NCBI GenBank assembly: GCA_903880015.1
Contig: CAIRNS010000020.1
Coordinates: 1 to 64,000 of the forward strand
Reading direction: 5' to 3'
Length of the DNA: 64,000 nt
Source of the DNA: an uncultured Elusimicrobia bacterium
Lineage (GTDB): Bacteria > Elusimicrobiota > Endomicrobiia > Endomicrobiales > CAIRNS01
The translations under genes and the position numbers were made by a program. Below, piece by piece: positions 1 to 64,000 of the stretch (within the stretch, counting starts at the first letter, position 1; the number at the start of each line of letters is the position of its first letter). The notes beneath the pieces were generated by a model, which saw nothing but the letters and a program-made list of their open reading frames with translations, had not been told where the DNA came from and made no database searches.

Positions 1-73
1 CAGCCAAAATACCGATAATCATAACCACAACCACCAACTCAATCAAAGTAAACCCAGCCTGTGCGCGTTTCAT
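1..73 (-). CDS. Type IV pilin / pseudopilin, N-terminal fragment
   Basis: The leftmost 73 bases, read leftward, start with ATG at 71-73 and encode MKRAQAGFTLIELVVVVMII followed by GILA before the window ends. This is a class III prepilin signal: a short basic leader, G/F cleavage by the prepilin peptidase PilD, methylated Phe+1, Glu+5, and the hydrophobic helix that anchors the subunit and packs into the filament core. A Shine-Dalgarno AGGAGA lies just upstream. It follows pilB-pilT-pilC on the same strand, so it is probably the major pilin or a GspG-type pseudopilin of that machine. Which of the two cannot be told from 24 residues. Confidence 0.85.
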   Translation of the reverse strand, partial: MKRAQAGFTLIELVVVVMIIGILA

Positions 74-181
74 GTTTGTCTCCTTTTCTTACGCCTAAAT
101 TGTTACTGCATATAACCCTGCCAAAACTGATCTCCCCCCCCTAAAACAAAAATGTGTATCTAAAGCCTTACTGCTGAAAAC

Positions 182-1423
182 TTAATAACCGCCGGACATC
201 ATCGCACCCGCCAGCTTGAAAATGGGCAGATACATGACGAATACAAAGATACCCACGACACCGCCCATGAGCACAATGAGCAACGGCTCGATGAGGGAAC
301 TGAGCGAGGACACAATCCCGTCAACCTCATCCCCATAATATCCCGAAAGTTTAACAAACATATCTGACAAACTTCCCGTCTTTTCACCGACGGAAGACAT
401 ACGGACCACCATGCGGGGGAACAGGGGAAATTTTTCAAAAGCATCCGCCAGTGTAGACCCCTCGATAACTGACTTGCGAACCGAACCAATAACCGTTTCC
501 ATGTGTCCGTTGCCCATCACTCGCGAAGCGATTTCAAGCGATACCACCAAATCAACACCGCTCCGTAACAATGTCGCCAGTGTCTGAAAGAAGCGGGCAA
601 ACAACACTTTGGCAATAATATCGCCAAGCATCGGAATGCGCAACTGCCAGGTATCAATGAACATTCTGCCCGGAGGCGTTCTGTACATCATAACTGCACC
701 GACTACTGTCACGGTAACGGTAAAGATAACGAGGGGCATATGCGCCAGCGCCATATCACTGATGGCAAAGGCTATCTTAGTCGGCAAAGGAAGAGTTGCT
801 CCAAACGACGAAAACATCGCTTTGAACTTGGGGACTAAAAAAAGCACTATTGCGGACATGGCTACCACAAAAAAGACACCGATGAACACGGGGTAGGCAG
901 CCGCGGCCTGCACCTTGCGGCGCAATTGCACGCTATGTTCTAAATAGGTCGACATCTCTGAAAGCACTGTCCCCAGTTTTCCCGTTTTCTCGCCGACAGC
1001 CACCATGGCGATAAATATTCTCCCGAATATTTTATGATATTTTCTCATGGAATCAGAGAGATTGCTGCCGCCGCGAATATCCGCACTGATTGCCTTGAGC
1101 GTCCGAGAAAATTGCGCGTTGGACACCATTGAAGAAAGATCATCAATACCATCTAAAATACTGATGCCGGCATTGATAAATGCCGATAACTGCCGGCAGA
1201 AAATAGCGATATCTTGCTGCTTGACGCGACCGCCCGACTTTTTGATTGCCCGGGCTTTTACCTCCACTGCCTTATTCTGGGCAGAGGATGCCCCGGAAAT
1301 CGAAAAAACAACGAGCCCCGCACTACGCAAAGCAACCAACAAATCTTTCTCCGACACGGCTTCCCGCGAACCTTCAACATTTTCTCCGGAAGCATCTTTT
1401 GCTTTAAAAAGATAAAGAGGCAT
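182..1423 (-). CDS. pilC: Type IV pilus / type II secretion inner-membrane platform protein PilC/GspF
   Basis: 413 residues, the usual length of PilC/GspF, the polytopic platform that couples the cytoplasmic ATPases to pilin assembly. Two homologous GspF domains are visible (about residues 70-195 and 270-395). Each contains the signature around V-G-E-K-T-G (VAVGEKTGKLG and SSVGEKTGSLS). Hydrophobic segments lie near 175-200, 225-247 and 380-402. The N-terminal MPLYLFKAKDASGENVEG is typical of the family. The gene starts 6 bases after the pilT stop and precedes the pilin fragment, so it is part of one pilB-pilT-pilC-pilin operon. Confidence 0.93.
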   Translation of the reverse strand: MPLYLFKAKDASGENVEGSREAVSEKDLLVALRSAGLVVFSISGASSAQNKAVEVKARAIKKSGGRVKQQDIAIFCRQLSAFINAGISILDGIDDLSSMVSNAQFSRTLKAISADIRGGSNLSDSMRKYHKIFGRIFIAMVAVGEKTGKLGTVLSEMSTYLEHSVQLRRKVQAAAAYPVFIGVFFVVAMSAIVLFLVPKFKAMFSSFGATLPLPTKIAFAISDMALAHMPLVIFTVTVTVVGAVMMYRTPPGRMFIDTWQLRIPMLGDIIAKVLFARFFQTLATLLRSGVDLVVSLEIASRVMGNGHMETVIGSVRKSVIEGSTLADAFEKFPLFPRMVVRMSSVGEKTGSLSDMFVKLSGYYGDEVDGIVSSLSSLIEPLLIVLMGGVVGIFVFVMYLPIFKLAGAMMSGGY

Positions 1424-1429
1424 AGGAGG

Positions 1430-2515
1430 TTATTTCCCTTTAGCACTGCTGGCGGTTTCAAAAAGCCGCGCGAGCTCTGCACAGCGCCGCGTGCTTTTTA
1501 AAGCTGTCTCCGAACTGATACTTCCCGCACGAACCAGATCGAACAACGATTGATTCATAGTATGCATACCAATTTTGTTGCCCATTTGAATATGTGAATA
1601 GACCTGCTCTATTTTATTTTCCCTGATAATATTCTGTATGGCAGGGGTTACCACTAGGATTTCAGTGGCAACCACTCTTCCGGAACCGCCGGCGCGGGGC
1701 AGAAGCGTTTGTTCGACGACACCGCATAATGTGGCCGATAACTGGGTAATTATTTGCTGTTGCTGCTGACCGGGAAAAACATCGATAATGCGCCGGATGG
1801 ATTCACTGGTATCGTTGGTGTGCAGGGTTGCAAACACCAGGTGACCCGTCTCGGCAACAGTCACGGCTGCGGCAATGGTTTCCAAATCGCGCAACTCTCC
1901 GACTACTACCACATCCGGATCTTCACGCAAAATGGACCGGAGCCCCTGGTGAAAATCAGGAACATCCTGACCCACCTCTCGCTGATGGATATTACTGCGC
2001 TTATTGTTATGCCGATACTCGATAGGGTCCTCAAGGGAAATGATGTGGCATTCCCGTGTCTGATTGATATAATCCATCATTGCTGCCAGCGTTGTTGTTT
2101 TCCCGCTGCCAACCGGTCCACACACCAATATCAAACCATACGGCATACGACAGAACTGAGTAAGCGCTTCAACCGGCAACTGCAATTCTTTAAACGTCCG
2201 TATGGAGTCCGGCAAATGCCGAATGGCCGCCGCAACACTGCCCCGCTGTTGATAGATATTGGTTCGAAAACAGCCCAAATCCTTGTGGGCAAACGAAAAA
2301 TCAACTGTTTTGACATCATTGAACGCAATCTTTTGCTCTTCGTTGAGCAAATCCAAAAGCAATTCTGATGTTTCCCGGGCAGAAAGAAGGGGAAATTCTG
2401 TCGCGCTTATTTTGCCATTTATACGGACATGGGGCCGAACACCCGCACTGACATGCAAGTCAGATGCTGATTTTTCAACCATAAAAGAAAGCAAATCTTC
2501 CATTTGTTTCTGCAT
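1430..2515 (-). CDS. pilT: Twitching motility / pilus retraction ATPase PilT
   Basis: Hexameric ATPase that disassembles type IV pili. About 361 residues from the ATG at 2515; a TTG at 2530 in the same frame overlaps pilB and is less likely. Visible motifs are the PilT-type N-terminus (SASDLHVSAG), Walker A GPVGSGKTTT (about residues 133-142), the Asp box LEDPIEYRH, Walker B DVVVVGELRD and the His box LHTND. A PilT-type ATPase points to a retractile type IV pilus rather than a pure type II secretion system. It lies directly after pilB, with the ATG 4 bases past the pilB stop. Confidence 0.93.
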   Translation of the reverse strand: MQKQMEDLLSFMVEKSASDLHVSAGVRPHVRINGKISATEFPLLSARETSELLLDLLNEEQKIAFNDVKTVDFSFAHKDLGCFRTNIYQQRGSVAAAIRHLPDSIRTFKELQLPVEALTQFCRMPYGLILVCGPVGSGKTTTLAAMMDYINQTRECHIISLEDPIEYRHNNKRSNIHQREVGQDVPDFHQGLRSILREDPDVVVVGELRDLETIAAAVTVAETGHLVFATLHTNDTSESIRRIIDVFPGQQQQQIITQLSATLCGVVEQTLLPRAGGSGRVVATEILVVTPAIQNIIRENKIEQVYSHIQMGNKIGMHTMNQSLFDLVRAGSISSETALKSTRRCAELARLFETASSAKGK

Positions 2516-2519
2516 AATA

Positions 2520-4220
2520 CTATCCGCCAATCGTCATGGTAAGAACTTCGTCAATGCTCGTCACGCCGGCCAAAAGTTTCTGCATGGCGGCGTCCCGCAG
2601 GGTTACCATGCCCGCTTTAAGCGCCTGTTCTTTAATGAGAATATCGCTTGCGTCTGACATAATCATTTGTTTGATGGCGGTACTCATCGACAATATCTCG
2701 ACAACGGCAAGACGGCCGCGGTACCCAGTGCCATAACATTTTTCACACCCAATCCCGTGATAAAAAATGTGATTATCGCTTTTTTGCAGATTCAACTTTG
2801 CATACACGGCATCCGATACCTCGTGGACGGTTTTACAGGACTGACATATCTTGCGCACTAGGCGCTGTGCAATGATCATGTCAACCGCATCCGCAATCAA
2901 AAATGATTCTATTCCCATGTACTTCAACCGGTTAAGAGCGCTGACGGCATCGTTGGTGTGCAGGGTCGACAACACCAAGTGTCCGGTCAGCGCGGCCTGC
3001 ACGGACATCTCCGCGGTCTCTTTGTCGCGAATTTCACCGACCATGATAATGTCGGGGTCCTGACGAAGGACCGTGCGAAGCATGTTGGCGAAGGTCAACC
3101 CGATTATCGGTTTTACCTGTACTTGGTTAATCTTGGGCAACTCGTATTCAACAGGATCTTCGATGGTGACAATATTAACCTGCGGTTTGTTGATGTAACT
3201 GAGCCCCGTATAGAGCGTTGTTGTTTTTCCGCTACCAGTCGGCCCGGTCACCAGTATCATACCATACGGTTTCTCGAGCGATTCCATAAACATACGACCG
3301 TCATCACCGGAGAAACCCAGATCTTCCATCTGCAGGGTCACATTGGTCCGGTCCAAAACACGCATAACCACCTTTTCACCGTAAATAGTCGGCAAGGTCG
3401 ACACGCGTACATCCAGTCTTTTATCTTCGATTTTCAGTTTGCATTTTCCATCCTGCGGCAGGCGCCGTTCAGCGATATCCATACCGGCGATAATCTTGAT
3501 GCGCGAAACGATGGCCCAATAATATTTTTTCGGCGGAGGCGGTAAATCCTGCAATCTGCCATCGATCCTTACGCGCAGATACACGGCATTATTCTCGCCT
3601 GGCTCAACGTGGATATCGCTTACCCCTTTGAGCACCGCATCATAGAACAACGCATTGACATATCTGATAATCGGAGCGGAACTGGCTGCTTCCGCCTGGT
3701 CAGGCGACAAATCTTCGGTATCGTCGGTAGTTATTTCACCGACCGTCCCGTCGACGAAATCGGTGGCGTCCAGAGCGCCGCCGCCGTAATATTTTTCAAT
3801 GTACTCGTCAATTTCCTTGTCGGAAGCAAGCACTATGGACGGTTTAAGATTTGTTTCGCGTTTTAGCTCATCTAGCGCGGTGATATTGGATGGGTCGGCC
3901 ATCGCCACCTTCAGAACATCTTCAGTCCTGGCCAGCGGCAACAGTTTATATTTACGGGCTATCCGTTCGGGGACAAGTTTGAGAGACTCTTCGTCCGCTC
4001 TTATTTCGGTTAGTTTAACATATGGTATACCGAGAGAAACGGAAAGTGCGGTATAAAGATCAATCTCGGTGATAAAATCATGTTTAAGCAGTATGGCGCC
4101 GATGCGCTCTTTTGTTTCTTTCTGTTCGGCAAGAGAGAGCCCCAACTGATCCCGGGTGATCTTTCCCTGGCTCAGCAGTACTTCCCCCAAATACTTTTTT
4201 CTTAACGGTGAAATAGGCAT
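2520..4220 (-). CDS. pilB: Type IV pilus assembly ATPase PilB (GspE family)
   Basis: Extension ATPase that powers pilin polymerisation; 566 residues, full length. The N-terminal half contains two MshEN/T2SSE_N-like modules (about 1-140) with the KYLGEVLLSQGKIT type of start. The C-terminal motor has Walker A GPTGSGKTTT, Asp box IEDPVEYE, Walker B DIIMVGEIRD and His box LSTLHTND. A four-Cys zinc-binding loop (ICQSC followed by CEKCYGTGYRGR) is intact, as in PilB/GspE. First gene of the pilus operon, with a consensus promoter immediately upstream that leaves a leader of only about ten bases. Confidence 0.94.
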   Translation of the reverse strand: MPISPLRKKYLGEVLLSQGKITRDQLGLSLAEQKETKERIGAILLKHDFITEIDLYTALSVSLGIPYVKLTEIRADEESLKLVPERIARKYKLLPLARTEDVLKVAMADPSNITALDELKRETNLKPSIVLASDKEIDEYIEKYYGGGALDATDFVDGTVGEITTDDTEDLSPDQAEAASSAPIIRYVNALFYDAVLKGVSDIHVEPGENNAVYLRVRIDGRLQDLPPPPKKYYWAIVSRIKIIAGMDIAERRLPQDGKCKLKIEDKRLDVRVSTLPTIYGEKVVMRVLDRTNVTLQMEDLGFSGDDGRMFMESLEKPYGMILVTGPTGSGKTTTLYTGLSYINKPQVNIVTIEDPVEYELPKINQVQVKPIIGLTFANMLRTVLRQDPDIIMVGEIRDKETAEMSVQAALTGHLVLSTLHTNDAVSALNRLKYMGIESFLIADAVDMIIAQRLVRKICQSCKTVHEVSDAVYAKLNLQKSDNHIFYHGIGCEKCYGTGYRGRLAVVEILSMSTAIKQMIMSDASDILIKEQALKAGMVTLRDAAMQKLLAGVTSIDEVLTMTIGG

Positions 4221-4237
4221 AGTTTTTGTGCGTTCTA

Positions 4238-4266
4238 ATTATACAGGAATTCCCTTGTTGTGTCAA
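4238..4266 (-). promoter_or_regulatory. Consensus sigma-70 promoter of the pil operon
   Basis: Reading leftward, TTGACA (4261-4266), a spacer of exactly 17 bases (4244-4260) and TATAAT (4238-4243). Both hexamers match the housekeeping consensus in every position. The -10 element ends 17 bases before the pilB ATG, so the mRNA should have only about 10 untranslated bases and no strong Shine-Dalgarno. Confidence 0.85.
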
Positions 4267-4375
4267 TGCTTATTTTCTTTGCCAGCGCAATACTTTTTTG
4301 AATGCGTCTGATGCGAATCGCACAACAGGGGTAACAGAGAGGCATGGTATTGTTCGGCTCGACAGAAGGATTGTG

Positions 4376-5815
4376 TTAGGAATGCGGCAGGGAAGATGAA
4401 CCCATCAAGTGTTTGTCGATGGCGTGCGCAGCGCGACGGCCTTCGGCTATCGCCCAGACAATAAGGGATTGGCCGCGATGAATATCACCGGCGGCAAATA
4501 TATGAGGAATCGATGTCATGAAATTGGCATCGGTTTTGACATTGCCGCGTTCATCAATCTCGACACCCAGATTTCCAATGAGACCTTTTTTTTCGGGGAA
4601 AACAAAACCCATCGCCAAAACAATCAGATCGGCAACAATTTCAAAATCAGACCCGGGCAATTCTTTGAGAACCTGTTTCCCGGTGGTGTCTTTTTCAAAA
4701 ACCGCCCGCACACAGTGAAGCTTTTTTACGACTCCGTTTTCGCCGCTGAATTTTTTTGTCAGAATCGACCATTGCCGTTCGCCGCCTTCTTCATGGCTGG
4801 AGGTGGTTTTAAACAGCGGCGGATATTTCGGCCAGGGACAGGTGTCGGTGCGGCAGTCCGCCGGCCGCGGCATCAGTTCGATCTGTTCGACGCGAATGGC
4901 ACCCTGACGATGCGCCGTTCCAACGCAATCTGAACCGGTATCGCCACCCCCGATGACTACAACGGATTTACCTTCGGCGTCAATGGCATTTCCCGCAATC
5001 AATTCGCCGGAAATACGGCGGTTGGACTGCATCAAATATTCCATCGCGAAATAGACACCCGTCAGCTCGCGGCCCGCAACCGGCAAATCACGCGGTACGC
5101 GGCTGCCGCCGGTAAGACAGATGGCGTCAAAATCTTTTTTTAGTTTTTCAATTGAAATATCCGCGCCGGCGTCAATGCCGGGTGCAAACACAATGCCGGA
5201 TTGCTGCAGAATATTCAGCCGACGATCTATGACGGATTTTTCCAGTTTGAAATCAGGAATACCGTAGCGCAGCAAGCCGCCCAGCTTCCGGTCTTTTTCA
5301 AACACGGTGACCGTATGCCCCGCTTTGTTGAGTTGGTCGGCACAGGCAAGCCCGGCGGGACCGGATCCGATTACGGCAACTTTTTTCCCGGTCCGAACCA
5401 CAGGCGTCTGCGGTTTAATAAGGCCAACCGCAAAGGCGTGTTCAACTATGGCTAGCTCATTTTCGCGAATGGTAACAGGGTCGTCATTGATTCCCAACAC
5501 ACACGCATATTCGCAGGGGGCCGGACACAACCGCCCCGTTATTTCCGGAAGGTTGTTGCCTGCATGCAAAAGCTCTATCGCACGGTCCCATCTGCCGGCA
5601 ACGATCAAATCGTTCCATTCGGGGATGTAGTTGCCGACAGGACATCCCCAGTGACAAAACGGCGTCCCGCAATCCATACAGCGACTGGACTGTTCCTGCG
5701 ACTGCGCATCGGCGCGCAGAGGCACAACATCATTATAGTCCTTCAGCCGCTCGCTGACCAAACGGGGCAGCGTCGTGTACCGTTTAGTTTTTAGAAACCC
5801 TTTGGGATCACCCAT
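4376..5815 (-). CDS. gltD: Glutamate synthase (NADPH) small subunit
   Basis: 479 residues. GltD passes electrons from NADPH through FAD and 4Fe-4S clusters to the large subunit for glutamate formation from glutamine and 2-oxoglutarate. The N-terminal domain has the cysteine ligands RCMDCGTPFCHWGCP and LCPAPCEYAC. An FAD-binding Rossmann motif follows (VIGSGPAGLACADQL, about 150-165) and then an NADPH-binding motif (VVIGGGDTGSDCVGTA, about 285-300). The C-terminal FAD contact IFAAGDIHRGQSLIVWAIAEG is present. It lies 77 bases after gltB on the same strand; the gap holds a copy of a small palindromic repeat. Confidence 0.95.
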   Translation of the reverse strand: MGDPKGFLKTKRYTTLPRLVSERLKDYNDVVPLRADAQSQEQSSRCMDCGTPFCHWGCPVGNYIPEWNDLIVAGRWDRAIELLHAGNNLPEITGRLCPAPCEYACVLGINDDPVTIRENELAIVEHAFAVGLIKPQTPVVRTGKKVAVIGSGPAGLACADQLNKAGHTVTVFEKDRKLGGLLRYGIPDFKLEKSVIDRRLNILQQSGIVFAPGIDAGADISIEKLKKDFDAICLTGGSRVPRDLPVAGRELTGVYFAMEYLMQSNRRISGELIAGNAIDAEGKSVVVIGGGDTGSDCVGTAHRQGAIRVEQIELMPRPADCRTDTCPWPKYPPLFKTTSSHEEGGERQWSILTKKFSGENGVVKKLHCVRAVFEKDTTGKQVLKELPGSDFEIVADLIVLAMGFVFPEKKGLIGNLGVEIDERGNVKTDANFMTSIPHIFAAGDIHRGQSLIVWAIAEGRRAAHAIDKHLMGSSSLPHS

Positions 5816-5856
5816 TGTTTACTCCGAAAAATATTGTTGTTACAAAATTTCTTAAA

Positions 5857-5891
5857 CCCATATTCCCGATGACACCTTCGGGAATGACAAC
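5857..5891. repeat. Half-copy of palindromic intergenic repeat family B
   Basis: The gltB-gltD gap carries CCATATTCCCGAT, a short loop, then TTCGGGAATGACAAC. The same right half ends the larger elements at 30861-30960 (nearly identical) and 33977-34061. CCCGA and TCGGG pair to form a hairpin. It ends only two bases before the gltB stop codon. Confidence 0.7.
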
Positions 5892-5892
5892 C

Positions 5893-8800
5893 TTATCCGT
5901 CGCTGGGTTCGCTGAGTTCCTGTGTTTCTATGACCTTCTGCGCGTGCAGTATTTTCTTGTATTCCGTCGGCATCACTTTCACGAATGTTTTAACCAGCGC
6001 ATCGAAATCTTCAAGAATTTTTGCGGCCCGGGTACTGCCCGTCACGCGGGCATGGGTAGTCAATAACTGAAAAAGAATGGCCGTGTCTGCAGGTTCCAAA
6101 AGATCAAACTCTACCATGCTCTTGTTACAGGTGTCCTTGAAATCGCCTCGTTCATCATATACATAGGCGGCACCGCCGGACATACCCGCGGCAAAATTAC
6201 GGCCGGTCGGCCCGAGAACCACCACAACACCGCCGGTCATATATTCGCACCCGTGGTCGCCAACGCCCTCAACGACGGTTCTCAGTCCCGAATTTCTAAT
6301 ACAGAACCGCTCGCCTGCCCGACCCCGGATATATGCCTCACCGGCGATAGCACCGTAGAACGAGGTGTTGCCGATGATAATATTTTCCGCCGCGTCATAA
6401 TCGGTTTTTTTTGAGGGATATATGATGATGCGGCCGCCGGAAATACCTTTTCCAACATAGTCGTTCGCCATACCTTCGAGCTCGAAACTTACGCCGCGCG
6501 CCAAAAATGCGCCGAAACTTTGACCGGCAACGCCGGTGAACTTACAATAAATGGTGTTGTCGCTCAACCCCGCATCGCCGTATGCCGCGCACACGCGCCC
6601 TGAAAGCATTGTCCCCGTGGTCCGGTTGTGATTGGCTATCGGCAAAGATACCGTTACCGCGATACGGCTGGTTAGCGCCGGGCCGGCAAGTTCGATAAGT
6701 TTCCTGTCAAGAATATCGTCGATAGAATGGTTTTGTTCCATCGTCTTATATAAACCGACCGACGCGTCTACCGCCGGTTTGTAAAGTATTTTTGAAAAAT
6801 CGATGTTCCGCGCTTTCCACGGTAAAATAGCGGTGTTGACTTCCAAAAGATCCGTCCTGCCCACCATTTCATCGATGGTGCGCACGCCCAGCTGAGCCAT
6901 TATCTCGCGCAGTTCCCGCACGAGGAAAGTGAAATAAGCGATAATATGGTCTGCGTTGCCGGCAAAGCGTTTTTCCAGAACATCATCCTGCGTGGCAACC
7001 CCGACCGAGCAGTTGTTAAGATGGCAATGCCGCAGCATCACGCACCCGAGAATGATCAAAATGACCGTACAAAAACCAAATTCTTCAGCGCCAAGCAGTG
7101 CCGCTATAGCGACATCGCGCCCGGTGCGCATCTGTCCATCCGTCTGCAACCGCACCCGGCTGCGCAAATCGTTGAGAACCAGCGTTTGATGCGCTTCGGA
7201 AAGCCCCAACTCCCACGGCAGTCCCGCATTCTTGACGGAACTCAGCGGAGAAGCGCCCGTCCCGCCGTCAAACCCTGAAATAAGAATCATATCCGCATGG
7301 CCTTTTGCAACGCCGGCGGCAATGGTCCCGACGCCGATTTCCGAAACCAGCTTCACGCTGATACGAGCGCGGGGATTGGCGTTCTTGAGGTCAAATATCA
7401 GCTGGGCAAGATCTTCAATGGAATAAATGTCGTGATGCGGCGGCGGCGAGATAAGCGTGACCCCGGTGGTCGTATAACGCGTCCGGGCGATTATCTCGCT
7501 GACTTTGTGTCCGGGAAGCTGGCCACCTTCGCCGGGCTTGGCCCCCTGCGCCATTTTAATTTGTATTTCATCGGCGTTGACCAGATAGTTTGTCGTCACG
7601 CCAAACCGGCCGGAAGCGACCTGTTTGATGGCGCTCCGTTTTGAATCCCCATTTTCCATCGGCACGAACCGTGCGGGGTCCTCGCCGCCTTCGCCGGTGT
7701 TTGATTTTGCTTTGAGACGGTTCATGGCGATGGCGATTGTTTCGTGCGTGTTTTTACTTATGGACCCGAAACTCATGGCGCCGGTAGCGAACCGTTTGAC
7801 TATATCAGAAAACGGTTCAACCTGATCAAGCGCTAGGGGATTGGTTTTTCTGAATTTCAGCAAACTGCGCAATGTCGTCGGGTTGGCGGACTGATCGTTG
7901 ATAAGGGCGGCGAACTCGCGGTAGCGTTTTTCGTCGCCCCTGCGGACCGCATCCTGAAGAGCTGATATGCTGTCCGGATTCCAGAGATGGAACTCACCGT
8001 CTTTTGCCCACTGATACACGCCGCCGGTCGGCAGGTACGGCGCATCAGCTTTGACTGCCGGGAACGCGGCGCGATGGCGCATGAGGGTTTCAGCGGCAAT
8101 CACCGCAAAATCAGCGCCGCCGATGCGCGACACCGTCCCGGTAAAACAACGCTCAATAACGGCGTCATGCAGGCCGAGCGCTTCAAATATCTGCGCGCCG
8201 CGATAGCTTTGCAGGGTTGAAATACCCATCCGCGAGAGAATTTTCAAAATACCTTTATCAACTGCTTTTATGAAATGGGAAATCGCTGTTTTTTCGTCGA
8301 TTGTTATCTGTTTTTCCCCAATGAGGAACCGAATGGCGTCATAGGCGGCGTACGGGTTTATGCAGTCGGCGCCGAAGCCGAACAATAATCCGAAATGGTG
8401 TACTTCACGCGGCTCGCCGCTTTCAACGATAATGCTGATTTGCGCACGGCAGGACTCGCGCACCAAATGCTGGTGCACCGCACCAACCGCAATGAGCGCC
8501 GGCAGTGCAGCCCGCCCCGCAGAAATACCGCGGTCGCTTAATATGATGGAGGTAAACCCATCTTTAATGGCCTGGACCGACGCATGGCATATCCGGTCGA
8601 CGGTGTGTAAAAAGTCCTGTTCATCGGCAACGGAAAACAAGGTAGAGACAACCGTGGTCTTAAACCCGCCAACGCCGATAGCACGCAATTTTTCGAGCTC
8701 TTCGTTGGTCAGCACCGGTTTATTAATCTTAATTTTCCGACAGTGTTCCGGACTCTCGTCCAGCAAATTTTTCTCTGGCCCCACATAGGTAAACAAGCTC

Positions 8801-10419
8801 ATCACCAGTTCTTCGCGAATCGAATCGATGGGCGGGTTGGTGACCTGCGCGAACAACTGTTTGAAATAGCTGTACAAAAGCTGGGGACGCTGCGAAAGCA
8901 CCGCGTGCGGCGTGTCGTTACCCATGGAACCGATGGGCTCTTGCTCGGTGTCAACCATGGGCTTGATGATGACCTTCAAGTCCTCACGGGTATAACCAAA
9001 CGCTTTGAGCTCCGTCACCATGTCGGCGCATGTTTGCGGCGCTTTTCCTGCGGGGACCGCGGCAAAATCAATCAGGTTATCTTTAAGCCATTGACCGTAT
9101 GGATGGGTCTCGGCCGCAACTTTTTTTACTTCGCCATCATCAATAATGCATCCCTTTTCAGTATCTATGAAAAATGTTTTTCCCGGTTCAAGGCGTCCGG
9201 AATACGCTATCATCTCCGGCGGGATATCAAGCACGCCCGCTTCCGATGCCATCGCCACCATATCGTTTTTGGTCACCACATACCGCGCGGGCCGCAGGCC
9301 GTTGCGGTCGAGAACCGCGCCTACCTGTTTTCCGTCGGTAAACGCGAGCGCCGCCGGGCCGTCCCACGGCTCCATCATACAAGCGTGATAGGTATAAAAA
9401 TCTTTCTGCGCGCGGGGCATCAGGTTGTTGTGCTCCCAGGCGGGCGGGACCAGCATCATCATCGCCTGCGATAACGATCTGCCGGAAAGAACCAGCAATT
9501 CGAACACATTGTCCAACATAGCTGAATCGCTGCCGCCGGACATGATGATGGGCTTGAGGGATTCGATATCGTCGCCCCAGAGGTCGCTGTGCAGCAATCC
9601 CTCTTTTGAACGCATCCAGTTGATGTTCCCGCGCAAAGTGTTTATTTCGCCGTTGTGAGCGAGAAAACGGAACGGTTGAGCAAGGTCCCAAGTCGGAAAA
9701 GTGTTGGTGCTGTACCGGGAATGGACCAGCGCAATCGCCGTTACCATAGCGGGGTCCTGCAGGTCGAGGAAGTATTTCTCCACCTGTTCGGGCATCAAAA
9801 GCCCCTTATATATAAATGTGCGGCACGACAGGTTGGTCACATAAAAATAATGTATCTGTTTGATAGTGGAAGCGCGCACAACGTGCTCTATATGTTTGCG
9901 AACGGCGTACAAACGGCGTTCAAACGCCGCAGAATCTTTGAGTGAAGAACTCTTGCCGATAAAAACCTGTTCAATGACCGGCTCGGTTTCGCGGGCGGTT
10001 TTTCCTATATGATCGTTGTCAACGGGCACCTTCCGCCAGCCCAGCAGGGCGTGTCCGTCTTTGGCAACCGCGTCTTCGAAAATCTTTTTACAGAAACGGT
10101 ATTCGGCGGGATCCGACGGCAGAAAAATAAGGCCAGTACCGTAATCACCCGGCACAGGCAGAGATATCTTTGCGGCAGAAGCAACTTTTTTGAAAAAAGC
10201 GTGCGGGGTCTGAATGAGAATGCCGGCGCCGTCGCCAGTCAAGGGGTCCGCGCCGGTCGCACCGCGGTGCGCCAGCCGTTTGAGTATGTTCAATCCGTCC
10301 TGCACTATCCGGTGGGATTGTTTCCCCTTGATATTACAGAGAAAACCGACACCGCAGGAATCATGCTCAAAGCGGGGGTCGTAGAGACCTTGTTGATGAG
10401 GAAGATGTTCGTATTTCAT
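5893..10419 (-). CDS. gltB: Glutamate synthase large subunit
   Basis: 1508 residues, the normal length. The N-terminus shows the class II glutamine amidotransferase propeptide of 21 residues followed by the catalytic Cys22 in C-G-V-G-F, which becomes residue 1 after processing. The central domain is followed by the FMN-binding synthase barrel with GEGGQLPGHKV and SGFDGGTGASP. The 3Fe-4S ligands follow as C-x5-C-x4-C (GCVMLRHCHLNNCSVG). The C-terminal beta-helix (GXGXG repeats, about 1270-1480) is present. With gltD it forms the ammonium assimilation enzyme. A promoter directly upstream suggests an almost leaderless mRNA. Confidence 0.96.
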   Translation of the reverse strand: MKYEHLPHQQGLYDPRFEHDSCGVGFLCNIKGKQSHRIVQDGLNILKRLAHRGATGADPLTGDGAGILIQTPHAFFKKVASAAKISLPVPGDYGTGLIFLPSDPAEYRFCKKIFEDAVAKDGHALLGWRKVPVDNDHIGKTARETEPVIEQVFIGKSSSLKDSAAFERRLYAVRKHIEHVVRASTIKQIHYFYVTNLSCRTFIYKGLLMPEQVEKYFLDLQDPAMVTAIALVHSRYSTNTFPTWDLAQPFRFLAHNGEINTLRGNINWMRSKEGLLHSDLWGDDIESLKPIIMSGGSDSAMLDNVFELLVLSGRSLSQAMMMLVPPAWEHNNLMPRAQKDFYTYHACMMEPWDGPAALAFTDGKQVGAVLDRNGLRPARYVVTKNDMVAMASEAGVLDIPPEMIAYSGRLEPGKTFFIDTEKGCIIDDGEVKKVAAETHPYGQWLKDNLIDFAAVPAGKAPQTCADMVTELKAFGYTREDLKVIIKPMVDTEQEPIGSMGNDTPHAVLSQRPQLLYSYFKQLFAQVTNPPIDSIREELVMSLFTYVGPEKNLLDESPEHCRKIKINKPVLTNEELEKLRAIGVGGFKTTVVSTLFSVADEQDFLHTVDRICHASVQAIKDGFTSIILSDRGISAGRAALPALIAVGAVHQHLVRESCRAQISIIVESGEPREVHHFGLLFGFGADCINPYAAYDAIRFLIGEKQITIDEKTAISHFIKAVDKGILKILSRMGISTLQSYRGAQIFEALGLHDAVIERCFTGTVSRIGGADFAVIAAETLMRHRAAFPAVKADAPYLPTGGVYQWAKDGEFHLWNPDSISALQDAVRRGDEKRYREFAALINDQSANPTTLRSLLKFRKTNPLALDQVEPFSDIVKRFATGAMSFGSISKNTHETIAIAMNRLKAKSNTGEGGEDPARFVPMENGDSKRSAIKQVASGRFGVTTNYLVNADEIQIKMAQGAKPGEGGQLPGHKVSEIIARTRYTTTGVTLISPPPHHDIYSIEDLAQLIFDLKNANPRARISVKLVSEIGVGTIAAGVAKGHADMILISGFDGGTGASPLSSVKNAGLPWELGLSEAHQTLVLNDLRSRVRLQTDGQMRTGRDVAIAALLGAEEFGFCTVILIILGCVMLRHCHLNNCSVGVATQDDVLEKRFAGNADHIIAYFTFLVRELREIMAQLGVRTIDEMVGRTDLLEVNTAILPWKARNIDFSKILYKPAVDASVGLYKTMEQNHSIDDILDRKLIELAGPALTSRIAVTVSLPIANHNRTTGTMLSGRVCAAYGDAGLSDNTIYCKFTGVAGQSFGAFLARGVSFELEGMANDYVGKGISGGRIIIYPSKKTDYDAAENIIIGNTSFYGAIAGEAYIRGRAGERFCIRNSGLRTVVEGVGDHGCEYMTGGVVVVLGPTGRNFAAGMSGGAAYVYDERGDFKDTCNKSMVEFDLLEPADTAILFQLLTTHARVTGSTRAAKILEDFDALVKTFVKVMPTEYKKILHAQKVIETQELSEPSDG

Positions 10420-10431
10420 AATGGTCGGACT

Positions 10432-10460
10432 ATTATATTCAAATTATAAAAAAAAGTCAA
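10432..10460 (-). promoter_or_regulatory. Promoter of gltB
   Basis: Reading leftward, TTGACT (10455-10460), a 17-base spacer and TATAAT (10432-10437). Only 12 bases separate the -10 element from the gltB ATG, so transcription should start about five bases before the start codon. No Shine-Dalgarno fits in that space. Confidence 0.75.
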
Positions 10461-10557
10461 AAACATGCAGTATGCCGCAAGCGTCCCCTCAGGACACAAC
10501 TGTTTTTCTTATAAAATTGAGTGTTTTTTTAGGATGAGGAAATCCCTATCGGACAAT

Positions 10558-11325
10558 CTATAGTTTCATCCGGTTAAACGCCCAGGTGCCTGCCACTATC
10601 AGAACAATGTCAAATCCGATGACGACCGACACATCAAATGCCAAGGGCATAGAGGAAACCCCGATGATAACATGGCGCAGAGCGTCAACAGCGTATGTCA
10701 CCGGATCAATCCTGGTCAGAGTTTTGAGCCAGCCGGGCAGTTTATCAAGCGGGTAAAGCGCCCCCGACAACAGGAACAAAGGATAAATAATAAAACTGGA
10801 TATAAGACCGAACCCTTCGGGGCTTTCCATAAAAGAGCCGATAATGAGCCCGATGCTTACCAGCCCTGCGGCCAGAATTGCCAGTATCACCATGCTCAGC
10901 AGTATACTGCGCGGCGTGAAAGGTATGCCCAGAAAAATACCGATAAACAGCAGTATGTACGCCTGCATCAGGGCATCGGTCATCCCGCCGATCATTTTCC
11001 CGACAAATATAGTCGTCCGTGACGGCGGGGCTATCAAGACCTCTTTAAGAAAATCTATTTTTTTGTCCCAGATCATATAGGCGCCGTTAAATAACGCGGT
11101 AAATATGACCGTCATTGCGAGGAATCCGGGGAAGATGAAGTGCTGATAATTTCCGCTGACCGAACTGTTAACGGCGCCGATGGAGCCGATACCGCCGCCA
11201 AAAATAAAGTACCAGAACAACGGCAGAAAAACAGCGGAAACGACCCGGCTTTTCTCTCTGAGAAAAACCTTGAATTCACGGTACCACAGCGCGTAAATGG
11301 CTTTTAGTTTCTTTTTAATGTTCAT
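10558..11325 (-). CDS. ABC-2 type transporter permease (DrrB-like)
   Basis: 255 residues with about six hydrophobic segments and the ABC-2 membrane family pattern. A charged N-terminal LWYREFKVFLREKSRV comes first and the conserved PLFLLSGALYPLDKLP...DPVTYAVDALR stretch comes late. It should form the membrane channel of an exporter. Its start overlaps the stop of the ATPase gene by four bases (ATGA), so the two are translationally coupled. The substrate cannot be told. Drug, lipid or polysaccharide export are all known for this family. Confidence 0.85.
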   Translation of the reverse strand: MNIKKKLKAIYALWYREFKVFLREKSRVVSAVFLPLFWYFIFGGGIGSIGAVNSSVSGNYQHFIFPGFLAMTVIFTALFNGAYMIWDKKIDFLKEVLIAPPSRTTIFVGKMIGGMTDALMQAYILLFIGIFLGIPFTPRSILLSMVILAILAAGLVSIGLIIGSFMESPEGFGLISSFIIYPLFLLSGALYPLDKLPGWLKTLTRIDPVTYAVDALRHVIIGVSSMPLAFDVSVVIGFDIVLIVAGTWAFNRMKL

Positions 11326-12290
11326 TTCCGTTCCAGCACGCGGTTGATGTTTCGCAGGTGTCCCGCGAGATCGCCTTCTTCCTCGCGCATCGCCCGGCCG
11401 GTGTAGCGCAGGAAAACATCTTTAAGATCGGGCGAGTGCACCGCGACAAAATCGATGGTTCCCGCAACAGCCAGCAATTTTTGCAGGTTCTGCGCCGCGT
11501 TCTCGACTGAGAGATAATAAGAATGGTCGCTTTCCCGGATATCCCTGACAAACGGCAGTTTTTTTACCGCATCGGTGTTCACTACACCGCGCAACTGCAC
11601 GATGTCGCCGCCTATGGCCCTGATGAGATTTGCCGGGGAATCCAGCGCGACTATTTTACCCTGGTCGATAATGGCAATCCGGTCGCAGAGTTTTTCCGCT
11701 TCTTCCATATAATGGGTCGTCAAAATAATAGTCATCTGGATTTTTTCAGCGAGGGTTTTGATGTATTGCCAAATATGGTCACGCGTCTGAGGGTCAAGCC
11801 CGAGGGTGGGTTCATCAAGGAAAAAAATCCGCGGCTCGTGCAGCAGCCCGCGCGCTATTTCCATGCGCCGCCGCATCCCGCCGGAGAAGGTTTTCACCAA
11901 ATCGTGTTTGCGTTTTTCAAGATCAACGAGGGAAAGCACCTGGCTGATTTTCGCGTCTATGCTTTTGAGCGGCACATCATAGAGCAAGGCGTGAAGTTTT
12001 AGATTGTCGTATGCGCTGAGCACCGGGTCGGAGCTCGGGTCTTGAAAAACCATCCCGATGGATTCCCGCACCTGTTCCGACTGTTTAAGGACATCAAATC
12101 CATTGACCGTCGCCGTGCCGGAAGTCGGCTTCAACAGCGAGGACAACATCATCAATGTGGTTGTTTTCCCTGCACCATTAGGCCCCAGCAACCCGAATAT
12201 CTCGCCTTTATTGATAGTCAGGTTGATGCTGTCCACCGCAGACAGCGCGCCGTAGCGCTTCGAAAGATCGACTGTTTTTATGATTTCCAT
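11322..12290 (-). CDS. ABC transporter ATP-binding protein (DrrA-like)
   Basis: 322 residues. The nucleotide-binding domain (1-220) has Walker A GPNGAGKTTT, the signature FSGGMRRRMEIARGL, Walker B IFFLDEPTLGLDPQTR and the switch His in LTTHYMEEAE. A C-terminal extension of about 90 residues resembles the DrrA-type regulatory tail. It partners with the downstream permease. The ATG overlaps the last base of the htpG stop codon (TAATG), so htpG and both ABC genes are probably one transcript. Confidence 0.88.
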   Translation of the reverse strand: MEIIKTVDLSKRYGALSAVDSINLTINKGEIFGLLGPNGAGKTTTLMMLSSLLKPTSGTATVNGFDVLKQSEQVRESIGMVFQDPSSDPVLSAYDNLKLHALLYDVPLKSIDAKISQVLSLVDLEKRKHDLVKTFSGGMRRRMEIARGLLHEPRIFFLDEPTLGLDPQTRDHIWQYIKTLAEKIQMTIILTTHYMEEAEKLCDRIAIIDQGKIVALDSPANLIRAIGGDIVQLRGVVNTDAVKKLPFVRDIRESDHSYYLSVENAAQNLQKLLAVAGTIDFVAVHSPDLKDVFLRYTGRAMREEEGDLAGHLRNINRVLERK

Positions 12291-14149
12291 TACTGCTTGG
12301 TCGCCTCTTGCATAATATCGATCATGCGTTTTACATACGCCGGCTTCGAGGGAATATCGCCATCAGCGAACTGCGCCGTCTCAAACAAATGCACAATATA
12401 TTTATTCAGCGTTTCTTCGGGCACATTGGCGAGATGCTTTTTGCTCAGATTCTGAATGATGGGATGATCGAGATTTATTTCCAAAATGCGCTTGGATGCC
12501 GGCGTGTCCCGCCCCATTGCCTTCATCATGTGTTCCATGTGCCGGTCCATACCCTTGCCGGTTATCAGGGTGACCGCTGAATCAACAAGCCGTTTGGATA
12601 CCCGCACATCCTCAACCTTGTCTTTGAGCACATTTTTAAATACCGCCACCAGCGATTGGGACAACGCGGTATCATTTTTATTTTCTTTTGTATCTTCCGC
12701 GTCTAGCGTAATATCGTCTTTATCGATTGCTTTTAACGATTTTTTATCGTACTCGTGAATTGAGGGTACCACGAAAACATCTATAGGGTCTATCAGATAG
12801 ATGACTTCGATGGCGTGTTTTCTGAAATACTCAAAATTCGGATTGCTTTCTATCGCCGCCCGGGAATCGCCCGCGAGATAATAAATTTCTTTTTGCGTCT
12901 CCTTGGTTCTGTCGGCGTATTCTTTTAATGACACCATATCCCCCGGCTTCGTCGCGGATGTCTCAAACCGCAGCAAGTCGATGAGTTTTTCGCGGTTAAG
13001 AAAATCCGTGCTTACCCCCGTCTTCAGCAGCGCGGAGAAATCCTTGTAAAACAGCATGTATTTTACGACATCGTTCTGCGCCATATTTTGAAGCCAGGCG
13101 ATTATTTTATTGGTAAGAGCGGTGCGTATCGTGCCCATGACCGGCGAGTTTTGGATCATCTCGCGGGAAACATTCAACGGAAGATCGGCGGTATCAACAA
13201 CGCCCCGCACAAAGCGAAGGTACTCCGGCACCAAATCCTTGCAATCGTCCATAATCATTACTTTGTTGACATACAGCTGTAAGCTCTTGTGATGATGGCG
13301 CATCGCCAGCAACTCTTCGGGCGCACGGGAAGGGATAAACAACAACGCCTTAAAGTCGGCGCCGGCGCTTTCTATAGAAAGATGGAGGTAATCCAACGGG
13401 TCCGCAAAATCATTGGTGATAAATTTGTAAAATTCGTTTACTTCTTCCTTGACCAGTTCGCTCTTGCTCTTTTTCCAGAGCGCCTCTACCTTATTTATCT
13501 TTTCGTCCCCGATATAAATCGGATAATCCGCGAAATTGGAGTATTTATTGATTATTTCTTTGACCGTATGATTTTCGGCGTATTCTTTTCTCTCGTCCTT
13601 AAGGATAAATGAGATCTTCGTACCGCGCTCCGCTTTCTCTATTGCCTCAATCGTATAGCTGCCGCCGCCGTCTGACACCCAGCGGTACCCCTGCGCGTCT
13701 TTGTCCGCGTAACGCGTTTCGATGACTACCGAATCCGTCACCATGAAGGTCGCGTAAAACCCGACGCCGAACTGCCCGATAAGATCGCCGGCGCTTTTGT
13801 TTTCTTCCTTCATTTTTTTGATAAATTCAAGCGTCCCTGAACTGGCGACGGTACCGATATTGGCAATCAGCTCTTCTTTGGTCATGCCGATGCCGTTGTC
13901 CTCTATCGAGAATGATTTTGCTTTCTCATCAACCGTGATGCGTATCTGCAGCTCTTTGTCCTTATCGATAATAGCATCGTTGGTCAACTGGACATACCGC
14001 ACCTTGTTGAGCGCATCGGAAGCGTTGGAAATAAGCTCCCGCAGAAATATTTCCGGATGCGTGTACAAGGAATGAATAATGAGATTTAAAAGCTGTTTCA
14101 TCTCCGCTTTATATTCAAATGACTCCACTTTTGTTTCGTTGCCGGACAT
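12290..14149 (-). CDS. htpG: Molecular chaperone HtpG (bacterial Hsp90)
   Basis: 619 residues, full length. The GHKL ATPase domain carries ELISNASDALNKVRY, DNGIGMTKEELIANIGTVASSGT and the GQFGVGFYATFMV lid/ATP motif. The middle domain has the catalytic Arg in LNVSREMIQ, and the dimerisation domain follows. A Shine-Dalgarno AAAGGGAG precedes the ATG. The following ABC exporter genes overlap it, which is an unusual association and probably just transcriptional. Confidence 0.96.
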   Translation of the reverse strand: MSGNETKVESFEYKAEMKQLLNLIIHSLYTHPEIFLRELISNASDALNKVRYVQLTNDAIIDKDKELQIRITVDEKAKSFSIEDNGIGMTKEELIANIGTVASSGTLEFIKKMKEENKSAGDLIGQFGVGFYATFMVTDSVVIETRYADKDAQGYRWVSDGGGSYTIEAIEKAERGTKISFILKDERKEYAENHTVKEIINKYSNFADYPIYIGDEKINKVEALWKKSKSELVKEEVNEFYKFITNDFADPLDYLHLSIESAGADFKALLFIPSRAPEELLAMRHHHKSLQLYVNKVMIMDDCKDLVPEYLRFVRGVVDTADLPLNVSREMIQNSPVMGTIRTALTNKIIAWLQNMAQNDVVKYMLFYKDFSALLKTGVSTDFLNREKLIDLLRFETSATKPGDMVSLKEYADRTKETQKEIYYLAGDSRAAIESNPNFEYFRKHAIEVIYLIDPIDVFVVPSIHEYDKKSLKAIDKDDITLDAEDTKENKNDTALSQSLVAVFKNVLKDKVEDVRVSKRLVDSAVTLITGKGMDRHMEHMMKAMGRDTPASKRILEINLDHPIIQNLSKKHLANVPEETLNKYIVHLFETAQFADGDIPSKPAYVKRMIDIMQEATKQ

Positions 14150-14250
14150 GTCAGGGCTCCCTTTTATGGTAGTGATTGTTTTTCGATTGGCATGATTCTA
14201 CTATTTTTTGAGCGATAACGCACCGCCAGATATGTGAAAATTATTCTTTA

Positions 14251-14727
14251 TTACACAGCGCGGCGGCGCTTCAGGAGGAACCGGTAGCGGACGCCGACGC
14301 CGGCGTTGACATCCAGCGCCGTACGCGGAACGATGTCGAGCACCAGGGCCATCTCGATGAAAATGCTGAGCGGAGCATCCTGAAGAAGGTATTCAATACC
14401 CAGTGGCATACGCACACCGAGACGGGTTTCGTTATCGTTGCGGAGGCGGAGACCGACGCCGTAGTAGTACGGCAGTTTCCCTTCGCTGACGACAAATTCG
14501 CGGGGCTGCTGGAACAGATAATCGGCGTGGAAATAGAATGAACTGCTGTCCCCTAACGACCAGCCGGCGGCTGCGTCGACAGCACGATGTTCTCCCTGCC
14601 AGATCTTGCCGGTTATTCCGGTAGGCGAACCGATGAGTACGCCCAGCCCTGCTTCATCGGCACATACCGCCGACGACAGCAGCAGGGAAGTCAATAATCC
14701 AATAAACAATCTGCGGAGATCAGGCAT
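14251..14727 (-). CDS. Exported protein of unknown function, possible small outer-membrane barrel
   Basis: 158 residues from the ATG at 14727, chosen because GGAGG lies six to seven bases upstream; an in-frame start 15 bases earlier lacks this. A signal peptide (about 1-25, ending near SSAVCADE) is followed by alternating hydrophobic and polar strands rich in Gly and aromatic residues (IGSPTGITGKIW, YYYGVGLRLRND, VNAGVGVRYRF). This looks like an eight-stranded beta-barrel such as the small outer-membrane proteins of DUF3996-like families. The last residues are basic, not the usual terminal Phe. Function not recognised. Confidence 0.6.
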   Translation of the reverse strand: MPDLRRLFIGLLTSLLLSSAVCADEAGLGVLIGSPTGITGKIWQGEHRAVDAAAGWSLGDSSSFYFHADYLFQQPREFVVSEGKLPYYYGVGLRLRNDNETRLGVRMPLGIEYLLQDAPLSIFIEMALVLDIVPRTALDVNAGVGVRYRFLLKRRRAV

Positions 14728-14833
14728 ACGATCCCTCCTCAACCGGCGGAAAAAATCCGCGCGTTATTCTTCGGCACATCTTGTTGGTGTCGAAACTGCA
14801 TCAATAAGAATAGTACCATTGTTTACGAGGGGG

Positions 14834-15511
14834 TTAAGATAAGCGACCCGCCATGAACACAAAATAAACACCGACGCCGATGAGCAAAAGGGCAAGCGCT
14901 TTTTTCACTCGAACCATCCACACGCCGGACTTCGGCAGATAATTCACCAATGAGGCCGAGAACCCGAGCAGAAGCAGTATAGTGCACATTCCCAGAGAGA
15001 AGGTAAACATCAGCAGGCCGCCACTGATGATTGCTTTTTGCGCCGACACCATCATCAACAGCCCGCCGAGCACCGGCGCGGTACACGGCGATGCCACCAG
15101 CCCCGTACTGACGCCCAGGAAAAACGGCGCGAAGATCGAATCTCCTTTGTCCGCCGCCGTACCACTCATTCCCGGCAGAGGAATGGCGTACCAATCCATC
15201 ATGTTGCCCCCCAACACCATCATGAGTACACCGAACCCCAGGTAAACATACGGGTTCGAGGTCATCGAGCCGAACATACGCCCGCTCAGCGCCGCGGTCA
15301 TGCCCAGCAGTGTGTACACCAGCGCTAAACCCAGCACATAGAACACCGAACCGCGCACGCGCGCGGCAGTACTCCCGGAACGGGAGCCGATAAATCCAAT
15401 GATGATGGGAATAATGGGATACACGCACGGCGTCAGAGATGTTATGACCCCCGAAATATACACCCCAAAGAATGTCCCGAACGACAAATGACTGAAATTA
15501 ACTACTGGCAT
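14834..15511 (-). CDS. ccdA: CcdA/DsbD-type transmembrane thiol:disulfide electron carrier
   Basis: 225 residues from the ATG at 15511, which has AGGAGG at good spacing; a start 39 bases earlier is less likely. Six or more transmembrane helices and the two redox cysteines of the DsbD-beta/CcdA family are clear: SLTPCVYP (Cys29) and ASPCTAP (Cys143). The family moves reducing equivalents from cytoplasmic thioredoxin across the inner membrane to periplasmic thioredoxin-like proteins. It overlaps the end of the upstream ApbE-like gene by 14 bases. The TlpA encoded earlier in the operon is the obvious acceptor. Confidence 0.85.
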   Translation of the reverse strand: MPVVNFSHLSFGTFFGVYISGVITSLTPCVYPIIPIIIGFIGSRSGSTAARVRGSVFYVLGLALVYTLLGMTAALSGRMFGSMTSNPYVYLGFGVLMMVLGGNMMDWYAIPLPGMSGTAADKGDSIFAPFFLGVSTGLVASPCTAPVLGGLLMMVSAQKAIISGGLLMFTFSLGMCTILLLLGFSASLVNYLPKSGVWMVRVKKALALLLIGVGVYFVFMAGRLS

Positions 15512-16469
15512 TGACCGTACCTCCTGTTGCCATGGTAATGGCATGTTCATCTATATTGCACTGTATAACTCTACCGTCAGATGTGATAATCATTCCATTG
15601 GCATCGCGGCGGCCTTCCAAAAACACCGCGCCCTCCGTCGCGCCCAGCGCCATCACCGCCGTGGCATACGCGTTTGCAATGACCGCCGTAGGGGCAAGCA
15701 CCGTCACGCTGGACACATCGTCGCGCACTGCGGCTGTACGGGCATCGATGATGTGATGGTAGCGTTTCCCGCCGTGCTCAAAATATCGTTCATAGTCCCC
15801 CGAAGTTGCCACGGCGCCACGACTGATGTCCAGCACACCGCACGGTTTATCATCGCTCCGGAACGGGTTCTTGATGCCAATCCGCCAGGGGCGGGGCGCA
15901 TCAGCAGCGGTGTGCACGCGCATATCGCCGGCGCCATTGATGAAAAAATTTTTTATTTTCAAGCCCCGCATCAGCGTGAATGCCATATCTACCCCGTAGG
16001 ATTTTCCGATAGAGCCCAGCCCGATTCGCATCCCCTTCTCGGGCAGGAACACCGCACTGGCATCGGCATCAATCTGTATGGCGCGATAATTGACGAACCG
16101 CCGCGCTGCGGCGATGGCCGCAGGGGTTGGCGGTTTCCCGGTCGTAAAGGCCGTGCGCCAGAGCGCGCCGACGGCAGCGTAACTGATATCGAACGCGCCG
16201 CCCGTTTCATCAGAAATCCGGCGGGCAAAATCAATCAAGGTCAATATCTCGTGCGAGACCTTCACCGGCCGGATGCCGGCATTATCGTTTATATCGTTAA
16301 ATGGACTGGGCCGGAAGTCGGTCAACAGATCTTCTACCCGCGCTATCTCGGCGTGGGCAAACTCGATGACCTGATCCAACCGCTCGCGCCGCTGAACGCG
16401 CGAATCGGGAAAAGCATTAATACTAAAAGGCGACCCCATATGCGCGCGGGAAGATATCACTGGTTCCAT
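15498..16469 (-). CDS. ApbE-like FAD:protein FMN transferase paralogue, divergent
   Basis: About 323 residues from the ATG at 16469, which has GGAG six bases upstream; the frame is open to a GTG at 16499. ApbE proteins move FMN from FAD onto Thr/Ser of exported proteins. The fold markers are present: ATSGDYERYF, RYHHIIDARTA and the ANAYATA motif. Three points are odd. No signal peptide or lipobox is evident. The usual D-A-x-S-T metal site reads N-A-Y-A-T, losing the Asp. The canonical G-x-x-x-K-G-Y segment reads GSIGKSYGV. It may be a weakly active or specialised transferase, or inactive. Neighbours are ccdA and the Rrf2 gene. Confidence 0.78.
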   Translation of the reverse strand: MEPVISSRAHMGSPFSINAFPDSRVQRRERLDQVIEFAHAEIARVEDLLTDFRPSPFNDINDNAGIRPVKVSHEILTLIDFARRISDETGGAFDISYAAVGALWRTAFTTGKPPTPAAIAAARRFVNYRAIQIDADASAVFLPEKGMRIGLGSIGKSYGVDMAFTLMRGLKIKNFFINGAGDMRVHTAADAPRPWRIGIKNPFRSDDKPCGVLDISRGAVATSGDYERYFEHGGKRYHHIIDARTAAVRDDVSSVTVLAPTAVIANAYATAVMALGATEGAVFLEGRRDANGMIITSDGRVIQCNIDEHAITMATGGTVNASS

Positions 16470-16538
16470 CAGAAACTCCATCACTGCCTGAGCCGACACA
16501 CCGCGGCATTGAGTTCAGGTAACCGCCGCAGCAAGCGT

Positions 16539-17000
16539 TTAGCGCTTCGTTGCTGTAAACATTTTCACGGGAATGCGCGGCCGTAGCAACACCTTATTTA
16601 CAGCTACCAAACTTGCCAGCGTTATCTTGTTGAGCTCACCGTTGACACAGCGCTCCACTTCCTTCAAGGCACCCCGCATCAGACAGGTATGCCAGTTGCG
16701 GCACGATTGCGGCCGATCATCGCAATCGTTGAATCTAAGCGGGCCTTGCGTAGCGGTGATTATTTCGATGATGTTTATCTCCTGCGGCGGCCGCCCAATC
16801 CTGAACCCACCGCCTTTTCCCTTGCACGATTTCAGCAGGCCCCGCTTGCCCAGTTGCTGCATAATCTTGCGAACAAACGAAAGAGAAATTCCCAAGTCCC
16901 TATGAATGTATCCCGCGGTCGAGCAGGCCTCATCCTGCCGGCGGGCCATAGTGACAAGAATCCGTATTGCATAGTCAGTATTTCTCGTTATTAATTTCAT
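16539..17000 (-). CDS. Rrf2-family transcriptional regulator with Fe-S-type cysteines
   Basis: 153 residues from the ATG at 17000, which gives the family's standard start MKLITRNTDYAIRIL; the frame extends further upstream without support. A winged helix (about 10-70) contains SFVRKIMQQLGKRGLLKSCKGKGGGF. Three cysteines at about 93, 100 and 106 (C-x6-C-x5-C) sit where IscR, NsrR and RsrR bind an Fe-S cluster. This suggests it senses iron-sulfur status, NO or redox state. It is encoded inside the redox operon and could regulate the operon promoter through the inverted repeat at 21696-21720. Confidence 0.87.
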   Translation of the reverse strand: MKLITRNTDYAIRILVTMARRQDEACSTAGYIHRDLGISLSFVRKIMQQLGKRGLLKSCKGKGGGFRIGRPPQEINIIEIITATQGPLRFNDCDDRPQSCRNWHTCLMRGALKEVERCVNGELNKITLASLVAVNKVLLRPRIPVKMFTATKR

Positions 17001-17031
17001 GATGATGTAATTATATCCACGCGTTCCCCTA

Positions 17032-18075
17032 TCAATGCTTTGCCGCTGCAGACATGTCGGTATAGGTTGCCGGCACTTCCGGAGACAGTTGCAGCTGCCC
17101 CGTATCGTCAACCACAACGGCCTTAAACCCGGGCCGTTGAGATATTTTTTTGAACCCTATTTCTTTGCCCAACACGAAAAAAGCGGTTGACCAGGCGTCG
17201 GCGGCGAACGCGGTCGGGGCGATTACCGTAACGCTTTCCAGCCCGCGCGCCGAATAGCCGGTTGCAGGGTTCAGGATGTGGTGATACCGCGTGCCGTTAA
17301 CCATGATGAATTTCTCGTAATCTCCCGAGGTAGCCAAGCCCTCATTCTCGACCTCAATAACGCCGATAATCCCTTCGCCGCGGGGATTTTTTACACCAAT
17401 CCGCCATTTTCTATCGGGCTGAGACCTTCCCAAAGCGTAGAATTCTCCCCCGGTATCGACAAGGGCGTTTTTGATGCCGTCGGCTTTCAGAATCCGTACC
17501 GCTTCATCAGCCGCGTACCCGGAAACAACGGCCCCAAAATCCAAACCGACACCCTTCTGTCCGGCCCGAATCTCTTGGTCGGTAATCATTATTTTCCCCT
17601 CTTGGACCAACGGCAGAAGGGACTGTATGTCCTGCGGGCGGGGCAAGACCGGATTGTCGCTGTAAAAATGCCACAACTGCACCAGGGGATACACGCGGGG
17701 CTCCAGTACTCCATCGGATGCATCGTGAAACCGGGCGACACTGCGCGCGACGCGAATGATCTCGGGGTCGCGGATAGGAACGCCGCTGTTATTAAATTCT
17801 GAAAGCGGGCTTGTCGAAATCAGCACATTGAATTTTGCATCTATTTCGGCAAGACGGCTATAGGCGTGTTCTATTGCCTGCCGCGCATTTTTCTCGGACC
17901 CGGGGATAACGATGGAACACCGGGCCCCGAATAGAAAACGGACTCCCGTGACCGGTTCCCGGGCGCACCCAACCGCGAAAAGAATGCACATCAGTGCGCC
18001 GCCAAAAACAACGAAGACCTTGGCAAAATAGGCGGGACGAATATGAAACATACAGGAACCGCTATGGCGTATCAT
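17032..18075 (-). CDS. apbE: FAD:protein FMN transferase ApbE, lipoprotein
   Basis: 347 residues. A hydrophobic segment ends in the lipobox LFAVGC (Cys37), so it should be a membrane-anchored, periplasm-facing ApbE. Family motifs are good: GLDFGAVVSGYAADEAV, ALVDTGGEFYALG, ATSGDYEKF, RYHHILNPATGY and AADAWSTAFFVLG, the last with the metal-binding Asp. One deviation is S-G-Y where most members have K-G-Y. It transfers FMN to [S/T]-G-A-[S/T] motifs of exported proteins. The DUF3570 protein, with two such motifs, ends two bases upstream, which makes it the likely substrate. Confidence 0.92.
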   Translation of the reverse strand: MIRHSGSCMFHIRPAYFAKVFVVFGGALMCILFAVGCAREPVTGVRFLFGARCSIVIPGSEKNARQAIEHAYSRLAEIDAKFNVLISTSPLSEFNNSGVPIRDPEIIRVARSVARFHDASDGVLEPRVYPLVQLWHFYSDNPVLPRPQDIQSLLPLVQEGKIMITDQEIRAGQKGVGLDFGAVVSGYAADEAVRILKADGIKNALVDTGGEFYALGRSQPDRKWRIGVKNPRGEGIIGVIEVENEGLATSGDYEKFIMVNGTRYHHILNPATGYSARGLESVTVIAPTAFAADAWSTAFFVLGKEIGFKKISQRPGFKAVVVDDTGQLQLSPEVPATYTDMSAAAKH

Positions 18076-18077
18076 GA

Positions 18078-19184
18078 TTACATTTTCATATGTAGGCTCA
18101 GATAGAGAATCTGAGCCATCAGATCGGATTTTGACACCGAATTATAGACATGGTCATAGTTTATGTACGAAGACTGATCATACTGTTCAAACATGATATC
18201 AATAGTCAGACCGGGCAATACCTCGTACTGCACACCGGCGCCATAGAGTCCTGCAGAAAATGCAGCCAATTTCTGGTCGTCAGTCATATACAGCTCTTCC
18301 TGCGTGTACACATTTTTATAGAACGAGGCAGCACCTTGGGCATAATAGCGGGCCCGCAGTGATACCATTAATGTGTCGGTAAGATAGCGGTTATATTTGA
18401 CCCCCAATGTGTTGGACAGAACGCCCCAGTTATCGTAATAGTAGCGGTAATCGAACTGAATCGACGAGAGCAGGATCCCCTCGATCGCAACATTATAGAA
18501 CAGTCCGAAAGCTTCCTTGTCGCGAACGGCAGGATGGCGTTCCATATAATAGAAATCATTTATGGGGATGCGGTGATACGGGTTGCCTAAATACCCGTCA
18601 TCGCGCGCGAAACTTCCCACAATCCGCATTTCCGTGCTCGGCGTCAGCACCCGGGTGTACGCAAGATCATAAATCTTTGACAGACGGGTGTCGGTCCAGG
18701 CAACGCCGAAAGGGAATAGTTTATCATTGAAATTCGAATAACTCAGTGACAACGCCTGATTGCGATTATCAAATTCCGTGGTCCATGAAAGGAAATAGGA
18801 AACGGAAGAATAATCATCCTCACCGCTGTGGTCGCCCGTAATCGAAAATGTGTTGTTCTTTATTTTCTGCGCGATGCCGGCCGATATTTCCCGGCGATAT
18901 TCGATATGATCAGGCGTAACATGTGCCGTAGCGCCGGTTATGCCATCGAGTATCGGAATCTTGCGGGAGGCCCCGGATATGCCGTCGACAATCCGCGTCA
19001 TGGTCAGCTTTGTTTTCGGCGTCAGGTCGATCGAAGCATCCAGACCCTCTGTCGTGACATTCGTCATGTTATTGTCGCTGTAGGCCACGTACTTAAACCC
19101 CACGTCCCGCTCAGCACGCACTCTCCCCGCGCTAAATAACAGGAGAAGCGCTGCACATAATGAACGCTGCAGGAACTTAAGCAT
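18078..19184 (-). CDS. DUF3570 outer-membrane protein with two candidate flavinylation motifs
   Basis: 368 residues with a signal peptide (1-24, cleavage near RVRA). From about 95 on it is a run of alternating amphipathic strands rich in Tyr, as in outer-membrane barrels. I assign DUF3570 from its appearance and its ApbE/TlpA/DUF4266 neighbours. Before the barrel lie two closely spaced motifs, D67-G-I-S-G-A-S73 and D80-G-I-T-G-A-T86. Both fit the D-x-x-[S/T]-G-A-[S/T] site that ApbE flavinylates in NqrC and RnfG; Ser73 and Thr86 would carry the FMN. The ATG abuts the tlpA stop codon, so translation is coupled. Function is not established; a role in electron transfer at the outer membrane is inferred. 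Confidence 0.8.
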   Translation of the reverse strand: MLKFLQRSLCAALLLLFSAGRVRAERDVGFKYVAYSDNNMTNVTTEGLDASIDLTPKTKLTMTRIVDGISGASRKIPILDGITGATAHVTPDHIEYRREISAGIAQKIKNNTFSITGDHSGEDDYSSVSYFLSWTTEFDNRNQALSLSYSNFNDKLFPFGVAWTDTRLSKIYDLAYTRVLTPSTEMRIVGSFARDDGYLGNPYHRIPINDFYYMERHPAVRDKEAFGLFYNVAIEGILLSSIQFDYRYYYDNWGVLSNTLGVKYNRYLTDTLMVSLRARYYAQGAASFYKNVYTQEELYMTDDQKLAAFSAGLYGAGVQYEVLPGLTIDIMFEQYDQSSYINYDHVYNSVSKSDLMAQILYLSLHMKM

Positions 19185-19712
19185 CTATTTATCGTGCGCC
19201 TTTCCGGTAGATGGCAGAGTCGACTGAATCTCGTTAAACAACTTTTCAAAATCAGCAGGCGGACGGGGACCCGCAAAGCGTACTATGCCGTCGCCGTCTA
19301 TGATCATATTATACGGGAAACCAGCGAGCCCATACTGTTTGGCAACCGCGGTATTGGGATCCAAAAGAACGGGAAAAGGCAATTGGAACTTTGCAATGAA
19401 ACGCTGCACCTTTTCCTGGCGTTCCTGCACGCTAATCGAGACAATGACCAGCCCGCTATCTTTGTATTTCGCGTACAGTTCCTTGAGCGTAGCCATCTCC
19501 TCCTGACAATTCTCGCACCATGTCGCGAAAAAATTAACAAAAACAATCCGTTTGTGCCGGTAGCTCTCCAGCGCGAACTCTGATGTTCCCGCAGCGTCGT
19601 TTAAGGTAAATGTCGGAGCGATATCATCAACCTTCACCGCCGTCAGCGCCTGCGATGCCAGCACTCCCAACCCCATAATCACCGCTGCTGCAACTACTGC
19701 AATTTTCTTCAT
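19185..19712 (-). CDS. TlpA-like periplasmic thioredoxin
   Basis: 175 residues from the ATG at 19712 (MKKIAVVAAAVIMG), preceded by AAGGAGAG; the frame is open further upstream. A cleavable signal peptide is followed by an AhpC/TSA-type thioredoxin fold. The active site is W-C-E-N-C (Cys66 and Cys69) after VFVNFFAT, and the cis-Pro loop is GFPYNMII. This is the TlpA/ResA group of reductants or peroxidatic proteins. It lies between the DUF4266 lipoprotein gene (22 bases) and the DUF3570 gene (0 bases). CcdA at the end of the operon should keep it reduced. Confidence 0.88.
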   Translation of the reverse strand: MKKIAVVAAAVIMGLGVLASQALTAVKVDDIAPTFTLNDAAGTSEFALESYRHKRIVFVNFFATWCENCQEEMATLKELYAKYKDSGLVIVSISVQERQEKVQRFIAKFQLPFPVLLDPNTAVAKQYGLAGFPYNMIIDGDGIVRFAGPRPPADFEKLFNEIQSTLPSTGKAHDK

Positions 19713-19734
19713 AATTCTCTCCTTGTGTTCATCG

Positions 19735-19965
19735 TTACTTGCATCCGCATCCGCCGCCCGCACCGCCGTACCCCCCGCTGGAGGCCTCGCGCGCGTTCAG
19801 CATGTGCTGCTCATAAGTCGAACTGCCCTGCTCGCTGATAAACTTCATGCTCGGGTCCGCCAATAGGCCTTTCTGCCACGGCGAGACCGTAGTGCATCCG
19901 CTCGCCAAAGTCATTCCTACTGCCAACGCCGCCAACAACCATCCTGTCTTGCATGTTCGTTTCAT
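19735..19965 (-). CDS. DUF4266 small lipoprotein with C-terminal Cys-Gly-Cys
   Basis: 76 residues from the ATG at 19965, which has AGGA upstream; a start 21 bases earlier overlaps the preceding stop. A signal peptide ends in the lipobox LASGC (Cys24). Then comes the W-Q-K-G-x-L-A-D-P-x-M segment that I associate with DUF4266, and a Gly-rich tail AREASSGGYGGAGGGCGCK ending in C73-G-C75. The paired cysteines at the very end look like a metal, disulfide or cofactor site. Proteins of this family are seen, as I recall, next to DUF3570, TlpA-like and ApbE genes. The biochemical role is unknown. Confidence 0.8.
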   Translation of the reverse strand: MKRTCKTGWLLAALAVGMTLASGCTTVSPWQKGLLADPSMKFISEQGSSTYEQHMLNAREASSGGYGGAGGGCGCK

Positions 19966-19982
19966 AAATTCATTCCTGTATC

Positions 19983-21506
19983 TCAAGGCGTATAATTTGC
20001 CGAGAGCGAGGTTATGTATGTCCCGTTATTCCCGGTGGAGCTTGTCGCAGTAGCCCCGATACTGATTGTCCCGGAAAAAGGCATCTCAACGCTGTTCTGA
20101 GTACGCGCAACTATGCGGTACCGATAGTTACCAGCTGACACGACCGTCCCTGCAGTATTATTGGGAGGGTTCCACGATGCGGTATAACTGCCGGCAGACT
20201 TGCTCGCGCCCGTGGTCCCGTTCGTCTGATGGGTTGAGGCATTCCACCACGTCGGCAAATAGGTGCTGCTCCCCGCGGCATGCGTGGTCACAAAAAGAGT
20301 CCTGACAAAAACACCGTTATTATCTTCAATCCATACCGCTACTTCAGGTTTTGTATTCTGCGTATAACTCACGACCGCGGTGCTGGCAGCGTCCGGCTTT
20401 ACTCCGGCCGTAGTGATATGCAGGACGATTGGCTGGGTGGTACCCCAATTGTTCAGGGCATCTTTGCCATGTACATAAACAGTGTGGTCGCCGGTTATGA
20501 GCGCGGCTATATTGACCGCTGTTTTGGTAACGGCTTCCGTGGGAGAATTGAAAGCGCCATCCACGGCCGTCATTGCAACGCCGGCGCCGTTAGCCCCCAC
20601 CGTGTCAACAAAATACTCCGCCGCCGAAATGTTGGCATTACCGACGGCGGCATCTGAAATCGTTGCCGTAATAGTTATAGTGGTTACTCCGGCAGTGGGG
20701 TTCGGCGTCAAAGCGGGTCCGACGGTCACCTGAGGACCGGTTGTATCTGATCCACCACCCGCCGAAACGGTGAGTGCAAAAGTTTGTGAAGCGCCCCAGT
20801 TATTGGACGCATCGCGACCGTTAACATAGAGCGTGTGAGCCCCCGCCGACAGCCCGGTCATCGTCACCAAGCCGCTGACGCTTTCCGTTACAGAATTATA
20901 CACACCATCTTGGGCGTTAAGCACAATACCCGCGCCGTTAGCGCCCTGCGCATCTATAAAGCATTCTGCAGCCGTCACATTGGAACCCCCGGTGCTCGCA
21001 TCGGAAACCAGTGCGGTTACGAGCACCGCGGTCGATCCCGCAGTAGGATTGGGAGTCGCGCTCAAACTGCTGGTCAGCGGCCCCGTAGTATCGGACCCGA
21101 CATTCTCCGTCGTAAAATTGAGGAGCGCCGATGTTACGCTATTGCCCAGCGTATCATAACTGGTAGCAACAAAATAGTATTTGGTGCCTGAGACAAGGTT
21201 GGTGAGATCTACCGCGTGCGCAACAGTGGCGTCAAGCGCGGCAATCTCTGTCCCGAGCGCGGCTGTCAGGCCATAATTAACGCGGGATGCCGCCGGCTTG
21301 ACCGTGCGCCAAACAATCTGCGCGCTATTATTAGTGATTGCAGAAGCAAAAAGGTCGGTTATACTGGGTGGTTGAACCGTGTTCGCAGGTCGCGGAGGAA
21401 CAGGCAGTATCTGACGGAATATTTGATCACAACCGGTCAGCGTGAACACTGCTATAAGAGAAAAAACCAACACCATATATAGGGAATGTTTCAAGAATAT
21501 CCTCAA
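19983..21506 (-). CDS. Lipoprotein with FN3, two repeats and a DUF2271-like C-terminus
   Basis: 507 residues from a TTG at 21506, kept because it supplies the basic n-region; the next ATG is at 21476. The lipobox is LTGC (Cys26). Residues about 45-135 form an FN3 domain. Two repeats of about 115 residues follow (138-250 and 253-368), each starting S-D-T-T-G-P and containing NNWG. The last 135 residues resemble DUF2271: VAVWIEDNNGVFVRTL, a Trp-Trp pair, then N-G-T-T-G-A-S-K-S-A-G (TGAS at 432-435) and SWN. The TGAS resembles an ApbE flavinylation site, with Asn in place of the leading Asp. First gene of the redox operon. Confidence 0.72.
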   Translation of the reverse strand: MRIFLKHSLYMVLVFSLIAVFTLTGCDQIFRQILPVPPRPANTVQPPSITDLFASAITNNSAQIVWRTVKPAASRVNYGLTAALGTEIAALDATVAHAVDLTNLVSGTKYYFVATSYDTLGNSVTSALLNFTTENVGSDTTGPLTSSLSATPNPTAGSTAVLVTALVSDASTGGSNVTAAECFIDAQGANGAGIVLNAQDGVYNSVTESVSGLVTMTGLSAGAHTLYVNGRDASNNWGASQTFALTVSAGGGSDTTGPQVTVGPALTPNPTAGVTTITITATISDAAVGNANISAAEYFVDTVGANGAGVAMTAVDGAFNSPTEAVTKTAVNIAALITGDHTVYVHGKDALNNWGTTQPIVLHITTAGVKPDAASTAVVSYTQNTKPEVAVWIEDNNGVFVRTLFVTTHAAGSSTYLPTWWNASTHQTNGTTGASKSAGSYTASWNPPNNTAGTVVSAGNYRYRIVARTQNSVEMPFSGTISIGATATSSTGNNGTYITSLSANYTP

Positions 21507-21695
21507 AAAAGCAACTCGTCATATTTGTTTCACCGTTATATGAAACTGCTGCGGCCTTCAGTGAGTCCTGTCTATTTTGCCGAGAGAACAACCCCGACAA
21601 ATCGAAGATTTGACACCGCCTTCATCTGCAGATGTCATACTCTTTTCAATGGGCCTTTCAGTCACAAACGAGCATAGACAGCCATAACTGTTATG

Positions 21696-21720
21696 TAATG
21701 ATACTATATTACTATCATTA
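21696..21720. promoter_or_regulatory. Inverted repeat inside the promoter, candidate operator
   Basis: Arms TAATGATA (21696-21703) and TATCATTA (21713-21720) are perfect inverted repeats with a 9-base centre. They span the whole promoter spacer and the -10 element, so a bound dimer would block RNA polymerase. The Rrf2 protein encoded in the operon is the natural candidate; this is inference. Confidence 0.6.
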
Positions 21721-21726
21721 TGTCAA
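21698..21726 (-). promoter_or_regulatory. Promoter of the flavin/thiol redox operon
   Basis: Reading leftward, TTGACA (21721-21726), a 17-base spacer and TATCAT (21698-21703). Transcription should start near 21691, giving a leader of about 185 bases before the first gene. The leader contains small hairpins, for example CAAATC/GATTTG and GTTTCA/TGAAAC. Confidence 0.75.
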
Positions 21727-21781
21727 CAAGTAGCCGGCACAACGGACTCCATTCAAACGAATTACGCAAGTCAACCCGCTC

Positions 21782-21818
21782 AAAAAAGAGGCCGCGGGGA
21801 CACTGATGTCCCCGCGGC
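21782..21818 (-). terminator. Intrinsic terminator after the glutamate synthase-like gene
   Basis: A perfect 12-bp stem, GCCGCGGGGACA (21791-21802) and TGTCCCCGCGGC (21807-21818), closes on a four-base loop. On the minus strand it is followed by CTCTTTTTTG. Confidence 0.9.
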
Positions 21819-21861
21819 ATAGCAACCTGCCCACAACTGGGGCGTCTGTAATGATGCTTGA

Positions 21862-23451
21862 TTATTTCAGGATTTTTTCTGCCTCGTTACGATACGCTTC
21901 CATAACATACGGTATGCCGGACACCTGCGCGCATTCCGTCGTTAAGGACATGATATCTTTTCTTCCCACTAACGAAAGATTGAAGTTTCTGCTGCCTGCC
22001 ATAAATTGCTGCAAACCAACTTTAAATTTCTGCGCGTAGGTATACAGGCCTATCGCCCCCAACGGAATATTCGCCAGTTCCGCGCCGTATTTCTTTTTAA
22101 GGTGTTCATAGGAGACAAATATCTCTTCCACCTTCGTCCCGTACTTGGCAATGGTCTTGGGCAACTCGTTGCTCTTAATCCATGTATCAATATTCTTGCC
22201 TACCATGCCCGGAATCATAAGCGCGCGCCCCATGCAGACCGCTTTAAAGTACGGATTTCCCATTGCCAGCGCTTTATAAACTCCGTCCTCGGTTGAAAAA
22301 CCGCCCGCCATAGCAAGGTCCGGCACGCGAATTTTCTTTTTCCGTAACTTCTCCGCGAATTCATACGCAAGCGCCTGCAGATAAAATGTCGGGATACCCC
22401 ACTCATTCATCATGGGCCACGGGCTCATCCCGGTTCCGCCCGGCGCACCGTCAATGGTAATTAAATCCAATTTTGCTTCGGCACCCCAGCGCAGAGCCAT
22501 AGCCAGTTCGACCATGGAATATGCGCCTGTCTTGAGCGTTATCCGTTTAAACCCGAGCTTGCGCAACCGCGCTACTTCTTTGACAAACCCTTCCTGCGTT
22601 ACAAACCCGAGACGAGAATGGCGTTCAAACTCATGAATTGCGCCTTCGCGATATCCTTCCTGAATTTCCGTAAGCGTCGGGTCCGGCGTTACCACGTAGC
22701 CCCGCTTTTTCAGTTCAATCGCGCGTGCAATTTCTTTTACCTTGATTTCGCCACCGATACATTTTGCGCCTTGTCCCCATTTCAGCTCGATGGTGTCAAG
22801 ATGATGTTTTTCGATGACATATTCCGCAACGCCCAGGCGCGTGTCCTCGACATTCATTTGCACCAGTATTTCGCCGAACCCCTCGTGATATTTTTTGTAG
22901 GTATTTATCCGGCGGTCCATCTCGGGCGATATTTTTATCTTGCCGGCAGCGGTTCTTTCCAGACCAGGATCAATCCCGCACACATTCTCGCCGCACACCA
23001 GCGTGACGCCGGAAATAGCCGCCCCGACCGCAAAATGTTCCCAGTTTTTGCGCGCAATCTCCGTCGAACCCAGCGCTCCGGTGAATATAGGCACTTTCAT
23101 TTTAACTTTTTTTGTCCACCCGTATTCAGTTTCCGTACTGACCGCGGGGAAGATTGCCGTGTCAGGCCCGGGCACCACATTTTTCGGCAAACCCTTGGCC
23201 CCGACCGCATATCCTTGAATATTCAAATGAGAATAATCGAGGGGATAATTCTTGTTCGCGCCGGATGTTATCTCGCCGAACGGGCCCGGATAAATCACCT
23301 CTCTGCCCCGAAATGAAGAAAGCCATATCTCACACCCGCCTTTACATCCATCTATGCAGTTCGTACACAGACCGGACATCGGCACAACATCTTTCGACCG
23401 GTTAAATGTACCGGTTGCTTCAACTGCATTAGGCCGTCTCAGGTTCGCCAT
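21862..23451 (-). CDS. FMN-binding glutamate synthase family protein (GltS domain, stand-alone)
   Basis: 529 residues. The N-terminus has a ferredoxin-like cysteine set, C29-x2-C32-x3-C36-x3-C40 (CTNCIDGCKGGC). The rest is the FMN-binding TIM barrel shared with the GltB synthase domain, with LIT IDGAPGGTGMSPWP as the phosphate/FMN loop and MAGGFSTEDGVYKALAMG later. It lacks an amidotransferase domain, so it is of the archaeal-type/stand-alone group. Ammonium-dependent or other Fe-S/FMN chemistry is possible and the reaction is not certain. A strong Shine-Dalgarno AGGAGG precedes the ATG. The upstream 200 bases contain a structured segment with a terminator. Confidence 0.85.
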   Translation of the reverse strand: MANLRRPNAVEATGTFNRSKDVVPMSGLCTNCIDGCKGGCEIWLSSFRGREVIYPGPFGEITSGANKNYPLDYSHLNIQGYAVGAKGLPKNVVPGPDTAIFPAVSTETEYGWTKKVKMKVPIFTGALGSTEIARKNWEHFAVGAAISGVTLVCGENVCGIDPGLERTAAGKIKISPEMDRRINTYKKYHEGFGEILVQMNVEDTRLGVAEYVIEKHHLDTIELKWGQGAKCIGGEIKVKEIARAIELKKRGYVVTPDPTLTEIQEGYREGAIHEFERHSRLGFVTQEGFVKEVARLRKLGFKRITLKTGAYSMVELAMALRWGAEAKLDLITIDGAPGGTGMSPWPMMNEWGIPTFYLQALAYEFAEKLRKKKIRVPDLAMAGGFSTEDGVYKALAMGNPYFKAVCMGRALMIPGMVGKNIDTWIKSNELPKTIAKYGTKVEEIFVSYEHLKKKYGAELANIPLGAIGLYTYAQKFKVGLQQFMAGSRNFNLSLVGRKDIMSLTTECAQVSGIPYVMEAYRNEAEKILK

Positions 23452-23499
23452 GTGCTACCTCCTGTGATAGATTACCTTCTCCGAAAATTATTGTGACAT

Positions 23500-23531
23500 A
23501 AAAAAACACATCCCCTTACAGCTTGGATGTG
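23500..23531 (-). terminator. Intrinsic terminator or attenuator upstream of the glutamate synthase-like gene
   Basis: On the minus strand CACATCC (23525-23531), a loop of 11 bases and GGATGTG (23507-23513) form a 7-bp stem, followed by seven T residues. It lies about 130 bases after the PC4-like gene and 50 bases before the next start codon. It could end the upstream transcript or act as a conditional attenuator. Confidence 0.8.
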
Positions 23532-23532
23532 C

Positions 23533-23640
23533 TGATATACGCCGCATCACGGACGCATGTACAAATTTCTCTGGCAACAGACCGATGCAGTAAACGGATA
23601 ACACACCTCCGCCAGTAGTGCGGTCACCTACGCCATTTTT
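23533..23640 (-). other. Structured segment before the terminator, possible leader RNA
   Basis: About 108 bases with several nested pairings on the minus strand: CCGC/GCGG around a 7-base loop, TCTG/CAGA around TTGC, and GCATC with GATGC enclosing the latter. I cannot match it to a known riboswitch class. It may be only the 3' end of the upstream transcript. Confidence 0.3.
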
Positions 23641-23658
23641 CTCAAAAACAGTATTACA

Positions 23659-24123
23659 TTATGCGACAACACCTTCGAACGCTTTGAGTTTTTGCAGGGC
23701 GGCGCACATATCTTTCATGACCGTGGCAGAAAATGAAATGCCGCGGCCCGGAAGGAATGCACCGTCTTTGAGATAAAAAGTGCGGATGTGGATAACTTTT
23801 GCGCCTTTAAAATCGCTTAAATAGGCAACAATTTTATTTTTATCGGTTGCATCGAATTCCAGGTTGAATTCCTGTTTCGGGTCGGCAATAAACTTTTCAA
23901 ATGCCGCGATTATGGGCGAGATGTGCGCGAAGGACAGCCAGACTCCTTTTTTTGTCGGGCGGGCAAGGGGGTCGTTAGGAAAATAGAAGTATACCCGCAG
24001 ATCAATTTTATTGTTTTTCAGTACAGAGATTCGTATCTCTTCCAAACTGTTTTTTTTGACCGTGGCGACCGGCTTCGCGTTTGCAAAAATGTTCCCAACA
24101 GCCGTTTCTATTTTTTCTTCCAT
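23659..24123 (-). CDS. Protein with two PC4/p15-like single-stranded DNA-binding repeats
   Basis: 154 residues from the ATG at 24123, chosen for the AAGGGG upstream. Two stretches resemble the PC4 coactivator fold. The first is about residues 28-80 (EIRISVLKNNKIDLRVYF, then KKGVWLSFAHISPII). The second is about 95-148 (KVIHIRTFYLKDG, then GRGISFSATVMKDMCAAL). Each has strand-rich Ile-x-Ile-Arg sequence, a K/R-G-x-x-L/F-S turn and a closing helix, as in bacterial PC4-like proteins that bind single-stranded nucleic acid. A double copy in one chain is unusual, since PC4 normally dimerises. Assigned by pattern only. Confidence 0.6.
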   Translation of the reverse strand: MEEKIETAVGNIFANAKPVATVKKNSLEEIRISVLKNNKIDLRVYFYFPNDPLARPTKKGVWLSFAHISPIIAAFEKFIADPKQEFNLEFDATDKNKIVAYLSDFKGAKVIHIRTFYLKDGAFLPGRGISFSATVMKDMCAALQKLKAFEGVVA

Positions 24124-24261
24124 TGCGCGCCCCTTTCGCATACGATGGGATGACCATGCCGATTCAATAATCACCATACTGCATTGCGTACTGCGTCCTA
24201 TATTATCTGTCCAACTGTAATGTATTTTATATTATAAGTATAAAAACATCAAATATTATTG

Positions 24262-24267
24262 TATAAT
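24262..24267 (+). promoter_or_regulatory. -10 element of nadK, leaderless arrangement
   Basis: TATAAT lies seven bases before the nadK ATG. The matching -35 region (TATAAA at 24239-24244, 17-base spacing) is weak, but the surroundings are very AT-rich. Transcription would begin at or next to the ATG, and there is no Shine-Dalgarno. Confidence 0.6.
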
Positions 24268-24274
24268 TATTTAT

Positions 24275-25099
24275 ATGACACGCGTAGCCATTATTTACAA
24301 TTCAGAAAAACCAAAAGCGGGAACCCAGGCACGGCGGCTAAAAACATGGCTGAGACGCCATGACTGCGTGGGCATCATCGTCCCCTCGTCAACAAAAAAA
24401 CTGGGTGCCTTTGATTTCGCCTTGACCCTCGGCGGCGACGGGACCATGCTCAAAGCAAGCCGCTTTTTGGCGCCGGCAAGAATCCCGGTGCTGGGCATCA
24501 ATCTGGGAACGCTCGGGTTTTTGGCAGAAACAAACCCTGACGAAGCCTATGCCTTCCTTGAAAACATCCTTAAAAATGGTTTCCACGCGGAAGCCCGCCC
24601 GATGTTATCGGTAACGGTGATGTTCAAACACCGGAGCGTAACCAATACCGCATTAAACGATTGCATCATTCATTCCGGCGACAACGGCCGTGTCATTACC
24701 CTCAACACCGCGGTCAACGGCGAGTTTTTGGCGGACTATGTCGGCGACGGACTGATTGTTTCAACGCCCACCGGTTCGACGGCGTATTCGCTGGCAGCGT
24801 CCGGCCCCATCGTTCACCCGCATTTGTCGGTACTTTTGCTAACCCCCATCTGCCCGCATACGCTTGCTCAGCGGCCAATGCTGATATCAGACAAGCACGA
24901 ACTGACCATAACCGTCGGCAGACACGCTGCCCTGCAAAAACCGGTGCTTTCCCTCGACGGGCAAACCAACTATCATTTGCACAAGGGTGACCGCATCATC
25001 GTTACCATCGCAGAAACCCCGCTGCAACTGATTATCAATCCGAAACGCAGATATTTCGAAGTTCTTCGCGCCAAGCTCAAATGGGGCGAACGCGGGTAG
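24275..25099 (+). CDS. nadK: NAD kinase
   Basis: 274 residues. Phosphorylates NAD to NADP. The family motifs are complete: GGDGTMLKASR, GINLGTLGFLAE and the Gly-rich STPTGSTAYSLAASGPIV, followed by the LSLDGQ region near the C-terminus. It begins a rightward group with recN (8 bases downstream). A nadK-recN pairing is common in bacteria. Confidence 0.95.
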   Translation: MTRVAIIYNSEKPKAGTQARRLKTWLRRHDCVGIIVPSSTKKLGAFDFALTLGGDGTMLKASRFLAPARIPVLGINLGTLGFLAETNPDEAYAFLENILKNGFHAEARPMLSVTVMFKHRSVTNTALNDCIIHSGDNGRVITLNTAVNGEFLADYVGDGLIVSTPTGSTAYSLAASGPIVHPHLSVLLLTPICPHTLAQRPMLISDKHELTITVGRHAALQKPVLSLDGQTNYHLHKGDRIIVTIAETPLQLIINPKRRYFEVLRAKLKWGERG

Positions 25100-25107
25100 C
25101 CACCTAA

Positions 25108-26787
25108 ATGCTTCTGACCCTCCATATAAAAAATTACGCTTTAATCGAGGAACTAACGCTGGAGTTCGGCCCGGGACTGATTATCGGCACCGGTGAAACC
25201 GGCGCGGGTAAATCAATCATCATCGACGCACTGGGCTTGATACTGGGCGAACGGGCATCGGCACAGGCAGTCCGCACCGGCGCGTCCCGCTGCAGCGTTT
25301 CCGCTGCTTTTGATATCTCCTCGCTTCCGGCACTCGAAAGTTTTCTGCGAGAATCGGGATTGGCGGAAGATCCGGGAAGCGAATTGATACTCCGGCGGGA
25401 AGTCGACGCCGGCGGCAAAAGCCGCGCGTTCGTAAACGACCTACCGGCAAGCGCCGCCGCTCTTTCATCCATCGGCGCCTTTCTCATAGACATTCACGGA
25501 CAGCACGACCATCATCGATTGTTCGAACCGGCCGCTCAACGACACCTGTTGGACAATTTTGCGAATACTGAACCACTGGTCATCCGCGTCAGCCGTGCGC
25601 ACACTCTATGGAAACAGCTGGTTGAACAAAAAAATACCGCTGCTATTTCGGCTGAAGAAAAACAACGGCTTATTGATATTTACGGGTTCCAGGTAAAAGA
25701 GATTGACGACGCGAAGCTGTCCCCTGAAGAAGAAGAAGAGATAGAACAGGCTCTGCCGCAACTAAAAAATGCTGAGAAGCTCGGCGAGCTCAGTGCGGCT
25801 GCGTTAGCGGTATTGTGTAACGGGGACGGCGCGGCGCTTGAACACATCGGCAAGGCCCAACGGCTTCTTGAAACAGTTCAGGGGCTGGGAGGACAGATTG
25901 CCGATTCAGTGGAACTCATCAAAAGCGCTTATTGCCAGTTAGATGAAACTGCCCGAAACATGGAACATTTCGCCAACAAACTGACGGCTGACCCGGCGCA
26001 ACTCAACGCGCTTCTCGAACGGCAGGTGCTGATTCATAAACTTAAAAAGAAATACGGCGCAACGGTCGCTGAAGTTATCGCTTTTGGAAAAACGCGCGCC
26101 GAACAATGGGAAGCGCTGACCGCAAGCGAACATAACGCACAAGAGCTGGATAAGAAAATAGACGATGCGCGCGCGGACCTCGACACCCTCTGCGATAAAC
26201 TGACCGCCGAACGAAAAACGGCAAGTGCAAAAATGGCGGCTGCCATCACCCGGGAATTAACTGATCTGGGCATGAAGAAAGCCCGCTTTTCTTTGCAGTT
26301 CGATCGGCGCACCGAGCCGGGAATAGACGGTCAGGACGACATTGAGTTTTTGTTTTCCGCCAACGCGGGCGAACAGACCGGCCCCCTTAAAGACATCGCT
26401 TCCGGCGGAGAGATGTCCCGCGTTATGCTGGCGGTGAAAACGGTTTTGACCAAAGCCGACGGAGTTCCTATTCTGGTGTTTGATGAAATAGACGCCGGCA
26501 TCGGCGGCCCGACCGGACAGATAGTCGGCACCAAGCTGGCGGAACTTGCCCGGCACCACCAGGTTTTGTGCATTACCCATCTGCCGCAGATTGCCGCGTT
26601 TGCCGGGGAACATTGGTCGGTGGCAAAACATACCGACGCAGGACGCACCACGACCGCCGTCAGCGTGCTCGACAAACCAGGACGGGTGGAAGAAATAGCC
26701 CGCATGCTGTCCGGCCACGGCATCACCCCCGTCGCAAAAAAACACGCCGCCGAACTTATTGACGCAGCTCAGCTGTCACGGCAATGA
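25108..26787 (+). CDS. recN: DNA repair protein RecN
   Basis: 559 residues, SMC-like ATPase of double-strand break repair. The N-terminal Walker A is GTGETGAGKSIIIDALGLILG. Two coiled-coil arms surround a central hinge-like part (about 150-360). The C-terminal ATPase half has the signature ASGGEMSRVMLAVKTVL, Walker B ILVFDEIDAGIGG and the D-loop/His region VLCITHLPQIAAFA. The start MLLTLHIKNYALIEEL is typical. The next gene overlaps its stop (ATGA). Confidence 0.95.
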   Translation: MLLTLHIKNYALIEELTLEFGPGLIIGTGETGAGKSIIIDALGLILGERASAQAVRTGASRCSVSAAFDISSLPALESFLRESGLAEDPGSELILRREVDAGGKSRAFVNDLPASAAALSSIGAFLIDIHGQHDHHRLFEPAAQRHLLDNFANTEPLVIRVSRAHTLWKQLVEQKNTAAISAEEKQRLIDIYGFQVKEIDDAKLSPEEEEEIEQALPQLKNAEKLGELSAAALAVLCNGDGAALEHIGKAQRLLETVQGLGGQIADSVELIKSAYCQLDETARNMEHFANKLTADPAQLNALLERQVLIHKLKKKYGATVAEVIAFGKTRAEQWEALTASEHNAQELDKKIDDARADLDTLCDKLTAERKTASAKMAAAITRELTDLGMKKARFSLQFDRRTEPGIDGQDDIEFLFSANAGEQTGPLKDIASGGEMSRVMLAVKTVLTKADGVPILVFDEIDAGIGGPTGQIVGTKLAELARHHQVLCITHLPQIAAFAGEHWSVAKHTDAGRTTTAVSVLDKPGRVEEIARMLSGHGITPVAKKHAAELIDAAQLSRQ

Positions 26788-27626
26788 GATGCATTCTTCC
26801 CGCCATCGCGGTCCTTATTGTCTGTTGGTCAACCCTATCTGCGGATATATTCATATTGCGCGACGGGACAACAATCGAGGGGACAGTCATTGACGAGGAC
26901 TGGCAGTCGCTGCTGGTAAAAACAACCCGCGCACAGACTCGTATTGAAAAAAACGACATTCAGCTTATCAGAAAACCCGCCGAAACCATTGTTCCCCGTG
27001 CCAATTCCGAGCTCCAACCGCTGAAACCCGTTGCGAACGAACATTCTCTGACGCCGTTGTTCTCATTTGGCGATGAAAGCACCATAAAAATATCGTTCGA
27101 CGCACGGGGAACCCACACCGCAACGGCAAAACTTTCAGACGGACGCGTCAACGCGTCCACTGTCACGGCAAACAGCGTTGACCAAGGGTGGGAGATTGCT
27201 GCTGAATATACATTTTATTCCCGCTGGGCCGGGTTAGGCGGCGGCGCCGCATTGCAACTGCCGCGTACAACAACCTTTAACGCGGGTACCTTGTATTTCG
27301 CGCCCGTCTATCTGGTGGCAAAACTGCGCACACCGCCTACGGCACACGGATTTTTTGTATATGCGGCGATGCACGGGGGGTACAACTTCCTTCTGGGCGA
27401 TACTGCCTATAAAGGAGCCAACGGCACACTCACCGGCGGTCTGTATTACGGGTACGGTTGCGGCGCGGCGCTGGGCGCGTTTCGTGTCGAAATTTTGCGC
27501 ACCGTCAACAAGGGCATTCTTGAAAATTCGGGATATACTTTCTCAAATAGCGGCTATACCCAATACATCCTGACCAACGAGATTGAATACACTAAGACCT
27601 CCGTATCAATCATATACTCATTTTGA
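26784..27626 (+). CDS. Exported protein with SH3/LSm-like N-domain and beta-barrel-like C-terminus
   Basis: 280 residues of unknown function. A signal peptide (1-19, ending STLSA) is followed by a small barrel-like motif, DIFILRDGTTIEGTVIDEDWQ to TRIEKNDIQLI. This resembles the RDG-x-x-x-x-G-x-V SH3/LSm-like domains of some envelope proteins. Residues about 100-280 are amphipathic strands with many Gly and aromatic residues and end in S-V-S-I-I-Y-S-F. A terminal Phe is the usual outer-membrane barrel signal. The gene overlaps recN by four bases. Probably an outer-membrane protein; the role cannot be inferred. Confidence 0.6.
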   Translation: MRCILPAIAVLIVCWSTLSADIFILRDGTTIEGTVIDEDWQSLLVKTTRAQTRIEKNDIQLIRKPAETIVPRANSELQPLKPVANEHSLTPLFSFGDESTIKISFDARGTHTATAKLSDGRVNASTVTANSVDQGWEIAAEYTFYSRWAGLGGGAALQLPRTTTFNAGTLYFAPVYLVAKLRTPPTAHGFFVYAAMHGGYNFLLGDTAYKGANGTLTGGLYYGYGCGAALGAFRVEILRTVNKGILENSGYTFSNSGYTQYILTNEIEYTKTSVSIIYSF

Positions 27627-27651
27627 CAATCCTATCTCAAAAAAGTACAAT
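27623..27651 (+). promoter_or_regulatory. Promoter of the 2-oxoacid oxidoreductase operon, leaderless
   Basis: TTGACA (27623-27628), a 17-base spacer and TACAAT (27646-27651). The -35 hexamer overlaps the stop codon of the preceding gene. Only six bases separate the -10 from the ATG at 27658, so the transcript should start at the ATG. Confidence 0.8.
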
Positions 27652-27657
27652 AATTTT

Positions 27658-27861
27658 ATGGAAAAAGTGATAATTGATGCCGATAAATGCAAGGGATGCG
27701 CACTGTGCATTGAGGCGTGCCCGAAGAAATGCCTGATACTGTCGGACACCTTTAATAAGGCGGGGTATCGCCCCGCTGTTTTTACTCAAAAAGACGCCTG
27801 TATCTCATGCGGGTTCTGCTTTCAGGTGTGCCCCGATATTGCCATAGAAATCTATACATAG
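27658..27861 (+). CDS. vorD: 2-oxoacid:ferredoxin oxidoreductase, ferredoxin (delta) subunit
   Basis: 67 residues from the ATG at 27658; the frame is open for 75 bases upstream, but the promoter position excludes that. Two 4Fe-4S motifs are complete: CKGCALCIEACP and CISCGFCFQVCP. The delta subunit relays electrons from the TPP/Fe-S core to external ferredoxin. It is the first gene of a delta-alpha-beta-gamma operon. The exact 2-oxoacid (branched-chain or 2-oxoglutarate) is not certain, so the vor name is provisional. Confidence 0.88.
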   Translation: MEKVIIDADKCKGCALCIEACPKKCLILSDTFNKAGYRPAVFTQKDACISCGFCFQVCPDIAIEIYT

Positions 27862-27877
27862 AAAAACAGATAATCAT

Positions 27878-28924
27878 ATGAAAACCTTACTAAAAGGCAA
27901 TATCGCATTGTGTGAAGGGGCCATCGCGGCCGGATGCAAGGCCTACTTCGGCTATCCGATTACTCCCCAGAACGAAGTTCCCGCACATATGTCGCGACGC
28001 ATGGTGGAACTCGGCAGGGTATTTATACAGGCCGAGTCTGAATTAGCCGCCATAAACATGGTGCTGGGCGCGTCCGTTACCGGCACACGGGCAATGACTT
28101 CTTCATCCTCGCCGGGAATATCGTTAAAACAGGAAGGCATTTCTTATTTATGCGGGTGCGAACTACCCGCCGTGATAGCCAATATACAGCGCGGCGGTCC
28201 CGGGCTCGGCAACATTTCCGGATCGCAAGGCGACTATTTTCAGGCGACCAAAGGCGGCGGGCACGGCGACTATCGCATGATTGTTCTGGCGCCGGATTCG
28301 GTACAGGAAATGTATGATTTCGCTTTTCAGGCGTTCGGCCTTGCCGAGAAATACCGTACACCGGTTATGATATTGTCAGACGGCGTTGTCGGCCAGATGA
28401 TGGAACCGACAGAGCTGACCACTCACTGCGAACAAACCCTTCCCGCCGAATCACGCAATTGGATACTTGACGGCTGTGCGAACAGAAAACCGCGGGCAGT
28501 CAAATCTCTGATGATGGCTGACGGCGCGCTGGAACAGCATAATTGGGACCTTAAGAAAAAATACGACCGTATAGAAGCAAATGAAGTGCGCTGTGAAACC
28601 GTGAATATCGATGACGCAGATATTATCCTGGTAGCGTTCGGCATCACCGCCCGCATAGCAAAATCAACGGCACGCACCGCGCGTTCCCGCGGATTAAAAA
28701 TCGGCGTTATACGGCCGGTAACCTTGTGGCCGTTCCCCACCGCCATCATTGCCGCCGCAGCTAAACCCGGACGGAAATTTCTGGTAGCTGAGTTAAATAT
28801 GGGACAGATGGTTGAAGATGTAAAACTGGCAGTTAACGGACAGTGTCCGGTATCTTTTATCGGCCGCCCGGGCGGCGGCATACTTGACGATGACGCCCTG
28901 TTGAAAAAGATAGCGGAACTATAA
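27878..28924 (+). CDS. vorB: 2-oxoacid:ferredoxin oxidoreductase alpha subunit (VorB/KorA type)
   Basis: 348 residues. Contains the GYPITPQNEVPAHMSRRMVELG segment typical of VorB/KorA alpha subunits and the pyrimidine-binding-type GASVTGTRAMTSSSSPGISLKQEG. The C-terminal transketolase-like domain has VIRPVTLWPFP and AELNMGQMVEDVKLAV. The alpha subunit helps bind the 2-oxoacid and completes the TPP site with beta. Compared with 2-oxoglutarate enzymes the sequence looks nearer to the 3-methyl-2-oxobutanoate group, but this is a judgement by eye. Confidence 0.88.
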   Translation: MKTLLKGNIALCEGAIAAGCKAYFGYPITPQNEVPAHMSRRMVELGRVFIQAESELAAINMVLGASVTGTRAMTSSSSPGISLKQEGISYLCGCELPAVIANIQRGGPGLGNISGSQGDYFQATKGGGHGDYRMIVLAPDSVQEMYDFAFQAFGLAEKYRTPVMILSDGVVGQMMEPTELTTHCEQTLPAESRNWILDGCANRKPRAVKSLMMADGALEQHNWDLKKKYDRIEANEVRCETVNIDDADIILVAFGITARIAKSTARTARSRGLKIGVIRPVTLWPFPTAIIAAAAKPGRKFLVAELNMGQMVEDVKLAVNGQCPVSFIGRPGGGILDDDALLKKIAEL

Positions 28925-28927
28925 TCT

Positions 28928-29662
28928 ATGAAAAAAATATTTTCCCGCCCTGAATCATTAACCCCCGCACCGCATCTATATTGCGCCGGATGCGGGCACG
29001 GTATTATTCACCGTCTCGTGGCCGAATCCATTGACGAGCTGGGCGTACGGGAAAAAACTATTGCCGTCGCACCGGTCGGTTGTGCCGTATTCGCCTACGA
29101 TTATTTCAATTTTGATGTGACGGAAGCACCCCACGGCAGACCTCCGGCGGTCGCCACAGGGATAAAAAGGGTTCTCCCCGACCGGATTGTATTTACCTAT
29201 CAGGGCGACGGCGACATAGCGGCAATCGGCACCGCAGAAACGATTCATGCGGCAAATCGCGGCGAGAACATCACCGTAATATTCGTTAACAACGCCAACT
29301 ACGGAATGACGGGCGGGCAGATGGCCCCCACCACGCTGATTGGTCAGAAAACAGCCACAACCCCATTTGGCAGGGACGCTAAACGGGATGGCTATCCCCT
29401 TCACCTGTGCGAATTGCTCGCTACGCTCAAAGGCGTGGCGTATCTTGAACGCGTCACGGTGTATAATCCGAAACATATTTTTAACGCCAAACGAGCGATT
29501 AAAAAGGCCTTTCAGAACCAGATTGACGGCAAAGGGTTTTCGCTTGTTGAGGTGATATCGCAATGCCCGGTTGACTGGGGAATGACGCCGCTGGACTCGG
29601 TCGCCTGGGTAAAAGATGTTTTTATCAAAGAATTCCCCTTGGGCGTGTTTAAGGATATTTAG
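28928..29662 (+). CDS. 2-oxoacid:ferredoxin oxidoreductase beta subunit (TPP-binding)
   Basis: 244 residues, starting three bases after the alpha gene. The cysteine motif [10 protein letters not shown] opens the protein. The TPP/Mg site is [11 protein letters not shown] followed by [16 protein letters not shown], as in the thiamine-dependent beta subunits. Together with the other subunits it performs reversible oxidative decarboxylation of a 2-oxoacid to an acyl-CoA with ferredoxin as acceptor. This fits anaerobic metabolism. Confidence 0.9.
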
Positions 29663-29664
29663 TT

Positions 29665-29706
29665 ACGGCAAATCCCTCTCAATCTCCCTTTTTCAAAGGG
29701 AGAAGT
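29665..29706. repeat. Palindromic intergenic repeat, family A
   Basis: The gap between the beta and gamma genes begins ACGGCAAATCCCTC and contains the hairpin TCTCCCTT/AAAGGGAGA. The same layout, with diverged bases, occurs at 48022-48060. The remainder of the gap has a short direct repeat TTGAACTGCAT (two copies, 29710-29743). Confidence 0.65.
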
Positions 29707-29763
29707 GATTGAACTGCATGAGAGAGAAATAATTGAACTGCATTAGTTTAGAGAGAAAATGAT

Positions 29764-30321
29764 ATGCAAACTGAAATAATTATTGCGGGGTTTGGCGGGC
29801 AGGGAGTGTTGTTTGGCGGCACCCTTCTGGCGCAAACGGCGGTTGAGCAGGGACTCTCGACGACATGGTTCCCCAACTACGGCGCCGAGATGCGCGGCGG
29901 GACGGCAAACTCGACCGTCATCATCGCCAAAGGCGCTATTGGTTCACCGGTCGCACTGCATCCCGGGGTGCTCATTGCCATGAACGAACAATCATTAAAA
30001 AGATTTCTACCGCGGATAACGCCCGGAGGCATGGTTATCATCAACTCATCGTTGATACCAGCCGCCGTCGCCAAGGCGGTCTTAACCGCCGCCGGCAATA
30101 CGCATACCGCTTTCTCGCTTCCCGCAACGGACATTGCCAGCGCTGATATCGGCAATGTTCAAACAGCAAATGTGGTTATGGTGGGAGCATTTTTGAAGCT
30201 GAGCGGCATACTAACCATAGAAAATGCCCGGGCTGCCTGCGTTGCTGTACTGACGGATAAACCAAAACTTGTCGCAATAAATCAAAAAGCGCTTGAATGC
30301 GGATACGCGTTCAAGCAGTAA
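29764..30321 (+). CDS. 2-oxoacid:ferredoxin oxidoreductase gamma subunit
   Basis: 185 residues. Starts with IIIAGFGGQGVLFGGTLLA, the hallmark of the gamma/KorC domain, followed by TWFPNYGAEMRGGTANSTVII, also characteristic. It completes the four-subunit enzyme with delta, alpha and beta upstream. The 101-base gap to the beta gene is caused by the inserted repeat. Confidence 0.92.
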   Translation: MQTEIIIAGFGGQGVLFGGTLLAQTAVEQGLSTTWFPNYGAEMRGGTANSTVIIAKGAIGSPVALHPGVLIAMNEQSLKRFLPRITPGGMVIINSSLIPAAVAKAVLTAAGNTHTAFSLPATDIASADIGNVQTANVVMVGAFLKLSGILTIENARAACVAVLTDKPKLVAINQKALECGYAFKQ

Positions 30322-30343
30322 ATTAACCGTAAAGGGAATACAT

Positions 30344-30823
30344 ATGAAAATCCGGCCGGCAAAAGTAAGCGATGTTAAAGCCATTCACGCGCTGATCGGG
30401 TATTACGCGGAACGCAAAGAAATGCTGCCGCGGCCAATAAACGACCTTTACGAAAATATTCAGGAATTAATGGTAGCCGAAGACAAGGGAAAAGTCGTCG
30501 CCTGCTGCGCCCTCCATGTTTCATGGGAAGATTTAGCTGAAATTAAAGCGCTGGCCGTCGAACAGAACTATCATCATAAAGGCATAGGAACCACCATCGT
30601 CGCCACCCTTGAGAAACGGGCTAAAGAGTTGGGAGTCAACCGCGTATTCGCGCTTACTTTCAAACCCCCCTTCTTTAAACAACTCGGCTACAAACAAATC
30701 AAACGGGAAGCACTCCCCCACAAGATTTGGGGTGAATGCGTAAAATGCCACCTGTTCCCCGACTGCGGCGAAACCCCGCTGATCAAAAATCTCACTCCCG
30801 CAACAAAATCAAAAAGGAAATAA
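30344..30823 (+). CDS. GNAT-family N-acetyltransferase (ArgA-like)
   Basis: 159 residues from the ATG at 30344, which has AAAGGGA upstream. GNAT fold: start MKIRPAKVSDVKAIHALIGYYAE, then the acetyl-CoA loop region AVEQNYHHKGIGTTIVATLEKRAKELG, and the late FFKQLGY motif. This short form resembles the stand-alone N-acetylglutamate synthases (ArgA) used for arginine synthesis in bacteria lacking a bifunctional enzyme. A C-terminal tail with CVKCHLFPDCGE is typical of that subgroup. The gene follows the 2-oxoacid operon by 22 bases. Substrate assignment is inference. Confidence 0.78.
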   Translation: MKIRPAKVSDVKAIHALIGYYAERKEMLPRPINDLYENIQELMVAEDKGKVVACCALHVSWEDLAEIKALAVEQNYHHKGIGTTIVATLEKRAKELGVNRVFALTFKPPFFKQLGYKQIKREALPHKIWGECVKCHLFPDCGETPLIKNLTPATKSKRK

Positions 30824-30860
30824 TCCCCGGTTTTTTGTAAGACAATCCATCTATGAGCCT

Positions 30861-30960
30861 GTCATCCCCGAGCGTTACTATCGGGGATATGGTTTACCTT
30901 TTCAAACACCACGGCAAACACCAACACCATATTCCCGATACCACCCTCGGGAATGACAAC
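30861..30960. repeat. Palindromic intergenic repeat family B, full copy
   Basis: About 100 bases running from GTCATCCCCGAG to CTCGGGAATGAC, so the ends are inverted repeats of each other. Two internal hairpins are CCCCGAG...TCGGGG and TTCCCGA...TCGGGAA, separated by an AC-rich spacer. A second full copy is at 33977-34061 and a half copy at 5857-5891. Confidence 0.75.
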
Positions 30961-30998
30961 CGGGAGGGGATTGGAAATGGGCTTGAAAGAAAATGGCG

Positions 30999-31778
30999 TT
31001 ATTTTTCGGCGGCGGTTATTTCTGCGGGTGACGCAGGGTTGAGTTTGAGCGCATTGAAGGGTTTATTAATGGGCAGCGCCAGGGAAAAAGTTGGAGTATC
31101 GTCAGCGACCACATTGAGGTATTCAGCGGAAGCATCAAGCAGATGACCGCCGAATTTTTTATCGTCGCTGATAAAATGGAAGTGGTATCCGGGCACGGCC
31201 ATCCCCTGAAAATATGAAGGCAGACGGAATCCGACAATGGTACCCGCACAGTCCTGGCGCTCAAAAACCGGTTGATTTTTTACCACTTCGGCAAGCCGCG
31301 GATAGGGTTTCTTCTGCGCGAGGACGCTCCGCGTTTTTACATATGAAAAATAGCCGTGCAGTTTAAAGGCAACCGGCATATTGTTTTCAGGATACGCGGT
31401 ATCAAGCGCTTTTTCCAGCTGAGCGAAGTCGGTTATTTCGGCAATGGTCTGCGTCCGGTCGGCGTCAAAAAAGGTTACTTCGGCAAATGGAGTCAGGACA
31501 TCATCCTTAGCGCGAACCACCGATCCGTCACCGCGCACCTGATAGACCGTCCCCTTAAGCACAATCATTTCACCGTCAAGCTTATCAAATGTCCCTGAAC
31601 CGAAATCCCCGTGCGTTTTAAGTTCAGCTACGCTTACCCAGCCGTCATAGCCGCCTTCAAACAACGCGGCTATCGGGGAAACCTGCCATAACACTTCCCG
31701 CGACGGTTCTTCCGCGGCAAACAACCACATCCCGCACGACAGCATATACGCCAATCCACAACAAAATATTTTTTTCAT
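30999..31778 (-). CDS. alsD: Alpha-acetolactate decarboxylase, exported
   Basis: 259 residues. Converts 2-acetolactate to acetoin. The N-terminal 21 residues form a signal peptide (LAYMLSCGMWLFAAEE), so the enzyme should act outside the cytoplasm. Family features are LFEGGYDGWVSVAELKTHGDFGSGTFDKLDGEM, VPGYHFHFISDDKKFGGHLLD with the zinc-binding histidines (His-x-His and the later His), and GTIVGFRLP. GAGGG precedes the ATG. No acetolactate synthase lies in the window. Confidence 0.9.
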   Translation of the reverse strand: MKKIFCCGLAYMLSCGMWLFAAEEPSREVLWQVSPIAALFEGGYDGWVSVAELKTHGDFGSGTFDKLDGEMIVLKGTVYQVRGDGSVVRAKDDVLTPFAEVTFFDADRTQTIAEITDFAQLEKALDTAYPENNMPVAFKLHGYFSYVKTRSVLAQKKPYPRLAEVVKNQPVFERQDCAGTIVGFRLPSYFQGMAVPGYHFHFISDDKKFGGHLLDASAEYLNVVADDTPTFSLALPINKPFNALKLNPASPAEITAAEK

Positions 31779-31816
31779 AATCCCTCTTTGCTATCCAGTC
31801 AGACACAACCACATCG

Positions 31817-31843
31817 GCAGAGCAAGCTCTGCAGCTACACGGC
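31817..31843. repeat. Short hairpin repeat, family C
   Basis: GCAGAGC-AA-GCTCTGC is a perfect 7-bp hairpin, followed by AGCTACACGGC. The related element at 61372-61398 has GCGAAGC-AA-GCTTCGC followed by AACTACACGAC. The compensating base changes in the stem suggest that the hairpin, not the sequence, is kept. Confidence 0.65.
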
Positions 31844-31849
31844 GACGGT

Positions 31850-33934
31850 CTACTGCAACTGTGAAAAATCGGCGATGGCGGCGAAAATGCCGGTAGTGAA
31901 TTTCAAAAGGGCCAGGCGGTTGGCACGGACGGCTGGGGCCTCCGCCATGACCATGACCTTTTCAAAAAAGATGTCCAGCACGGGCTTTAAGCTGACCATC
32001 CGCTGAAGAGCTCCACGGTAATCACGGCGGGTTATCAACGTCTGGACATCGGACTGCATGGCGGTGACGGCGGCAAAAAGAGCCTTTTCCGACTCCTCGG
32101 TAATCAACGCTGCTTCTACTATTCCCGCGACGGACATTTTTTGCTTATCGGCTTGTTTAAGGATATTGGAGGCCCGCTTAAATGCTGCTGCAAGCGGCGT
32201 GAAATCGGGCAGTTCACGGATTTGTTTTAACGCTTCAAGACGCGCGGCTGAATCTCCTGCCGTGTCAAAACCGGCGGCAAGGACAGCGCGGACGGAATCA
32301 AATGAATTGCCGCGGGACTGAAGAATATTTTCCCAACGCTGACGCATAAAATCAACGACCTTATCAACCACAGCAGGATCGGTTTTAATCGAGGCAGGCA
32401 ATAGTTCGTAAGCTGCACCCACCACCTGACGGATAGAAACGGGTGCGTCAATACCTTCCAGCATCCGCATAATTCCTGCCGATATACGGCGTAGACCATA
32501 CGGGTCCGCTGAACCGGACGGAATCAGTCCTGCCGCAAAGTCACCAACCAGCGTATCGAGCTTGTCGGCCAGCGAAACGACGCGTGCAACGCTGTTTTCC
32601 GGCAGTTTCCCGTCTGCGGTTAAGGGCCAGTAGTGCTGTTCTATCGCAACCGCCACATCCGGCAATTCCTTATCATGCACAGCATAAATACTGCCGATAA
32701 TACCCTGCAATTCGGGGTATTCAACAACCAGCGCCGTCACCAGATCGGCTTTGCAAAGTTCGACTGCCCGTTCGATCATTTTCGGTGACGATATCCCCAA
32801 CTGGAGCATCTCGTTGAGCGCCAGCGCCAGCGGACGGACGCGCTGTATCTTGTCCTGCAGGGTTCCTAATTTTTTCTGGAACATGATGCCGGAAAGTTTT
32901 TCCGTTTTTGCTGCCAGCGATGTTTTTGTGTCCTGGTTATAAAAGAACTCCGCGTCGCTGAGGCGGGCGGTGAGTACGCGCTGATATCCTTCCCGCACCA
33001 CTTCCTGATATTCGGAAATGCCGTTGCGGATACCGATGAAACTGTTCGTCAGACGGCCGGCAGCGTCCGTCACCGCAAAAAACTTTTGTTTTTTCTTGAG
33101 ACAATTGATGAGTACGACGGCAGGAAGCTGCAAGAATTTTTCGGCAAACTCTCCGGCGACCGCAACCGGATGTTCTATGAGATAGTTGACTTCATCAACC
33201 AACCCGTCATCGTCAATCGCCGTTCCTTTCGCGCGTTTTGCGGCGGCATCAATCACTTTTTTAAGCACTTCCCGGCGCTCAACAGGATCGGCTATAACGC
33301 AGTTGTTGCGCAGGACCGTCACATATTTATCCGGCGCGGAAATCGTAATCTTTTTGGCGCTGGTGGTATGAAGCCCGGAGGTAACATTGCCCGCCTTGAG
33401 CCCCGCAACGGAACATCTGATTGTTTTGTTGCCGTACAACACCATCAGCGTCCGTGCCGGACGGGCAAATCTGAACCCCGTATCGTTCCAAACCATAGTT
33501 TTGGGAAAGGTGATTTTACCGGCCACCTGCGGCAGGATTTCTGCGAGAATTTTTTCCGTTTTTCTGCCGGGTATTTTTTTTGCAATGCACAGATACTCTC
33601 CGCGCGGGGTTGTTTTTGCGGTCAAACTGTCTACGTCCAATCCGTGTTTTGCCGCAAACCCTTTGGCGGCCATAGTGCAATTGCCCTGCGCATCGCGCCA
33701 TACGCTTGCCGAAGGCCCTAAATATTCCTCAACGCGGTCATCGCTTTTTTCAGAGAGTTTCTGTATCTCCAGAGCAAGCCGGCGGGGAGTGGCGTAGGCG
33801 TTTATCGCGCCATAGGAAATCCCGTGAACGGCGAGAAATGCCGCCGTTGATTCTTTCATTTGCGCCAACGCCGGAGCTATATACCCGGCAGGCAGTTCTT
33901 CAGTCCCCAACTCAATAAGCGCGTCTTTAACCAT
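31850..33934 (-). CDS. glyS: Glycyl-tRNA synthetase beta subunit
   Basis: 694 residues, normal for the beta chain of the tetrameric bacterial glycyl-tRNA synthetase. The start MVKDALIELGTEELPAGYI is the family signature. The central part has FLGIRNGISEYQEVVREGYQRVLTARLSDAEFFYNQD. The HD-like region and the DALR-type anticodon-binding C-terminus follow (SLADKLDTLVGDFAAGLIPSGSADPYGLRR). glyQ lies upstream, separated by a repeat of family B, which is an unusually long gap for this pair. Confidence 0.96.
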   Translation of the reverse strand: MVKDALIELGTEELPAGYIAPALAQMKESTAAFLAVHGISYGAINAYATPRRLALEIQKLSEKSDDRVEEYLGPSASVWRDAQGNCTMAAKGFAAKHGLDVDSLTAKTTPRGEYLCIAKKIPGRKTEKILAEILPQVAGKITFPKTMVWNDTGFRFARPARTLMVLYGNKTIRCSVAGLKAGNVTSGLHTTSAKKITISAPDKYVTVLRNNCVIADPVERREVLKKVIDAAAKRAKGTAIDDDGLVDEVNYLIEHPVAVAGEFAEKFLQLPAVVLINCLKKKQKFFAVTDAAGRLTNSFIGIRNGISEYQEVVREGYQRVLTARLSDAEFFYNQDTKTSLAAKTEKLSGIMFQKKLGTLQDKIQRVRPLALALNEMLQLGISSPKMIERAVELCKADLVTALVVEYPELQGIIGSIYAVHDKELPDVAVAIEQHYWPLTADGKLPENSVARVVSLADKLDTLVGDFAAGLIPSGSADPYGLRRISAGIMRMLEGIDAPVSIRQVVGAAYELLPASIKTDPAVVDKVVDFMRQRWENILQSRGNSFDSVRAVLAAGFDTAGDSAARLEALKQIRELPDFTPLAAAFKRASNILKQADKQKMSVAGIVEAALITEESEKALFAAVTAMQSDVQTLITRRDYRGALQRMVSLKPVLDIFFEKVMVMAEAPAVRANRLALLKFTTGIFAAIADFSQLQ

Positions 33935-33976
33935 GATTCATCCTCGAGTACTTATAGTTTTGTCTGTATCTTGGTT

Positions 33977-34061
33977 GTCATTCCCGAGGGTGTAATCGGG
34001 AATCTGGTTTTCTTGCTCTGTCCTGTACCACCATATCCCCGATAGAAACACTCGGGGTGAC
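33977..34061. repeat. Palindromic intergenic repeat family B, full copy
   Basis: About 85 bases between glyQ and glyS, from GTCATTCCCGAGGG to CTCGGGGTGAC, with the same two-hairpin structure as the copy at 30861-30960 and a shorter central spacer. Confidence 0.75.
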
Positions 34062-34075
34062 AGACAGCAGAAATG

Positions 34076-34918
34076 TTATCCTACCTGCGCCACATACTGT
34101 TCGGCGACGCGTTTAGCGAGGGTGCGTACACGGAGGATAAACTGTGTCCGCTCAGTCACGGAAATGGCGCCGCGGGCGTCAAGCAGGTTGAACAGGTGCG
34201 AGCATTTCATCACCCCGTCGTATGCGGGCAGAACCAAATTCTTGTCCAGCAGTTTTGCCGCTTCAGCTTCCCAGTCGTCAAAATGGCGGCGCAGCATCGC
34301 AACATCGGCCTCTTCAAAATTATACCGCGACCACTGCTGTTCATCTTTGAGATGAACATCGCCGTAGGTAACGCCCTCTTTCCAGACAAGATCGTAGACG
34401 CTGTCCTTTTTTTGACAATACATCGCCAACCGTTCGATGCCGTAGGTTATTTCCACTGAAATGGGATTAAGGTCAACGCCGCCAACCTGCTGGAAATAGG
34501 TAAACTGCGTGGCTTCCATGCCGTCAAGCCACACTTCCCAACCCAACCCCCATGCGCCGAGCGTCGGCGATTCCCAATCGTCCTCAACAAAGCGGATATC
34601 ATGACGCCGTGGATCAAGGCCGATGGCCTTGAGGCTCGCCAGATACAGCTTTTGAATGTCTGCCGGCGCCGGCTTGATGATAACCTGAAACTGGTAATAA
34701 TGCTGTAGGCGGTTTGGATTTTCACCGTATCGTCCGTCGCTGGGCCGGCGGGACGGCTCGACATACGCCACGGCCCACGGTTTCGGACCGAGACACCGCA
34801 AAAAAGTGGCGGGGTTAAAAGTCCCTGCCCCTTTTTCGAGATCATACGGCTGGCCGATAAGACATCCCTGTTTCGCCCAAAATTTCTGCAGGGTCATGAT
34901 AATGTCTTGGAAAGTCAT
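34076..34918 (-). CDS. glyQ: Glycyl-tRNA synthetase alpha subunit
   Basis: 280 residues, the catalytic class II chain. The start [34 protein letters not shown] is diagnostic. Motif 2-type [29 protein letters not shown] and the later [21 protein letters not shown] and YGIERLAMY are present. Shine-Dalgarno AAGGGAG. Together with glyS it forms the alpha2-beta2 enzyme. It follows recO in the same direction. Confidence 0.97.
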
Positions 34919-34978
34919 GCTATGCTCCCTTATGATGAAAACTAACTATTCTTTTATTGGTGTCATCACCGGATATTT

Positions 34979-35647
34979 TTATACGGCGCATTCCATTTTA
35001 CGCAAGAACGCCAACGACTTAAGCGGACGCTGAAGATATAACCCGACATAATTGCTGATGTGCCGGTGTACGGACTGTTCCCGCTGAGCGGTAATCGTAT
35101 CGTCAGCGTCAAGTTCCTCTCCGGATAACGCCGCCATCTTGCGGATGAGAAAATCTTCTTCGGGCAAAAGATACGGCGTGTGATTGTTGAGATATTCGAC
35201 AAAACTGTACCCGGAAAGCTTTAAAAACCGCAAGCTAAACGCCATGATGATGCGTTGCGGATTACGCGCCGTCGCGAGCAATTTCCAGGTACGGGCGATT
35301 AATTCGTATTTGCGGCCGTTTTCCATGTTAAACGGCGTGAGCGCGTCGCAGAGTTCCGCGCAATACTGGGCGTACACAAACGATTGCCAGTTGTTTTTTA
35401 CCGCGGTGAAATGATCCATCACCTTGGCGCCGGTAACCTTCGGCCGCGCCTGCTCGTGCGCCGCATAGACGATAAAATCAGTTTCAGTAACGGGCTCGCT
35501 GGCAGCCGCAAGCTTTGCCTTAATTTTTTTCGCCCCCGGGACGACCAGGGAAACCTTGCCCCATTGATCGGTAAAGACGATGATGGACTTATCCGCCTCA
35601 CCGCACACATGGGACCGCAAAATTAAGCCCTTTACTTGAAAATACAT
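34979..35647 (-). CDS. recO: DNA repair protein RecO
   Basis: 222 residues from the ATG at 35647, which lies directly at the stop of the preceding CorC-like gene; an open extension upstream would overlap it. RecO loads RecA with RecR. The N-terminal OB fold starts YFQVKGLILRSHVCGEADKSIIVFT, a common RecO pattern, followed by the helical domain (about 80-200). The zinc-finger cysteines seen in some RecO proteins are not evident. The recO-glyQ-glyS neighbourhood is widespread. Confidence 0.87.
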   Translation of the reverse strand: MYFQVKGLILRSHVCGEADKSIIVFTDQWGKVSLVVPGAKKIKAKLAAASEPVTETDFIVYAAHEQARPKVTGAKVMDHFTAVKNNWQSFVYAQYCAELCDALTPFNMENGRKYELIARTWKLLATARNPQRIIMAFSLRFLKLSGYSFVEYLNNHTPYLLPEEDFLIRKMAALSGEELDADDTITAQREQSVHRHISNYVGLYLQRPLKSLAFLRKMECAV

Positions 35648-35648
35648 A

Positions 35649-36911
35649 TCAGGATATTTTCCGTATCTTGACGCGCATAATCTTTTTTTTATCGGCGTCA
35701 ACAATCTCTATTTCGATATCGCCCCAGCGTATGGTCTCGCCCGCACGGGGTATCCGGCCGAACATATCGAGCATCCAGCCGCTTACTGTAGCGAAATCCT
35801 GCGCGGGAAGATTAAGTTTCATTTGGTCGTTAACGGCTGCCAGCGATTCTCCGGCACGCACCAGAGTTGCGCCGTCCGGCTGGGGGATAATGGTTTTTTC
35901 CTGAATATCGTATTCGTCCCATATCTCGCCAACAATCTCTTCGACAATATCTTCGATAGTTGCTTCACCGACGGTCGACCCGAACTCGTCAACCACAATA
36001 GCCAGGTGATGATGCCCGTTCTTGAACTCGCGGAGCACGGTGTCAACGCGGGCGGTGTTGGGCACAAAATAAGCCGGGCGAATCAAGTCCTCAACCAGAA
36101 ATAATGCGCCGCCGCGCCATGCCAGCGCGAGGTCCCTACTATAAATTATTCCGACGATGTTGTCAATATTTCCGCGGTATACCGGCACCCGGGAATATTG
36201 TTTTTCAATAATCTGTTCTATCACCGCTTCAAAGGGCTGGTCCAGGTTCACCGCGTGCATCGACGCCTTGGGCACCATGACATGCGATATCCTGGTTTTA
36301 CTGAACCGCAAAATATTTCTCATCAATTGACGGGTTGATTTCGGCAGAGGCAGCGTCTGTTCCGAAGATAATAAAAACTTTAATTCATCCGGATGTAAAA
36401 ATGCCGGCTCTTTTGACAAGCGTTGCCCCGCCAGGGAAATAATTTTTTCCGCAATTCGCACCAGCATCCGGTTAACCCCGCCCAGATGCCGATTGCACGC
36501 CGCAACAATCCATATGCCCTTGACCGCCACGCGTTCAGACGCGTAACGGCCGGATATCTTAGGAATTATTTCCCCCAGCAAAAGAATAACAGCCACCGCC
36601 GCCAACGGCCCAGCCGTCAATGTTATCAGATGCGGCCACTGAAACAATTCTATGGTGTCCAAGAGAACTGCGGTCACCGCTACCGTGGCGCCAATCATGG
36701 CAACATTGGTCACCACCATCATCGTTGAGATATATTCGTTCGGGTGTTCCTGCCAGTGTAAAAAGATATCGGCCAATCGCGGATGTTCTTCCCGGATACG
36801 CCGCAAACTGATGCTTGAAAGACTGGTGAGGGCGGTTTCCATGCCGGCGAAAAACGCAATCAAAAGCAAGAATATGAAAAACAACGCAATTTTAACGACA
36901 AAAAATATCAT
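35649..36911 (-). CDS. CNNM/CorC-HlyC family transporter with CBS and C-terminal CorC domain
   Basis: 420 residues. An N-terminal DUF21/CNNM membrane domain of about 4 helices (1-190) starts FAGMETALTSLSSISLRRIREEHP. It is followed by a CBS pair (about 205-330, SRVPVYRGNIDNIVGIIYSRDL) and the transporter-associated CorC_HlyC domain (about 345-420, PAQDFATVSGWMLDMFGRIP). Members are linked to magnesium/cobalt efflux. It ends at the recO start and overlaps a shorter paralogue upstream by four bases, so the two may work as a pair. Confidence 0.9.
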   Translation of the reverse strand: MIFFVVKIALFFIFLLLIAFFAGMETALTSLSSISLRRIREEHPRLADIFLHWQEHPNEYISTMMVVTNVAMIGATVAVTAVLLDTIELFQWPHLITLTAGPLAAVAVILLLGEIIPKISGRYASERVAVKGIWIVAACNRHLGGVNRMLVRIAEKIISLAGQRLSKEPAFLHPDELKFLLSSEQTLPLPKSTRQLMRNILRFSKTRISHVMVPKASMHAVNLDQPFEAVIEQIIEKQYSRVPVYRGNIDNIVGIIYSRDLALAWRGGALFLVEDLIRPAYFVPNTARVDTVLREFKNGHHHLAIVVDEFGSTVGEATIEDIVEEIVGEIWDEYDIQEKTIIPQPDGATLVRAGESLAAVNDQMKLNLPAQDFATVSGWMLDMFGRIPRAGETIRWGDIEIEIVDADKKKIMRVKIRKIS

Positions 36912-37924
36912 GATTCCTTCACATCGTATTCGTCGAGTATTTCCCCGACGATTTCTTCGAGTATATCTTCCAGCGTCACAATCCCCATGAGATTGCCGAC
37001 GCTGTCGGCCACAAAGGCCAGATGCGTCTGCCCAGACTTGAATTCACGCAGTAAATCTCCGATTTTCTTATCCGGAGCAATATAATAAGGCGGCCGGACC
37101 AGGTCCGAGGTAAATTTTCCGTTGTTTTTTTTCCATGCCCACAGGATATCTTTGGTGTGCACAAACCCGGCAATGCGATCGCGGGAAGTATGGTACACGG
37201 GCACCCGGCTATGCCCTATTTCAACGAGCACATCCAAAAACTTTTCTTCGGCAAGATCGAGATTGGCCCATTCGACATCAGCCAGCGGCGTCATGATTCT
37301 GGCAACATCGATGTCGCTGATATGCAGTACCCGCTGCAGCATTTGGGTGGTATCTTTGCCCAGCATGCCGGCATGGTTTGCCTCAACGATAAGCCCTTTT
37401 ACCTCATCGATGCTCAAAAAAGTCAGTATGCGCGCCGGCAGAATCTTCGCAATGCCCGGCAAGATGAGCGCGATTAGTTTCAACAGGGGCATGACCAGCG
37501 GACGGGCAATGTTTTCAAGCCGGGCAATGATAGGCAGGCCGATAAGCGTTATTTTCTCAGGGTTCGCGCGGCTGAATATTTTCGGGGTTACTTCGCCAAA
37601 AACCAGCACCAGAAAGGTGACACCCAGCCAATCAAAAAGTTCAATAACTTCCGTGTTGAGGTGCGAAAAAACCGTGACCAGCAGCAACGTGCATAAAAAA
37701 CTAATCGCCATGTTGGTGACGGTATTGCCGACAAGGATGGTCGTAATCAGATAATAGGGTGACTCCAGCCATTCGCCCAGTGGCCCGGCAAGAGATTTGT
37801 TGAGAGCAATCAGTTTTTTGATACGGTATTTAGAAAGGCTCGTCAAAGCGGTTTCCACCCCCGCCCAGAACGCGGAGAGAACAAAAAGACAAACAATAAG
37901 AAACGCAGAAATAAGTATCAGCAT
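36908..37924 (-). CDS. CNNM/CBS protein lacking the CorC domain
   Basis: 338 residues, a paralogue of the preceding entry: DUF21 membrane domain starting FWAGVETALTSLSKYRIKKL, CBS pair with SRVPVYHTSRDRIAGFVHTKDI, and an end at GIVTLEDILEEIVGEILDEYDVKES. The chain stops where the C-terminal CorC_HlyC domain would begin, so it is a natural short form rather than a frameshift (the stop overlaps the next ATG neatly). Probably a membrane partner or regulator in divalent-cation transport. Confidence 0.87.
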   Translation of the reverse strand: MLILISAFLIVCLFVLSAFWAGVETALTSLSKYRIKKLIALNKSLAGPLGEWLESPYYLITTILVGNTVTNMAISFLCTLLLVTVFSHLNTEVIELFDWLGVTFLVLVFGEVTPKIFSRANPEKITLIGLPIIARLENIARPLVMPLLKLIALILPGIAKILPARILTFLSIDEVKGLIVEANHAGMLGKDTTQMLQRVLHISDIDVARIMTPLADVEWANLDLAEEKFLDVLVEIGHSRVPVYHTSRDRIAGFVHTKDILWAWKKNNGKFTSDLVRPPYYIAPDKKIGDLLREFKSGQTHLAFVADSVGNLMGIVTLEDILEEIVGEILDEYDVKES

Positions 37925-37945
37925 ATTATTCTTGTATGTAAATAT

Positions 37946-38410
37946 TTATGCTATCGGAAAACTACCCCATAGTTTATCCTGAATGGCGAACATCTTTGTT
38001 TTTTCCTGCGGCGTGTAATCGGTGTATCCCATAAGATGGAGAACGCCGTGAATAACCAGATATTCCAATTCCCGCTCCCATGAATGCCCGCAGGCGCGGG
38101 CTTGTTTTTTCGAGCGACCTTCGGCAATATAAATATCGCCGGACACGCTACAGTCACTTCGTTCAATGCGATGATCTATAAGAAATGAAATAACATCCGT
38201 TATACGGCGCACTTTTCGATAGCGTCCATTGAGTTTTTTGATTTCCAAATCGGGGATTAAAATGAAATTAATGACAGCGCGGGAACAGAGTTTCCTGTCG
38301 GCAAGGGTACGTCGCGCCGCAGCCGCCAAGAGCCGCCGCTGGAGAGGTTCGAACCCGAAGAGATTGATGATAAACTTATTGCGTGCGATAGATATTTTCC
38401 CCAAGGACAA
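37946..38410 (-). CDS. ybeY: Endoribonuclease / rRNA maturation factor YbeY
   Basis: 154 residues. The metal-binding signature reads H-G-V-L-H-L-M-G-Y-T-D; the canonical form is H-G-x-L-H-L-x-G-Y-D-H. The third ligand is therefore Asp in place of His, a variant that I recall from other bacterial groups such as Bacteroidetes. Upstream, the RKVRRITDVISFLI and VSGDIYIAEG segments are typical of YbeY. It acts in 16S rRNA 3' processing and ribosome quality control. Position between pgpH and corC-like genes is the standard context. Confidence 0.9.
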   Translation of the reverse strand: MSLGKISIARNKFIINLFGFEPLQRRLLAAAARRTLADRKLCSRAVINFILIPDLEIKKLNGRYRKVRRITDVISFLIDHRIERSDCSVSGDIYIAEGRSKKQARACGHSWERELEYLVIHGVLHLMGYTDYTPQEKTKMFAIQDKLWGSFPIA

Positions 38411-38432
38411 TTAAAAACCCCACCGGCAGGTT

Positions 38433-39893
38433 TTATGCAGATGGCGTTGTTTTTTGATAATCGATACGGGCGTGGTAAATACCGCTGAGCGTATTGATCA
38501 TGCTGTCCGCAATCGTGCTCAGATCGCGCATGGTGATGGGACATTCGGAAAATTGTCCATCGGTAAACTTATTGTTTATGACCTGTTCCACCGTATCCTT
38601 CATGCGGGCCGCGGAAGGGTCTTCAACGCTGCGCGAAGCGGCCTCGACAGCGTCTGCCAGCATGATAATAGCGCCGACTTTAGTGCGGGGTTTTGGTCCC
38701 GGATAGCGGAACGATTCCTGCTTGATGGCGGTATTGTGCTCCAACGCCCGATGATAGAAATAATGAATCAGCGATGTGCCGTGATGCTGTTCGATAAGAT
38801 CAATGATAACCCGGTCAAGCTTATGTGCCTGCGCCAGAGCAACGCCGTCCTTGACATGCGAGGTAACTACCAAGCTCGACATCGTCGGCTTCAGGGGGTC
38901 GTGAGGGTTTTCCAACACCTGTTGATTCTCGATAAAATATTCCGGATGAGTCAGTTTTCCGATGTCGTGGTAATAGGCGCCTACACGGGCAAACAGAGCG
39001 TTAGCGCCGATGGCTTCCGCGGCTGGCTCGGCGAGAGAAGCCATAAGCAGGGAATGGTGGTAGGTGCCCGGAGCTTCCAGCATCAGTCGTTTTAATATCG
39101 GCTGATTGAAATCGGCAAGCTCAATCAGTTTGATGTTGGTCGTCCGTGAAAAAAATGTTTCAAGGTACGGCAGCACGCCCAGAACGAGTACCACCGACAG
39201 CACGCCGCTGAGAACCCCCCACATCAGATTGACCTCAAATGTCAGAAGGCTCCAGCCGACAAAAAAATGAACGATAACGGTTGCCACAACATTTATCAAA
39301 ACCACCCTGACGCCGATGCGGGAGAGATCCGAACGGGTACGCACTGCCGCAAGAGAAAATATCCCGGCGCTTGACGCGAACAACTGAATAAAGAAGTATT
39401 CAAACCTGAACCCGTTAAGCACCGCCAGAATCATGCTGAGCACGATGGCGACCATGAGCGCCAAACTGCGGGAAAGCAACAGCCCGGTCAGCAGCGTGAA
39501 CGCCGCCAAAGGCGTTGCCAGTGGAGACATCCAATCTTTGGACAACTGCATCACCAGCACCGCGCTGGTACAGATAACCCCCAGAAGCATGACCGCCTCG
39601 CTGTCGGCAATCAGATGCGGTTTTTCGTTCTTGAGATACATTAAAAAGAAAATGAACACCATCGACAAAAACAGGAAAAGTCCGACCGCATTCATCCACG
39701 AGATGCCTATCTCAAACATAAGCACGGCAAAAAAAATCGCCATACTGACAAACGCGACCAGATAACTGGGGATATTTATTTCCCTGTTCCAGATAATCGC
39801 GCCGCCGCCGCGTCGCACGGCCGTTGCCAGCGGATCCCGCTCTACCCGCCGCAACAGGCTCAAAAGAATGTTTCGTATCATAGTTCTGATCAT
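38433..39893 (-). CDS. pgpH: Membrane HD phosphohydrolase (PgpH/7TM-HD family), short form
   Basis: 486 residues. Seven or so transmembrane segments (about 45-265) are followed by a cytoplasmic HDIG domain: TYHHSLLMASLAEPAAEAIGANALFARVGAYYHDIGKL with the HD pair, and later VIDLIEQHHGTSLIHYFYHRAL. PgpH proteins hydrolyse c-di-AMP. The usual extracellular 7TMR-HDED domain of about 250 residues is absent, so the protein begins almost directly with the membrane part. Location next to ybeY matches the phoH-pgpH-ybeY block, but phoH is not here. Overlaps metV by four bases. Confidence 0.87.
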   Translation of the reverse strand: MIRTMIRNILLSLLRRVERDPLATAVRRGGGAIIWNREINIPSYLVAFVSMAIFFAVLMFEIGISWMNAVGLFLFLSMVFIFFLMYLKNEKPHLIADSEAVMLLGVICTSAVLVMQLSKDWMSPLATPLAAFTLLTGLLLSRSLALMVAIVLSMILAVLNGFRFEYFFIQLFASSAGIFSLAAVRTRSDLSRIGVRVVLINVVATVIVHFFVGWSLLTFEVNLMWGVLSGVLSVVLVLGVLPYLETFFSRTTNIKLIELADFNQPILKRLMLEAPGTYHHSLLMASLAEPAAEAIGANALFARVGAYYHDIGKLTHPEYFIENQQVLENPHDPLKPTMSSLVVTSHVKDGVALAQAHKLDRVIIDLIEQHHGTSLIHYFYHRALEHNTAIKQESFRYPGPKPRTKVGAIIMLADAVEAASRSVEDPSAARMKDTVEQVINNKFTDGQFSECPITMRDLSTIADSMINTLSGIYHARIDYQKTTPSA

Positions 39894-40531
39894 AGTTTTC
39901 CCTTAATTATTTCCTTTGGTTTGTGCACATTGCGCGGCGCAATAAAACGGGTCAGTGCGTCAACTTGTTTGCCCCGTTTTTTTTGCCGCTCGTACATCAG
40001 CGCCCACGCACAATCGCGGGAACTGTCCACTTCGCATTTACCGTCAATCACGCCGCCGCACGGCCCGTTGACCAGCCCTTTTGCGCACCGCGACACCGCG
40101 CAAACGCCGGCGGTCTGTTCCAGCATGCAATCGCCGCACACCGCGCAAAATTGACGATACACGCCGATTCGTTCCGTCGTGCCGACAAAAACAGGATTAA
40201 GTCCCGGGGTAACCGGCTTATCAACCGAGGTGCCCACTGCCTGCGTGCCCGCGCCGCAGGCGAGCATCACAATAACTTCCGCATCGTTTGCCGGCACGGA
40301 TTTAGCGATATCTCTTTTGGCCAGACGCATATCGCACGCCGTATCCATGACCAACGAACCGGTAACCGTTTTGCCGGCCGCTTCCAGCGCAAGAACCATT
40401 TTCTTAACCGCTTCTTCGTCGCCGGTCTGACACTTTGTCGCACAGGCGCCGCACCCGACCACAAAAATGCGGGTATAGGGCTGTATGTTTTTGAGTACTT
40501 CATCAAGCGGTTTAGCAACGGTTATGATCAT
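39890..40531 (-). CDS. metV: MetV-like protein (methylenetetrahydrofolate reductase-associated Fe-S/zinc protein)
   Basis: 213 residues, rich in cysteine: VVGCGACATKC near the N-terminus, then VCGDCMLEQTAGVCAVSRCAKGLVNGPCGGVIDGKCEVDSSRDC. This is the pattern of the MTHFR C-terminal/MetV family, the partner of MetF in the methyl branch of the Wood-Ljungdahl pathway in acetogens. GPCGG is its hallmark. No metF is adjacent; the neighbours are pth and pgpH, so the partner must be elsewhere. Function assigned from family resemblance only. Confidence 0.8.
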   Translation of the reverse strand: MIITVAKPLDEVLKNIQPYTRIFVVGCGACATKCQTGDEEAVKKMVLALEAAGKTVTGSLVMDTACDMRLAKRDIAKSVPANDAEVIVMLACGAGTQAVGTSVDKPVTPGLNPVFVGTTERIGVYRQFCAVCGDCMLEQTAGVCAVSRCAKGLVNGPCGGVIDGKCEVDSSRDCAWALMYERQKKRGKQVDALTRFIAPRNVHKPKEIIKGKL

Positions 40532-40532
40532 T

Positions 40533-41102
40533 TCAGTTCAACCCTTTTCCGGTAGTTGCGGCAATGCCACCTGCGAGTATATCCCGTACCATCACGCCGG
40601 CCCGCTGTATCATATCTGCGGCGGCGGCTGATTCTTGGGAAGTAAAGGTAGATAACACAAAATCAGCAGGGTCTTCATTCGGCGGCACCGGCCCAATCCC
40701 GCACCGCAAGCGGGGAAATTCCACAGTCCCTAGTTGTTCGATAATAGACTTAAGCCCATTGTGGCCGCCGGCGGACCCGGAAGTCCGCACCCGCAGAACA
40801 CCCATAAGAAGCGAAAAATCGTCCACCATCACCAGAATCTCCGCCGGCGCAATATGGTAGTAATCCGCTATTGCGCGCACGGCAATCCCTGAATTGTTCA
40901 TGTATTCCAGCGGTTTGAGCACTCTCTGTCCGCCGGGCAGGGAAGTTATCCGCGCTTTTATGCCCGCCTTAGCGGCAACCCATGCAACGCCGGCTTCCTG
41001 CGCCAACAAATCAGCTACAGAAAACCCGACATTATGACGGGTTTTTTCATAGCGCGCATCAGGATTTCCTAACCCGACAATAAGTTTAATTTCAGTTGCC
41101 AT
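40533..41102 (-). CDS. pth: Peptidyl-tRNA hydrolase
   Basis: 189 residues from the ATG at 41102; another ATG lies 12 bases earlier. Releases peptides from prematurely dropped peptidyl-tRNA. Signature elements: LIVGLGNPDARYEKTRHNVGF with the catalytic His, PLEYMNNSGIAV, MVDDFSL with the Asp, and GSAGGHNGLKSII. Follows rplY after a 170-base structured gap. The order prs-rplY-pth is widely conserved. Confidence 0.95.
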   Translation of the reverse strand: MATEIKLIVGLGNPDARYEKTRHNVGFSVADLLAQEAGVAWVAAKAGIKARITSLPGGQRVLKPLEYMNNSGIAVRAIADYYHIAPAEILVMVDDFSLLMGVLRVRTSGSAGGHNGLKSIIEQLGTVEFPRLRCGIGPVPPNEDPADFVLSTFTSQESAAAADMIQRAGVMVRDILAGGIAATTGKGLN

Positions 41103-41135
41103 GCGCTCATCCATTGAGATGTGATCAAAAACAAA

Positions 41136-41229
41136 GCCCCCGTGCGTCCTCTTGCTTACCGCAAACGTGCACCGTATATCCGGCGGCGGATATCATGCAG
41201 CTGTCGATAACCAAGGGAAGCAAGGGGGC
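41136..41229 (-). other. Structured intergenic segment between rplY and pth
   Basis: On the minus strand GCCCC...CTTGCTT at one end can pair with AAGCAAG...GGGGC at the other. A nested perfect hairpin TATCCG/CGGATA lies in between. The right-hand arm is followed by TTTGTTTTT just before pth. It could be an imperfect terminator, an attenuator of pth or a small RNA. Confidence 0.35.
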
Positions 41230-41286
41230 GTATGCATAGATAGTACCGCTGCATATCTTTTCCTGTACTCTGAACCCTGCGGTATG

Positions 41287-42000
41287 TTATTTTTTTGCCG
41301 GTTCTGCTTTTTTATCGCCGGCAGCAGGAGCAGCTGCTCCATCTTCTTTATCTTTTTTGCCTTTGCTGATAACTTCCGGTTCAGCGGTTGAACCCGGTGT
41401 CGCGGCGGCAGCGGCAGCTTCGGCAGGGGTCGCCGGCACTTCTTCCGCGGCAGGCACAACGACATTGACGATAATGGCATTTTCGTCGGACAAGAATTCA
41501 ACGCCTTCAATCCGGGGCAAATCCTTGACCGTGATTGAATGGTTCAATTCCAGCGATGAAATATCGACGACGATGTTGTGCGGGATATTCGTCGGCAAAC
41601 ATTGCACGGCAATGTCGCGCATAAGATGTTCCAGAATACCGCCGGAATTTTTGACGCCGGGGGCGATTCCCTGAATATGCAGCGACACTTTGACTTCGAT
41701 CTTTTCCTGCAAGGACACTGCCTGGAAATCAACATGGATCGGCTTCTGGGAAATACAATCGCGCTGTATTTGTTTAACAATCGCCGTTTTGGCGGCATCT
41801 TTCATCTGCAAGCTGATCAGTGCGTTCGCGCCGTCTTTTTTGATGATGGTGTCGAACAGTTTCGCTTCGATCGCGATACTAATCGGCTTTTCGTGATGAC
41901 CGTAATACACCGCGGGAACTTTTCCATCTTTGCGCAAAACCTTCAAACTGTGTTTCGTCGATACTTCTCTGACATCTGCATTGATAATTGCTTCTTTCAT
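41287..42000 (-). CDS. rplY: Ribosomal protein bL25 (Ctc form)
   Basis: 237 residues. Binds 5S rRNA. The L25 domain (about 1-95) is followed by the TL5/Ctc beta domain (about 100-190). A charged Ala/Glu/Lys-rich tail of about 45 residues (AAEEVPATPAEAAAAAAT onward) follows, of the kind often found in long L25 proteins. Shine-Dalgarno AGGAGA. Downstream of prs as usual. Confidence 0.95.
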   Translation of the reverse strand: MKEAIINADVREVSTKHSLKVLRKDGKVPAVYYGHHEKPISIAIEAKLFDTIIKKDGANALISLQMKDAAKTAIVKQIQRDCISQKPIHVDFQAVSLQEKIEVKVSLHIQGIAPGVKNSGGILEHLMRDIAVQCLPTNIPHNIVVDISSLELNHSITVKDLPRIEGVEFLSDENAIIVNVVVPAAEEVPATPAEAAAAAATPGSTAEPEVISKGKKDKEDGAAAPAAGDKKAEPAKK

Positions 42001-42024
42001 GATACTATCTCCTCTTCTCTTTCG

Positions 42025-42954
42025 TTACATAAACAAGGCGCTGACCGACTCGTCGTGATAGATACGCTTGATGGCCTCGGCCAGAAGCGGCGCGATGGTC
42101 AGTACCGTTATTTTGTTTGTTTTTTTGCTGTCCACCGGAATCGAATTGGTGACAATCAATTCTTCAATGGGCGATTCTTCAATCCGCTCGATAGCGGCCC
42201 CCGACAACACGCCGTGCGAGCAGGCGGCCAACACCCTGATTGCCCCTTTGTCCTTAATGGTTGCGGCGACTTTCGTCAATGTTCCCGCGGTGTCCACCAG
42301 GTCATCGAGCAAAATGGCGGTCTTTCCTTTTACTTCACCGATGACATTCATGATTGCCGCTTCGTTGGGCCGCGGGCGCCGTTTGTCAACGATGGCAAGA
42401 TCGGCGTTTAAGTGTTTCGCGAAAGCCCGGGCGCGTTCCACGCCGCCGGCGTCCGGAGAAACAATCACCAAATCTTTCATATTTTTTGCCGCGATATATT
42501 TGAGAAATACCGGCATACCGTAGAGATGATCGACGGGAATATCAAAAAATCCCTGAATCTGTCCTGCGTGCAGGTCCATGGTTAACACGCGGGAAACGCC
42601 GGAAGCAACCAGCAGGTTCGCCACTAATTTCGCGGTAATCGGCACCCGCGGTTCCGATTTTCTGTCCTGTCGGCCATACCCGTAATAGGGGAGAACGGCG
42701 GTTATACGGCGGGCAGAAGACCGGCGCAGAGCGTCGCACACGATTAAAAGTTCCATGAGATGTTCGTTAGCGGGCGCGCAGGTCGGCTGTATGATAAAAC
42801 AATCGGCTCCACGGACATTGTCGGCAATCTTAACCTGGATTTCACCGTCGCTGAATCGATTGATGACGGCATTGGTAAGTGACACCCCGAGATGCTCAAC
42901 AATCTCTTCAGCCAACCGCCGATTCGCATTACCGCTGATAATTTTCAGTTCCAT
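42025..42954 (-). CDS. prs: Ribose-phosphate pyrophosphokinase
   Basis: 309 residues from the ATG at 42954 (AGGAGA upstream); an open extension adds six residues. Makes PRPP from ribose 5-phosphate and ATP. Motifs: [20 protein letters not shown] (flexible loop/ATP), [17 protein letters not shown] and the PRPP-binding loop [17 protein letters not shown]. Lies between glmU and rplY in the conserved block. Confidence 0.97.
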
Positions 42955-42990
42955 ATGTCTCCTCTGGTTCACTAAAGGGTGTGAAATATA

Positions 42991-44316
42991 TTATTTTCTT
43001 TTTTTTCGGTACTCGGCCTTGTTGATCTGCCGGGCGCGGGCCAAAGCCAGTGACCGCGCGGGAACGGCGTCAGTTATCGTTGAGCCCGCCCCGATTACTG
43101 CATCCGCGCCGACAGTAACCGGTGCAACCAGATTTGTGTTCGAACCGACAAACACCCGGTCACCGATAGTGGTTGTATGCTTTTTTTCTCCGTCGTAATT
43201 ACAGGTGATAGTTCCAGCGCCGACATTGACATCTGCGCCCAGTATCGCATCCCCGATGTACGAGAGATGATTAACTTTTGACCGAGGGCCGATAACTGAT
43301 TTTTTTATTTCACTGAAATTGCCGACCTTCGCGCCTGCCTTGAGCACCGAACCGGCCCGGAGATGCGCAAACGGGCCGATGAGCGCATCCGCATCAACCC
43401 GTGCGTCGGTCAAAACGCTGTGAGGTTTTATCACACACCGTTCACCGATAACCGTCGCGCCTTCGATAACGGTCCCGGGATAGATAACAGTATCCGCGCC
43501 GATACGCGCGTCCGGCGAAATATAGGTAGTGTCCGGATCGATAATGGTTACGCCGTTAAGCATATGGCGGCGCAGAATACGCGCATTCATCAGGCGTTCT
43601 GCCTGCGCCAATTCAACGCGCGTATTGACGCCAAGTATTTCTGTCGGCACGCCGAGCGAACACGCCCCGGCTGTCTGGCCGGCATTATTGAGAATCTCTA
43701 TCACATCAGTCAAATAATATTCTTTTTTTGCGTTGTCAGGTTTAATTTTCTTGAGCGCCTGCCATATTGCCGGACTTGAAAAACAATAAATACCGCTGTT
43801 AATCTCGCGTATCTTTCTTTGTTCGCCGGTCGCATCTTTTTCTTCAACGATACCTTGGACCGACCCGTCAGCGCGACGCACGATGCGGCCGTATCCGAAC
43901 GGATTGCCAAACTCTGCCGACAATATGCTGACCGCATGCGCAGAAGTTCTGTGGTATGTCAGAAAAGAACGCAGCGTGTCGGTCGTTATCAGCGGCGTAT
44001 CGGCGCACAAAACAAGGATATCGCCTTGAAACTTCCCTAAGCGGGGCGCGCACTGAAGCACGGCGTGCCCTGACCCGCGCTGATTTTTCTGAACGGCAAA
44101 ACCAATTTTTTCACCCGCGACAACAGCACGGACCTGATCCGCTTTGTGTCCGACAATAAGGCACATCTCGGCAGGGTTAAGACCTTTTGCCGCCGCTACA
44201 ACCCAAGAAACCAGGGAACGGCCGGCCACCCGGTGCGCCACTTTGGCGATTGCCGATTTCATCCGGGTGCCTTCTCCCGCAGCCAGGATGATAACGGCAA
44301 GTTTATTCTGTTTCAT
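42991..44316 (-). CDS. glmU: Bifunctional N-acetylglucosamine-1-phosphate uridyltransferase / glucosamine-1-phosphate acetyltransferase
   Basis: 441 residues. Makes UDP-GlcNAc for peptidoglycan and lipid A. The nucleotidyltransferase half begins VIILAAGEGTRMKSAIAKV (1-230), and the C-terminal left-handed beta-helix has hexapeptide repeats (about 250-420), including KVGNFSEIKKSVIG and VNVGAGTITCNYDGEKKH. The last residues are basic. Slightly shorter than the usual 450-460. tRNA-Gln lies just upstream. Confidence 0.96.
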   Translation of the reverse strand: MKQNKLAVIILAAGEGTRMKSAIAKVAHRVAGRSLVSWVVAAAKGLNPAEMCLIVGHKADQVRAVVAGEKIGFAVQKNQRGSGHAVLQCAPRLGKFQGDILVLCADTPLITTDTLRSFLTYHRTSAHAVSILSAEFGNPFGYGRIVRRADGSVQGIVEEKDATGEQRKIREINSGIYCFSSPAIWQALKKIKPDNAKKEYYLTDVIEILNNAGQTAGACSLGVPTEILGVNTRVELAQAERLMNARILRRHMLNGVTIIDPDTTYISPDARIGADTVIYPGTVIEGATVIGERCVIKPHSVLTDARVDADALIGPFAHLRAGSVLKAGAKVGNFSEIKKSVIGPRSKVNHLSYIGDAILGADVNVGAGTITCNYDGEKKHTTTIGDRVFVGSNTNLVAPVTVGADAVIGAGSTITDAVPARSLALARARQINKAEYRKKRK

Positions 44317-44339
44317 AGTTGACGCCCATCAAACAATTC

Positions 44340-44410
44340 CTCCGGGACTAGGATTCGAACCTAGGCAAAGGGATCCAAATTCCCTTGTGCTACCATTACA
44401 CCATCCCGGA
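44340..44410 (-). tRNA. tRNA-Gln (anticodon TTG)
   Basis: Full cloverleaf on the minus strand. The acceptor stem is TCCGGGA (44404-44410) with TCCCGGA (44341-44347), the D arm GTG/CAC, and the anticodon stem AGGGA/TCCCT with loop ATTTGGA giving anticodon TTG. The T arm is CTAGG/CCTAG with loop TTCGAAT, and the discriminator base is G. CCA is not encoded. It sits between ispE and glmU, a position of tRNA-Gln also seen in other bacterial groups. Confidence 0.95.
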
Positions 44411-44496
44411 ATGATACCGGACAGATTACTCAAACGAAATAAAAAACCTGCCAAGTGATTATTCCTACGCCGTCATCACCTCTCAGGAATTCGGTT

Positions 44497-45300
44497 TTAT
44501 ACCGTGTGAACCACCCATGTTTTCCAGCGATGCTTCTTCAAGGCGGTCTGCAACGCTTTTCCTTCTTGTTGCCCAGAGAGCAGTCCAAATACAGATGCTC
44601 CTGAACCGGACATCATGGCTGAAACGCCTTTGGCGGCCAGAATATCCTTTATGCCCCGTATAGCAGGATAGCAGGGCAACACCACCTCTTCAAGGCGGTT
44701 GAAAAGCTTTGTTATTTTAGTATTTTCTTGCCTTTTTGTCAAAGGGAACTGCAGCTTGCCATACACCCAGGGGGTTGAAACGGGAAATCCGGGGTTTATG
44801 AGTATGTACCATTGTTTTCGTTTAACCGGCAACGGCGTAAGCCGGTCGCCTATCCCCGTAGCCCGCGCTCTGCCGCCCGCAAGAAAGAAAGGGACATCTG
44901 CGCCCAGCGTGGCCGCCAGCGCAACGAGGGTTCGATGGGACATGCGTATGTTCCACAGGGATATCAGCCCCTTAAGCACCGCGGCGGCATCGGAAGACCC
45001 GCCTCCCAGACCGGCGCCCAATGGGATATCTTTTTCAAGCGTTATCGCCGCACCGCAGCTGACGCCTGTTTTTTTCTTCAGGGCAACCGCAGCCCTCATC
45101 GCCAGATTCCGTGAATCAACAGGCAAATCGGCCCCTCGGCAGGTAAGCGAAAGTTTTGAGGGATGGGCGTCTATGCTGATGCGATCATACAAACTGACGG
45201 TCTGCATGACGGATACAATATTATGATAATTATCTTTCCGGCGGTTACGCACTTCCAAAAAAAGATTAATTTTTGCGGGCGCATTAATAACGACGGTCAT
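44497..45300 (-). CDS. ispE: 4-diphosphocytidyl-2-C-methyl-D-erythritol kinase
   Basis: 267 residues from the ATG at 45300 (AGGTG upstream); the frame also has a GTG 18 bases earlier that overlaps the preceding stop. GHMP kinase of the MEP isoprenoid pathway. Motifs: INAPAKINLFLEVRNRR at the N-terminus, the ATP loop IPLGAGLGGGSSDAAAVLKGL and the late MSGSGASVFGL. The position after a LolB-like gene and before prs parallels the lolB-ispE-prs order of gamma-proteobacteria. Confidence 0.94.
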   Translation of the reverse strand: MTVVINAPAKINLFLEVRNRRKDNYHNIVSVMQTVSLYDRISIDAHPSKLSLTCRGADLPVDSRNLAMRAAVALKKKTGVSCGAAITLEKDIPLGAGLGGGSSDAAAVLKGLISLWNIRMSHRTLVALAATLGADVPFFLAGGRARATGIGDRLTPLPVKRKQWYILINPGFPVSTPWVYGKLQFPLTKRQENTKITKLFNRLEEVVLPCYPAIRGIKDILAAKGVSAMMSGSGASVFGLLSGQQEGKALQTALKKHRWKTWVVHTV

Positions 45301-45314
45301 GGGATTGCACCTGC

Positions 45315-47447
45315 TCACTGAAAGACGGCCGGTTCGACCGGCTCGTTAACGGAAAGTGACTGGAAGTTGATTTCGGCGGACAGGCGGGGAGATGTCCATA
45401 CCGCCTGCATACGGCAGGCAACGGCAATCCCATCCTCAAAACGGTACCGGCTGAACAGAATCCGGCAATCAGGCGTCGTACATTCTATCAGGGTGCCGTC
45501 TCGTTTATCGATGACCATGGCGGCATCGTCTAAACGATAGTAAATTTTATTACCTTTCGCGGTTATGACCGTTTTGTCTGAATCAAACCGCTCGATAAGC
45601 GAACCGTTAAACCAGCCCGCAACAGAGCTCAACAGTGACAACTGTCCGGGTGCAAGATTCTGCGATAAGGCAGCCGGCGTGATACGCACATCGGGCGCGG
45701 CGACAAGTGCGAACCGGGGGGTAAGAAAACTGCCCAGAATATCAATCCGCCACGATGACGGACGCAAATATTTGAACATGCCGAACGATCGGATGTTAAA
45801 TTCTTTGGAAGCAGCCGTAAGCAACAAGGTAGCGTTAAGGGAACGAATCTGTTTAGCGTTGTCTGCCGCCCGCTTAAGCAGTTTTCTCTGTAAAGTGCCC
45901 GGAAGAACAAGTTTCTCCAGTGCTTTTACTTTTTTGCGCACCTTTTTATTGTCCGGCGCGCGTGATAGCGCGGCACGGTATGATTCCCATGCGTCGGTTA
46001 TTTTATTTTGCTTCAAGAGCGCGTCGCCGGCATGGTCAAAAATAACGGCATCGGGACACAGAACAGCCGCCCGAGACAGTTCACGCTGGGCGTCGTCAAA
46101 TTTTCCTTGTTTATAATACAGCCAACCCAGCGAGTCCCGGTAGGAACCGTTGTCCGGTTCTGCGACCAGCGCGCGCGTAATCAGTCGTTCAGCTTCATCA
46201 AGCCGTTCGCCGCGCTCAACGAATGAATAACCGAGATAGTTGAGCGCCGCGCCGTGCGCCGGATTAATGGCGAACGCTTTTTCGAATTCCGGTATCGCTT
46301 TTTCGAATTTTCCCCATTGATCGTACATGACGCCACGGTGAAAATGCGCTTCCGCCGAATCAGGCCGCCGTTCGAGGATCTGCCGGAAATTTTCATCCGC
46401 CCGCTTATATTTCTTCATGTCCATATAGGCAAGCGCAAGCAGGTAATACAGATTGGGATTTTTTGGTTCCTGCTCAGAAACCTTCTGCAGGTAGGTGACT
46501 GCTTTTTTATAATTTTTTGACGCCGAGTAGTAATAACTCAACCGCACCAAGATCATCGGGGTGGCATCTTTTTTCCGGACTGACTCAAAATAGTTGATCG
46601 CCGCAGGCCAATTCTGGCTTTCTTCCGCCAGCACGCCCAGCCAGAAATCGATGGTGGTATCGGCAGGATTCATTTTCTTTGCGCGGACAAACATATCCTG
46701 CGCCGCGGAGAATTCTTTCATGCGGTACAAGAGCCCGCCCAGATACATCACCACCGTCACATTATCCGGAACCAGTCCGATAAACTTTTTAAATTCATCA
46801 ACCGCTGCGGGCAGCTTATTTTGTTTTTCCAACAGCTGGCCAAGTTCCAGATACGCTTCCGGGCTGTCCGGCTTGAGCGCGATGGCTTTTCTAAAGGATG
46901 CAGCCGCATTGTCGAGCTGCCCGATTTTCTGCTGGATCATGCCCATCTGATAATATCCCTCGACGGACTCGGGCTTTTGGAGAATGTATTTTCCCCAGTA
47001 ATCAAGCGCTTTTTCGGGCGTTTCCGATGATGAATGATACGCGGCGAGATATAAAATGGCGGATTCATTATCGGGATCGATGATCAATACTCTTTCCCAC
47101 GACTCGCGCGCACTGTTTGACTGTCCGGTCAAAAGATAGAAATTGCCCAGAAACAACTGGGTTTCAATATCTTTACTGCCCGCTTCTTTGAGTTTTTCAG
47201 CCGCGGCAAACGCCTCGGCTGACTCGCCCATCTGCCAGTATGCGGTAATGAGGTCCTTATAAACCGCTAGGGCTTTTGAGTCCATGACAACCACACGCTG
47301 ATATTCTTCCAACGCTACCTGAAGGTCGCCCTGTTTTGCCGCAAGCAATCCGTGCGCGTAATGGCAATAGGCGTCCGTGTTCATGGCCGGCAGGGTGCTC
47401 GTCCCCAGCGCGAGAATAAGCATGCACGCAATAATTTTATTTTTCAT
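45315..47447 (-). CDS. Exported TPR-repeat protein with LolB-like C-terminal domain
   Basis: 710 residues. A signal peptide (1-22) is followed by about a dozen TPR units (25-500). Examples are EALLE-type helices such as AAYHSSSETPEKALDYWGKYI and GVMYDQWGKFEKAIPEFEKAF. The last 190 residues are strand-rich and look like a LolA/LolB fold. They run from RSLNATLLLTAASKEFNIRS through FKYLRPSSWRIDILG to CRILFSRYRFEDGIAVACRM, ending in the I-N-F-Q-S-L-S-V-N-E-P strand. Its place directly before ispE-prs is the site of lolB in other genomes. It may take part in outer-membrane lipoprotein delivery. No lipobox cysteine is present. Overlaps rimI by four bases. Confidence 0.75.
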   Translation of the reverse strand: MKNKIIACMLILALGTSTLPAMNTDAYCHYAHGLLAAKQGDLQVALEEYQRVVVMDSKALAVYKDLITAYWQMGESAEAFAAAEKLKEAGSKDIETQLFLGNFYLLTGQSNSARESWERVLIIDPDNESAILYLAAYHSSSETPEKALDYWGKYILQKPESVEGYYQMGMIQQKIGQLDNAAASFRKAIALKPDSPEAYLELGQLLEKQNKLPAAVDEFKKFIGLVPDNVTVVMYLGGLLYRMKEFSAAQDMFVRAKKMNPADTTIDFWLGVLAEESQNWPAAINYFESVRKKDATPMILVRLSYYYSASKNYKKAVTYLQKVSEQEPKNPNLYYLLALAYMDMKKYKRADENFRQILERRPDSAEAHFHRGVMYDQWGKFEKAIPEFEKAFAINPAHGAALNYLGYSFVERGERLDEAERLITRALVAEPDNGSYRDSLGWLYYKQGKFDDAQRELSRAAVLCPDAVIFDHAGDALLKQNKITDAWESYRAALSRAPDNKKVRKKVKALEKLVLPGTLQRKLLKRAADNAKQIRSLNATLLLTAASKEFNIRSFGMFKYLRPSSWRIDILGSFLTPRFALVAAPDVRITPAALSQNLAPGQLSLLSSVAGWFNGSLIERFDSDKTVITAKGNKIYYRLDDAAMVIDKRDGTLIECTTPDCRILFSRYRFEDGIAVACRMQAVWTSPRLSAEINFQSLSVNEPVEPAVFQ

Positions 47448-47878
47448 AGTGTTTTCTTCATGACCACTGCGTCTTCTTCGCCGTAATACTTGGCACGCAC
47501 GCCGCTGGCTTCAAATCCGCAGGATGCATACAGGCATTGCGCGGCGCGGTTGCCTTTTCGCACTTCCAGGAACACCGACCCGGCACTGCTTGCGCGAGCG
47601 TCATCAATCAAAAATAACAGAATTTTCCGCCCGAAGCCCCGCCCGCGGTGATCCGGATGTACCGCGAGATTGACGATGCTTGCCTCGCCGGCAACCAGCC
47701 AGTACCCGCCGTATCCGACGACCGCATCGTTGTTCTTGGCAATAAAAAAATGGGAAATCGGTACAGAGATTTCCCGTTCAAATAGCGTTCTTGTCCAGGG
47801 AGAAGGAAACGACAGCTGTTCAATGGCGGAAACAGCTTCAATATGCTCGGGAGCCAAAAGAGAAAAATCGAGTTCCAT
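47444..47878 (-). CDS. rimI: Ribosomal protein S18 alanine N-acetyltransferase
   Basis: 144 residues from the ATG at 47878; upstream in-frame codons lie within the promoter, which excludes them. GNAT fold with ISAIEQ-type start (VSAIEQLSFPSPWTRTLFEREI), NLAVHPDHRGRGFGRKILLFLI as acetyl-CoA site, and FLEVRKGNRAAQCLYASCGFEASGVRAKYYG, a RimI signature. It acetylates the N-terminus of S18. First gene of the long housekeeping transcript. Confidence 0.9.
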   Translation of the reverse strand: MELDFSLLAPEHIEAVSAIEQLSFPSPWTRTLFEREISVPISHFFIAKNNDAVVGYGGYWLVAGEASIVNLAVHPDHRGRGFGRKILLFLIDDARASSAGSVFLEVRKGNRAAQCLYASCGFEASGVRAKYYGEEDAVVMKKTL

Positions 47879-47885
47879 CCTGTAA

Positions 47886-47914
47886 AGTATACCAAAAGCC
47901 CGCAGGTTATTCAA
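47886..47914 (-). promoter_or_regulatory. Promoter of rimI, leaderless
   Basis: Reading leftward, TTGAAT (47909-47914), a 17-base spacer ending TGG, and TATACT (47886-47891), i.e. an extended -10. The -10 ends seven bases before the rimI ATG, the same spacing as at nadK. Confidence 0.75.
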
Positions 47915-47966
47915 TGATTTCTTCTACTCCCCCACTTTTTGATTATGTGTGGATACCCAATTTATT

Positions 47967-48060
47967 ATTCCCCCTTTGGAAAAGGGGGATACAGGGGGAT
48001 TTATCGATGCACTCCACTACCACGGCAAATCCTCCCTACCCTCCTTTTTCTAAGGAGGAG
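47967..48060. repeat. Palindromic intergenic repeats, family A (two hairpins)
   Basis: Two pyrimidine/purine hairpins lie in the gap between rimI and the giant gene. The first is CCCCCTTT/AAAGGGGG near 47970-47988. The second is CTCCTTTTT/AAGGAG in 48040-48060, preceded by ACGGCAAATCCTCCC, as in the copy at 29665. Dispersed elements of this kind are common intergenic repeats in several phyla. Confidence 0.65.
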
Positions 48061-48134
48061 AATACCACATATTCTCAAATGAAGGAGATTTGCACATCTT
48101 CAGAAAATTGAGAAGAACAGTTCATCGCCAATGA

Positions 48135-51100
48135 TTAGGCGGCGGCGGACATACTTGCGGCACTATCGGGGTCGGGTAGCGCTTGGGGAAGAGAATGGCG
48201 CTCATCAATGGGCGGAGGAAGGGAAGGGGCGCGATTTTTCCGCTGGAGCTGTATGAAATCTCTCTTAACGGCTGTAGCGGTCTGATGCTCGAGCTGACGA
48301 ATAATCGCGGCAAAATTCTCTATCACCGCGAAAACCGAACTTTTCGCCTTATCAATCAGGTGACTGGGGGAAACAACCACGGACAAAGCGCCGGCGGGGC
48401 TTATCGAAAGCGTAAACTGCCTATCAAGGAGATGACGGGCGAGCATGGCGCAGTTCCATTCAGGGTCGTCAAGCCGCATAAAAGAGGGATCCCGTCTGAA
48501 AATTTGACTTGCGAACATCCCGCCGGCAAATTCGACTTCTCGCATAAAATTTATATCATCCCCATGGATAGGAAATCCCTGCTTATATATCCAGTGCGAA
48601 GCGACACGAACACCCCCGAATTGATGCTTGTGGTAATCAGCAATATCAAAAACACCTATCTGCATAGGAATACCGGCAACAAGAATATCGTATCGGGTAT
48701 ATGCAAATCCCGCAATAGTTTTTCCCTTGGTCGTTATGCCATGGTCAGCTTTCAACCATTGAGTGATTGCCGCGCGCACCCGGTCGGCAGTGGCGCTATC
48801 CTCGGCAATGACGAAAAAGTCGAGCAGATCGGTGATGTCGTCAAATTTCGTGATGTCCGGGCGGCGGGCGGTCGCTATCTTCTCCCATGTTCCTGAAAGG
48901 GATTTGACGCGTTTTTTTATCACCGCGGGGATGCCGTTCGCCCGAAGGACTGCGCGCAACTCTGTTTCCAGATTGTCCAATGTGCCGCGCAATTCGCCGT
49001 ACGGTACGCCCGTTCGTTCGTGCACCGCGGATGCCATATGTGCGCGGTTGCTGTCTGCGCCGTCAACGGTTTCTTTGTTAGAATACGCAAAGGCCTGATC
49101 GCGCATGGCGCCGTACATCTTGTACGGTGCGTGCACGCGATCACAGAGCGAAGCATATATCCGCACGATTTCGTAATACGCACTGGCCCGCGCCCGATCA
49201 GTGCCGGCGGCAGCAACCGCCTGCATCTTCGCCGCGCACAAGACCATAATATCCTGATACGACCCTTGTGTGAGAGCAAGAATTTTGTCCTGATAGTTTT
49301 GGAGCACATCGGGACCGTCTAGGGAGGTAATTAAATTTCCATCAACAAAACGCAATTCCTCCAACATATCCTGGAGATGTGAGACCCGACTGGCTTCTTC
49401 AATGGAACCCGAAAAATGGAGCGCCCGAATCTGAGCCGGGCTGCAGCCGGCGAACAGCGCGACCATCACGCTTTCAGGTGTGCCGCCCCAGCGGGCAACA
49501 GCGGCTGCCATCGAGAGATAATGCACTGTATACGATTCCCCTGAAAAGAATTCTTTCCCTTCATATTGTCCCAGGGCGAACAGAAGCGCTGCTTCGCCCC
49601 GGCCCGCCATAGCCGGGCCCGCAGCCGAAAAACTCGCGTTGATATCCCGCAAGAGACCTTCATAATCGTGACGCAGTTCAGCTGGAATCACTTGCATCGA
49701 AACGCCACTGCCTTTGAGCGAGGCATGCAACATCCCGAGCGGGTCAACCGTTATATCCAACAGTTTTTTTACGGACTTTATATCGTCGACCTTCGGTTTT
49801 TTGCTCGCGTAATACGATGAGTTTGCGATTAGGAAATTGCGCAGATTCTCATCGATAGTCGTATCATAGAACAATCTGCCGCCGCGAAGATGGACAACAT
49901 CCCAGCCCGCGGCGACCTGCGCAACATACCGCGCTGCCATTTCGTCCACCGCAGGTTTCTGAAGATCGGTTGCCAAAGACACTGCCTCTTCCTGTATGCT
50001 GAATATTCCGGCTACGGGGGATCCGTCAGCACCCGCCATACCCAGTATTTTTCGGGTAAGCACAACGGATGAGTCAAACACATGATGGACCAGATACACG
50101 AAGCTGTCGGCAAATACAAGCATGAATCCGTTGTGTCCGTATTTAGGCGCCATACTGCTGTCAATATTAGCGAACACCTGACCGTTGAAAAGTTCCAGCA
50201 TGGGGACGCCTTCCGCCGCAAGTTTATCTGTCGGGCTATGCCCGTTGATCCACCCGCCGGTAATACCCATCTTGTGCATCACCAGTCCGATACCTTTATA
50301 CACCGTGCCGTCATCGCCGCGGCAGGACGCACACCCTCCGGGAAGCCCGCAGGAACAGACAACCTGTGATGCCTTTTTTACATCTTTCGGCTTAATCCTG
50401 ACCGTCTCGTCGGCATAGAGATACAATACCAGCGCGAACGCTTCACGGATGCTGGAAAATTTGTCTGTCCCGTACCGGAAGTTCCGCACATCCGCGCTCA
50501 TGCGGTCGAACGCATCAAAAATGCGCGGGCCCGTATAGTGCGTCCCGTCGTACCACAGACCCTTGATCCTGCGGGAACCCCCGTGCCCGTCGGATTCGAA
50601 TTCAATCACGCGGCCGGTGGCACGGTCAAATTTGCCGATACAAACATCGCCTTCATTATCGATAGGCAAAAACCCGTGCGTGACCAAATAGGTGACCATT
50701 TCCCGCGCGTAGAGGCGGAAGTGTTTCATATAAAAATCGCGCATACGCTGAATCAGCGGCACGCCTAAATAATCCGCCGGCGATATGCCGGGGCGTCCCA
50801 GCGATGCGAGTTTTTCGTTGTATTGGGCCAAAAATCCATTTTCTTTGAGACCACCCCAGGAGTTGTGATATATCCAATCCATCGCATTCCATTCCATGCT
50901 CTCATAATTGCGGTACATAATAGCGTCGAGCACGGCCCACTCCCAATTATCCGCGTCCAGCTGACTCTGCATGACTTTTTTCTGCTCCGCAATTATATTT
51001 TCCACCGCGACGGCCAGCTCATCCCAAGCAGGGTTCTGTTCCGGCGGAGAAATCTGACGCAGTCCCGGACGCTCTGCGGTACCGCGTATCTCCTGCAGGC

Positions 51101-54100
51101 GGTCCTCCCACCAGTTTATTGACATCTTATCCGTCGCGCGAACGCCGCGGTAAACCAGCACGCCCACATTTCTTCCCATCACCAGTTTCCACCACGCAAG
51201 AACCCGCGCTTTATTTTCAGCATCCGGATCTTTGTTGTCGCGCGCGCGGAAAAAGCGCCCTTCTTCATCAAACTGCGGATTATTCAACACATCTTTTCCC
51301 TCTTTTTCATCGAGGTCAAACGCATACAGTGCCTTGAATTTGTCGAAGAAAACTTTCGTCCCTTGCACCGGATCACCCGCCGGCGCCGCTGTCCGCTTTT
51401 CCTGCATCGCGTCCGCATAGTCCATATATTCTTTAAGTTTTTCCGCCCAATGATGGATACTGTTGACGCCCGATGCTTTTTCTGTGCGCTTGCGCGCGAG
51501 CAGCTCCCGCACGCTTGCTACCGGCTGATGGGCGTAGGAACCGTATCCAACATATAAATCATCGATTCCTTGATAATGCTCGTACCAGGGCAGATGAAGT
51601 CCCAGATTATTAAGAACCTGATATATGTCATGATTGCCGGGCACATAGTCCGTCATAGAGAGTTCTGCCGGAAAGACAACATCAGCGCCCATGTCAACGA
51701 GTTTCTTCACCAGTAAAAATGTTTTTTCCACCTGCGGACCCCGGTCAGGGATATCACCGTTGATAACAATACGGATCCCCTGTTGCCGGAGTTCTTCAGC
51801 CAGCATATCAATCTGTTCGAACACGGTATCGGGAGACAGGGGATGCCCGATAGCGGCTGAAAGAAGCGAAACCAACCGGTCAAATCCGCCGTGAAGATCG
51901 GACACCATAATGGTCTTGCTTACCAAACGCTCCGGGCGTTGAGCGCTTGACTGCGCCTCGGCCATGGTCAAGGGCCGCTCCATCTTTTCAGCAAGATGTT
52001 CCAGCATACGATGCACGGCCTTCTCGGGAACAACGGCGCCCTGACGAGCGCGATTTTGCAGAAGGGCGTACAACAAATCTTCATTGCTCAGAAAAGCGTC
52101 TCCCGAAAAACGGGCAAGCCCTTGTGCAAGACCGATGGTCACTAAAAGGTCCGTGTCATCTCCGGCATCGGCGGCAATGGTATGCAGCGATTCATTGATA
52201 AGTATGTGAAAATTCTCAGTACCCGGCTTCCCGTAGGTAAAAAGTTCCGATGATTCACCGGCGGGAACAAAGGCAATGCGTATCGTCCCGGGAACGCGGT
52301 GAACAGCATCTCTCATCGGCGCCGGCAGAATGGCCAGCGCATCGCGCACGGCAGCATCGATGCGTGCGGCGGATACTGCAGGAGTGCCCCCAGCGCGCTT
52401 GACGCCGGAAACCCGCGGCGGCAGAAATGCCCCTTTACCGTCACCGACGGTGATCCAACCGGACACAGCATCAATACGTTGAACTGCCGCAGTTCCAACC
52501 AGCCGCCGCCGACCGGCAAGATGTAACCTATCCATCACCAATGACGGGAATATCCGGACACGCACCGCCGCAAGAACATTTTCGGCAAGTTCGTATTTGT
52601 TGAATCCGTGTTGGGCGCCGATGGTATAAGCATTTGCGGATGCAGGCCGTGCGGGAACAATCCCTTCCATGGAACCTTGTTCCAGTATTTTTTTTGCCTT
52701 ATCTTCGAGGAGTGCGCGAATGGTTTCACTGGTATTTTTTTGCGCCATCTCCTGATACCCCTGCTCAGTCGCTTCACTGCCGAACAAGACAAAATATGCT
52801 TCCTTTAACGACCGCTGAGACAGCAATTCCTGCGCACGGTGCGCGGCAGCGTTTTCCGGGGTTGTCTCAATGAACACCTCAGTGTCCGCCGCGGTGAATA
52901 TTTCTTTTGCAACGGCTTTACCCTCGATAATAACGGAAATACCTTGTTTTTTAAGCGCAAACACCTGTGCGCGCAGTCCTGTTGAGATATGCTCCCGGAC
53001 TGGCTCCATCTGACTGATGCGCCGCGCCGCGTCTGAAACAACGGCGTCATAAAAGGCATCGGTCATGTTCATCCCTTTGTAGATAGGGGACTGCTCTTTG
53101 AATCGGTCATCAAAATAAAAGGGTTCTCCATCAATGAACACATAGCCGAATCGAGAGACATCAATTCTGTTGACGATTTCCATTATCCGTGCAATTTCCG
53201 CGGGGGAATCAGGACCTTCTTTGCTGAGCAGTCCCGCATTGAGCGCGTAAATGGCTGCCAAGCGGTAGAGTTTTCCGGTGGGAATATAATAGGCGCCCAA
53301 ACGACGGGCCATAGTCAATGACACAAATGATTTTCCTGCTCCTGATTGCCCGTCAACGGCAACCACAAACGGGCGGGCATACCGGCGGATGCCGGAGGGC
53401 AACCGCAGTGCAACGGCCGGCACAGCCGGCTCCTCTTCGGGATACAACGCTCCATCTTTATAAATATATATGCTTCTGTTGGTGCGGGACACCAACTCAA
53501 TCCGGCAAGTAGCGCCGTCGGCGTCAGCAATAATATCCATACCAAAACCCTGAAATCCGGCAGACCCATTGAGAACGGACTGTACCGCGGCGCGGACACC
53601 CTCCCATCCACCGAAGCGGTCCCGCGCGCCGGCAAGCGCCGCCGCAAGGTCCATCATTCTTTGGGGACGATCGGCGGCGGAACAAACCGCCAGCGCAAAT
53701 GCTTGAGAACCAAACTGGTGTGACTGTTCGCGGGCCAATCGTTCATATTTTTCCGTAACTCCCGGTGACGAGGCAATCTGGGGCGTCACTACTGCATATG
53801 ATATACCGCGTTTTTCAAGGAGTGCCGCGAGATCGTGCGTGTGGAATCCACCCGCAACGGCTACGACAACGCCCGTGGAAGCGCGGGCGTCGCATATCGC
53901 CCGCAAAAATGCTTCGTTGCGCTCGGTGTTAACCCGATAGTATTCCGTGCGGAGATTCGCCGCAGCCAGCAATCGGCGTGCCGCATCGGTGCGCGCACGC
54001 AGTTCCCAAACGGAGGTAAATGCATCGGATTGTGAACGAAGATACGCATATTCTTCCGCAGTGAGAGCGGCGGAGATACAGCGGCGCAAGAGTCCCAGAT

Positions 54101-55208
54101 AATCGGCAAGAAACGCCGTATCGCGCGCATCGCTTCCGGTACACACAGCAGCGAACGCGGCGCGGACCAATCGCTGTTCCTCAGCCACCAGCTCCGAGGG
54201 ATCGAGTTGCGCCAGAGACTGTTGATAGATTACGGCGCGGGCGATATGCGGGAAAGCGGTCATATCAATGCCCGCGGTACGCGCAAACGACGGCAAGACG
54301 GTAACGAACGCAGCAGCGTCGGCAAATTGTTTTGTCTCTGCCCGCATCTGCATGAACGCACCGGCGGGGAGCCGCTCTTTAAGCAGAGCAATACAGCGTT
54401 TGATGTCTTTAACCGCTTTCGCGGGACGCATTTCTTTGCGCAGGCGGGCGATGTCCACATACCGCGCGATTTGTGGGTAGGAATCAGGGGCAATACCGGC
54501 ACTACCGATAGAGCGCTGCAACTGTTTGTAATAGCGTTCCGGCGAAAGATGTCCGGCAGCATAACGGGCTGCAAAGCGGTCCAACCGTTTCGCCGCTGAC
54601 GGGTACTGTGTTTTTTTTAGCTGGTCTACGGTTTTCTGAGCGTCTTCAATAACAAGTTTGTAGAGATTTTTTTCATCAAGGATGCGGGACAACCGCCGGT
54701 AATTCTCGGCGTACAGTGCCCCATTCTCCATGCCGAGGATAACGGTATTGCGGCGCGATTGCACCGCATAGTACTCCGCACCGGTAAGCCGGCCGGCGTC
54801 CACCATCGCGTCAAGTATTTTTGTCTGCAGGCGCTCATCGCGGATATCGGCAAGCCACGATGTATCAACCGGGCCGGAAGCGCCCTCGAGACACACGCGG
54901 GAAACACCGGCAACACCGTGTATCCATGAAATGATATCACGGATATTGCGCTGGACACCGGGATGGCAATGCAAGTCCTGAACCAGAATAACCGCCGGAG
55001 GCGTGGTAGCCGTCAGGGGTGAGCGGGTGAGCGTTCCGAGTGTAACGGGAAGGGATAGTAGTGATTGCGATGGCGGCGAAGTAATAGGGCGAACAGGAAA
55101 AGAGCCAGCACCGGGGCGCAGTGAACTGCCGGCAATACTGGATAAAAATGCGAAGAGCGTGATAAGCGTTACTGACCTACGCAAGCGATCGGACGAAAAG
55201 AGCGTCAT
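48135..55208 (-). CDS. Giant multidomain protein: Tiki-like, CMP-kinase-like, class III FBPase-like and RelA/SpoT-like parts
   Basis: 2357 residues. A signal- or anchor-like N-terminus (10-30) is followed by four regions. First, about 70-480 resembles the TraB/ChaN/Tiki hydrolase group, with VQDLHCHPGVQ, CLEGASG and VAGGFHTHD. Second, about 612-850 is a cytidylate-kinase-like P-loop domain with GQSGAGKS at 620-627. Third, about 1095-1710 is a calcineurin-fold phosphatase like class III fructose-bisphosphatase, with SDLHGG (1103), GDIPDRGP (1151), GNHD (1191) and NGHSPTD (1655). Fourth, about 1880-2230 resembles an HD plus synthetase RSH protein, with YTVHYLSMAAAVA and ASHWIYK, but lacks catalytic residues. 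A Shine-Dalgarno GAGAGGTGG precedes the ATG. Its joint function is unknown. Confidence 0.8.
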   Translation of the reverse strand: MTLFSSDRLRRSVTLITLFAFLSSIAGSSLRPGAGSFPVRPITSPPSQSLLSLPVTLGTLTRSPLTATTPPAVILVQDLHCHPGVQRNIRDIISWIHGVAGVSRVCLEGASGPVDTSWLADIRDERLQTKILDAMVDAGRLTGAEYYAVQSRRNTVILGMENGALYAENYRRLSRILDEKNLYKLVIEDAQKTVDQLKKTQYPSAAKRLDRFAARYAAGHLSPERYYKQLQRSIGSAGIAPDSYPQIARYVDIARLRKEMRPAKAVKDIKRCIALLKERLPAGAFMQMRAETKQFADAAAFVTVLPSFARTAGIDMTAFPHIARAVIYQQSLAQLDPSELVAEEQRLVRAAFAAVCTGSDARDTAFLADYLGLLRRCISAALTAEEYAYLRSQSDAFTSVWELRARTDAARRLLAAANLRTEYYRVNTERNEAFLRAICDARASTGVVVAVAGGFHTHDLAALLEKRGISYAVVTPQIASSPGVTEKYERLAREQSHQFGSQAFALAVCSAADRPQRMMDLAAALAGARDRFGGWEGVRAAVQSVLNGSAGFQGFGMDIIADADGATCRIELVSRTNRSIYIYKDGALYPEEEPAVPAVALRLPSGIRRYARPFVVAVDGQSGAGKSFVSLTMARRLGAYYIPTGKLYRLAAIYALNAGLLSKEGPDSPAEIARIMEIVNRIDVSRFGYVFIDGEPFYFDDRFKEQSPIYKGMNMTDAFYDAVVSDAARRISQMEPVREHISTGLRAQVFALKKQGISVIIEGKAVAKEIFTAADTEVFIETTPENAAAHRAQELLSQRSLKEAYFVLFGSEATEQGYQEMAQKNTSETIRALLEDKAKKILEQGSMEGIVPARPASANAYTIGAQHGFNKYELAENVLAAVRVRIFPSLVMDRLHLAGRRRLVGTAAVQRIDAVSGWITVGDGKGAFLPPRVSGVKRAGGTPAVSAARIDAAVRDALAILPAPMRDAVHRVPGTIRIAFVPAGESSELFTYGKPGTENFHILINESLHTIAADAGDDTDLLVTIGLAQGLARFSGDAFLSNEDLLYALLQNRARQGAVVPEKAVHRMLEHLAEKMERPLTMAEAQSSAQRPERLVSKTIMVSDLHGGFDRLVSLLSAAIGHPLSPDTVFEQIDMLAEELRQQGIRIVINGDIPDRGPQVEKTFLLVKKLVDMGADVVFPAELSMTDYVPGNHDIYQVLNNLGLHLPWYEHYQGIDDLYVGYGSYAHQPVASVRELLARKRTEKASGVNSIHHWAEKLKEYMDYADAMQEKRTAAPAGDPVQGTKVFFDKFKALYAFDLDEKEGKDVLNNPQFDEEGRFFRARDNKDPDAENKARVLAWWKLVMGRNVGVLVYRGVRATDKMSINWWEDRLQEIRGTAERPGLRQISPPEQNPAWDELAVAVENIIAEQKKVMQSQLDADNWEWAVLDAIMYRNYESMEWNAMDWIYHNSWGGLKENGFLAQYNEKLASLGRPGISPADYLGVPLIQRMRDFYMKHFRLYAREMVTYLVTHGFLPIDNEGDVCIGKFDRATGRVIEFESDGHGGSRRIKGLWYDGTHYTGPRIFDAFDRMSADVRNFRYGTDKFSSIREAFALVLYLYADETVRIKPKDVKKASQVVCSCGLPGGCASCRGDDGTVYKGIGLVMHKMGITGGWINGHSPTDKLAAEGVPMLELFNGQVFANIDSSMAPKYGHNGFMLVFADSFVYLVHHVFDSSVVLTRKILGMAGADGSPVAGIFSIQEEAVSLATDLQKPAVDEMAARYVAQVAAGWDVVHLRGGRLFYDTTIDENLRNFLIANSSYYASKKPKVDDIKSVKKLLDITVDPLGMLHASLKGSGVSMQVIPAELRHDYEGLLRDINASFSAAGPAMAGRGEAALLFALGQYEGKEFFSGESYTVHYLSMAAAVARWGGTPESVMVALFAGCSPAQIRALHFSGSIEEASRVSHLQDMLEELRFVDGNLITSLDGPDVLQNYQDKILALTQGSYQDIMVLCAAKMQAVAAAGTDRARASAYYEIVRIYASLCDRVHAPYKMYGAMRDQAFAYSNKETVDGADSNRAHMASAVHERTGVPYGELRGTLDNLETELRAVLRANGIPAVIKKRVKSLSGTWEKIATARRPDITKFDDITDLLDFFVIAEDSATADRVRAAITQWLKADHGITTKGKTIAGFAYTRYDILVAGIPMQIGVFDIADYHKHQFGGVRVASHWIYKQGFPIHGDDINFMREVEFAGGMFASQIFRRDPSFMRLDDPEWNCAMLARHLLDRQFTLSISPAGALSVVVSPSHLIDKAKSSVFAVIENFAAIIRQLEHQTATAVKRDFIQLQRKNRAPSLPPPIDERHSLPQALPDPDSAASMSAAA

Positions 55209-55243
55209 CCACCTCTCCCGTTGTCTGAATTCAACTCATGCTC

Positions 55244-55298
55244 ATGATACCATTAGAAAAGAAAACAGCGGTGAAAGAATGGGGGAATAATTGTGAAA
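55244..55298 (-). promoter_or_regulatory. Promoter of the giant gene with phased TTTCAC boxes
   Basis: Reading leftward, TTTCACA (55292-55298) and TTTCACC (55270-55276) are exactly 22 bases apart. A degenerate TTCCCCC lies midway (11 bases from each), followed by TATCAT (-10, 55244-55249) at 27 bases from the second box. No normal -35 is seen. The layout and register match those of the promoter at 61544-61598. Confidence 0.55.
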
Positions 55299-56246
55299 CT
55301 ATGTTTTACGGCATCGCGACAAACGGGCAGCGGTCACCATGGCTTCTATCATTGAACGGGGGTCGGCGCAGTTTTTACCGGCGATATCAAACGCAGTGCC
55401 GTGGCCGGGAGATGTGCGCACGAAGGGCAGTCCAACCGTTATGTTGACGATTTTTTCCGGGGCGATTATCTTCAACGGGATCATTGTTTGGTCGTGATAC
55501 ATGGTCACGACAAGATCATACGCGCCTTGTCGGGCATGCCGCCAGGCGGTATCTGCCGGCACGGGGCCCGTAGCAGCAATGCCGGCCGCCCGCAACGCCC
55601 GTACTGCGGGAATGATTATGGTTGTTTCTTCACTGCCTATCAACCCGCCTTCGCCGGCATGGGGGTTGAGGGCGCATAGTGCCACCCGCGGGTTTTTCAG
55701 GCACGCGTGTTGCTGCAAAAAAGCGCAGGAAAGGCGGGTTGTTGTGACTATTTCTTTAACAGAAAGCAGCCCGGCGACTTCCTTAAGAGGCGCGTGGCGG
55801 GTCATCATTACCGAGCGCACGGTGCCGGCAACCATCATCATGGCAATATTTTTTGATTGGGTAAGTGCCGCCAAAAGTTCGGTATGTCCGGGATAGCGGC
55901 GACCTGCCCGATGCAATGCCTCTTTCGACAGGGGCGCCGTCACTAAGGCGTCAGCGTCACCGGCGGCAATCATCTTTACCGCGGCGCAAACCCACTGAAA
56001 GGCCGCCTCACCGGCGGCGGCGGACAGCGTGCCGGGACGAATACGCGCAATACCGGCGACCGGGACATCAACCATTGTTGCGGGCAAAGAAAAAACGCCT
56101 TTCTTTGCAGCAAAAAGGCGTTTATCTCCGACAACAATAGCATGACAACATTTTTTTACCCGCGGCGACGCAAGAGCCTTCAGAACGACTTCCGGCCCAA
56201 TGCCGGCCGGATCACCCAGCGTAATAACTATGCGGGGAAGAGCCAC
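55299..56246 (-). CDS. pdxA: 4-hydroxythreonine-4-phosphate dehydrogenase
   Basis: 315 residues. Pyridoxal phosphate synthesis (DXP-dependent route). Start LPRIVITLGDPAGIGPEVVLKAL; metal-binding histidines in YPGHTELLA, LNPHAGEGG and MYHDQTMIPLK; ending FVRTSPGHGTAFDIAGK is the family signature. Follows two peptidyl-prolyl isomerases, echoing the surA-pdxA pairing of other bacteria; ksgA is not present downstream. Confidence 0.96.
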   Translation of the reverse strand: MALPRIVITLGDPAGIGPEVVLKALASPRVKKCCHAIVVGDKRLFAAKKGVFSLPATMVDVPVAGIARIRPGTLSAAAGEAAFQWVCAAVKMIAAGDADALVTAPLSKEALHRAGRRYPGHTELLAALTQSKNIAMMMVAGTVRSVMMTRHAPLKEVAGLLSVKEIVTTTRLSCAFLQQHACLKNPRVALCALNPHAGEGGLIGSEETTIIIPAVRALRAAGIAATGPVPADTAWRHARQGAYDLVVTMYHDQTMIPLKIIAPEKIVNITVGLPFVRTSPGHGTAFDIAGKNCADPRSMIEAMVTAARLSRCRKT

Positions 56247-56249
56247 GGT

Positions 56250-57299
56250 TTATTCTATGGGATTTAACTTAATGGACGCTTTCGAGCGCAAATCTTTTAC
56301 CCATCCTTCATAACGCTTCTGGGCGCTTTTCTGATAGAGGAATTCTTTGAGGTCGTTCTTGACTTCGTCGAACGACGCTTTCTTGCCGGCACGCTTTTCC
56401 TCTACCTTAATGATGTGGTATCCAAAATCGGTCAACACCGGTTCGGATATTTGACCGACATTAAGCGCAAACGCGGCCTTTTCAAACTCCGGGACCATGT
56501 CGCCCTTGGCAAAAAAGCCCAAGTCTCCGCCCTTGTTCTTCGACGCAGGATCATCAGAATATTTTTTCGCCAGCGCGTCAAAATCAGCGCCTTCTTTTAA
56601 TTCTTTTTTAATGGATTTAATTTTCGCCAGCGCCGCCGCTTTGGTTTTCATGTCGGCATTTTTTTCGACGCCGACCAGGATATGGCGCGCATGCGTTTGT
56701 TCGGCGGATGCACGGGAAAGCAGTTTGGCAAGTCCGGCAATTTCCTCTTCATCCTTTTTTTCGAGCCCGAGGTCTTTGCCTTTTATCTTCTGCTGTATCT
56801 TTTCGTAAAACGCTTTTACCTCTTCGTCTTTCGGCGGTTCGGTCTTGGCTTTGATTTCCTGGTCGATGAGTTTCATCACCAGCAACTGTTCCTCGATGCG
56901 TTTGACGAACTGCACTTCGCTCATGTCTTCTTTTTTTAGCTCCGACTGGAACACGGCATCGGTCTCAAAGCGTTTTTTTACCTGCGCGACCCCTTGGTCA
57001 ACATCGCGTTTGCTCACTTTTATTTTGTGATTTACTGCTTCCTGTTTAAGGACCCGGTCATCGACAAGCTGATCCAGAAGCCGCTGTTTTATCTCTTTAA
57101 TTTTCTCAGGCGACTGTTCGGCTATCGGCGTCACGGTCTTGTATTGTTCCATTACCGGTGCAATCAGCCGGTCAAATTCGGAACTCATGATTGCTTCATT
57201 GTTGACCATGGCGACGGTCTTGTCTACCATCGTGGCGGCTGACAGGACGGCGGCGGCGCATCCAATGACGATTGTCGAAAGAAGAACTATTTTTTTCAT
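56250..57299 (-). CDS. SurA-like periplasmic peptidyl-prolyl isomerase (PpiC domain)
   Basis: 349 residues. Signal peptide (1-22), a SurA-N chaperone domain (about 25-180, VDKTVAMVNNEAIMSSEFDRLI) and one parvulin domain (about 205-310, ARHILVGVEK, GGDLGFFAKGDMVPEFEKAAF, FGYHIIKVEEK). It probably escorts outer-membrane proteins. Lies 16 bases after a lipoprotein of the same type, suggesting that the two act together. Confidence 0.92.
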   Translation of the reverse strand: MKKIVLLSTIVIGCAAAVLSAATMVDKTVAMVNNEAIMSSEFDRLIAPVMEQYKTVTPIAEQSPEKIKEIKQRLLDQLVDDRVLKQEAVNHKIKVSKRDVDQGVAQVKKRFETDAVFQSELKKEDMSEVQFVKRIEEQLLVMKLIDQEIKAKTEPPKDEEVKAFYEKIQQKIKGKDLGLEKKDEEEIAGLAKLLSRASAEQTHARHILVGVEKNADMKTKAAALAKIKSIKKELKEGADFDALAKKYSDDPASKNKGGDLGFFAKGDMVPEFEKAAFALNVGQISEPVLTDFGYHIIKVEEKRAGKKASFDEVKNDLKEFLYQKSAQKRYEGWVKDLRSKASIKLNPIE

Positions 57300-57315
57300 A
57301 CTATATCCTCCCGGT

Positions 57316-58257
57316 CTATTTTCTGCTTCGTTTTTTTCCGGCCATTGCCTGCGCTGCTGCCATCTCCTGGTCCTGTATCGAGGGCATCGTCACCGACGGC
57401 GGCGGAACAATTACTTGCGGCAGAATGTCATAATTTATCTTCACACCCATTTTCTGTTTAGCGCCGGCAAGCCAGGCGTCAAATTTTATCTTTTCAAGCA
57501 ATTTTTTGATATCCGCTTTTGCTTCCTGCTCCGGCACCGGGGCTATGGCTTTCTCGGACACTTTTTTGATGATATGGAATCCGAACTGCGTCTGGACAAT
57601 GTCCGACACCTGCCCTGTTTTCAGCGCAAACACGGCAGTTTCAAACTCGGGAACCAAATTGCCTTTGCGAAACGGCCCAATCTCCCCGCCGCGGGCGGCA
57701 GAAATCGGATCGACAGAAACTTCGCCGGCAACCTTCCCGAAATCTTCGCCGTTTTTGATGCGCGCAAGTACTTTTTCCGCGCCCTCTTTAGTAGGCACCA
57801 AAATGTGGCGGGCGACGATTTCCGTCGGCCGTGTATATTCAATCTTGTGGTCCTGATAATATTTTTCAACATCAGCTTCGGACGCATTGAGCTCTTTGGC
57901 GTGCAGGTCGTTGATGAAGGTCTCCATGAGAATATTCTCTTCATAATCCCGCATACGGCGCGTCTGTTCTTTTCTAAAATCAGCAATCGTTTTCATGTAG
58001 GCGGCGGTTTTGGTGACGCCGGCCTGTTTGGCGGCTTCCAGCACCACCCGTTCACGCACCAAAAGGTCGAGAAACTGTTTCTTCCCGGCTGCCGTGGCTA
58101 AAAGATTCTGATATCCGGGCGGGGTTTCCTGTATCCGTTCGGCCAAAGAACCGATCGTTATCTTGTCGCTGCCGATCGTGGCAACAACCTTGTTTTTTTT
58201 GCCGCATGCCGCAACACAGAACATTACGCACAATCCCGCCGCTAAAAACTTCTTCAT
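57316..58257 (-). CDS. Lipoprotein peptidyl-prolyl isomerase (PpiC/PrsA-like)
   Basis: 313 residues from the ATG at 58257 (AAAGGTG upstream); the frame is open further. A short signal with the lipobox FCVAAC (Cys18) anchors it in a membrane. A chaperone-like helical part (about 20-150) precedes one parvulin domain (ARHILVPTKEGAEKVLARI, GGEIGPFRKGNLVPEFETAVFAL, FGFHIIKKV). It ends in a basic tail KKRSRK. It is upstream of the soluble paralogue and downstream of mfd, an arrangement that I regard as part of an mfd-ppiC-ppiC-pdxA block. Confidence 0.9.
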   Translation of the reverse strand: MKKFLAAGLCVMFCVAACGKKNKVVATIGSDKITIGSLAERIQETPPGYQNLLATAAGKKQFLDLLVRERVVLEAAKQAGVTKTAAYMKTIADFRKEQTRRMRDYEENILMETFINDLHAKELNASEADVEKYYQDHKIEYTRPTEIVARHILVPTKEGAEKVLARIKNGEDFGKVAGEVSVDPISAARGGEIGPFRKGNLVPEFETAVFALKTGQVSDIVQTQFGFHIIKKVSEKAIAPVPEQEAKADIKKLLEKIKFDAWLAGAKQKMGVKINYDILPQVIVPPPSVTMPSIQDQEMAAAQAMAGKKRSRK

Positions 58258-58278
58258 AGAATTAAGCACCTTTCCCTT

Positions 58279-58311
58279 ATGATATGTCAGTTCAATCGAA
58301 ATAGTGTGAAA
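58279..58311 (-). promoter_or_regulatory. Possible promoter of ppiC-pdxA with one TTTCACA box
   Basis: TTTCACA (58305-58311) and TATCAT (58279-58284) are 27 bases apart, the register seen in front of the giant gene. A second candidate, TTGACT with 17 bases to TAGTAT, overlaps the mfd stop. Only one box is visible, so this is weaker than the other two sites. Confidence 0.35.
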
Positions 58312-58330
58312 CATACTAACAAATCACCGA

Positions 58331-61321
58331 TTATAAGTCAACTAAGAATTGTTCGATAAAACCCACCGGATCAGTACCCAGTTTTTCCCGGTCAAACCGC
58401 AGAGAATACTGGTTCCCGCGGACAAATGACATACTATCCTGATATTTTTCAGCCAAGGCGAGCATCCGGCCCGGCGGGAGGTCTACGGTCGGCGAAAAAG
58501 TGACCTGATAGCCGGCTTTGTCCTCAACAATACTTCTGACCTGCTTCCGGGCAGCCGCAAGCTTGAGACCAGCCAGCCGTAAAAGATTGGCGACCGCCGC
58601 AGGAAGAACACCAAAGCGGTCGATGAGTTCAGCGCGAATTGCGGCACTGTCTTCGGGTGAAACCACCGCTGACAAACGACGGTAAAACACTATGCGGATA
58701 TCTTCAAGCGGCATATATTCTTCCGGAATATAGGCGGGCATACCGAAATCGATGGTTGTCGGCTCGGCTTCCACACGGGGCGCCGGCGCTCCGCCCAGAC
58801 TGTGGGACGCTTCTTCCAGAAGCCGGCTGTACAGGTCGAACCCGACATCCCGCACAAAACCGTGCTGCTGCGCACTGAGAATGCTCCCGGCGCCGCGAAT
58901 CTCCAAATCCCGCAACGCCAATCTGAACCCCGCCCCGAGTTCACCGAACTCCTGCAGAGCTTCCAATCGCTTTTGTGAGTCGGGGGTCAACAACGCCGGC
59001 GTGTAAAATAGATAACAGTACGCCTTTTGCCGTTCTCTGCCTATCCTGCCGCGGAGTTGATACAGCTGGGCAAGACCGAAATACTCGGCTTCTTCTATAA
59101 TCATGGTATTAACTGAAGGAATGTCCAGCCCCGACTCGATGATGGTCGTGGCGATAAGCACATCAATCTCTTTATGCAGAAACTGCCACATCGTTTTCTC
59201 GATAGCCGCCGCCGGCAGCTGCCCGTGAATAATGCCCCAGCGCACATCGGGCACCAATCTCTTGAGATGCGCGCCTTTGCTGATAATCGTTTCGACGCGG
59301 TTGTATACATAATACACCTGGCCGCCGCGCGCCAGCTCGGCCTGAATGATTGTTTTTACCGCTTCTTCATTGTACGCCCCCAGATGCGTTTCAATCGGAA
59401 GCCGGCCGTAGGGAGGGGTTTCAATGACCGACAAATCCCGCATGTTCGCCATCGCCAGCGACAGCGTCCGCGGGATGGGCGTCGCGGACAGGAGTAAGAC
59501 ATCGATATTTTTTTTGATCGCCTTAATCTTTTCTTTTTGCTTGACGCCGAAGCGGTGCTCTTCGTCAATGACAAGCAGTCCCAAATCCTTAAACAGCACA
59601 TCTTTCTGGATCAGCCGGTGCGTGCCGATAACGATATCCACCGTGCCGGCGGCCATATCGGCAAGGATTTTTTTCTGGTCCTGTTTTGTCTGGAACCGGC
59701 TGAGAAAAGCAATCTTCACCGGAAACGGCGCGAGGCGGTTGATGAAAGTATTGTAATGCTGTTCGGCAAGAACGGTGGTCGGCACCAGCACCGCCACCTG
59801 TTTTGAGCTTTGGACCACTTTAAACGCCGCGCGGATAGCCACTTCCGTTTTACCGAAACCGACATCGCCGCATATCAGCCGTTCCATCGGCCGCTCCTGC
59901 ATCAAATCGTTGCGGACATCATCGATGGCCTTCAGCTGGTCCGGCGTTTCCTGATACGGAAATGAGTCAGCCAGTTCCCGTTCCCACGGGGTGTCGGCCA
60001 CAAACGCGGTACCCTGCGCACGGTTTCGCTCGGCGTAGAGTTTCAACAATTCTTCAGCCAGTTTCTGGGCGCTTTCCCGGGCGCGCTGCGTCACCCGCGT
60101 CCACGAGGCGGTGTCCAGCGAGTAGAGTTTCGGGCGGTACCCCTCTATGCCAACATATTTTTGCACGACCTTAAAATCATCAACCGGCACATAGAGTTTA
60201 TCGCCGCCCTTGTATTCGACACACAGATACTCGGCAATCTGTTCGCCGCGCACGAGCTTCTTTAAGCCCAGATATTTGCCGATACCGTACTTCTCATGCA
60301 CCACGAAATCGCGGGGCGTTATTTCCCACAACCCTTCAAGACGGCGGCCTGTTTTGAATTTCGGGAAATGCACCGGACGCCGGCGGTAGAGCACCTGCTG
60401 GGCACTGCAGAAAACGATGCCGCGCGACGGCGAATAAAACCCGTCCTGCAGCGGACCGATGGTTAGGACGGCGGATAGTTCAGGCAGTCCCTGTTCGTGC
60501 AGGATATCGTCCATCCGCTCCTGGTCGCCGGTATTGGCGCAGAATATTTTTATGTTTCTGTCATTGAATTTACGCAGTTCCGCGGCGAACATCCGGAAGT
60601 TTCCGGCAAACGACGGCAACGCCGAAAAATCATACTGTGCCGGTGGTTCGTCTTGGTCCGGCGCTCCCGGCGCTGCCAGTTCATCATAGTACAACACTGC
60701 TTCCGTAGGAATCAGTTCGGCAAATTCCTGTTCCGGAACATCGGCGGCAGGTATCAGCGACGCGCGGGGCAGAAACTCCCCGGAACGCTGGGTTACGACC
60801 TCAAAAGTTTTGATGGATTCAAGCACGGAATAGTTGAACACCAACCGCCACGGCGCGGGCTGGTCGGGCGGCCAGATGTCTACTATCTCGCCTCGAGAAC
60901 TAAACATCCCCTTTTCCTCAACGAAATCATCCCGCCGGTACCCGCGTTCAACCAGTAGTCCGGCCAACACGGCAGGATCGAGCGCGCCATCAACCTCAAA
61001 ACGAATCAGGGACCGGCGAAACGACGCCAATGCGGTCGTGTGACCGACCAAAGCGGCAGCAGTCGTTATAATGATGAGGGGCCCCGCCGATTCAGCCAGT
61101 TTTTTTAAAACCAGGAGCCGGCCGAACTGGTCTTCGGGCAGAAAAGAAACAACCGCATCGGGGTCAACCGAAAAAAGCGGCGCAAGCGCGCTAAGGTTAT
61201 CCTGCCAGACAGCAACCGAGTCCGACGCGGTAACCACCACCGTAACCGGGCTCGCCGCACTCCGCTCAAGGACAAAATAGGCCTTACCCCCGCCAGAAAT
61301 CCCCGCAAGATACTGTTTCAT
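58331..61321 (-). CDS. mfd: Transcription-repair coupling factor Mfd
   Basis: 996 residues from the ATG at 61321; an ATG at 61330 is equally possible and is better placed for a leaderless start. Mfd removes stalled RNA polymerase and recruits UvrA. Order: shortened UvrB-like region (to about 310), RNA polymerase-interacting CarD-like domain (FVVHEKYGIGKYLGLKKL), translocase with Walker A ICGDVGFGKTEVAIRAAF, DEEHRFGVKQKEKIK, LSATPIPRTL and the IATTIIESGLDIPSVNT motif. The C-terminal TRCF domain follows. Around 150 residues shorter than the E. coli protein, mainly at the N-terminus. Confidence 0.95.
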   Translation of the reverse strand: MKQYLAGISGGGKAYFVLERSAASPVTVVVTASDSVAVWQDNLSALAPLFSVDPDAVVSFLPEDQFGRLLVLKKLAESAGPLIIITTAAALVGHTTALASFRRSLIRFEVDGALDPAVLAGLLVERGYRRDDFVEEKGMFSSRGEIVDIWPPDQPAPWRLVFNYSVLESIKTFEVVTQRSGEFLPRASLIPAADVPEQEFAELIPTEAVLYYDELAAPGAPDQDEPPAQYDFSALPSFAGNFRMFAAELRKFNDRNIKIFCANTGDQERMDDILHEQGLPELSAVLTIGPLQDGFYSPSRGIVFCSAQQVLYRRRPVHFPKFKTGRRLEGLWEITPRDFVVHEKYGIGKYLGLKKLVRGEQIAEYLCVEYKGGDKLYVPVDDFKVVQKYVGIEGYRPKLYSLDTASWTRVTQRARESAQKLAEELLKLYAERNRAQGTAFVADTPWERELADSFPYQETPDQLKAIDDVRNDLMQERPMERLICGDVGFGKTEVAIRAAFKVVQSSKQVAVLVPTTVLAEQHYNTFINRLAPFPVKIAFLSRFQTKQDQKKILADMAAGTVDIVIGTHRLIQKDVLFKDLGLLVIDEEHRFGVKQKEKIKAIKKNIDVLLLSATPIPRTLSLAMANMRDLSVIETPPYGRLPIETHLGAYNEEAVKTIIQAELARGGQVYYVYNRVETIISKGAHLKRLVPDVRWGIIHGQLPAAAIEKTMWQFLHKEIDVLIATTIIESGLDIPSVNTMIIEEAEYFGLAQLYQLRGRIGRERQKAYCYLFYTPALLTPDSQKRLEALQEFGELGAGFRLALRDLEIRGAGSILSAQQHGFVRDVGFDLYSRLLEEASHSLGGAPAPRVEAEPTTIDFGMPAYIPEEYMPLEDIRIVFYRRLSAVVSPEDSAAIRAELIDRFGVLPAAVANLLRLAGLKLAAARKQVRSIVEDKAGYQVTFSPTVDLPPGRMLALAEKYQDSMSFVRGNQYSLRFDREKLGTDPVGFIEQFLVDL

Positions 61322-61371
61322 AACCGCCATTTCCCCATCATAACAACACAATACCCCACCACCGAACACCG

Positions 61372-61430
61372 GCGAAGCAAGCTTCGCAACTACACGACAA
61401 CACACAAAACAGTTACACGACAACACACAA
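61372..61430. repeat. Hairpin repeat family C plus tandem duplication
   Basis: GCGAAGC-AA-GCTTCGC (61372-61387) followed by AACTACACGAC, related to the element at 31817-31843. Immediately after it the stretch TACACGACAACACACAAA occurs twice with a 23-base period. It lies upstream of mfd in the divergent region. Confidence 0.65.
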
Positions 61431-61476
61431 AGCTGGCGGCATTCGTTAGTGCGGGCGGTGGGGCGGCAACAAACCC

Positions 61477-61505
61477 TTGATTTATTTGCTATTCTACATT
61501 ATATT
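61477..61505 (+). promoter_or_regulatory. Possible upstream promoter of the 61620 gene
   Basis: TTGATT (61477-61482), a 17-base spacer and TATATT (61500-61505). It would give a leader of about 108 bases that contains the TTTCACA boxes, so it is an alternative or additional start. Confidence 0.4.
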
Positions 61506-61543
61506 ATTAGAGGAATACCAGCGAATTGAACTCGGGGTAGCGG

Positions 61544-61598
61544 TTTCACAATTATTTCACAAATGGTTCATTTTAATTTCACAGGTCTGTGCTACAAT
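61544..61598 (+). promoter_or_regulatory. Phased TTTCACA boxes and extended -10 promoter of the 61620 gene
   Basis: TTTCACA occurs at 61544, 61555 and 61577, with a weaker GTTCATT at 61566, all on one 11-base grid (7-base box plus 4-base spacer). TGCTACAAT (TG at 61590, -10 61593-61598) begins 6 bases after the last box. No -35 hexamer fits. The arrangement resembles activator sites of PhoB/OmpR-type regulators that replace the -35 element. Confidence 0.6.
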
Positions 61599-61619
61599 GT
61601 AGGCGAGAGGTGACTAACG

Positions 61620-64000
61620 ATGTTCACACACACGCCATCTTCCCTTGTCTTGCGGGCGCTTTTGTGCGGCGCTCAATTATTGTTTATTCTCTCGCCTACT
61701 CCTGCGTTTGCGGAGTTCGGGCTTCCCAATGCGTCTCCCTACACATTCGGCCCTGAAGGCAGAACCATTCAGGACCTCGTTGATTTCGCCCCTCCCATTC
61801 AAATGGTATCGTTCCCCGCTCATCAACCGATTCAGGCAACAGACCAGAACGGCAACAAACTGTTTTATAATACCAACGGCAAGCTGATGGTAAGCGTCAG
61901 CGTCGACGGCAGTATGGTGACCTACACCTCCGCCGGCACGCGTTCCTTTGACGCCGAGGGCAAACTCATAGAAGAAACAAAAGCCATCCAGGGAACCAAT
62001 CGCTCTGAAACCCGCAACGACCAGGGCGAAATAACCGGCTACACCACCAAAGCGTTCGGCGATAAAGTCGCCCAGGAATTTGATGTCGACGGCAACCTGA
62101 CACGCACCTATGCCTACACCGACTACGGCAAATCAACCGCCTGGGTCCGCGACGAATTATCCCAGACAAAAACAATATATAACAACACCGGCCAACCCGA
62201 GAAAGATGTTGACTTCGAAGGGAACACGATCGCGACCTATAAATATGACGAAAAGAAAAAGTTCGTATCAAAAACCGACGTCTACAATAATGTAACCACC
62301 TTCGACCAGTTCGGGCGCCAGGCGTACACGACAAATGCGAAAGGCGACAAGGTCCTTTCATATGAATACAAGATCGATCAGGACGGCAACAATATATTGG
62401 ACAGGACCGTCGATCTCACCCCCGGCATTTACGGCGGTGACGTAACCACCTTCCACAACAATATGCAGGTGAAAACCGTGTCCAAGTTTGGCGGCGTCGC
62501 GACGGAATACCACTACAAGGGCCACTCAATGATTTATTCCTTCGACACCCGCACCAACGAGGTTTCCTGGTACAACAAGAACGGCCGGCAGACGATGACG
62601 ACGGTCGACGGCGAGGTCGTTCAGGAAAAATTATATTACCAGGCGCGTTTTGTCGGCTACATAGACCATCGCTCGAACCGGATCGTGCTGTATCAGTATG
62701 AACGGCAGGATCAGGAAGTGAAATTCTTCAAAGCGTCCGACATGCCGACTGCCGCTGAGGTCGAAAAATACTACGAAAGCCTTGCCAAGATGAACGACAT
62801 TGTAACGACGGACGAGACCCCTGTGAAACAAACGGGCGGCCTGGTGCACCAGAACACCATCCCCCTCGACAAACCGCGCGTCGGCCCCCAGCGTGCCCTG
62901 GCTCTCAATCCGACCGCGAGCGACGCGGGATTCGCGGAAGCCGCGAAAAACAGCATCGTCAAATCCAAGTTTAACTATTCCGAAGGCAGACTGCAGAGCA
63001 TCGTTTCGCAGGATCCCGGAGACGGCTCAGGCGTGACGAGCAAGATCTTTGTCGGCGATATGTCTTTCACGGTAACCACTGACATGAGCGCCCAGGCCGC
63101 CGCGTTCGCCCAGCTTTGGAACACCATCATAGCCGGCAAGAGCATCGCCGATATAGCCGCCGGCTCCGACAACCTGGCGGTATTGGCCCGCTCGATAAAA
63201 TCGCTGGACATTCCCGGCGAAAAACTTCGTTTGCTTTCCGATGTTCAGCTGTGCAACATCTTCGGTTGGAACATAAAGGCCGGCAACACGGCGACCTGCC
63301 TGACGGATGTCAGGATACGCGGCACGAATGTCGGCCATACCGGGACCCTGAGCGTATCGTACGGGTACAACCCCGCCGAAAAAGATGCTCCCATTTACGC
63401 GACCTCGATCATGGGGACCGATGCCAATTCGTTCCAGGTCCGCGGCCTTTCCCTGGGCAAGATGCTTGACCTGACCGCGGAAGCAGTCTGGAAAAGCGTT
63501 ACCGTCGCAGGCAGCGCCAGCGTTTCGCTCGATGTCAATCCCGCGCCGGCGGTGGCAGATTCCATTCTCCCCCGGACGCTTCCCGCAGGAGTCGTTTATA
63601 CCAATACGACTAACGGGATCACCCGCGGCTACGCCAATAACGGCAATATCCTTTATGAAATTAACTCTCTGAGCGGACAGAAGACCTTTTTCGACAATTA
63701 CTCGCGCCAGACTGAAGTGTACGGAGCCACGGGGCTGCTTGACACCGCTTTTGCCTATGAAAACAACGGGAAGCTTTTATCCATAAGATCAAAAGGCCCC
63801 GCGGGGTATGAAACCCAGATATTCGTCGGATTCGGTGTAGCCAATGAAGATCAAACCGAGATCACGGTTTTCGGCGATCAGCGCGCCAACACGGACGCGG
63901 TCAAGGCGCTTTACGACGCGCTTCTCAAAGGTTCGAATATATCAGAACTTGCCTCAGCGAGAACGGTCAAATCGATCGTTATGAACCCGGCAACCATAGC
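61620..64000 (+). CDS. Large exported YD-repeat-like surface protein, 5' part
   Basis: Open from the ATG at 61620 (AGAGGTGA upstream) to the window edge without a stop, at least 793 residues. Signal peptide MFTHTPSSLVLRALLCGAQL to about 31 (PTPAFA). The body has many short strands with Asn, Gly and aromatic residues and repeats of the YD/RHS style, such as YKYDEKKKFVSKTDVYNNV, FDQFGRQAYTTNAKGDKV and FDNYSRQTEVYGATG. A module recurs about 258 residues apart (near 476 and 734): an I-F-V-G segment, an ALWN/ALYDALL-like helix, and S-I-K-S/V-K-S-I. This suggests an adhesin or toxin-shell type protein; the end and any C-terminal domain lie outside the window. Confidence 0.75.
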   Translation, partial: MFTHTPSSLVLRALLCGAQLLFILSPTPAFAEFGLPNASPYTFGPEGRTIQDLVDFAPPIQMVSFPAHQPIQATDQNGNKLFYNTNGKLMVSVSVDGSMVTYTSAGTRSFDAEGKLIEETKAIQGTNRSETRNDQGEITGYTTKAFGDKVAQEFDVDGNLTRTYAYTDYGKSTAWVRDELSQTKTIYNNTGQPEKDVDFEGNTIATYKYDEKKKFVSKTDVYNNVTTFDQFGRQAYTTNAKGDKVLSYEYKIDQDGNNILDRTVDLTPGIYGGDVTTFHNNMQVKTVSKFGGVATEYHYKGHSMIYSFDTRTNEVSWYNKNGRQTMTTVDGEVVQEKLYYQARFVGYIDHRSNRIVLYQYERQDQEVKFFKASDMPTAAEVEKYYESLAKMNDIVTTDETPVKQTGGLVHQNTIPLDKPRVGPQRALALNPTASDAGFAEAAKNSIVKSKFNYSEGRLQSIVSQDPGDGSGVTSKIFVGDMSFTVTTDMSAQAAAFAQLWNTIIAGKSIADIAAGSDNLAVLARSIKSLDIPGEKLRLLSDVQLCNIFGWNIKAGNTATCLTDVRIRGTNVGHTGTLSVSYGYNPAEKDAPIYATSIMGTDANSFQVRGLSLGKMLDLTAEAVWKSVTVAGSASVSLDVNPAPAVADSILPRTLPAGVVYTNTTNGITRGYANNGNILYEINSLSGQKTFFDNYSRQTEVYGATGLLDTAFAYENNGKLLSIRSKGPAGYETQIFVGFGVANEDQTEITVFGDQRANTDAVKALYDALLKGSNISELASARTVKSIVMNPATI

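Follow-up and report, generated by a model that had tools for sequence, protein, structure and literature searches.

The window, a 64-kb stretch of DNA from a nearly complete 1.8-Mb genome of the phylum Elusimicrobiota, carries eight collinear open reading frames on its minus strand between positions 14834 and 21506. In gene order, they encode a DUF2271 lipoprotein, a DUF4266 lipoprotein, a TlpA-like thioredoxin, a DUF3570 barrel, a first ApbE (ApbE1), an Rrf2 regulator, a second ApbE (ApbE2) and CcdA (Table 1). The original prediction of an eight-gene operon holds. Our ORF check found every frame at its predicted place, Pfam matched the families, and the tight junctions are present, with 0 bases between TlpA and DUF3570, 2 bases between DUF3570 and ApbE1, and an overlap of ApbE2 with CcdA. 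The two ApbEs match their family at E-values of 5.4e-72 and 1.2e-69, and the TlpA start was set at an ATG preceded by AAGGAG. An Rfam search of the 12–24 kb part of the window found no RNA families, and a search of viral contigs found no relatives of DUF3570. Within Elusimicrobiota the operon is sporadic, DUF3570 being present in just 14 of 341 genomes.

Table 1. Genes, putative flavinylation sites and upstream elements of the operon (window coordinates).
Feature	Position	Strand	Basis or remark
Promoter-like TTGACA-17-TATCAT	21698..21726	-	11/12 matches
Interrupted palindrome TAATGATA-N9-TATCATTA, 25 bp	21696..21720	.	overlaps -10; unique in genome
DUF2271 lipoprotein, FN3/Y_Y_Y-like repeats, C-terminal DUF2271	19983..21506	-	Pfam 8.8e-12; lipobox LTGC-D
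Putative TGAS flavinylation motif (NGTTGAS, residues 432-435) within DUF2271	20202..20213	-	sequence
DUF4266 small lipoprotein, C-terminal GGGCGCK (CXC)	19735..19965	-	Pfam 2.7e-18
TlpA/ResA-like periplasmic thioredoxin, WCENC	19185..19712	-	AhpC-TSA Pfam 2.6e-26
DUF3570 outer-membrane barrel, signal peptide	18078..19184	-	Pfam 9.8e-38; AF2; Foldseek
Putative flavinylation site 1, DGISGAS (residues 67-73; SGAS 70-73), end of strand 3	18966..18986	-	alignment; AF2
Putative flavinylation site 2, TGAT (residues 83-86), strand 3-4 loop	18927..18938	-	alignment
ApbE1, secreted lipoprotein FAD:protein FMN transferase	17032..18075	-	ApbE Pfam match; catalytic residues
Rrf2-family regulator, C-X6-C-X5-C	16539..17000	-	Pfam 2.7e-33
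ApbE2, without signal peptide	15498..16499	-	ApbE Pfam match; tree; triad alignment
CcdA/DsbD-type transmembrane thiol transporter	14834..15511	-	DsbD_TM Pfam 1.8e-37; two conserved Cys

The promoter-like sequence sits approximately 190 bases upstream of the first gene, and the palindrome occurs a single time in the 1.8-Mb genome when up to two mismatches are allowed. Judging from the sequence, this palindrome is a probable operator of the operon's own Rrf2. The three cysteines of the regulator are probably Fe-S ligands, and their spacing resembles that of IscR or NsrR without being equal to it.

The operon is no new system but falls within the known DsbD/DUF3570 thiol-flavin class. The 'DsbD systems' (Meheust et al., 2021; PMC8238504) consist of DsbD, ApbE, DUF3570, a thioredoxin-like protein and DUF4266 with its CXC motif, and their authors propose a hybrid route of thioredoxin-like proteins and flavins. 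The same study reported that DUF3570 of Chlorobium luteolum is flavinylated at two sites in an ApbE-dependent manner and that a DUF2271 protein is flavinylated too, both substrates being demonstrated in E. coli. The original prediction had called the chemistry undefined, which overlooks that the cluster type and the flavinylation of DUF3570 and DUF2271 were already described there.

The suggestion of a DUF3570, DUF4266, ApbE and TlpA neighbourhood beyond this genome was, on the other hand, borne out. Of the 70 loci in which DUF3570 has 3 kb or more of sequence to each side, DUF4266 adjoins it in 69, a thioredoxin-like gene in 68 and ApbE in 66, and the arrangement is not due to chance. Our wider set comprised 80 named loci of Pseudomonadota, Verrucomicrobiota, Krumholzibacteria and Elusimicrobiota, with Elusimicrobiota and plasmid loci added. 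The wide DUF3570 alignment was too diverse for a pattern scan, so two proteobacterial-type sequences served as its seeds, which leaves Bacteroidota and Chlorobi under-sampled.

AF2 (40 sequences) folds the DUF3570 protein of the window into a 16-strand barrel (pLDDT 87.6, pTM 0.81), and the protein of Rheinheimera baltica gives a 16-strand barrel as well (pLDDT 89.9). The best Foldseek matches of the model are general outer-membrane barrels, with PelB at the top. Signal peptide, even strand number, hydropathy alternation along the strands and fold all agree with an outer-membrane barrel. In the model, the loops on one side comprise 103 residues versus 21 turn residues on the other. Both termini of outer-membrane barrels are periplasmic and the long loops mark the extracellular side, so the long-loop side is assigned as extracellular. 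Site 1 (D67-S73; D77-S83 in Rheinheimera) closes strand 3 on this side in both AF2 models. The hydropathy alternation places D67 and G71 on the lumen side, where S73 would also lie if the same phase holds; in our reading of the alternation, most invariant strand residues, including R97, R221, R247 and R279, are also lumen-facing. The excess of conserved residues in the extracellular half is a trend only (p = 0.08).

The original prediction proposed to check whether the motifs of the barrel are conserved. At site 1 (SGAS) they are, since nearly all DUF3570 homologues in the alignment retain D67 and the acceptor S/T; site 2 (TGAT) is found only in Elusimicrobiota-type proteins of our sample. The closest relative, genome G002, has SAAS/TSAT where the window protein has SGAS/TGAT. 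By analogy with the relatives in which flavinylation is demonstrated, the DUF3570 of this organism would carry covalent FMN. A periplasmic ApbE cannot reach site 1 at the extracellular end of an inserted barrel, and, if the model is right, FMN would have to be attached before insertion.

A third putative flavinylation site, absent from the original prediction, lies in the DUF2271 lipoprotein. Its NGTTGAS is identical at loci L019 and L022 and conserved in genomes G002 and G339, the clusters of which encode orthologues of this lipoprotein. Because DUF2271 is flavinylated at this type of motif (PMC8238504), the lipoprotein is a predicted second substrate.

The two ApbEs appear to belong to different compartments. 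ApbE1 is a lipoprotein that keeps the whole triad (Asp, Ser, His), and it groups with the ApbEs of G002, of G339 and of contig C25 of the window genome. This secreted form is the minority type and occurs with the FAD exporter EetB. ApbE2 has no signal peptide even in its longest reading frame, a point that the original prediction missed; it keeps the triad Ser and His, has Asn at the Asp position, and reads TA for TG (DxxTG motif) and KS for KG in conserved motifs. Having lost the TG of DxxTG, ApbE2 may be decaying. It is sister to the ApbE of the DUF3570 clusters in family f16, which mostly run DUF4266-DUF3570-ApbE2-CcdA-TlpA. The window operon is the only one found with both types; G002 has ApbE1, CcdA and EetAB and no ApbE2. 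The operon would then be an f16-like ApbE2-CcdA module joined to the secreted ApbE1 type, and, set beside G002, it may mark a move of flavinylation out of the cytosol and into the periplasm.

EetB (PF07456) is required for FAD export in Listeria (PMC9973259). We found EetB exporters elsewhere in the window genome, which the original prediction did not include. Among the 14 Elusimicrobiota genomes with DUF3570, exactly three have EetB, namely those with a secreted ApbE adjacent to DUF3570, and in G002 and G339 EetA/EetB lie within the DUF3570 cluster itself. The wider set has EetB in 0 of 35 genomes. This distribution fits a role in FAD supply, though phylogeny confounds it: G000 and G002 come from the same order, and f16 is a single family.

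These features raise the possibility that ApbE1 alone flavinylates, in the periplasm, and that ApbE2 is a relic kept by its translational coupling to CcdA. ApbE1 directly follows DUF3570 with its catalytic residues intact, G002 manages with ApbE1 and CcdA, and the altered motifs of ApbE2 point the same way. However, ApbE2 remains an intact reading frame with the triad Ser and His, and its f16 orthologues are the very ApbEs adjacent to DUF3570, in the same ApbE2-CcdA order. We therefore regard the relic as possible but rather doubtful, and we retain a reading in which either ApbE may serve the barrel.

As for the thiol arm, the only CXC of the cluster is that of DUF4266, and GGGCGC[KN] is present in 11 of 11 aligned Elusimicrobiota DUF4266 proteins as well as in those of Vibrio and Hymenobacter DG25B. 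The mature DUF3570 barrel has zero cysteines. The predicted pairing of a flavinylation-competent barrel with a thiol arm that feeds it is supported, but this lack of cysteine makes it unlikely that the barrel needs thiol chemistry to mature. With no Cys in the barrel and the only CXC in DUF4266, the natural relay runs from CcdA through TlpA and DUF4266 to FMN. A search of the window genome for PF01578, the family of cytochrome c assembly proteins, was negative. CcdA and TlpA thus lack an evident cytochrome c role and probably form a dedicated thiol arm.

The arm might instead serve folding or metal loading rather than the flavin; it could, for example, hold the CXC of DUF4266 in the reduced state so that a metal can enter. 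Metal binding is a known property of CXC motifs, and TlpA/CcdA-type proteins work in metal-site and disulfide maturation elsewhere. The cysteine-free barrel, the near-constant linkage of DUF4266 to DUF3570 and the lack of PF01578 in the window genome make this explanation unlikely, and a relay ending on flavin accounts better for the operon.

Beside DUF3570, approximately 80 ApbE ORFs have no hydrophobic N-terminal stretch, as scored by hydropathy window rather than SignalP; they occur in Pseudomonadota, Verrucomicrobiota, Krumholzibacteria and most Elusimicrobiota. Away from DUF3570, 34 of the 36 sampled ApbEs have a signal-like N-terminus, and the two exceptions are one borderline case and the window ApbE2 itself, which was scored apart from its DUF3570, the locus ending first. 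In G287, G353 and G354, all draft metagenome assemblies, a signal-less ApbE is the sole ApbE found. Secreted ApbEs adjoin DUF3570 in the window (ApbE1), in G002, in G339 and on two Hymenobacter plasmids; given the Hymenobacter clusters, cytosolic attachment is not universal. Taken together, the flavin is probably often attached before the barrel is exported, in most lineages in the cytosol. Our literature search on ApbE in connection with beta-barrels, signal peptides and flavin turned up no study of this point.

At the triad Asp position, the signal-less ApbEs have Gly (71), Asn (10) or a gap (1), and the intact secreted ApbEs beside DUF3570 all have Asp. With Gly or Asn in this place, the activity of the signal-less enzymes is not assured. 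Loss of the Asp was considered as a marker of cytosolic ApbEs and is weakened as such, since 15 of the 36 ApbEs away from DUF3570 also lack it (Asn or Ser), 14 of these 15 with a signal-like N-terminus. Convergent loss of the signal peptide is not claimed, as the AU test does not reject one clade that unites all the signal-less ApbEs of DUF3570 loci (p 0.34).

It is improbable that the signal-less ApbEs modify a cytosolic protein, as the Klebsiella cytosolic ApbE does for a soluble fumarate reductase (reviewed in PMC12052999), with the DUF3570 adjacency having another reason, because the adjacency spans four phyla, DUF3570 is a proven ApbE substrate (PMC8238504) and the lone FMN_bind protein of the window genome is secreted and at another locus, leaving ApbE2 with no evident cytosolic FMN_bind target.

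We consider it fairly probable, on balance, that the locus is a thiol-flavin operon in which CcdA feeds a relay to FMN, ApbE1 or ApbE2 flavinylates before insertion, and Rrf2 represses. Electrons from a cytosolic reductant would pass through CcdA to TlpA. The CXC of DUF4266 is the most likely next carrier and would hand them on to covalent FMN on the DUF3570 barrel and possibly on the DUF2271 lipoprotein, with a final acceptor at or beyond the outer membrane. Attached before barrel insertion, the FMN would end up pointing into the lumen where strand 3 reaches the extracellular side. Two routes of attachment are conceivable. Secreted ApbE1 could draw on FAD that EetB-type transporters export, or ApbE2, which lacks a signal peptide, could act on the cytosolic precursor; in the related clusters sampled, a signal-less ApbE is what is usually present. 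Rrf2 would probably repress from the palindrome at the promoter, with Fe-S or redox state as its signal.

More broadly, and with somewhat less than even confidence, we speculate that in most DUF3570 bacteria a signal-less ApbE attaches FMN in the cytosol and the chain is then exported, so that the flavin arrives at the cell-surface end of the barrel; the window operon would be intermediate to the route with a secreted ApbE and an FAD exporter. ApbE flavinylation of exported proteins is normally placed outside the cytosol, where FAD then has to be supplied. Modification of DUF3570 before export would free these bacteria of this supply problem, and would leave Sec and BAM to deal with a chain that bears covalent FMN. 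It would also explain a flavin at the outer side of an outer-membrane barrel and give cytochrome-poor bacteria a possible electron route to the surface.

Compared with known systems, the operon resembles the DsbD systems (PMC8238504) in having all five components, the CXC of DUF4266 and flavinylation motifs in DUF3570. It differs in its two ApbEs of different compartments, in its Rrf2 regulator with a promoter palindrome and, relative to the outline of those systems in that paper, in a DUF2271 substrate within the same operon. As in DUF2271/ApbE pairs (PMC8238504; PMC11334425), its DUF2271 has a TGAS motif and lies near a secreted ApbE; unlike in those pairs, it forms one lipoprotein with FN3-like repeats and occurs together with DUF3570. 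ApbE2 shares the missing signal peptide with the cytosolic ApbE of Klebsiella (PMC12052999), whereas it neighbours a substrate that is exported, the outer-membrane barrel, and has Asn for the triad Asp. EetA/EetB/ECF-T-like genes lie by a secreted ApbE in G002, G339 and contig C25 of the window genome, as with EetB/FmnA of Listeria (PMC9973259), but the exporter genes of the window genome sit outside the operon. What is new here is the signal-less second ApbE, the placement of the barrel site, the minority-type secreted ApbE and the promoter palindrome.

The genome of the window carries a second flavinylation locus on contig C25 (L032), which is adjoined by complex I-like genes, and another copy of the FAD-export protein EetB, the second in this genome, locates on contig C7. 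In the closest relative (G002), we notice an additional TlpA-CcdA pair directly upstream of the DUF2271 gene, and the canonical SGAS and TGAT motifs of DUF3570 are replaced by SAAS and TSAT.

Coordinates of flavinylation-related features at these loci
Feature	Locus	Position
EetA (NusG_II)	L032	within 7148-11727
EetB with fused ECF-T domain	L032	within 7148-11727
Porin-like protein, 376 aa, without Pfam match	L032	within 7148-11727
ApbE3, secreted	L032	within 7148-11727
FMN_bind protein, secreted, SGAT motif	L032	within 7148-11727
EetB (PF07456)	G000:C7	209269-209712
TlpA-CcdA pair	L019 (G002)	14015-15212
Hymenobacter plasmid copy	L174	3248-4344
Hymenobacter plasmid copy	L177	3935-5187

The two Hymenobacter plasmid copies appear to be broken, one having a split ApbE and the other a split DUF3570; in each of them the ApbE is of the secreted type, and where it is intact it retains the Asp of the Asp-Ser-His triad. 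At four DUF3570-DUF4266 clusters (L066, L034, L037 and L069), no ApbE was found in a search extending up to 3.5 kb. The sole ApbE found in the genome of L066 clusters with secreted enzymes from other Gammaproteobacteria. In genomes of the Elusimicrobiota family f16 (loci L128-L139), secreted ApbE lipoproteins form a clade of their own that is specific to this family and has a very long stem branch.
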